In this document: piece after piece, positions 1 through 42,490 of the stretch | Layout of the letters: each line of letters opens with the position of its first letter | How positions within the stretch are numbered: the first letter of the stretch is position 1 | Assembly: GCF_000003605.2 (NCBI RefSeq) | Contig: NW_003141337.1 | Location: forward strand, 4,933-47,422 | Reading direction: 5' to 3' | DNA length: 42,490 nucleotides | Origin: Saccoglossus kowalevskii | Taxonomy: Eukaryota > Hemichordata > Enteropneusta > Harrimaniidae | Notes under the pieces: model-generated | Database searches by the model: none | What the model was told of the DNA's origin: nothing | The model's input: the letters and a program-made list of their open reading frames with translations, nothing else | Made by a program: the position numbers and the translations under genes

Positions 1-250
1 CTTATGTGTTTGAATTGTAATAGAGTGAAACATTAATGAAATGATAGATTATGTTAAAAATTAATATCCCAAAATATGAACTCTATAATATTTGATATGT
101 GATATTTGTATAACCCCCTTAACAAATGATAATTGTACTGACCCTTAACACAAAAACTGGACACGACACTTGTTTTGGTACATGATACCGGACAAAAAGA
201 CTGACCTATATCCGATTATTTAAATGTATGCCTATATATGGTGTTGTCTA

Positions 251-620
251 TTGTTATGTAAATCTATATAACAACAGAAACCATGGCAATTATCATGTAT
301 GATGTAAAACGGGGATTACCCATACATTTAGGGGAATACCCAGGGGAACCCCCTATATTTAAGGGATATGTCGTTAACTTATAATTCTGAGGTGAGTTGC
401 AGCTTGGATTCCAATGTATGACGTCAAACGGGGATTACCTTGGGTATTTCCAACTCTCTAGGGGCACTGACCCTAAGAGATATGTGTGAAAACACTTTTG
501 TTATGTAAATCTGTATAACAAAAGCAACCATGTATAACGCTATTCACTACCGATTGTTAAGAACATCCATTGCTTAGGTAGCCACGGTATAACAAAAAAG
601 CAACCATGCATGACGCTATT
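251..620. repeat. degenerate local duplications (A-B-B-A-A order)
   Basis: Two motifs recur. Motif A, around TTATGTAAATCTRTATAAC followed by an ACCATG core, occurs at about 252-283 and 499-530, with a shorter version at about 586-610. Motif B, around ATGTATGAYGTMAAACGGGG, occurs at about 295-320 and 414-439. The copies differ at several positions, so the duplication is not recent. It may be the eroded remains of a tandem repeat or a non-autonomous element; no coding potential is seen. Confidence 0.55.
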
Positions 621-854
621 CTATATAGATATAAACAGAATATTGCCAAAAAGCATATATGGGAATAGTACCGGAAACGTCACACACACGTGTGTTCCTA
701 AACAAAAGTTTCACTAGCTCTCGCTATCTCAACACTATTCCCCCACTGATCTTTGCCCTTCGGTTTTCTCCTATTTTTGAAAGTATAAGATAAAAGTAAT
801 AATGGAGGTTTCGAACGCACTACTAAAAATAAAAACATATAGAAAAATAGCATA

Positions 855-955
855 GGGCAGCACTTTGGTCCATATATATAATAAAAAACATATAGTAATA
901 ATTTTTTATATAATCTGACCTTATTTATTATATGTATGGCGGGTAAGTGCTGCCC
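855..955. repeat. 10-bp perfect inverted repeat with about 80-bp AT-rich loop
   Basis: GGGCAGCACT at 855-864 is the exact reverse complement of AGTGCTGCCC at 946-955. The intervening sequence is almost pure A/T. This could be the ends of a very small, decayed foldback or MITE-like element. No clear target-site duplication was identified, so the nature stays open. Confidence 0.4.
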
Positions 956-3900
956 CCTGCTAGCTCATACTAGACAATCACCGAAGGTGAAGCAATTCAA
1001 CGCATAATGAGATGATTCATGACATACCATCGGAAAATAATTTTATGTCAACCACAGGTTGTGGAAGAATTAATTGTATGTAATCTTATATGGTCTTACC
1101 AATCAATATGGTCTACAACACCAGACTATGTATATGGTGGTTATGTATACGAGATGTACACAACTTTATAAAAAGTAGCTAGAACACTTTTCTTCCAAAC
1201 TGTTTTATTGCGAGGTACCTCCTTAAACAAATACACATACAATGTTTCAATCTAAAACACACGACTATAAGTGTTCATATACAGGACACGTGTCTATGGC
1301 GTCTATGGTATGCATCTATAATATACACAATGCGCATTATCGATTATATGCATCTTATTTAATTGAAAAAAACTCACACACATCACAATTGTCAGCAGAC
1401 ATATTGTGCATGTAGCAATACATTTATTGATTTTATTATTTTCAATAATAAATAGTTTTATATATTCATACATTTTTCGAATGTGCATACCATGTACCTG
1501 TCACACGTTGAATAACTCATGGAATACAACATACATGGCGTTCAATCAATGATCAATGATCGAGTTAGTAAGCGAAAGGTTTGAATTTCAGTAAACACAA
1601 GTCAAGGACCCTACTTCATGCGATTGATACAATTTATTTACAACAACTATATATGTCTGCTTTTAAATGTATAACAGTGCAAAGTGCTTGATCATAAAAC
1701 GCATCATTTTGATATATTTGTGTTGCGATGATAATACATATTTCTAGTGGAAACTCTTTTCATAATGTGTGACTAGTAAAATCACTTTCCAACGAGTTGT
1801 GGTAGGAAACATTTCATGTCTTCGGTTGAGACACATTTCTATGTGTCATGATTATAAACATTATATAATATACCTCTTGTAAAAGTCGTATTAGTTATGA
1901 TGAGAATACAAACATTTTTAATTTAAACTGGATTCTACAATAGAGTAAATATACATCTGCACATTTACACCCTAGTATTTTTTTGTTAGCTAACCATTGG
2001 CTTTCTTGGCTATAATAATTTATAGTCTGAATGATACAGCTGTAAAAACGGAATAAATTATAAGAGTGGAGTGTGATTTGAGGTCAACATTGCTAATCTA
2101 ATCTCGAGTGATATAGATGATATTTTGATTTTGACGTAATTCCAAACATGAATTTGTATTGAAAATTTGTACTCAAATATTGCAGTTATTAGTGCAGTGG
2201 AATTTTTCTCTTGGACGTAACAAGTGTACCTTTGAAAATTGAGCTAGAAAATGAATTTGTTATTTTTAATATGAACAGAGTAAATTTACGAAATCAATTT
2301 AAGCACGTTTAAAATATATTTATATGTTGTTTACTATGTATATATAATTGTGTTTTAAAGTGTAAATATACATTCAAAATATAAATTATATTGGAAATAG
2401 ATTTGTATTTGTTTAGTAGAGATAGTATTACTTTTCGTCCTGTCCATATTCCACGCTTCAGGTTTCTAATACGTTCTAATAACTAAAAGGCATGGTATAA
2501 CAATCAGCTGAATTTAAAAATCCCAATGGAAATTGATTCAGAATTACCATTAACGTAACCAGTGGCCATTCCCGTGTTTGAGAACTACCTCCGTGAACAC
2601 AATTCTAATTGTTGTTTTAATTGAAGACAGAACTTTTTCCTCACCTTTATATCCTACAAACAAAGAAAATAAAAATAATGAATGACACTATATGCGCGAT
2701 TGGTCTGCTTGGATGCGTTTTAGTTGCTTAAACAAATCGTACGTGTTCATATTCCCCGAGATATAATAATTTCAAAGATGACCTTTTACCAAGATAATTA
2801 AAACATTCATTAAAGGCCATTGCGATAACCATTGCAATGTATCTGTTCACATTTATTGCCTGCTAATACGCGAAGACTTTGTATACAAAATGCAGAAAAC
2901 GTATTTATCCACCGTAAGCTGTTCCATGACAGTGATTGCCATCAGTTTGATAACAACATTTTCCAATTTTCTATTCCTGAATTAGACTAGATTTGCAGGA
3001 AGATTTGAAATTGCAACACCTTTGAGCAACGAAAACTACCCTCTCCCAATATACTAAGATATGAAAATTCTACAATTTGACCAAATAACCTTTCTTCAAT
3101 AACATATGGGTATATCGAGGTTTAAACTTGACTATTCTAATTTGTGAAGATCAAACACAGTAAGCGTGTGGTAAGTTGTCATACTTTTGAGTAAGATGAA
3201 ATTGATAGATTAATACAAAATTTATCTATGGATCAGTACCAACAACTAATCAGGTCTGGTATTTTTTTTACCAATTACATTCCAACAAACTCACTGGTTT
3301 ACCAAATATTTGACTCACATAGAAATAGATCAAACATCGTTATTGGTATGGTGTTTGCCCCTTGCCTATGCTCTATATATGAGAACTAATCATGTCTTTG
3401 TAATGTGTGTTCATCTGTCTAGTAACCATCGATTAGAAAATAAAAGTAAAGATATTCATTTAACAAGAGCGCCTGGGTACAGGTTATGCGTCGTTTCACT
3501 GACTGAAATTTTATGAATAATGTAATTGGTCCTGAGAAATACATAAAATTCAAAAGTAGTTGATAATATTCTACATGACAAACAACTCACTGTCAACTCA
3601 TGTTTGAAATGCTAGCAAATCATCTGACTATGATCAACCAATGACGTATGGTCTTATTATCAATTAATATTTTATGGTATTATGATAACACATGTCGACT
3701 TTTCCTTTACATATTTTGTTATGTGCATGGGTATTAATTAATAATTCAAATGTTTTCTTTTGTCCGTAGAATATCTGATTCCATTCCTATAAACCTATAA
3801 ATGGTGAAACAAGTTAGAAGCCAGAAAGTAAACAAAAAATAAATAGCATTCATTTGTTTATGAAGTGCGATTTAATGTTTTACTGCATTATAGTGACTTA

Positions 3901-6900
3901 TACGTGTATGTCGTTAAATGTATGTATAAATGTATTGGTCGACCAATTCCACACGGAGTCTGCTTATTTGATACCCTGTTATCGCCGAACTGTTTTAAAA
4001 CAGGAATAAAACAAAATCACAAATTGGCTTATCTACTACATTCATAACTTTCATTTTCTATTCACCTTGAGTCATTCTGGGCTGACTGTTGTGTAGTACT
4101 ATATGCCCTGGCTAGTCATGCCGTATCATTATATAACATACCTTATCACACAAACCACCCATGGTCAATATACATAATTAAAATGTCCATGAAGTGTTTA
4201 ATTTATGATTTTCATTTTTTTCTGTTCAACTATGTTGAATAGTGAATCGTTACAATAACAAACATTTCCAAAGAAATTAACATGCGGTTTGATGTAAGAC
4301 CATGTTGTCACCAATCATTCGTGTACTAAGCTCATCGTCACCTAACCAAACCAAATATTTAACATATGTACATTGAACGTGCAGCAAAGTGACAAATGAA
4401 TTAAACAGCTTTTAGAAATATTTCCCAAAGGCGTATGTGTAATAGAACCATCGGAAAGTAATTTACACAAAATCCATTAAGTCATGATAACAAAATACTG
4501 CGTGTCCACTTCAACATTCACTAGATAAAAAAACAACAATTTGAATTGAATGGCACAAAGGATTTTTAAGTCTAATATAAATTATGTCATAAACGATGAA
4601 GACCTCATTAGAATTCGATATGATTCAGCAAATTACACGACATGCCATTAGCTGGAAATAAGTTCGATTGACTCATGCACGGAATACGATCTTCTATGCA
4701 TATCACCGTGTATAGATAACAAAACTGCATATCTTTATTTTATGAATTGCTGATGACATATATGACGAGTTGCAACTTGGGATGAACACACATTGAGGAT
4801 AAAGAGCTATTATTCATAATAATGCGATATAGTTACACAGTTACTGCTACAATTATAATTTTGCGACACAAAACTTTCAGTGTTGTTTTCTTAAAACCAT
4901 CACTGCTTACAATTGATTTAAAGTGGGAATTTACTTTGCCATAGTGACTATGAATATATCTATGCAGCTATATATTACGCATTTAATGTTCGATGTTTAT
5001 AAATATCATAATGGTGGATATATAATGAATGAATATGGGTAGTACAAAATAAGCCCCAACAATCCTCAATATTTATATTTTACTGGAACACTTCAATGTA
5101 TTCACAGAATTATTTATGTATATATATGTATAGCTCGTCGCGATATAAATTATTACTTAATCAGTTTATTATATAAAGACGCGTGGAACACATATCAGAA
5201 ATACGCTAGTTTGCGTAGCAAGCGAGATAGAGTGGTGATCGGTTGATTAAAATATCTACCTGAATCATCGAATAATACATGCACCCAGCCTTAGTTTGCT
5301 GTGGATATAGTAAGTATTCAGTTATGTATCATATTTCTCTATGTCAAAATGTATCTCAAATCAATGTGTGTACAACATTTCCTACAAATAAAAATGTTGG
5401 GTTACCAACTTCATAAAATGGATTTCGAGCTTTAATATTATGTGCCACACATGCATGCGATATAACGTTTTCTCACGCGAAGTTAAATCATTGTATTATT
5501 TTTCTGATACAGCTTATTATCTGCTTCATATGTGCTTATAGTTTTGGACAGTTTTACAGTTTTGAATAACATGTGTGACGTTCAGACTGCTGTAAACCAA
5601 ATTCAACTTAAAAATAAGGAAAATGCCCTCTAAAACTGCTTTCGTGAATGAGACACCCGAGCTCTGTGCAGATGAACTAAATATCTAAATCACTTTCAAT
5701 TTCAACAGCTCCCTGAGACACAAAACATAAAATATATGCTGGTCATTAAAAACGCCTTCAAGTCATAAATTTTCTCATTATAATTTTGGTTATCTAACCA
5801 ATAATTATACTCCTTCTTCTCTAACACGCTATAATCTGTTAACATTTAAATTTAATTTATAAAAAAAATAGTTTATTTATTGGAACAATTATAAAATAAT
5901 GCTTCAATACAAATTATTAATAAACTCAAGTAAATTAACAGATAAAAATGAAACACGAAAAAGTTGCAATTCCGACATGGAAATCACCAGTCTGTGTAAT
6001 GTAGACATCAAAATCAAACCAAAATTCGACGGTTGTTGCCAGACTCTCCAATAACCCTTTGACAAATTTGTACAGATCTGAAATATTCTCTAAAGAGTCT
6101 TAACATATTTTTTGATAGATTAGAGACTTCAAGCGAGCAACAATACTAGACATTTGTCAAGAACGGGAAAACATTCGTCTACACGTCACGAACGCCTGAG
6201 CCATAATGTTTGATTCTGGAATGTCAACATACCAAATTTCGGTGTCTACAACTAAAACTGTCGGCCGTCTTTGAGCAGATGACAAAACATAATTGTATGT
6301 GTGAATGTGTGCCATGAGTGACGAACAATACAAATTTGAAAGTAATTGTCCAAAGCATGAACGAGATAGACATTTCCGGCCTGGAATATAATTTGTCAAA
6401 AGAAAATGGCCGCCAGTCTCCATCTTTGGTTTAATTGATAAAATGATGCACAATTAAAATAACTTTAAATGATGCCCATTTTAACGTAAAACGTTTCGCA
6501 CTTTGTCCAAATACATGATTTTACTCAAACAAATGTGCCGTAAAAGTAAGAGTCAAACTTTGTACGCTCATTGTACGGAATTTTGTAGGTCACGTATGCT
6601 ATCGGAGAACATATATTGGTCAGTCACGTGTGATATTATAAAAAGCATGCGACCGCATGTTTTACTATGATGTTCTAAAAAGGCCCGAAACCGGTGTAAG
6701 CGTGAGACAGAACGTTTCACCACTGCCGTTGTACTGTTTGTTGTTGCTCTATGTTACTAATAACTTATTCCATTAAACTTATGCTATACTAATATCTGAA
6801 AACTATAGCTGACTATTTTTTTTTATATATTTTTATATATTTATTTTTTATAATACGGATTGTTGATACTCCATAAATCCGATAAAACAGAACTTGGTGG

Positions 6901-9605
6901 ACACTATTGAGTAGAGGTTTTTAGACACGCCAAACCCACGGACATCCTCCAAACCGGTCATGTGGGAGCGTATATAGTTTTTGTTAATCCTACCATGCTT
7001 AATAATCACATTTTGAACATGATCGAACATTTTTCTTCACTACAGATGTCCCCTGGACACCCCTTGAGCTGTGGATTGTTCAATACTGATGTCAAATTCA
7101 ATTGATTCTGACGTCATTGTAGATTGTTCGCGATAATGTATCTCATTATTGAGCATCAAGGCCATGGATAATAATGTAACAATGCTATTTTCGAAAATGA
7201 TTAAAAGAGAAGCTGTTTAAAAAGTGAGCCATTGTGAGGTAATACTAATATCGGCATCAAATAAATAAACGTTTTCTTTTTTAATTTTAGCTTTTGTTTC
7301 AATGTTTACAAGATTGTCCATCAGAACGATTTGCGTACCCTTAGTGATCAGAGAGTAAATTAGTGTATGGTTTTTAATGCCAGAAAATGTAAGATGCTAT
7401 CTATTGTTTTTTTAACGAACAAGAAATCTATGAAATTATGTGAACCCAATTCATACACTTACTAACACGTAATAACATTGCACAAAATTACATTTGATAT
7501 AAAGAGAATCAGCTCTGGAGTAAGTTGTCAACATAGTCATTACTGATATTAACTAATAATTCATTTCATATCAGCTAACCAAAACGTGAACACTGCCCAT
7601 ATCAAAGTATAAATAATCATGTATGATATAGTGTTTGATATTTTCAAATTAATTTGTATTATGTTCTGATTATATTCATATTGTAACTAGTAAATTCGTA
7701 CTATTAAATCATACAATTCTCTTTGTTTAAAATAAAAAATAAAGTCAGAATATGCTTGTTGTGCGAATTTCACGCGAAAACAGTCAGTGCCACTATACTG
7801 ATCGGTTTGTTGATCAACGAATTCATCTACGAGAATTATAAATACGACAGTCATTGTTCTTGGTTTTGTTAACCTATTTAATTGTCCGATTAAAACGGCT
7901 TTATGAATAATTAATCTTATTACGTTAGCTATCAACATATGACAGCTATCCTGTCGCCTAAACTTATTCCTGAAGACCAGTATTATTGAAGAATAATCTA
8001 TATAGCAGCTTTGCGGTGCCCATTAACGCTGCAGGTCGATGTCTTTTTTCAAAGCACGTTTATGACGATATTTCAGTACTGTGAATAAATCCAAGCTAGC
8101 TAGCTACGTACCAACAACATAATCGCTATATCACTCCTTTGTATTATACCGTGTCTTTGTCAAAGCAAGGGAATATAGAACGATCTCCCCTAAGATACTG
8201 CATATCAGGTATCAACGCAATCGGCTTAATATTCGAAACAGATTTGAAATTAAAGTATAATGAACTTGGGGTTGAATATGATGAAACTCATACATAGACG
8301 ATCTCAGATGACATCAATGTAACTTGTCTGACGTATTCTTAAATTTCTTTTAATCATTTTATATTGACTTTATCTGCGATGTATTATATCAAACTGACAC
8401 TTTTGCAAGTGAGACCAATTTACAACTTGTATTGATCATGAGACTATTGTTTAGTGCGACTAAATAAGAACAATTGGTTTGTTGTATGAATACCCAAATG
8501 AAAGTACAGTTAGTATACAAGTTCAAATTCCCAAGGTGTATATCCTAGAACGAATTTAAAGGTGCGCATGCCACTAAAGCGTTCGTTACTCATACACGCA
8601 TATCCAGTATGCAACACAAATACGACGTTATTGTAAACAAATTGCCTTGTGCGTTTGCCTCTGTATCTTTCCTGTTCACTTTACTGTAGCAATAATTAAT
8701 AATGTCTAACACTTTGGTCACACAATTATGAAAATGAAGGCTCGAAAAGGATAACTATAATTAGTGAACGGAACGACTAGTCTAACAAATGTCTTCAACG
8801 TGGTCTTGAACTGTTTTAAAACACCTATTTACAAAGGGCATGTTTCAGTTGTTTCAGTTTCAAACTTGATTGAAGACTACAACATAAAATAGAGTCAATG
8901 TCCAATTTCATCGTGCAGCAGCAAGTAAATAAAAACAAATACGCGCCAAGATTAATACTATTTTGAAATATATTCAACATATATTCAATATTTGTCAAAT
9001 ATTGAATTCATAAAGTAAAAAAAAAACAGATAGCAAGTAGCACTTGTCAGAATGGCTTCGTAGTCGGTTGTATATATTCTATGTTCTACCAATTCTCTGT
9101 AACGGTCATGTGTTCTGCTCGCATGTTTCAACCGAAACGGTTACCACGAGCACATCTTCAAAACTTGAGCAACCGAGATCTGAACCATATAATCAAACTT
9201 GACTGTTGTCTATTACGTAATACACATGCTTTTGATACAACTTGTCGTTAGGCTTTGAAAGAGTGTCAAATATCACTAAATTTGTGGTACAATATCGGTC
9301 TAAATTTGTATATTCAATCCAGCAAGCCTCCAAACAACCTGTTGGTTGACTCTCTAAAAACTTATGATTACAATTGAAAATTGCCAGAAAAGAAGCAGAT
9401 GACTATTCAAAATGTTTACATTAGTTATGAGACGATCACATTAATTATGTCAATTTATTCAAGGTATTTGGACGACATGAGTGCCCGAGATACGAATGAT
9501 GAAATGAATAATTCTAGACAATAATTATTGACAATTACAAGCTTAGAAGCAAGAGAACTACCACTCCTGCTACATCGGAAGCGCCCTCAAGACACGGGCA
9601 ATACA

Positions 9606-9823
9606 ATGCAGCTTTTTAGCACCAGTCAACCATGCACTATGGAGAAAAAGACAACTTGGAAAGACGTTGTTAGAGAGTTTGGACTGAACACGACTGCACA
9701 TGGCATTCCTCACATCGTGACGGCCACAAATCGCTGTGCACGATTGGCTTGGATTACAATCGTCTTCATTGCATTTGGTGTTCTTATGGTAGATACCTAT
9801 GATATGTTCTCAATACATCACCT
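9606..9823 (+). CDS. DEG/ENaC channel N-terminal exon (His-Gly motif and TM1), isolated
   Basis: The frame encodes the start of a degenerin/epithelial sodium channel (ASC family). It has a short cytoplasmic N-terminus, the gating motif region TTAHGIPHI (His-Gly, essential for gating in this family), a basic/aromatic step into the membrane (RCARLAWI) and a hydrophobic helix of about 20 residues ending VDTYDMF. In family members this is followed by a Y-x-x-Y-P segment, absent here, so the exon should splice. A good donor (CT|GTGAGA) lies at 9823/9824; ATG|GTAGAT at about 9789 is an alternative. The first in-frame ATG is at 9606, another at 9639; the open frame runs further upstream without an ATG. 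No following exon was found on the plus strand. The lectin-channel gene at 27-40 kb is on the opposite strand, so this is a paralogue's first exon, a stray exon, or evidence of rearrangement or misassembly. Confidence 0.75.
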
Positions 9824-11540
9824 GTGAGAATGTCATTGTTGTCACTAAATTTGAGTGATAAAACCATTGATCGCGAAAGTATTAAATAATAAAATGATTT
9901 GAACGTGTAAGGTGAGCATTTTTTATATGTGACGGAAGCGGATTTTCTGTGTATGTTTATTTATTTGTTATCCATATCAAATAAAACAAAGATTTGTTTG
10001 TATTGCTACAAGTCTGCTCAGATTATATCTTAAATCACGGTGGCTGGATTGTAATAACACAAACCTTTGAACACACAAACCTACAAATTAAGATTGATTT
10101 ATTCTTTGACTATATCTATTTTCCAGGAACTAAATATTATTATCGATGACTTTATTGACGGAACCTAATATTTGTTTGGGGTGGTTCTTTAAATAATAAT
10201 GTAATATTAGTCTGAGGAATAATAAACATTAAAAAATCAATTATTTTTCATTGTACCACGTAATCCACAATTGTCCCTGTCATTTATGCCTCAAGGTCAA
10301 GACTCTTTTACTCTGCATAACCTCACTTCTACCAACCGATTACGCTCTAAATTAGTTATGCATGCCTAAAACTCGCACATACAATTGACTGAACTACTAT
10401 CCTATCGATCAAAAGTCACACCCTCAAGGTAACGGGAAACTTTGCCCATTTTCTTAATTTGTTGTGGAGTAAGATTTATATGATGATAAGATACAGTAAT
10501 GACAACAGCTTATTGACAGTTGAACAGATTTTTTGAAACACTAATACATTCATGACAATGATCGACTTATATACACTCTTATGATTGGTTACTTTTTACA
10601 TCCGGTCATTTTTAATTGACATGTATAATTTGAAGAAAGGGCGAAGTTCATGTCTGTATATATGGTTTTATAGGGGAAACGTGTGATTGGGTAAAGTGTT
10701 GAAGGACGTATCCGAAATAGTTACCAGGCTCGGTTTTGAATTTTCAATATTCTTCCGGGTCTCAAATATAAATGGAAAATTCAAGATGAAAAAGTTAAAT
10801 TATAAATCACAATTCTCATGAAAGTTTTCTACAATAAAAATAAAGTAAAGTTCATATGGGTTAAAACAATCATGATCATAACAAATATTGACAGAAAATG
10901 AAAAATGAAAAAACGAATGTCAAGAAAATAAATCAAAACAGACATTGTTCGATACAAGTTCCAATAAACACAAATAAAAGTAGTGTTCGCAAAGAGTTAT
11001 TAGACAGATTGGACTTATCGTGCACCTACAACAGCGGCAGTTCGTCTTGAGGCGCGGTTCTATGTTGTTACATGTTGGTCGCGGCTCAGCAATTAAACCC
11101 AAATGTGTTGTGCCTATAAGTCACATGTCACTAATTAGCCTATCAGTGTTCGTAAATCTTATGGATGTTGTTAGCTTATGAAGTTTTGACACCGCGTTTT
11201 ATCTGAAACGCTATGTATGGGGACATATGTCATTTACGTCAGCTGATAGACTTGTGTGTGTGGTTTTGTTTATTGACAATTATCGATGACCTGTGAATCT
11301 TGGCAATTCGACACTTCCAAACTGCGTTTATGAGAATATTGAAAGTAGAAAACATGACAAATGTGTGTGTTTTGTTTACATTCATTTGAGCTGGTGTTTT
11401 ATTGGCCAGAATTCTATAACATACATGTGGTTCCAACAAATTAAAACAACATTTTGATTTTTATAACACCCTTTTTTTGGAGAAATTCACCCAAACGCTA
11501 ACAACAATGTTGTCCACGGAGTTCTAATTAGTGGTATGCG
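9824..11540. other. intergenic or intronic DNA, nothing recognised
   Basis: If the TM1 exon at 9.6-9.8 kb is functional this is its first intron. I looked on the plus strand for the next expected DEG/ENaC segment (the Y-P step and the first palm strand with F-P-A-V-T-x-C-N) and did not find it. A small GC-richer patch near 11.0-11.1 kb is unexplained. Confidence 0.4.
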
Positions 11541-11559
11541 CCCTGAATAGGCTATATAC

Positions 11560-12470
11560 ACTAGAAATCAGTCATTTTTGGCAGATCTAATAATTTTTGT
11601 TGGAGTTGTAGAGATGCTATAGATTCACGAAAACCGACACGTTGTATATCCTTAATGTGTTCAACATGCTTGATCACCTCGGCTGTTAGACATTCACTTT
11701 TCGGAGTTTCGTTCCGGGACAATTACTCGAAATATCTTGTTTAAAGAGTTGTAGCGTGTTGCATCCACCACGTGCTGGATTCAAGTTTCAATGGAAATGT
11801 CAGCTGGAGGGGTGTGTTTTCCTGTTTCTGCTGTTGATAATGACAAATAACACTATCATATACACCACCATCGTCACCATCGCCACCTTCACGTAACCAT
11901 GGTGGACCATTCCACCAAAGATCACAGTCTTCCAGATATATCATGTCAGCAGGGTTGGAAACTGGTTTATCTCTTTTACGCAACAAATATCGGTAGCTTG
12001 TTGTTGCTAGTTATCAAATGCAGGACGATTTGGCTATCGGACCAAAGTGTGCAATTCGTAATGTTTAACTTGTCTTTGAGCACGTTGCACACAAACTTCA
12101 TTAATCTGGAAGCAATTAACAATACTATTATTTTCAGGCGGGGTATAGTTATTCCCTTTATGGGCACCACATACATCTTTGACAAAAAAGCGAGTGTGAT
12201 TGTCATTGCGACGAAAGTAGACAGCCGCACCATATCGGCAAACACGTGTAATTCAACATTTTATTGCCATGAATGTGTGAATATAAGTTATCGTTGACAT
12301 ATTGGCGTTCTAATCCGTCCATTGTTTCCTTGTATCATCGTTAACTGGCTCGTCCCAATCGTGTTTTCTCTTCCACAGATTTTTGCCTTTGTATTCTGGG
12401 CAGAGATAATCAAGGGGTCTTAAAATGTGTTACTTAACGACTTCGCGTTTAGTAGTAAAACTGGCTGGCT
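11560..12470 (-). mobile_element. BEL/Pao LTR retrotransposon fossil (pol fragment)
   Basis: On the minus strand two stretches resemble the BEL/Pao pol polyprotein. One is the RNase H region, with the family-typical IPRL motif and a following W-S-D-S acidic motif. The other is the region that follows it, containing the N-P-A-D and W-W-x-G-P-x-W-L motifs found before the integrase in this family. The copy is a broken internal fragment with several breaks. No LTR pair, gag or intact integrase was recognised. It looks old. It abuts a LINE copy in the opposite orientation. Confidence 0.75.
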
Positions 12471-12544
12471 GCGGCGTGAAGATTTTCTTTATATTAGGGT
12501 CGGGCTTAGTTAACCAACAGATTCCAAGAACGGATGACACGGAT

Positions 12545-13650
12545 ACTAAGTAGAATAATGGGTTCTATAATTGGTTAACAAGGTTCTATTTTGTTACCTC
12601 TTCTGTTTGCTTTGTTTATAAACGACCTTGGTGACTATTTGGAGCACCGATTTTCAGGTGTATATACTTACTATTTGCTGACGATTTAATATTATTTAGT
12701 TCGAATACAGTTGGTTTACAAAGACTGCTGAACGGTATTCAGTATTCAGGCAAATGGAAACTTAAAGTCAATATTAGTAAAACAAAAATTGTAGTTTTTA
12801 GAAATGCCGGCAAATTAAGGCATTATGAGAAATGGCACAATGGAGAAAATCTTCCGGTTGTGCCTAATGTAAAAAATGTTGTGCCTAATGTATGTAAAAT
12901 TTAACCAATATTGATGTACGGCATTGAAGTTTGGGGTTTTGACAAAAGGGGTAAATATTGAGGAAACACATCGCAAGTTTTGTAAATTTATTTTAAGTTT
13001 GTTTACAACCACAACAAATCCATTTGCGTTACATACGTATTGTTAAATTTTGGTTGAAAATTTAAAAAAATGCAAAAACAGCGTTATGTTTACCAATGTT
13101 ACCTTTTCCAGTTGTGCTTTCCAAGTCAAAGAACTACTATTTTCGCACGGTTTTGGTTTTGTTTGGTTAAACCAAGGCGTGGAAGATAACTGTTTCTTTT
13201 TGTCTCTATTTACCCAAAGAGTTCATGATATGTATAAACAAACTCGGTCTACAGATCTCAACAACTATCCTAAACTCGATACATACAGAGATTTTAAGAT
13301 CGATTTTGGATGTGAAATATATTTGCATTTAATAAAAGATAGAAGTTACAACCTTCAGATTGAATCTGATCGTATATTGAACATACCGAGGAATATGATA
13401 ATCTGTAAATTATGTAATTTAGGGTTGGTTGAGGATGAATACCATTTTGCCTTGTATGTCCACGTTATGAAAATTTTAGAAACAAATATTTACCTATATT
13501 TTATCAGTCAAATCAGACTTATGAAAAAATTCTTCGTTTAATGCAGTTTGACAACTTATCTGTACTTCAAGGAATCCCTCTTTATGATTTTTTTTTCAAT
13601 TTTTGATCTATTGTACCATAGGCCTTGAGGCCATTGTACTGAATAAAATG
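12545..13650 (+). mobile_element. LINE 3' half (CR1/L2/Jockey-like), degenerate copy
   Basis: Plus-strand frames read in order as reverse-transcriptase motif B (PLLFALFINDL, about 12.59 kb), motif C (FADD, about 12.68 kb), thumb, and the long C-terminal region of a non-LTR retrotransposon. The best open stretch, 13050-13541, contains the family-typical SHGFGFVWLNQG segment and the cysteine-bearing C-K-L-C-x6-EDEYHF motif. The element ends in a short hairpin (GGCC/GGCC) at about 13619-13632 and an AATAAA at 13642-13647, as expected for a LINE 3' end. The 5' half (ORF1, endonuclease, motifs 0-A) is missing, which is typical 5' truncation. Multiple stops and frameshifts are present between 12.6 and 13.05 kb, so it is inactive. 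Clade assignment is approximate. Confidence 0.8.
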
Positions 13651-15613
13651 TAATTCATATCGTATGTATATATGTAGTGTAGACATCGCGACTCTGAAAT
13701 ATCAGGAATTTTCCAGTATATTCGTTACTTTGGGTAGGCCTCTCCGTTATATCTAATGTTGGTTGATTACTTTTTGTTTTGTATAAGGTAGTGGTTAATT
13801 GTATATAATCACAAGAAAATGTTAATGTAACTGACAATTTAACAATTGTTGTTGTTATGTGTGACTTCCTGTCCCGACTCAACTTGGCTCGAAGACGACA
13901 AACAACAGACAAGACGTAGACGCCGAGCGGAATGAAGTTGTTGATAAATACATATGTTCACCCAGAAACATCTCAGAAACATATCGACAACATCTAGCCC
14001 CTCAGCTCTCAGTAGCATTCTGTGATATTTTTAAATTTTATTTATTTTCGCGTGCGGGAAATAAAAGGGCAGATAGAACGAAACAATTTCTTTTGTTCTG
14101 TTGGTACATAGATTTCGAGCTTTTTGGGGGGACGAAACTAAAGAACGTTTTCATACATTTTTTCTCCAAAAACGATTTTCGTTTCGCCATATTGTAATAC
14201 AGCGATCACTGTAACATTTCCAGCTGAACGGCAGCAGCATTGCGATGCAACGGGCAAACGTAGTATTTTTAGTTAAATAATAAAGAAAATTACACTAGAA
14301 CAAAATCGGCAACGGGATGATGTTTCTAAATATCGCGGACAATTCAAGCATTTTCGTTGATCGGAAACCCTCCTTAACCTAGTATGCACCGGTCTCGATG
14401 TCACAAAGTGCGTTGTGGTCGTCGACTTCGTACTAAGGTACTCTATAAATGAGGCATTTTCAAAGGTCAGGGATTGTCTCATTTTCATTGACCATTTTAG
14501 GTCTTTAGCCAAGTGTGCCTTTAGTAAGAATAAAAATCGTACCAAGTAAATACCTACGAAACTGCATATATATCTTATTTTGCCTCCCAGACATGTATAT
14601 GTCTACTAATACATGCACATGCAAATGAGACTACAACGAAGCAGTGACTCAGCATGACATATGAACTCATCACTGACACATACAACGAACAATAGCTAAA
14701 TAACATAATACTATTAAACAACTTTGAGAGTGAAACACTTTTATCACACAACGCCATACTTCAAATTGTTGGCCATGGACAATCTATTTTATTTCCTTAT
14801 GTAATATTGAATTATTTTTTATATATTTGTCTTTGGAAATTGTTTTAACATTCAATGCACCAATTGTTACTGTGTTCTGTGTTAATTGGAAATGTTTACA
14901 TCTTTACTCCGGCGTTAAAACATATGAAATTGTATGCTATATGATATGATATGAATACAACACGGGCGTATAAATAGGATATACTTGGTAATCGTTATTC
15001 TGACTAATTACACGTTTTGGACAATGGTTTCATTAACATGTGATTAATTATGAGAAATCATATTACGTTTTAGTGTCTTTTTTAATGTTCCACAATTCTC
15101 TGTATATTTCCCAGTGTTACCGTTTGTAACACTAACAAACTACGACGATCCGCTATACGTGATTCCATTTACAGTGATCTACTGGTTGTGGATACAGACT
15201 TAGTTATACCATACCATGGCAAGTAACGCTATTAAAATATTTAACAAAACACCATTCTGTCAAAATTATTTTAGATTTTGAAGAAATGCAGAAGTGCCAC
15301 ACATTGAATGATGCCACTTAAGATGTCTTTTTACTAGTAAAACGTGCAAGTGATAGTGCTGTCACATAGTTTCACGTTTGCTACAATCTAGTGAAAATAA
15401 GTGCTACTTCTGACATTAGTCAGTGACTGCAATATCCAAGTGTCATGCAAAACAATGTCAAACCTGCACTATTCCCATCACAGTCTGGAACCTCTTGATT
15501 GTGTCACTAAAATGTTATCTATAGATTTTTTTATTACTGCCTATGTTGTAAATGAGCTATTGTAAATTACTTATATTTCGCACAGACTATAATATTATGT
15601 ATACGAAATTTCA
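13651..15613. other. intergenic DNA, nothing named
   Basis: No gene could be supported. A GC-richer block at about 14.05-14.55 kb contains a 90-codon minus-strand frame and a readable plus-strand frame; neither matches a family I recognise. It may be an old repeat copy. Confidence 0.35.
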
Positions 15614-16640
15614 GTGATCAGCTTTAAGTCACAATTTAAAAATCATTATAGACCATTCAAGAAACAGATAATTTATGTATCTTTTGAATCATATTATATG
15701 GATGCCCAGGAAGTAATTCTACTTACAAAGAAAGGAGCTTTTATAAATAGGAATAAATGCTCAGATTATAGCTTAAGCAGGCGACAGAAGGGAGAAATCC
15801 GTCAATTACTTGACGATACTGTGGAGTGTATCTCATTTCACACCGCCACGAGTTATGAAATCGATAATGTGAAATTGGCGGAACGGTTGACTAGTTTAAA
15901 AATTGTGAGACGCATATAGGAAATGTATTATGAGACTGGATATGTACAACCACGTAAACACGGCAGAAGGCATGGATCAGGGGAATCTTCTGAACCGGAT
16001 GTAGATCTAACTGATGGACCGAAAAAAGACGCCTTCTATAACGTATGCTGAAATCAAAGAAGTGCTTCGTTGTTACACGCCTGCAAAAAATGTTCCCAAA
16101 AGTACAATCGGGAAGACAGTTTGGGAAAAACTAAATGTTGGCAATTAGAGACATAAACGATTTGTGCCGAAACAGTACAGTTCCATCTAGAAAATATACA
16201 ATATTACAACGCCTTTATTCAGAACATCAAAACAAAAAATCTTTACACGGTCAAGTTCATGGATGACTCAGGGGTTAACAACATAATGGTTAGTTGCGCT
16301 ATGAACATTTCGTCTGGGAGGAGATGTATTGAAATTAGTATGTACGCAAACAGCGCCATCTATTTCCTCAGTCTTCCTTGTAAGTGTATATGGAGTGAAG
16401 TACACTTAGGTCATTTGACGCAACCGAGGCTCATGATAATGATGATCAACAAATACTGGTACCAGGTGATACGATTGTAGCCGACAATACACTATTTCCT
16501 GAAGAATGTCAGGATATTGTAAACTATTACACACAGAAATCATTACTGTATTATTTTACATGACAGTGTACGTGTGGTGGTGTACGACGGGCATTGTCCC
16601 ACCATAACGCTTATGAATATTTTAAAGTTTTACAGAGATT
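15614..16640 (+). mobile_element. Tc1/mariner-superfamily DNA transposon relic (transposase)
   Basis: Three collinear blocks on the plus strand resemble an IS630/Tc1/mariner transposase. An N-terminal helix-turn-helix region (SLSRRQKGEIRQLL and the following residues, 15614-15919) is followed in another frame by YYETGYVQPRKHGRRHG, the HTH-to-linker segment. Then comes KFMDDSGVN at about 16255-16281, matching the first catalytic Asp block (usually DE-T/S-G), and GDTIVADN at about 16468-16490, the second catalytic Asp block. The third catalytic acidic residue is not identifiable. The frame changes at least three times, so the gene is dead. Terminal inverted repeats were not located, so the limits are those of the coding remnant. 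Confidence 0.7.
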
Positions 16641-17089
16641 TGTTTAATTTAATCTATAACCACATAAAACATGTTGTCTTGTCCCTGATTATCACTGTGC
16701 CAGCTATACTTATGTGCTTGTGTGAGTGGTGACACGGCGTTGTTAACGCGCTTAGTCTGTACTTAAGGTTAAATAGAATATTTGGCTAATTTTTGCTGTG
16801 TCAAAGGAAACACGAGTTTGTTACAGACGCAGATGATGTGAGACATAAGTATAGTACATATCTAAAACTTTGTTTAGCCCAGACACCTACATGCCACAAT
16901 CTTAACATGGAACAAATTTACTAAAATGTTTAGTTGAAGGGGATACTGCAATATTCATCTTGACGACAACTTGATGCTCCTAAAAGAGGATACTATATTA
17001 TTGAAATATTTTACAATATTGCATACGGCTTTGTTTTAAATCACCCCCTTTCATATGTTTTTTGCCAGACAACATTATCAGGTTGGACA

Positions 17090-17730
17090 ATGTCACTGTT
17101 GCCATCACTTTTGTTATTGTGCCAAAGAAAACACATTACATGCTTGGGGCTACGGGACCATCTTGTCATCATAATGCTTTATCATAGCGTCGACCACACA
17201 ATTGCTACATTTCAGTCTAAAATATTTTCTTGTCATCAAAGTACGAGCAAAGCATTGTATTGTCCCAAAGTCATTAACGCTTTTATACACGCCGATTATT
17301 TACATTTTTACCAAAACCAATCAGATAGGCGCTCTATTGTTTGTGTACGTATTATGCTGCCAATCTCGCCTGTTCCCGGCACAATGAAACAACGCGTTTG
17401 CCAAGAAACGGTCTACTCAATGAAATTAGTGAAAGACTACATATATCTGAATACTTTTTATATGCACACTATATGGGTGTATATGTATTGGATGATTCAG
17501 GATATTCAACTTATCACAACTCTTCCACTCTTGCTTGGCAATGTCTTTTTCTTGTTTCACGACATCAGTTAACCAGGTCTGGCAATTCTTCTTAGCACGT
17601 TTCGTAGAATGATTTCAAATGACGTATTAGTAGTCATTAATTCTGTAAATTGTGTGCGTTTACAAGACAATTTGTGTCAAAGAAGAATAGTTGTTGGATT
17701 AGTTGACTCAGGCAATCACTGTCCTAAAGT
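17090..17730 (+). mobile_element. possible PIF/Harbinger transposase relic
   Basis: The frame at 17341-17595 has a segment reading SRHNETTRLPRNGLLNEI, then after about 25 residues VYVLDDSGYSTY. The order resembles the nuclease core of PIF/Harbinger transposases, where a G-S-x-H-D-S-R block precedes a L-x-G-D-S-G-Y block with a catalytic Asp. Flanking frames (17090-17572 and 17202-17387) are open but unrecognised. The copy is fragmentary, with no terminal repeats seen. The match rests on two short motifs and could be chance. Confidence 0.3.
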
Positions 17731-18012
17731 CTTTCAAAACGCTAAATAATTATGGCCAACTCTCCCGAAGCCCATTTCAGTTATTGAGTATTGAACTCCT
17801 ACTTGACCAAGCATTCAGAATTCTTAAAAACTTTCGGCAGTCGATATCGGTATGTATATAGGTTTATTAACAAGTGTGACTAATTGTAAATAAGTAATTA
17901 TTGCTTTCCTAGGCCTATATACAAACACATCAAAACAATGCTTACAATGTAATAGGTACAAGTAGAATATGATACTATTCTCGGTTTTAGATCACACGGA
18001 ATTAAATAATAA

Positions 18013-21000
18013 TTAATTTGTTAACAATTGTTTTCTAACTTCGAATGCTTTGAACACAAACACACAAATATTTCGTAGAATATCACCATTTGTTGCTTGA
18101 ACAAGCCTTTGAAATGTATCTACGGTTGGTTGGAATGAATACTGTTGGGGGATTAACTCTCGTCTTAATGTGTTATAGGCTAGACAAATCAACAGAAAAT
18201 GATATTCATCCTCAACAAAATTAGCACGACATACTACAGACTCTTTTCGTTGAAGGCAAACCTTCGCGCCGACCTTCTTCAATTCTAAGGGGTAAAACCC
18301 CACAGCGAAAACAGGCAAAAATGCGGACGAGTGAATTGCAATTTAAAGATAAATATTTCTCCGGTTCTCGCAGTACAAATTCAGAAAGAAAAATGTCCTT
18401 GCTACCTACTTCTTGAGCTAGCCAGACATACCCAAAGCCATATGAATACAAAATGTGTTTAATTGCCGTCACCCAGTTATTTCTACCTAGGTCATTTAGA
18501 TTACGGAACATTGAATATGCATGCCTAGGAATTCCCGTAGGGGGAGTTCTAAGAGTATAAGCCAAAACTTAATACAACGTTTAAGTGTGGAAACAAAAAT
18601 TGGAAGTCGCCCACATTCCCCAACTACAGCTTCTTTGGCAGTACCTTGAAGGAGCCCAAGTAGCCTCCTGCACCATTTCCTATGTACTTTTTCAATTTGG
18701 TCGTAGTATTGAAATCCTCATATTAATTTGAAATAGGTGTCAAAATGAACCCCATTAATTTTAACAGATAACGATAAAAGAATCCTGAGCGTTTTCCCAG
18801 CCTGGTCCGCTAAAGTAGAAACTGCTTTAGACCAAATGTTCCTGGAAGAAAGCACGATACCTAAATACTTAGGATAGGAAACAACTTCTAACTCGCTTCC
18901 CTCAAGGTACCACTTCTCGTTTCGTGAAGCATGACCGCCTTTGCGGAAAACCATAACTTTTGTTTTTTTGTAAATTAACTTTCATACACCACTTGCTACA
19001 AAATTGCGATAAAATATTAATCAAATTCTGCAGGTTTGGAATTGAGTCACTAAAAATGGCTACATCATCTGCATAAAGTAATGCGAACAGATTATAAATG
19101 TCCTGTGTTAGTTGAATCCCCAAATTTCCTGAGTTAACCAACATCAAATTTAATTCTTCAATAAAGAACCTAAATACAATAGGGCTCAACCTACACCCTT
19201 GTCTGACCCCTACCGGACATTCAAAGGAACTTGAAAGATTTGATTCAGATTTGACACAAGACTTAACATTACTATATATAGAACGCAATATACAAAACAT
19301 GTTACCATGGATACCAATTGTTAATAATTTATATAATAATAGTGAATTGTTTATTCTGTCGAATGCTTTAGAAAAATCCACGAAGAGACAATAAAATTTA
19401 CCACCCCTTTTTGCCAAATATCTCTGCACAATAGCATACAAAACAAAAATATTATCTATAGTACTGTGATTTTTTCGAAAACCCGACTGACAATCGAATA
19501 ACACGCCATTATATTCTGCCCATAAACTTAGCCTTTCATTTAAAATTGCCGTAAAATTTTTTCCTAAAACATGTAATAATGATATCCCCCGGTAGTTTTT
19601 TACATCATCCCCCGTGCTTCAATATGGGAATAACAACACCCGATGCCCACTCTTTCGGAAAGTTGCCTGAATTGTAAATAAAGTTGAACAGAAGGGTTAG
19701 AACAGGAAGAATAATTGGGGCCGAGAATTTAAAAAAACTCATTTGGAAGTCCATCGTCACCTGGCGCTTTACTATGCTTGAGTTTATTTAAACTTTTCAA
19801 AATTTCATCCTCCGTAATATCTTGGTTCAAATGATCAACCTCACCATTATTTTGGACGGATAACCCTGGAATTTTCCCCTGTAAGACTGCTTCCTCAACT
19901 GAATTCATGATTACATGATTCCCCGATTTGATTCACACTATACAGGTTACTGAAATTGATATTCAATTATGATTTACTTTTGAATAAATCTCTTTAGGAT
20001 TTCCCATAACTCAACTGAACCAGACACAGCTGCATCATTTAAACGGTCTTTGATGAATGCCTGCCACTCTTTCTTTTTTTCTTTACAGAGTAATTTGATT
20101 TTTTTCTTCGCATCTACGAATTCATTTAAATTAATCTCATTTCCCAGCCGTCTAAATAATTTCAGCTTATTATACGTACATCGTTTTCGTTGATGACATT
20201 CTCTATCGAACCATGATGGCTGATTGTTAGGTTGTTTATCGATATTTGTGACATTCTTAATTTCCATTTTTCTCCCAGCAAATTTCAACGCTGAATTTAA
20301 TTTGGACATTGCAATTTCAACATCAGGCAAGGCGTTGGTTGAATCCAAGATTCTTCGGATTTGATTTTCTTTGAAAACTCATCACTGTGTTTTTCATTCC
20401 ATCTAAAACGAACGTGTTTAGCAGACGACATAATATATGGATTTGTTTGCATAACCTTAGACTTATCTGGAACACAATTCATCTTGCAAATAATTGCCAT
20501 ATGGTCTGATCTATGACGCAATGGTATGTCAAAATCGATTACATAACTGAAAAGAGGTCATTGCAGAATACAGTAATCGACAACACTCGTCCCGTTTGCG
20601 TAATGCAAATAAAATTTCCAGTCGAATCATTTCCCAATCTTCCATTGGCTAATTGAACATCAAAATCTTTACACAACTCGATTAAAGATACACCTTGCGC
20701 ATTTACCACTTTGTAATTTGACGAGCGTGGCATGCAAAAATTGTCTGCATTGTAAACAGTGCTTTCAATAGGAAGAAATCGAGTCATCCACAATATCGTC
20801 AGCAATGATACCTGTTCTGGCATTAAAATCACCATTAACATAATATACAACTCTGGGTTTCCTGAAATATACTCAGTTAATTTTCCATTTAGTTTATCGA
20901 TATATTGAGAAGCATTTTCGGGGCGAATACAACAGCAACCAAACAAAAGATCTTCGTCCACAGATAATACCGACTTATCAAAACGAATAAAAATACAATT

Positions 21001-21530
21001 TTCTAAATCACATTGGATTTTGGTAATATTTCCAGCTAGGTATTTTTTCACATACAGTGCAACGCCTCCACTAGGTCTTCCTCTGATATTATGCCTAGTA
21101 GCGTGACTTGTAAACAGGATATACTTTTCTAAAAAGGCCAGATCAACATCGTTTGTACAAAAAGTTCAATTAGACCTACACTATCGGCAGATTAGCAGAA
21201 TGATATGAACTCAGCATTACATAATTTACTTCTAAGACCTTTGACATTCCATACTAAAAATGAGATACTATTGCTAGCATGGACACACTTGTCAACGATT
21301 TGTTTTGGGCTTTGGCCACGCCTCTATGGGATAATTTCCACTACCTTACCGGTATCTTCGTCAACTTTGAATCGCGATTTCTTTCTATTTTCATTCGTTA
21401 TAACAAGTTTATCATAACGTAAAAATGCTTTCAGTTTTGAGTTTCCTGCAATCAGGGTACTACGATGGCTGAAAATTTTAGCACGGATACCTCGAAGCCG
21501 CTTGGAGAAGTCCTCACCAACACTCACATT
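18013..21530 (-). mobile_element. LINE (CR1/L2/Jockey-like) with endonuclease and RT, degenerate
   Basis: The longest mobile element in the window. Reading the minus strand from 21530 down: a short segment before the endonuclease, perhaps the ORF1 tail (21527-21324); an APE-type endonuclease beginning SFLVWNVKGLRSKL (about 21.27 kb) and ending with the RSDHMA motif at about 20.51 kb (the SDH active-site triplet); a linker; then reverse transcriptase with motif 0/1 (SAP-type linker and NYRGISLL), QSGFRKNHST, motif A FVDFSKAFD, motif B GVRQGCRLSP, motif C LLYADD, and thumb PKYLGIVLSS (19504-18718). The C-terminal region has SYGFGYVWLAQEV and an EDEYHFLL cysteine motif (18565-18013). At least six frame changes or stops separate these blocks, so it cannot encode a working polyprotein. 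Almost full-length ORF2 is represented. It belongs to the same broad group as the copy at 12.5-13.65 kb but is a different subfamily. Confidence 0.88.
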
Positions 21531-22690
21531 TGACTCTTTTCAACGCCTCAGATATATGGGCCGGTGGCCTAGGAAAGCAATAAATACTTATTATAAATAC
21601 TTATTATATTACTAATTGTAAACGGGGAAAGGGGATTGGAAGAATTTGAAATTTACACATGCCATTTATGGTGTTCACATGTTTTACATTATGAAGTTTT
21701 TATGTATTTGTTTCTCTTTACCCACAGTTGTTTTGACAAAAACGTAAGCCCCACCGCCAGTTTGCAAATGTGCGCCTTCTTACATAACCCCCATTGTAAT
21801 AACACGATGTGTTAAACTTAGAAAGGTAGAATGTTACACTAAATACATTTTCATTTTACATTTCAAAGTAATTTGTTATCTGAATTGCAGTGTTTTATGG
21901 TTTTGCATGATAGTTCTGTTATTTTGAATTAAAACTAATGGTGACCAAATTATATATAAAGGTAGTTGCAGGCATAATGTTGTAGGGAAACTTCACAAAT
22001 TCTTATTTTGAAAATAGCTTATGGATGATATTGACTATTCCGAAATAATTTATAGGCCATTTATATGCAGAAAAAATGAAATCCAAATAAAACAAGGATT
22101 GCAAACACAATGGTTTGAGTGAAGATTTAAAATAAGATTTTATTGCAAATAAGTATTATTCATTGTTAACATTTTAATCTTTCAAAAATGCAAAATACAA
22201 ACTTGGCAATAATTGCGTCAACTCGGATACATTATAATGAGTTAGAATATCTACTATTAGAGTCATTTGAATTACATACCAAATAGACATGTATACATTA
22301 AATATTTGGTTACAGTTTTCATTTTACTCACATTATGACGTGTATAATCAAGTAATTCAATAAGTTAAGATACTATCCTTATATATAAACACATAGGTAC
22401 TTCTGATTTAGTTTTGAGTGAGTGTGGCATAGTATTGTAATAATGCATTATCTGGTTTCACACACAAACAAGAGAACATGCATGTATTTAGTGCCAAAAT
22501 GTTCTCGATCTTTTCTAATGAGTCCAACTATTTTCGTTTTTTGCGGATCTGTATCAGGGTATTCTCTATTGCCCACACAATGTTGATGAAGTTATTTCAC
22601 CCAGCAAGTAATAATGCAATCTTTGGTTTGTGTACACTTTTATTGCATATGTATATAAATAAATACACTATATCAGTAAATTATTACTTT
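21531..22690. other. AT-rich spacer between LINE and minisatellite
   Basis: No coding similarity was recognised. The 86-codon plus-strand frame at 22478-22738 runs into the satellite and looks fortuitous. Confidence 0.4.
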
Positions 22691-22692
22691 CG

Positions 22693-25600
22693 TGTCTACT
22701 ACACTAAAATGTCACATTGTGAATTTCCACTGCACTAAAATGTCACATTGTGAATGTCTACTAAACTAAAATGTCACATTGTGAATGTCTACTACACTAA
22801 AATGTCACATTGTGAATTTCCACTACACAAAAATGTCACATTGTGAATGTCTACTACACAAAAATGTCACATTGTGAATATTCATTGCATTAAAAAGTCT
22901 CATTGTGAATATCTACTGCACAAAAATATCACATTGTGAATATTCATTGCACTAAAATGTCACACTGGGAATATCTACTGCATTAAAATGTCACATTGTG
23001 AATATCCACTGCACAAAAATATCACATTGTGAATGTCTACTACACTAAAATGTCACTCTGTGAATATTCATTGCATTAAAATGTCACATTGTGAATGTCT
23101 ACTACACAAAAATGTCACATTGTGAATATTCATTGCATTAAAATGTCACATTGTGAATGTCTACTACACAAAAATGTCACATTGTGAATATTCATTGCAT
23201 TAAAATGTCACATTGTGAATATCCATTGCACAAAAATATCACATTGTGAATGTCTACTACACTAAAATGTCACTCTGTGAATATTCATTGCATTAAAATG
23301 TCACATTGTGAATGTCTACTACACAAAAATGTCACATTGTGAATATTCATTGCATTAAAATGTCACATTGTGAATGTCTACTACACAAAAATATCACATT
23401 GTGAATGTCTACTACACAAAAATGTCACATTGTGAATATTCATTGCATTAAAATGTCACATTGTGAATTTCCACTACACAAAAATGTCACATTGTGAATA
23501 TTCATTGCATTAAAAAGTCTCATTGTGAATATCTACTACACTAAAATGTCACATTGTGAATTTCAACTACACAAAAATGTCACATTGTGAATTTCCACTA
23601 CACAAAAATGTCACATTGTGAATATTCATTGCATTAAAAAGTCTCATTGTAAATATCTACTACACAAAAATGTCACATTGTGAATTTCCACTACACAAAA
23701 ATGTCACATTGTGAATATTCATTGCATTAAAATGTCACATTGTGAATATCCACTGCACAAAAATATCACATTGTGAATGTCTACTACACTAAAAGGTCAC
23801 ATTGTGAATTTACACTACACAAAATGTCACATTGTGAATATTCATTGCATTAAAAAGTCTCATTGTGAATATCTACTGCACTAAAATGTCACACTGGGAA
23901 TGTCTACTACACAAAAATGTCACATTGTGAATATTCATTGCATTAAAATGTCACATTGTGAATATCCACTGCACAAAAATATCACATTGTGAATGTCTAC
24001 TACACAAAAATGTCACATTGTGAATATTCATTGCATTAAAATGTCACATTGTGAATGTCTACTACACAAAAATGTCACATTGTGAATATTCATTGCATTA
24101 AAATGTCACATTGTGAATATCCACTGCACAAAAATATCACATTGTGAATGTCTACTACACAAAAATGTCACATTGCGAATATTCATTGCATTAAAATGTC
24201 ACATTGTGAATATCCACTGCACACAAATATCACATTGTGAATGTCTACTACACAAAAATGTCACATTGTGAATATTCATTGCATTAAAATGTCACATTGT
24301 GAATGTCTACTACACAAAAATGTCACATTGTGAATATTCATTGCATTAAAATGTCTCATTGTGAATGTCCACTGCACTAAAATGTCACATTGTAATGTCT
24401 ACTGCACTAAAATGTCACTTTGTGAATGTCCACTGCACTAAAATGTCACATTGTAATGTCCACTCTACTAAAATGTCACATTGTAAATGTCCACTCTACT
24501 AAAATGTCACATTGTAATGTCTACTGCACTAAAATGTCACATTGTGAATGTCCACTGCACTAAAATGTCACATTGTGAATGTCCACTCTACTAAAATGTC
24601 ACATTGTGAATGTCCACTGCACTAAAATGTCACATTGTAATGTCCACTCTACTAAAATGTCACATTGGGATTGTCCACTGCACTAAAATGTCACATTGTG
24701 AATGTCCACTGCACTAAAATGTCACATTGNNNNNNNNNNNNNNNNNNNNNNNNNNNNNNNNNNNNNNNNNNNNNNNNNNNNNNNNNNNNNNNNNNNNNNN
24801 NNNNNNNNNNNNNNNNNNNNNNNNNNNNNNNNNNNNNNNNNNNNNNNNNNNNNNNNNNNNNNNNNNNNNNNNNNNNNNNNNNNNNNNNNNNNNNNNNNNN
24901 NNNNNNNNNNNNNNNNNNNNNNNNNNNNNNNNNNNNNNNNNNNNNNNNNNNNNNNNNNNNNNNNNNNNNNNNNNNNNNNNNNNNNNNNNNNNNNNNNNNN
25001 NNNNNNNNNNNNNNNCTCTACTATAATGTCACATTGTAATGTCCACTCTACTAAAATGTCACATTGTAATGTACACTATATTAAAAAGGTAACATTGTGA
25101 ATATCTACTGCACTAAAATGTCACACTGGGAATGTCTACTACACAAAAATGTCACATTGTGAATATTCATTGCATTAAAATGTCACATTGTGAATATCCA
25201 CTGCACAAAAATATCACATTGTGAATGTCTACTACACAAAAATGTCACATTGTGAATATTCATTGCATTAAAATGTCACATTGTGAATGTCTACTACACA
25301 AAAATGTCACATTGTGAATATTCATTGCATTAAAATGTCACATTGTGAATATCCACTGCACAAAAATATCACATTGTGAATGTCTACTACACAAAAATGT
25401 CACATTGTGAATATTCATTGCATTAAAATGTCACATTGTGAATGTCTACTACACAAAAATGTCACATTGTGAATGTCTACTACACAAAAATGTCACATTG
25501 TGAATATTCATTGCATTAAAATGTCACATTGTGAATTTCCACTACACAAAAATGTCACATTGTGAATATTCATTGCATTAAAAAGTCTCATTGTGAATAT

Positions 25601-26740
25601 CTACTACACTAAAATGTCACATTGTGAATTTCCACTACACAAAAATGTCACATTGTGAATTTCCACTACACAAAAATGTCACATTGTGAATATTCATTGC
25701 ATTAAAATGTCACATTGTGAATATCCACTGCACAAAAATATCACATTGTGAATGTCTACTACACAAAAATGTCACATTGTGAATATTCATTGCATTAAAA
25801 TGTCACATTGTGAATATCCACTGCACAAAAATGTCACATTGTGAATGTCTACTACACAAAAATGTCACATTGTGAATATTCATTGCATTAAAATGTCACA
25901 TTGTGAATATCCACTGCACAAAAATATCACATTGTGAATGTCTACTACACAAAAATGTCACATTGTGAATATTCATTGCATTAAAATGTCACATTGTGAA
26001 TGTCTACTACACAAAAATGTCACATTGTGAATATTCATTGCATTAAAATGTCACATTGTGAATATCCACTGAACAAAAATATCACATTGTGAATGTCTAC
26101 TACACAAAAATGTCACATTGTGAATATTCATTGCATTAAAATGTCACATTGTGAATGTCTACTACACAAAAATGTCACATTGTGAATATTCATTGCATTA
26201 AAATGTCTCATTGTGAATGTCCACTGCACTAAAATGTCACATTGTGAATGTCCACTCTACTAAAATGTCACATTGTAATGTCTACTGCACTGAAATGTCA
26301 CATTGTGAATGTCCACTGCACTAAAATGTCACATTGTAATGTCCACTCTTCTAAAATGTCACATTGTGAATGTCCACTCTACTAAAATGTCACATTGTAA
26401 TGTCTACTGCACTAAAATATCACATTGTGAATGTCCACTGCACTAAAATGTCACATTGTGAATGTCCACTCTACTAAAATGTCACATTGTGAATGTCCAC
26501 TGCACTAAAATGTCACATTGTAATGTCCACTCTACTAAAATGTCACATTGTGAATGTCCACTGCACTAAAATGTCACATTGTGAATGTCCACTCTACTAA
26601 AATGTCACATTGTGAATGTCCACTCTACTAAAATGTCACATTGTGAATATCCATTGTACTAAAATGTCACATTGTAATGTCCACTCTACTAAAATGTCAC
26701 ATTGTAATGTACACTATATTAAAAAGGTAACATTGTGAAT
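22693..26740. repeat. 31-bp minisatellite array with higher-order organisation
   Basis: About 130 monomers of 30-31 bp in about 4.05 kb (including the gap). The invariant half is AAAATGTCACATTGTGAAT. The other half varies in a few classes: TGTCTACTACACA, TATTCATTGCATT, TATCCACTGCACA, TGTCCACTGCACT and TGTCCACTCTACT. Classes are not random: alternating dimers (about 62 bp) and trimers (about 93 bp) dominate 22.7-24.35 kb and 25.1-26.2 kb, while the last two classes fill 24.36-25.07 kb and 26.2-26.7 kb. Both blocks close with the same odd monomers (GTACACTATATTAAAAAGGT at about 25071 and 26709). The array ends about 750 bp beyond the stop codon of the minus-strand channel gene. No coding function is inferred. 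Confidence 0.95.
24730..25015. other. assembly gap (286 N) inside the minisatellite
   Basis: A run of N interrupts the repeat array. Repeat identity on both sides means that its true length, and even the join itself, cannot be trusted from the sequence. Confidence 0.99.
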
Positions 26741-27488
26741 AAGCACAACTCTAAAATTTATACCGATAATATATCATTGTTAATTCTTATAAGTATGAAT
26801 GCTATTCAACAATACTTTAATTTCATTAATTTGTAGTGAATATATACGGATACTAAGAAGATTTTGGGGTATGAAAGTTATTTTCACAGTGTTGCATTTT
26901 TCGTTTAGGCACAAGGGCCTCCTTTAAATTCCAAAAATAAATTGGGAAAACTTTCATTGTGTGAGACATGGTGCACATAATTAAACGTGTATTATCATCG
27001 ACAAGAAACAAATAAACGTGTATTTCAATTACATGCTGCCCAGTATCCACAGATTATTTAAGTGAACAGTGTTCAGTTACATGACGGTTTTCTCAATATT
27101 GTTGGCATTTTACCCAGTTATGTATTTGTTCTTTGTTGTTCTTTGACTCGTAAATTCCTCTATACGACTTGTCTTTAATGGTGGGTGGTTTTGTGTGTTA
27201 TTGCCACTTGGCAGCTGCACCCAAAAAGTATAAAGAATTTCGTAGTGGAGAAGGTCAATCAGGGTTAGTCAAAACGACGGATTATTAGCCTAGATATTGT
27301 TACCATACGGGGCATTTTTGGATGCAGTCTGTACAAAGGGAGTACACCAGTGTCAAATTTATATCTACTGATACAAACAGTATACAAGTAAAAAAACAAA
27401 GACACGACTGGCAAACTTATTATAGAATAAAGATAATATTGGCCTTTAATGTACGTATCAAAGAAGTAATATCAAGTTATTACTTAAA
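26741..27488. other. 3' flank of the channel gene
   Basis: Likely 3' untranslated region and downstream flank of the minus-strand channel gene. The only candidate polyadenylation signal I see close by is an ATTAAA variant at 27445-27450 (minus strand), about 40 bp past the stop, which is weak. A 65-codon minus-strand frame at 26853-27050 has no recognised similarity. Confidence 0.4.
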
Positions 27489-27892
27489 TTATGTTATTAC
27501 TGGTTGTTCTCCAACACGTGACTGTCGTCTTCGAACCCATTGGCCGACGTTGTTGCGATTTCTCTTGGGACATTGTCGACAAAGCATAAGAATAAATTTC
27601 ACAAATTCAAAAACAGATATAATTGATATTCCAACATAAAGTCCCAATGTCCCACCAATGTCACTGAGAAGGTCTTCCCACTGCAATAATAACAGAGTGA
27701 TGTCACATATCATTCATTAGCTGTGTTAATGTTGCGTCAAAATGTATTGTGCAGCACAATAGTTTATTTAAAATAGGGGAACTGGTGTGGTGATATGCAA
27801 AGAGTTCAGTGACTACCTTGTACGCAGCCTGTTCAGAAACTGAATCGTAGTTTAAAGTCTCAAAGTATATTTCTAGTCGCACCAGGTTGGAT
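27489..27892 (-). other. DEG/ENaC pore helix TM2 and C-terminal tail of the channel gene
   Basis: Exon 27892-27817 encodes the strand leading into the pore (LVRLEIYFETLNY). Exon 27680-27489 gives DIGGTLGLYVGISIISV, containing the G-x-S selectivity filter (Gly-Ile-Ser) and the small residues of the degenerin gate, then a helix ending FVKFILMLCRQC. The tail is about 30 residues and strongly basic. Two cysteines just after the helix could be lipid-modified (inference). The stop TAA is at 27491-27489. Confidence 0.95.
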
Positions 27893-30800
27893 CTAAAGAT
27901 TATTACAGAAAAACGACGAAAACGTTAGCATATAGGTTGCACCTATTAGTACAAGTGATTATACTATTTGATCATCAATATGGCATACATTTATTAGTGC
28001 ATGTTATTAGGTTCATGTCATATATATATAACAATTCAATATATATCAATACATGGTCTATTATGTTTTTATATGGCAATATAAAAATATAAATGACAAT
28101 ATAAATATATCAGCACGTGATTTGCCAACACAGCAAAAAATAATGAAGGATATATTAGTTATGAAATATATATATCTGTTACCTAGCTGATTGCATATCG
28201 TTTACGTTCTTTAAATTTGAATGTTTCCATTTTAGTGTTTTAAGCAGCTTGTTCTAAAAAAAAAAAAAAACTTGTTATTTTCATTCATAATAGTAATTCG
28301 AACAATTAATAACAATGCATTTAATTACAGTGAGCCCAGTGCATGTTTCAAATTGTCCTTTATATACTTATAGTATAAGTATATAGTATAAGCTACCCAT
28401 TTATTAGAATACAAACCAAATTTTTATACTTTAATAATTCATGATCATTTTGCGACTTCGAGTTATTAACTCGAAATTTGTAAACGCTCCTTATGTAAGT
28501 CCGGAATCGTGTAACTTTACTCAATCTTGAAGGAATGATGTGAGTATAATAAAGCCGGATATTCGTCAATAAAATACAATTGACAGATTTGGAAAATAAA
28601 TGAAATTATTATTAAACGATTCCAATGAACTCCGATATATAAACGACTCTGATTTGATCAAAACAATACAACTCGAGAGAGCATGATCAATTTCTCTAAG
28701 TAGTAACTCGAATATTAACTGATAAATATATAAGTGTTTTTGTCTAACGAACCACTTGAAATGTGTATCGTTTTTATTCATTACATAATTACAAAATCAT
28801 TTACATATAAGTAAAAAGTTTACTATAACTAACACATACCAGATACACATCTGATGGCCACTGCGACTGGGATGAAGTTATGTCATAATTCGTTTCTCTG
28901 TAAAATAAATGTATATATACATATAAGCAAAATAATGATAACATATTTGTTAAAAATCGCTTGTTGAAGGCATGTCATAATGCCGGATATGTTTCGATCC
29001 GTCAAACTCAACATTTATGAAGGGATGCTAATGAATTATGTTTAAATTCAAATGATATCTCATACCCTTACACGTTTACCTGGTACAAGGGATGTCACTG
29101 TTTGATTTGCGACAATACATTATGAGCATATATGTACTAGGTATGTTCCTTGTTATTATACAGTAAATGTGGGGTCAATAGTTACACATTTTCTAGAAAA
29201 TAAGTGTGTTTCTTAAAGTTTGTTTCACAAAATGCCTGGTTGTCGAGATGATGAATTGTAAGTTAGTAACATAAGGTAATTCAATGGCCACGTCCATATT
29301 TTTAGAAACCAGGCTTACTTTCTCTAACCAAAACAAAGAGATATAACTCGATACTTAATTAACAATTCGTGTTAATGGTAACATAGAATTTTATTTGTTG
29401 ATGAAATTTAATACTTACTTGCATGGTGAAGGACAATTGCATTTGATTTCACCGATATTATTCAAATATTTGGTCAACTGTCGACATAAATCTGTTGAAT
29501 AATTACACCATGATAAATAACATTAATTCTTTTCACAAATAAATATGCTGTTGATTCCATGTAATTTAAAAGTGCGACTCGGTACGTATTGGTTTAATAT
29601 AAATCATATTCTTCATTATTGATGGACGAACTACCTAATATTGATTGTAACATTTGTAGCTTGGTTATATCCAAATGGTGTCATATCAGTAATATTCTTT
29701 GTATTCATTGTTTAATTTATGTTATTTTTCAGTAAATATAATTGAATACAGCACTAAATGTTGTTCTCATGTTTCTGGCAACAACTTGCCTGCACTGAGT
29801 ACCAATAATAAATTGTTGTCTATTGCTAGATATATAATTGTCACCCAGCCAATCGTAACAAAGTAGATCATATTGATCTTGACTACTTAACTTCACACAC
29901 ATGTAGTAGTCTGTTACGTCACCGATTTTTCTTGTCGCCGTATGCCCGCGCATATTATTACTAATGAGTTATACGTCTGTCTATAGTGGCGAATCACTGT
30001 CTTATTTATATGTATTTATATTTTCATAATTTGCCAGTATTCGTTCAGAAATTTGAGTTTTTTTATTTTTATTAGTACAACTTCGAAATGCTGATATTTT
30101 AGAAGGAATATTACGGTGATAAACACACTAACATTATTAAAATGGATCATCATAAAATATAATTAATAGCTGACATATTCCCAATATAGTTTCCCCTTGT
30201 CTATTCCTACGCGATGTTTGACGCCACTATGACCCTTGTTCGTCTTGATATTATGCGCGATTCAAAGCATGCCGTGGGATATCGTAGTGACCGAAATGAC
30301 AAATTTGCATAGTTGATAATACAAACACACAAATACCACTCTGTACGTTGATATAATCCTATCCCAGTGTGGTTATGAATATATGTCATATTGTCACTTG
30401 CTGTGTTAAAATTTGCACGCAACAACACTCGACCTACTTTTAACATACCTTGTGTTTTATTAAGGAGTTGACAACGGGGTGCTTCAGTAAATAGGTACTC
30501 AGCACAACCACAGTAGTGTATCAATGCATTTTCTGAGCATGCCTTCTCACATGACTATAAGTTCAAAATATTAGTAGTATTACAATGTGTTCTATCACGT
30601 GCATTAACATTTTGAATGAAACATAATATGGTGAATAATACTGTCATACAAAAACACATTTTTCGATTATTAATGTTTATATTTGTGGCAAATGTGTGGT
30701 TTGTTGGGTGGAAGCTAAGACTTTCTTGCAATTGCAGGGAAAGGCAACGCGGTATCTAAATATGTTATCTAAAATTGGTTTGGTAAAAAGTATGGAGATT

Positions 30801-33800
30801 CATGGTCTTTTTTCGACGCTGGTCACTAATCAAACTAGTAAAAAAATGAACATATAAATACGATAATTTATTGTCTTTGAATATACTCTGAACCTAATAA
30901 ATCAAGACCACGATTTGTTCCATTAAGATTGAATGATCTAGTAGCGATGGTATACAATGGCATGTTTGAATACAATCGATCTCGACATGTTTAAAAACGG
31001 TTGATGGCTTGTTAATATTCTGTAATTTCAATTTGTTGACAAAAGTACGGCTATAGCTAGTTAAATTAAACAATAATTAACAAATCTGAATATGGAAATC
31101 ATGTTAAAAATGGCCAGCATATGATTATTTTGAATAACATCGAGAAACAAAATACCGTGAGTTATATATTATAACTCGCCTTCGAACAAAATCAGTTATG
31201 TAACGCCTGCGAACTGTAAAATGAAATGCATAAAAAGCTAAATACGGTATTTGAGAATAAAACTAACATGGCAACAGTCGACAATTTAAAAAAGACGAAA
31301 CAAATCGACATGCTCCAATAACTAAAAGATATGTGTGAAGTCGGTGTCGGTCCATGAAACGATTGGTGACATATTCACATCCTTGGTCTAACATTGCCAC
31401 TAGTAAGTCAAAAGTAAACACATCTAAACAAAGTCCATGATTATATTTTTGTACTAAACTAACACAAATCTAAAGATGAGACCATAAGTTCCCATCTATA
31501 AGCACATTTCTAGAATTGAACATAATAGAAATATGAATACATACTTACAATTACTGAGTATGAAGTGTTACGTCGCTGGTCATACAAAATTTTTTCGGTC
31601 TGTCCATGCGTACAATTGCCATATGGCCATGCCTTACGAGCTGTATTTTTCTAAAATATTGGTAGCATAAGAGAGACATGTATATCAATCATATTCTATG
31701 TCAAATATATGTTGTTGTGTATCACAACAACGACGCCAATTGTTGAGTGATGATAAACGTAGTTCAAAAGACACGTTTACCTGGATATTTTTCCAAAAAA
31801 TTCAGTTGTCACTATAGTGCAGTGTAATTATAAGTTACAGCAATATAACCAGCCCGAAAAACATAATTAATTTTGAGTATGCTGTGTCAGCATACAAATC
31901 AAACTTTACACTTAACTCACATCTAATAGGGGGAAAAATAGTTAGAAATACTGAACAAAAACAAAATATTCAGAAGAAGAACATTGAATAAATAAACAAA
32001 ATAAACTGAAAGACAAGCATGCTTTCCCTTTCCCATACCTTTTGTGACATACTGTACTACTGAGCTGTTGCTTTGTACACCTGTCAAATGCGTTAACCCT
32101 GTGTTGGCAACTACATGTAAAATTTTAGTGCAGCTGCTATATCCTATAAAAATAATGAATTTCATTCGCAATACAGCAAATGTCACAAATAGTCCCGTAA
32201 TTGGCTTTTTTATTTTTTGGGGGAGATAGTCCTATTGTATATAACATAACGACAGAATCGAACATTAACATCTTCAACTGGAAATTTGGTAGAAACTCAT
32301 CATCCCAGACGTCACAACCATATGTATGTAAGAACAGGTAAGATAAACTTGCCAAATTTACTTTTAGCTCTAATAGTTAAACCAAGATAATTGTGTACTT
32401 TCACTGCTTCAACTTCACTACCCTCAAAAAAGAAATAGTTATTGTTTAAGCATTTGTATCAATGACCTTTAATTCTTGTATTCGGAGTAAGTCTCCATTT
32501 TTGTACAAAGCGGCCAAAAAAAGCTAGTGTAAATCCTTTATTAGAATTGAATTGCTATCATAAACCTATATATTTTAATTGACTAATCATACTTGAGTAA
32601 TTTTAAGATGTAAACCATCCTGCCAATCACTGTCAGATGTGTTTCGAAGTTTCACAAGTATCTACGTCACTAAGTAGTGAAATCGATTCTGGGCAATGGC
32701 GAATGCAGTAAATGTGCTTAGACAGCAAACGTTAGATAATATGAAATAGAGAAAATATTTTGTTAAATCACAAGTGTAATATATGTAACCAGAAAGTGAG
32801 CACACTTGAGACTTGCAATGTAGTCAGGTATATTGTTTATTCAGAACTACCCTGCCACACCATTAGGAACTCCCTAAATGCTTCAATACAAAACACATAG
32901 GACTACATAGCTCAGCATCAATAAGCATACTATATACCAAGCTCTCACAGAGCTCCCTGGAAATAAATATAACAGTGAAATTCACAGTAGAAAAATAGAA
33001 GGAAATAGAAATTGCAATAATCGTAAACTTGAGTACGATACCTCTTTTATTGCAATGGAAGTGATCGTTCCAGGTTTTACAGTAATACCCTCATCAACTG
33101 GGAAAGAAAAAATGTCACGTGGGAGGATTGAAACCCTAGCACCTGAATCTTGTCCGTATATACTGAGATATTCTTCTTGTTCAGTAAAAAGAGTTAGTTG
33201 TAAACCTGAAATAAACAACAAAAATTTAAAAAAACAATGAAATTATGGTTTGAATTTATGGACGGGTACGGGTTCAATGACAGTATTGATTGACCCTACA
33301 TACACTTAGAGATTAGAATTAAGATTTGAATTTATAGACTGGACTCATAATTTTCATTCAGAGATAGAAACAAGGTTTGAATTTATGGACTGGACTCATG
33401 GTTTGCATTCAGAGACTAGAAGCATGGTTTGAATATATAAACTGGACTCATGACTTGTAGGCAGAGACTAGAAACAGTTAAGTTTACAGACTGGACCCAT
33501 AGTTTGCTTTCATTAAACGGGAATCTGCATTAAGAGACCTGTATTTTCAATTATTTAGAGGCTGAACCCAGTGTTTCTATTTGATTCGATGTTTTGATTT
33601 GAAGATTTGTGCTGGTTTCAGATAATGAACCAGACTCGTGGTTTGGATTTAAATAAATATGTTGATTTGAACGCAGAGATTGTACCGGACAGTAAATGTG
33701 ATACATTCATGCCACTGGCCAATGTATATTACTTTTTAACAACAGAACGCTCCACCTGTTAATTACAAGTCTTTTAAATTCCATCTACCCATCTTTCACT

Positions 33801-36800
33801 GTATTGAAAACATACGCCATTTTGTTTGTTTATTATGTATGTATGATATATTTGATTATGTTTCAAACTCCAGCCTAATTTGGCATTGTATTGTGATCAT
33901 TTTATCATTGATCATTTCATTTGTACAATACTTACCGTATTGTGGCCCTGTACCCATAGCCCACTTTATTTGTTCATCACTTCCCACATTAAACTGAAAA
34001 CAGTTCCCATAAAAGCTATCCTGGAACTGTGTTAAGTCACTGAAAATGTAAATACCTTGGTTCAATTTACGTCTGTTCAGTTTTATTCATTAATTTAAAA
34101 AACAAATTAACTGGTCATTATCATTTTGTAAATGTGCAAATTGTTGGGACACATTCCACATATACAACATGTCATGTTACAAGTTTTATTGTAAGAACAG
34201 TAAGTGTAAAGTCACACAGAATAGAAATACCTTGGTCCGCATTGCTCTGATGCAAAAGTACATTGCAAAATAAAGGTTTTTTTTTGATGCCCATATCTGG
34301 AAACTTCTTCTTCTGTCAGTTTCAGTACTTGTCTCAAGTCACTATGATCTGGTGTCTTGCTAAATGTCTTGAATCGTGTCCAGTCAGGAGGATTTTCACC
34401 TTTGACACGGTAAAAACGGCTGTCATGATATATATATTCGAGAAAGTGATGATACACTGACAGATCCGGCGTTATATCTTTGAAAATATCCAACCAAAAT
34501 GACAGACGTTCATGTTCCAAACCTTCTGTTTCTGTAAGTGTCAATTTAATATTGTTCTAATAGAATTAGGTGTTTGGGTGTCTTACAGTTGAAACATTAG
34601 TTATGATAGCTAGATAGACATATTAAATTTGTTTAGGGCAGCTAATATTACAATACTCCATTAGCCATATAATTGCCTGTAATTTTCTTTTACAACAACG
34701 AACCTTCGATTGCATTATATTACAATAATATGATTGTAACAATACTCCATTTTTCAAAAGTCTATCATTATTACACACATATTACATATATTTTTGAAAA
34801 ATCATCTACTAACTGTTTTCTCTGAACATGCAATCGGCTTCATCAGATGCGTCTAGACAGTCTTTGATGATATCACATACTCTGTATGGATGAAGACATT
34901 CACCGGATCCACATTGCCACATACCAGATGGACAATTAGAGGTGTTATCTGATGAAATGAAAACTAAAAAAATGTGTGTTAGTTAATGAAGTATGTTTTT
35001 CTCTATTTTTATTCTGTTTCCAATGGTAATCTTGTCACGAGGCATGCCTATTGTGTTACATACCTCCATGTAAAAGCCGTTGATAATAATTTACATTAGC
35101 ATCAACCATCAAGTAAGATTTCATGTTATCGGCGGCAACGCTATATATTGTGCATACGTGCGTGGCATCACTGTAATCAAATGATTTGCATACAAACGCT
35201 TTCCGGAAGTAGCATTTATCTAAGCATGTTTCAAGTGAAACATCAGTATAAACTTCTCCATCATCCGATATAAGGCGCCTAAATTGTCTTTTGTCGAAAA
35301 GTGCAAAAAGTGCACGTTGTTTTATCTTTTCAACAGGGTCGATCAGTAGCTCTGTAATAAATAAATAATGCTTGATATAAATATAGACCCGTGCATTGCA
35401 GTACACAATCTATATATTGTATAATAACTGTTCCCCTTTTAGAATTCATATGTGAAATAACCACCTTCAAAAAGTACAACTCATATTCAGTGTAGCACTA
35501 AATGCTTTCAAGAAAAAGATAGTATGGGAAACAATTTCTTGTAATTTCATTTATTTCGCATGTCTACATACAAGTCCAAAATAAATTACCTTACAGTAAT
35601 TAGCTGTTAACATGACAATACCCATGATATTTCAAAGTAATACAAGTGACCTTGTTGTTTTGATACGATGATTAGCATCAAATGACGTGTTACCACACTG
35701 GTCTTTTGTGGAATTCACTCTTATCATTTGCGATTTTATGTTTCCATATGTACTAGGAACAAATACAGATGACATATATTTGATTATTGTCCGCGGAACG
35801 TTGTGCCCTATTAGATACAAACCCTATCGGCGTACTATCGATGATACACAGACACGGGTACTCTTGGACGTGAGTGACATTTTATTGCTCACGAGATGGT
35901 AGGTAATACTGTTGATGCTCATTAAGAATTTTGTTTTGAAAACACTGTATGAGCAATGGAATGTTAGGGTGAATGTGGATGAAATATTATAAATAATGTT
36001 CCAAAAGTGTTTCTTATTTCACTTGTCTACCTCCGCATTAGTTTAACGTGACAACAAAATACACATATTTCAATACTTGCGAATCCTTGAAATAATACGT
36101 GGTTGAATTTATTAACATGGATTTGTTAGTATATTTTGTCGTAGGTCTTTATCTCACAGTCAAGTAATGTTCACGTTCACATACCTTTGCCAAGTACTTG
36201 CACCTCACATAGTTGCAAAACTCCACTATCGACCCCTTCCAACTGCACACTAACATATCTGCCCAAAATAGGAACCGAACATGTTCTCGGTATTTTCCCC
36301 CAATACGTAATTTGAGGGACTACTTGTGCATCACATCTGAAATTCTGTTTTGGATCTTCATAGTATCCAACACGTACAACAGCTCCAGCTAGTCGCCAAT
36401 CTACGTTAAAAAGTAATGTGTGTTTACACAAAACACGGAAAACACGTCAGTTACAGTATAAATTATAATAATATGTTATCTCCGTATGATCGACTCACAC
36501 AGATGAGAAAATATAAGACGGAATGTTTTTTGCCAGTGTAGATGTCTTAATGTAGATGTCTTGGACACAGGGTCGATTATAGAACAAATTTTATTTTAGT
36601 AATCTATCAGTGTACATGTCACAAATATATATGTTATAGTTATTTTGGAACCCCTCCCCACATGTATTGATATTATAAATACACAGACGAACGTCCACCT
36701 ATTATCGATTAATTGATTAATACGCGACGATCTTCAGGGCAAGCACATTTTGGTCATTGACAACACATACACCAGAAACAGAAACAGAAAACGAGAATTA

Positions 36801-39800
36801 GTTCAGACGAGGCGAAGATGAAACTATTACTTGGTTCACATAAATTATAAATACACCATTGTGGAGCCAAAAACGCCGTAATTGTAAATAAGGCCTGTGT
36901 AGCACATCTTCTGTAGTCCGTGTTTTAATATATCCGTACCCTAGCACTACGATTATAATTTGCCGGTTACTTCCTTGAATTTTGACTTCAGTGATTTCAC
37001 TATCACAGAAGGTTCCGCCTATCAATCTAAGACTAATTTCTTCTTTCCAAATATAAATCAGTACCAAGACCCTAATTATTTCCGAGACTACTCGCTCCAC
37101 TGACCAGACCGGTACGTGCACCAGTCATTGCCATATACGCTGATAGGACGTGGACACACATTCCCGTTTGTGTCACTGTTTATGCCACTATGCGTGTTTA
37201 CACGAACTTTTGTTTAACATTTAGCTATTTCTAATAGTTACTTAGGACAACGATTACCAAATAATATCTACTAAATATCATATTTATAGGTCCAAGCAGC
37301 ATTTATTTAATTAAGAATGCAGTATATTAGCGCGCCATATAAAACGAGCATATTTATGTGTATATACTTGGTAGTAATGAAATATATAGTTACATTTGTG
37401 CCAGTGTTAATACATATTGCACATTTGACCTATTTTCATATTGTCTAAAAAGTGAATTACATTATTGGAAAATACGACTACATACTGCCAAAGTCTTGTC
37501 TATTATAGATATACACTTTGTACACGTAGTGAATACTACCAAGATCAACTCGCCACCATGGTTCACTCTCTTCAGCACTGTGGAAACACGTTCCTGAATA
37601 AAGGTCGGGGGTGGTGTCACCATCTACAGCTTTATCAGCTGTATTTCCATACCAAACACTGCTTTCATACACAGACTTATTTAATGCCACATTAGAAAGA
37701 GTACCAACCAAAACTGAAAAAAAAAAATAAATATTTAATAAATTGGTGTAATAATAATGTACACTTTCCCATATAAAATTGCAGTTTAGTGTGTTAAAGC
37801 AGTGTAATAATTTTCATTCAATATTCCCTCAATATGACTATTACGAAATCTCAAAATGTTGGTAATTGTACACAATATTTTAAAAATTATTATTGATTAA
37901 GAATTGTATTAATCCACATATTTCTTTTTATTTATGCATACCAGAAACCGTGTCTATATTGATGGCTTCTGCGAACAGGTGTTTGTGTTACCCATGTCCA
38001 GTGAGATTTACACGTGAATGGGTCTCGGTTTAAATAGATTTCCAAATTAGTGATGTTGTTATGAATGCATCCCAGTGTAACCGTTAATAAGTTGTGTGTG
38101 TCAATGTGAATTTCGAGTTCAGTAAAAGTTGTAGTAGCAAGTGTTGTAGGAGAGAATTGTTGTATTCATGTTAAAAGAAGTAAATGATTATAGAACATAG
38201 TATAAGCTACAATCATACTCATTACTCCGATATATATATATATTGTATTGATGCATATACATCTGGCCTACAGTGTTTTACTGATTTTTTAAAACATTTG
38301 TATGGTTACACGTACTCACATATATGTAATTTGAAGAACGAAAAATGATTGAAACGAAATATGAGTAGTTAAATAAAATACACAATAAACATTTAAAGTC
38401 TATATATATATATTATCTGCCTATTAAACAATTTTAACATTCGAACTTTGTCTCTAAAATAAATAATTAAAAATCAAAATCTACTCAATATACTAATACC
38501 ATACAATCACATCCATGGGAATATTACTTCATTAATCGCTTAGCATATGTCTTCCATTCAAAGCTATTTAGAGTCTTTTTATTCAATTAACCACATAATT
38601 TCCCAATATAAATTCATGGTAACCCATAATCCATTATCGATTGTTTACCTCACTCGAAAGGTTGAGTCAATAATAATACACAGGTCCGGCACATATCGAG
38701 TTTCAGATAAATATTGATTTCCCCACAATCAAAAGCTTTTTTCTAAAAAAATCACAGGTACGAGTTTTGACCTGGGTGCCACTCGTACTAATTATCGTGG
38801 GCGTCTCCGGCGATACATTCCCATCACCAAAAGAATTACATAAAGCTTGGTAACCACTCATTTTGTACTCGTTAGTCGGTGCAACAGTCAAAGTTGCCAT
38901 CTTTGTTTATATAAAACCCATAACTCGCGCATGCGTAGAGAGACGATCACGCCATTTAAATAAATGTATTTTAAACATGATTACCTTTTCCAAGTACTTT
39001 CACTTCGCATAAATGTAACTGATCTGTCCTGTCCTTTATCTGAATACTGACGTATCTTCCTACCGCATCTCCACAAAAAATGACAACTTCATCAATATTA
39101 TCACGTGTTACTGTGCCACATAGTATGTTACTTTCGTTCAGCGACTTACTATTTCCAACTCTCACTTCAGCTCCAATTAAACGATCACCTATAAACATGT
39201 ACGTGTACTCAATTATTACAATTATTTACTTAAAATCTCGGATAGTTTGTATCGCTAAAAACATACATCCACAGCGATAGGACGTTCAGTACGTGTATAA
39301 CTGCGATATACATTAGGTCCGTGTATGTACGTCTAAATCACAGTCAGCTGGCGCACAAATGATAATAAAATAAATACGATATATACTATATGGTGGCCGC
39401 CATCTTGAATGCTGCATAAAACTAAATAAGAGACAAGTTGTGAAACGCGTTTTTCAGATTCCTACAAATCAGGACAAAAATGCCAATCTTTCACAGAAAT
39501 ACGATCCGTTGGGGGTAATATTAAGGCAACCGAGAACAAAATTCGGCCGAATTCGTCGTTTTTGTGTGGGAAAATCCCTTAAATACGAACACCAAATTAC
39601 GCGAAGAACATAGAACACTTTCCCGGAGTATTTGAAACCCACATTTTCATCTAACTGTAAGGCCGTCGCTGATTGGCTGCTGAGCTGGAATGACAATTTT
39701 TGGTATTCATATTCATTTATCAGTTAACTTCTCTTTTTTAGTTTGGGAGTTTACCAGTTATAGTTTTAAATTATCTATATAATTTCAGAACGTGATATGT

Positions 39801-40028
39801 ACTTACTGCAGCAATCCTGTCTGTTGGTAATCACAATATTTTGTATTTCACATTGATATTCAATATCAACTCTCCACCACGGCTCATATTCTAACTGGGT
39901 ATGCATACAACTATGATGAGAGTAATCACTACTTGTATCGCCGTCTACTGCTTTAATAGCGCTTCCATCTCTATACTGACTACTTTGTTCAGCACGTTTA
40001 CCATATGCCACATTCGATGCCTTATTTA
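27489..40028 (-). CDS. DEG/ENaC ion channel with F-type lectin, PAN and LDLa ectodomain modules (5' partial)
   Basis: Spliced gene, 16 exons chained by GT-AG sites and matching phases: 40028-39807, 39188-38985, 37713-37486, 36400-36185, 35351-35064, 34963-34814, 34531-34231, 34039-33936, 33205-33042, 31650-31549, 30554-30449, 29491-29419, 28897-28840, 28253-28183, 27892-27817, 27680-27489 (stop TAA). The visible product is about 851 residues: F-type lectin 1 (1-142), F-type lectin 2 (143-290), PAN/apple (291-386), LDLa (387-436), then DEG/ENaC ectodomain (437 to about 790), TM2 (about 798-822) and a basic tail. DEG/ENaC proteins form trimeric, amiloride-type sodium channels in the plasma membrane. 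The channel part keeps the expected cysteine pattern and pore sequence and has no stop or frameshift, so the gene looks functional. The 5' part (cytoplasmic N-terminus, TM1, first palm strand) was not found in 40.03-42.49 kb and probably lies beyond the window. The lectin-channel fusion suggests sensing of fucosylated glycans; that function is inferred. Confidence 0.9.
32137..32560 (-). mobile_element. LINE RT fragment in an intron of the channel gene
   Basis: On the minus strand, a segment reads as the thumb region following reverse-transcriptase motif C (FFEGSEVEAVKVHNYLGLT), then a HTYGCDVW segment that in these LINEs lies about 60 residues further on, indicating an internal deletion. It is short, with frame changes. 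It lies within the intron between exons ending 33042 and starting 31650, in the same orientation as the host gene. Same broad LINE group as the copies at 12.5 and 18-21.5 kb. Confidence 0.7.
33257..33520. repeat. degenerate tandem repeat, about 51-52-bp unit, intronic
   Basis: Units beginning GAGACTAGAAnnATGGTTTGAAT and containing GGACTCATGGTTTG start at about 33309, 33361, 33412 and 33464, with partial copies on both sides. Units are about 80 per cent alike by eye. The array lies in the intron between exons 34039-33936 and 33205-33042 of the channel gene. There is no reason to suppose coding. Confidence 0.75.
34814..34963 (-). other. LDL-receptor class A domain exon of the channel gene
   Basis: One exon of 150 bp (or 135 bp if the acceptor at 34949-34950 is used instead of 34964-34965; both keep phase 1). 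It encodes the six-cysteine LDLa pattern CPSGMWQCGSGEC, then HPYRVC, then DCLDASDEADC. The D-C-x-D-x-S-D-E calcium-binding cluster is complete, so the domain should fold. LDLa modules bind calcium and small protein or lipoprotein ligands. The donor is AACA|GTTAGT, less usual than its neighbours. Confidence 0.92.
35064..35351 (-). other. PAN/apple domain exon of the channel gene
   Basis: A single 288-bp exon, 96 residues, in phase 1-1. The cysteine spacing (ETCLDKC, then FVCKSFDYS, then HVCTIYS) and the aromatic/hydrophobic pattern fit a PAN/apple domain, a protein- or carbohydrate-binding module. The acceptor is TTATTACAG|AGCTAC and the donor CATGGAG|GTATGT. The core has four or five cysteines, so it is a minimal PAN. 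The assignment rests on pattern, not on an alignment score. Confidence 0.75.
36185..37713 (-). other. F-type lectin (fucolectin/FTP) domain 2 of the channel gene, two exons
   Basis: Exons 37713-37486 and 36400-36185. It starts NVALNKSVYESS, followed by KAVDGDT and EPWWRVDLG. The H-x26-R-x-D-x4-R signature is complete (His in CFHS, NRQD, then Arg of WRLAGAVV after the intron), but the Cys-Cys pair after the Asp is replaced by Phe-Gly. The second half has GRYVSVQLEG and LQLCEVQVLGKG. The intron sits at the same codon and phase as in domain 1, so the two domains arose by tandem duplication. The donor is GGCA|GTATGT and the acceptor AACGTAG|ATTGG. Loss of the Cys pair may change ligand affinity. 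Confidence 0.92.
38703..38900 (-). other. coding-like GC-richer segment in an intron, unidentified
   Basis: A 65-codon ATG-started minus-strand frame (MATLTVAPTNEYKMSGYQ and so on) in the intron between the two lectin domains has markedly higher GC than its surroundings and a non-random amino-acid composition. It does not continue a neighbouring exon and no family is recognised. It may be a fragment of a repeat or transposon, a nested small gene, or an unrelated retained exon. Confidence 0.25.
38985..40028 (-). other. F-type lectin (fucolectin/FTP) domain 1 of the channel gene, two exons
   Basis: Exons 40028-39807 and 39188-38985. It begins NVAYGKRAEQSSQY and continues AVDGD and EPWWRVD, the hallmark of the eel-fucolectin / tachylectin-4 / pentraxin-1 fold. 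The fucose-binding signature H-x26-R-x-D-x4-R is exact: His in CMH, Arg-Gln-Asp in NRQDCC, and Arg in SDRL, the last completed across the phase-1 intron. The adjacent Cys-Cys, which packs against fucose in characterised members, is present. Later strands carry GAEVRVG, GRYVSIQI and LHLCEVKVLGKG, all expected. The donor is CTGCA|GTAAGT and the acceptor TTTATAG|GTGATC. It should bind fucose; specificity cannot be read from the sequence. Confidence 0.92.
39394..39715. repeat. possible non-autonomous element in an intron
   Basis: A block of higher GC than the adjoining intron starts near GGTGGCCGCCATCTTGAA and ends near ATTGGCTGCTGAGCTGG. The sharp composition edges suggest an inserted repeat within the intron separating the two exons of lectin domain 1. 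Terminal repeats and target duplications were not confirmed. Confidence 0.25.
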
Positions 40029-41149
40029 CTGAAATTAATGAGTTGCATGATACGTTGTTAATATAACGCGATGTGATAATGCGATAACATTTTTGAATGG
40101 ACTGTGTAAATGTTTTGTTTTCAATTTCGTTTAGTTGTCTTCGAATATATATAAAATTACTGTGTGTTTTACACTTTTATATTTTGGGCACTGATCTGCG
40201 CCATTCCGTGCAAACATTAGTGGTTACTTTGTTCCGGGTTTGAAATTGCGGATTTATTTCTGATTTCTGTTCATTGTTGTGTCGTTAAAATGGTCCCGCA
40301 AAGCCTGAAAAGAAGCACAATATAATAGTATTTCAGGGATTTCGGTACACGTGGGACCTTATTGTTAAACTTCTGGTTTATTAAATAATTTTTAAATTGA
40401 TTGTAGGCGTCTGTGTCTGTTTATTTTGTATATAGTGCATCAAAGGGCCACTGTCATACTTAAGGAGGGTTAATTAGAATGACCTGGTTATTAATCTTAA
40501 TGTGGAGAATGTTTTGTAGTCTACTAGTCCTGCGGCATAGCTGAAAAACTGTGCACATTGTGATACTAACATGAAACTTGGCACATGTGTAAAATTCATC
40601 ATTGCGGTTAATATTTGATGTAGGACCACCTTGAACTTGAGGTCATACATTTTAAAATTGTGATTTGATCATATTATGATTATTTATATTCATCATATTA
40701 TCACATAATCCAATTTAAACAGACAATAAAGTATTTGTATACTGTAACAAAGCTTGAATTCTTTTGATAGGAACATTATTTATGAAATTTAATTTATAAA
40801 ATTGCCGCACATAAACAAAAGTCGGGAGTTAACGTTGTATCAAAGCATTTCATTTAAATATGGTTTGTAATACTATAATAGATTACCTTACGAAGAACAG
40901 CGCCCTCTAATGTAAATAGGTTCAATTGCGCCCTCTATTGTTGAAGATTGTAATTCCTAAGTCGCCATAATGGATTTGACAGGCTTGTTTTTAACGCTGG
41001 TAAATCAGGCAGAAACCTGACAAAGTTGGCTTGTACTCGCTTATTTATTCACTTTTCTAACTCATTCTTCTAATCTTTATTGTTAGAAAAGGTTAAACGT
41101 ATTGGAAATATTTTAATATTCTGTGTTTCTCATTGACCACTATATCAAA
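40029..41149. other. sequence upstream of the first visible channel exon
   Basis: The first visible lectin exon starts in phase 1, so an upstream exon must exist. I searched this stretch on the minus strand for a signal peptide, the Y-P step after TM1 or the F-P-A-V-T palm strand and found none convincing. Paired GCGCCCTCTA-type motifs near 40.90-40.94 kb may mark an old repeat. Confidence 0.4.
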
Positions 41150-42490
41150 ATGGATGAACTCAACACTGATAATATTCATCAACCATTCACAAGTTCTAGA
41201 TTGGAGCAGTTGGGTGTGAAACGAATACACACAACCAGATTGAAAGACAAGCTCGTCACATACTAAAAGCCGTGACGTATTGCTAGCATTTGATGATGAT
41301 ATTGGCCAAGTTCTCTCTGATGCATTTCACAAAAACAATGATTCTGAGGCAGTGACTCTTGCAAGAACAGTACAAATAGTACGTCGGGAACTATTTACAG
41401 AAACAGAATTATTCAATGGTACATTCCAGCCAGACTGTCAATGTAAATCAGTACCCTCACCATTCCTAGCACTAGTAAATATGGTGCTTGAGGGTCCCAA
41501 TATAAAATATCAAGCAGCTAATCCAGTAATCCAGAAAACCAAGCAGCACTAACAATTGCTCAATTAATGAAGTTTCACAGTGTGAAGCACATGCGCATAG
41601 GAGCAAGTTCTATAAGGCATCTGAAAAGCAGTGAAACACCTTTGCCATTGTACATAGGAACCATGATTCATGCAAGAAAACGAGGATTGATAGACAGACT
41701 TTCTGAACTGGGCATTTCTGTCTCATATGACAGAGTTTTGAAGTTGTCTGCTGACCTGGCAAATGCTGTATGTGAGCACTGCTGTATGCAGAGCATCAAG
41801 TAATTTTCCCCCTCAAATTCGTTGTGGTGTATTTACAATGGCTGCTGTTGATAATATTGACCACAATCCCCCATCAACAACTGCAACAGGCTCCTTTCAT
41901 GGTACCGGAATCTCACAGATACATCATCCAGTGTCAAAGGACAAGGCTTGGACCTTGGATCTGTGGTGATAACGAACTCATCATCTACAAAATGTGTGAG
42001 TGCATTGCCTGTATCATATACAAATGTACCTCCTGTATCATCTAGATCAACATACCCTAGTGTACCTACTATGACTGCACAAATGAATTATCAACCTATA
42101 ATAGCGAATTTTATAAAGGAAGAAAAAGAATGGCTTGAATATGTTCGAAACAAGACGGAGCATTGCACTACTATGGATCTGGCGGACATTGACAACAATG
42201 GCACTGAGAATGTGGATGATGTGGAACCGACTGAAGATACACATACATTATCTTGATCTTCCTATCATGCCGCTCATCATACACAGGACATCCTGCCTAA
42301 GTGTACAAGTGTTCTATTACCACTTTTTCTAGATTGTGCACACTCAATCGCAATTATTCGTCATTCAATCATGGTAGTACAAAAGGCTGTGAAACATCTC
42401 AATCCAGGACAAATTCCTGTTATTGCATGCGATCAACCACTATTTGCCCTGACAAAAGAAGTACAACTTGGCCATTGACCATAGGCGAGG
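41150..42490 (+). pseudogene. decayed copy of an uncharacterised multicopy gene family (runs off window)
   Basis: Starting at an ATG at 41150 (MDELNTDN), plus-strand frames give collinear blocks: LLAFDDDIG-like at 41.28 kb, LFNGTFQPDCQCKSVP at about 41.42 kb, TPLPLYIGTMIHARKRGLID at about 41.64 kb, LGISVSYDRVLKLSADLANA at about 41.71 kb, AVDNIDHNPPSTTATGSFHG at about 41.84 kb, EWLEYVRNKT at about 42.13 kb and LNPGQIPVIACDQPLFALTK at about 42.40 kb. The blocks lie in several frames, so this copy is broken, and it continues past the window end. From memory, near-identical block order recurs in uncharacterised multicopy proteins of corals, molluscs and fishes, which suggests a mobile or highly duplicated family. 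I do not know its biochemical role. Confidence 0.5.

Follow-up and report, generated by a model that had tools for sequence, protein, structure and literature searches.

Channels of the DEG/ENaC family respond to protons, peptides, force, sodium or proteases, and the FaNaC and ASIC channels among them are gated by peptides or protons. The C. elegans touch channel MEC-4/MEC-10 has been proposed to be tied to the extracellular matrix, according to the available text of PMC10148893. F-type lectins, which bind fucose, are characterised in the available text of PMC8226959 by the motif HX(26)RXDX(4)R/K. Among the papers listed by searches of the open-licence literature, none described a DEG/ENaC channel carrying F-type lectins. 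Here we describe a 42,490-nucleotide stretch of the Saccoglossus kowalevskii genome (contig NW_003141337.1, positions 4,933 to 47,422; hereafter the window), and, taking the explanation as a whole, we judge it fairly probable that this stretch carries the 3' portion of a single gene encoding a DEG/ENaC channel subunit that fucosylated glycans would tether or gate.

Exons and domains of the window gene

Splice-site and frame checks gave 16 exons on the minus strand, running from 40028 to 27489 and encoding 845 codons plus a stop. The exons, with the evidence for each, are as follows.

Exon 1: 39807..40028, minus strand; N-terminal half of F-type lectin domain 1, bearing H and R-x-D from the fucose motif (splice sites, PF22633, FBP32/1k12, motif)
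Exon 2: 38985..39188, minus strand; C-terminal half of F-type lectin domain 1 (splice sites, Pfam, motif)
Exon 3: 37486..37713, minus strand; N-terminal half of F-type lectin domain 2 (splice sites, Pfam, motif)
Exon 4: 36185..36400, minus strand; C-terminal half of F-type lectin domain 2 (splice sites, Pfam, motif)
Exon 5: 35064..35351, minus strand; PAN/apple domain (splice sites, PF00024 at 8.5e-8)
Exon 6: 34814..34948, minus strand; LDLa domain (splice sites, PF00057 at 3.1e-7)
Exon 7: 34231..34531, minus strand; later finger part of the DEG/ENaC ectodomain, joined in phase 1 to LDLa, with no Met codon (splice sites)
Exon 8: 33936..34039, minus strand; ASC ectodomain (splice sites, Pfam)
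Exon 9: 33042..33205, minus strand; ASC ectodomain; one of the best-conserved exons (91% to C309, C3786a and C3786b) (splice sites, paralogues)
Exon 10: 31549..31650, minus strand; ASC ectodomain (splice sites, Pfam)
Exon 11: 30449..30554, minus strand; ASC ectodomain, cysteine-rich part (splice sites, Pfam)
Exon 12: 29419..29491, minus strand; ASC ectodomain (splice sites, Pfam)
Exon 13: 28840..28897, minus strand; ASC ectodomain (splice sites, Pfam)
Exon 14: 28183..28253, minus strand; ASC ectodomain (splice sites, Pfam)
Exon 15: 27817..27892, minus strand; ASC ectodomain, preceding TM2 (splice sites, Pfam)
Exon 16: 27489..27680, minus strand; TM2/pore helix, G-I-S, cytosolic tail and stop (splice sites, alignment)

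These exons are real: all 15 introns run from GT to AG in compatible phases, and the first stop in the spliced frame is the final TAA, just as an earlier reading made from the letters of the window (the sequence-only reading) had claimed. The introns flanking exons 1 to 6 are all phase 1, and the boundary of the LDLa exon was refined to an end at 34814 with the donor GTTAGT.

Pfam searches of the spliced product found the two F-type lectins, PAN, LDLa and ASC domains in one frame, also in line with that reading. PF22633 (4.6e-34) and PF00754 (4.1e-20) each matched two stretches, and the ASC profile PF00858 matched at 1.3e-66, with 226 bits against a curated cut-off of 23.6. The nearest solved lectins were FBP32 (1.6e-47, two stretches) and the eel lectin 1k12 (7.8e-22), and the nearest solved channels were ENaC, ASIC1 and FaNaC, with ENaC beta at 3e-39. 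The GIS of exon 16 was aligned to TM2 of ENaC and FaNaC, and we take it to be the selectivity-filter position (G-x-S motif). The ASC match covered profile positions 129-455 of 455; TM1, beta-1, alpha-1, the N-terminus and a start codon are absent from the 16 exons, so the 'complete DEG/ENaC ectodomain' of the sequence-only reading does not hold for this copy. Since exon 1 opens at an acceptor, upstream exons must exist. The window copy may be 5'-truncated.

Paralogous loci and the site of the modules

Seven loci were compared, namely the window, C309, C3786a, C3786b, C6, C3226 and C2851. In the last five, TM1, beta-1, lectin, PAN, LDLa and channel exons to TM2 lie in the same order on one strand, the order being read from TM1 to TM2 in C3786a and from matches in the other four; TM1/beta-1 matches were present in all five. 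C309 has the same order as far as it is readable; its TM1 and beta-1 matched ASC at positions 1-86 with 67.9 bits, and its exon 1 is in frame only with an acceptor some bases further on. The arrangement is more than chance: its exon order returns at other loci of the genome, and dN/dS against C3786a is low (0.19 over 15 exons). A candidate 'exon 2' in C3786b proved to be a spurious hit in exon 4 and was left out. Upstream of lectins 1 and 2 (FL1 and FL2) the paralogues carry further LDLa units and a third, degenerate lectin (FL0), which against the PF22633 cut-off of 27.8 scored 20 bits (below it) in C309 and 53.7 in C2851.

When the C309 TM1 and beta-1 were added to the window part, the match to gamma-ENaC reached 1e-51. 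In phmmer alignments the end of the beta-1/alpha-1 exon falls at gamma-ENaC LYGF, shortly before RKRR, and in the paralogues the interval that follows is filled by LDLa, lectin and PAN exons. The order in the paralogues puts the modules inside the ectodomain. They lie roughly at the position of the protease-sensitive GRIP tract of ENaC, a correspondence drawn from phmmer alignments of sequence pairs across a variable region. The sequence-only reading had put the lectins in the extracellular loop of a complete ectodomain; the order in the paralogues upholds the placement, and only the completeness is lost in the window copy. Other, related channels in the genome have LDLa, PAN, kringle or ShK modules in the same interval, which suggests that the site tolerates replacement.

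Exon 7 identity is only about 42% for C3226 and C2851, and on this divergence the lectin-channel fusion looks old. In a tree of exons 7-9 with 19 rows (two exons for C2851, C4507a, C2340b and C4796a, one for C3229), the lectin label needs two changes, and a single lectin clade was not rejected (p-AU 0.18). The multi-locus family, FL0 with its extra upstream LDLa units and the kringle, PAN and ShK channels all go beyond the sequence-only reading. As a side observation from the same genome, the COX1 match on contig C4830 contains TGA codons, and an adjacent frame resembling nad1 has 2 AGA and 8 AAA codons.

Fucose motif, proposed function and alternatives

The motif HX26RXDX4[RK] is intact in both window lectin domains, where its H, R-x-D and R align with 1k12. 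Across the seven loci, with the donor taken at or after the aligned end in the paralogues, it was found in 13 of the 14 FL1 and FL2 domains, having been lost from FL1 of C3226, and in none of three FL0 domains, a count that leaves aside C3786a (N-terminal half not identified) and C3786b and C6 (FL0 incompletely read). Shuffled domains had the motif in 21 of 20000 cases. By this intact motif it is plausible that the window lectins bind fucose. Between the window and C3786a, dN/dS was 0.26 for FL1, 0.31 for FL2, 0.13 for PAN, 0.19 for LDLa and 0.15 for ASC, and thus below 0.35 in every module, with 0.19 overall across 15 exons. Values were looser against C309 (LDLa 0.45, ASC 0.37, all 0.30), where the second codon of the exon 1 cut was a stop lying out of frame.

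In this family, a module string encoded by phase-1 exons follows beta-1 of the palm and alpha-1 of the finger; it consists of LDLa units and a degenerate lectin (in the paralogues), two F-type lectins, PAN and LDLa. In the mechanism that we favour, and were such a subunit expressed at the surface, its two lectins would grip a glycan of fucosylated (or galactose) type carried by matrix, mucus, an adjacent cell or a microbe. PAN and LDLa would serve as spacer or protein-binding units, and when the string is pulled or displaced the finger would move, so that the pore opens or closes. The gating or anchoring by fucosylated glycans that the sequence-only reading had suggested is therefore kept as plausible. 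More tentatively, strings of lectin, PAN/kringle, ShK and LDLa modules at the finger GRIP position might mark a modular family of ionotropic receptors for external glycans, matrix and protease-system ligands, with the window gene in a fucose-gated or fucose-tethered sodium-channel branch.

It is possible, though we think it the less likely case, that the channel works and the modules do not gate it, serving instead for anchoring or positioning, for folding or trafficking, or as an ectodomain for adhesion or immune recognition, with a pore that is silent or answers another ligand. The varied modules of the related channels fit this, whereas the insert sits within the finger, which in ENaC is relevant to gating; the retention of the motif in FL1 and FL2 argues for sugar binding, not for gating.

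Somewhat more doubtful is that the copy in the window is a pseudogene truncated at its 5' end, with functional paralogues elsewhere. In that case its TM1 and beta-1 exons would be two damaged pieces on the plus strand, one at 9.5 kb and one at 15.1 kb, displaced by an inversion or a scaffolding error. The fragments are as follows.

TM1-exon copy of the family, damaged: 9504..9791, plus strand; breaks off inside TM1 at 9791
beta-1-exon copy of the family: 15107..15223, plus strand; 36-base deletion over the acceptor

The first is possibly a relic of the window gene's 5' end, and a stretch of N around 24.7-25.0 kb separates the fragments from the 16 exons. The contig terminates where the window does, leaving 2.46 kb beyond the start of exon 1; in that part (40029-42490) no TM1 exon was found, and tblastn searches with upstream pieces from paralogues, five in number, yielded nothing credible. 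The true 5' exons may, however, lie past the contig end. Also against a pseudogene, none of the 16 exons or their splice sites is damaged, and the window's own branch since C309 has a ratio of about 0.36 (p 7e-5, with 21 ambiguous changes set aside). A pseudogene here would be compatible with the explanation that we favour, which concerns the design.

That the exons belong to two neighbouring genes, one for a secreted lectin and the other for a channel, is very improbable and was rejected, although the frame of an unspliced LDLa exon meets a stop two codons on and makes a soluble lectin isoform conceivable: exon 7 lacks a Met codon, and the sole in-frame ATG within 150 bases upstream is cut off by stops; TM1 was not found in the 282-bp intron that separates LDLa from exon 7; in each of the five collinear paralogues the lectin exons are preceded by TM1 and beta-1, so that a channel without them would lack TM1; and splice sites for the phase-1 join of LDLa and exon 7 are present in C309, C3786a and C3786b, the window phases being imposed in part of that reading. 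A single gene, as first proposed, is strongly supported from the genome sequence.

If the tethered or glycan-gated subunit is real, conserved fucose-binding lectins in the finger would form a direct molecular link from extracellular sugars to membrane voltage, and S. kowalevskii may have channels that sense or hold sugars outside the cell. The family would also be a natural test of the finger's reach as a sensor socket.

Comparison with known systems

ENaC, the best solved-structure match, shares the ASC fold, TM2 and a similar N-terminal region with the present family, and differs in having a short protease-cut GRIP tract where a long lectin/PAN/LDLa string is found here. FaNaC and ASIC likewise share the ASC fold and matched TM1 and TM2 segments, but their solved chains have 435-679 residues, a length that presumably leaves no room for such a string. 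FBP32 has two tandem F-type lectin domains, as does the window product; in FBP32 and 1k12, however, the lectins occur without a channel, whereas here they lie inside a channel ectodomain. MEC-4/MEC-10 is comparable only in how it may work, through its matrix tie. In that system the matrix proteins come from genes of their own, whereas here the binding modules are in the subunit, and with respect to the question of touch-channel tethering, the tether would in this case be within the channel protein itself.

Exon structure and the absent 5' end

The 16 exons under study lie between 40028 and 27489 on the minus strand, and splicing them gave a single frame of 845 codons plus a stop, with GT..AG at 15/15 introns. 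These results bear out the sequence-only reading of compatible phases, consensus splice sites and no stop before the end. Pfam likewise assigned all of the modules claimed for the joined exons, namely two F-type-lectin-like domains, FL1 and FL2 (PF22633, PF00754; exons 1-2 and 3-4), PAN (exon 5), LDLa (exon 6) and the DEG/ENaC channel domain ASC (exons 7-16). The introns flanking module exons 1-6 are in phase 1. The closest solved structures were FBP32 and the eel lectin 1k12 for the lectin part, and ENaC beta and gamma, ASIC1 and FaNaC for the channel part.

The DEG/ENaC ectodomain had been described as complete, which did not hold: the ASC profile match begins only at position 129, and TM1, the palm strand beta-1 and a start codon are all missing from the 16 exons. 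The contig ends at base 47422, the edge of the window (G000:C3245:4933-47422), so no sequence can be read further upstream of the gene, and tblastn with the upstream pieces of the paralogues gave no credible match from exon 1 to the contig end. Copies of the two missing channel exons lie elsewhere in the window:

9504-9791, plus strand (opposite to the gene): copy of the TM1 exon, damaged, breaking off inside TM1
15107-15223, plus strand (opposite to the gene): copy of the beta-1 exon, with a 36-base deletion across the acceptor

The last ~170 bases of the TM1 copy are identical to the paralogue locus C309 of the same genome, which suggests recent conversion or duplication. Should these plus-strand fragments be the displaced 5' end of the gene, the copy in the window is a pseudogene; should the true 5' end lie past the contig end, it is not. 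The claim of a channel design does not depend on which of these applies. A LINE-like element with a reverse-transcriptase frame (PF00078, 1.5e-32) is located at 18902-19618 of the window, minus strand.

Gene order in the paralogues

On the locus C3786a, TM1 (10995), beta-1 (18140), three LDLa exons and the C-terminal half of FL0, a degenerate third lectin, are followed on the same strand by FL1, FL2, PAN, LDLa and exons 7-11 and 13-16. Splice sites fitting the window phases, which were imposed by the script, were found at all 15 exons called; the listed match to exon 12 falls in a piece outside the sequence read. The order on C309 is TM1, beta-1, LDLa, FL0, FL1, FL2, PAN, LDLa and exons 7-9, with N downstream of exon 9 and across 67149-69412. 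In C3786b, C6, C3226 and C2851, homology matches cover TM1, beta-1, the lectins, PAN, LDLa, exon 7 and TM2, again in a common order on one strand; some of those for TM1/beta-1 in C2851, C3226 and C3786b, taken at the homology rather than the splice level, read through stops, as expected when a match overruns an exon end. C3226 and C2851 retain FL0-FL1-FL2-PAN-LDLa-channel despite only ~42% identity to the window in exon 7.

The paralogues thus place TM1 and beta-1 upstream of the lectins, which upholds the claim that lectins and channel belong to one gene. Two adjacent genes, a lectin and a channel, are virtually ruled out by this order, by the lack of a Met codon in exon 7 and by the lack of a usable in-frame start in the 282-bp intron preceding it.

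C309 exon 1 (63163-62945, L041) would be out of frame with the window's acceptor; a slightly later AG seems to bring it back into frame. Identity between C309 and the window is uneven (exon 1 96%, exon 7 79%, exon 9 91%), a pattern to be expected if gene conversion has occurred or if the copies differ in constraint. Another copy on C309, which seems to be incomplete (C309:24927-12959, minus; L049, L053, L063), comprises TM1, beta-1, FL1 and half of FL2; the matches listed show neither PAN nor channel exons following it.

Fucose motif and constraint

Both window lectins carry the published F-type lectin motif HX(26)RXDX(4)R/K (PMC8226959), as do 13/14 FL1/FL2 domains across seven loci, the sole exception being FL1 of C3226; it was found in 0/3 FL0 domains. 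Shuffled window lectin domains carried it in 21/20000 cases, and it was absent from the unspliced six-frame open stretches of at least 40 residues in the window (23121 residues).

Between the window gene and C3786a, dN/dS was 0.19 (811 codons, 15 exons; FL1 0.26, FL2 0.31, PAN 0.13, LDLa 0.19, ASC 0.15). Against C309 it was 0.30 at dS 0.2 (612 codons, 9 exons); LDLa reached 0.45 and ASC 0.37, a looser constraint than against C3786a. With C3786a as outgroup, 28 synonymous and 38 nonsynonymous changes were placed on the window branch since C309, leaving out 21 changes without a placeable branch (ratio ~0.36, p 7e-5), so the window copy was constrained during some or all of the period after that split.

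Insertion site, related channels and a possible mechanism

At least 93 exon-level ASC matches were found in the genome. Among the 18 loci read that have an exon-7 relative (the window's own excluded; further relatives are listed), tblastn placed an LDLa match within ~1.5 kb upstream in 12; Pfam added one more, on C459. Upstream of the exon-7 relative, C4507 (L024) carries ShK and LDLa, and C3229 (L040) LDLa and half a kringle (32.6 bits, cut-off 34.3). On C2729:105327-118197, minus (L068, L023), at least three LDLa, five PAN and four kringle domains lie between beta-1 and exon 7, a loop resembling a plasminogen or HGF ectodomain set inside a sodium channel. Window exons 10-13 have channel-exon relatives on C46 (372992-375204; 62-83% identity), where the matches listed include no exon 7 or lectin. 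About 27/102 of the lectin-query matches listed fall on C4257:95091-232589, a contig that has none of the ASC matches listed; F-type lectin genes unattached to a channel are probably clustered there.

No report of a degenerin together with an F-type lectin was found in the open-licence literature. There, F-type lectin domains and sodium channels were co-mentioned in one paper, as unrelated topics, and the papers listed on F-type lectin architectures with fucose included none on channels. Among the matches listed, searches with the module names and amiloride-sensitive sodium channel lacked the channel term, ENaC with low-density lipoprotein receptor class gave proteases and other topics, and ENaC/ASIC with F5 F8 lacked F5 F8. 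The word 'lectin' is absent from the main text of two papers on DEG/ENaC phylogeny and of one review of the family.

Using a composite phmmer query (C309 TM1 and beta-1 exon, then window channel exons), the end of the beta-1/alpha-1 exon was aligned to LYGF of gamma-ENaC, a few residues before RKRR, the furin site. Judged from sequence, the module string would therefore sit at about the position of GRIP, the protease-sensitive tract of ENaC; the region is a variable one.

The analysis establishes one gene design, with its domain order, an insertion in the ectodomain, an intact fucose motif and constraint. In such a channel, FL1 and FL2 would bind fucosylated glycans, PAN and LDLa may act as spacers or docking units, and displacement or tension of the string, rooted in the finger, could alter the gate, much as loss of the GRIP peptide has been proposed to do in ENaC. 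Alternatively, the string may tether the channel to the matrix, an analogue of the matrix tie proposed for touch channels (PMC10148893).
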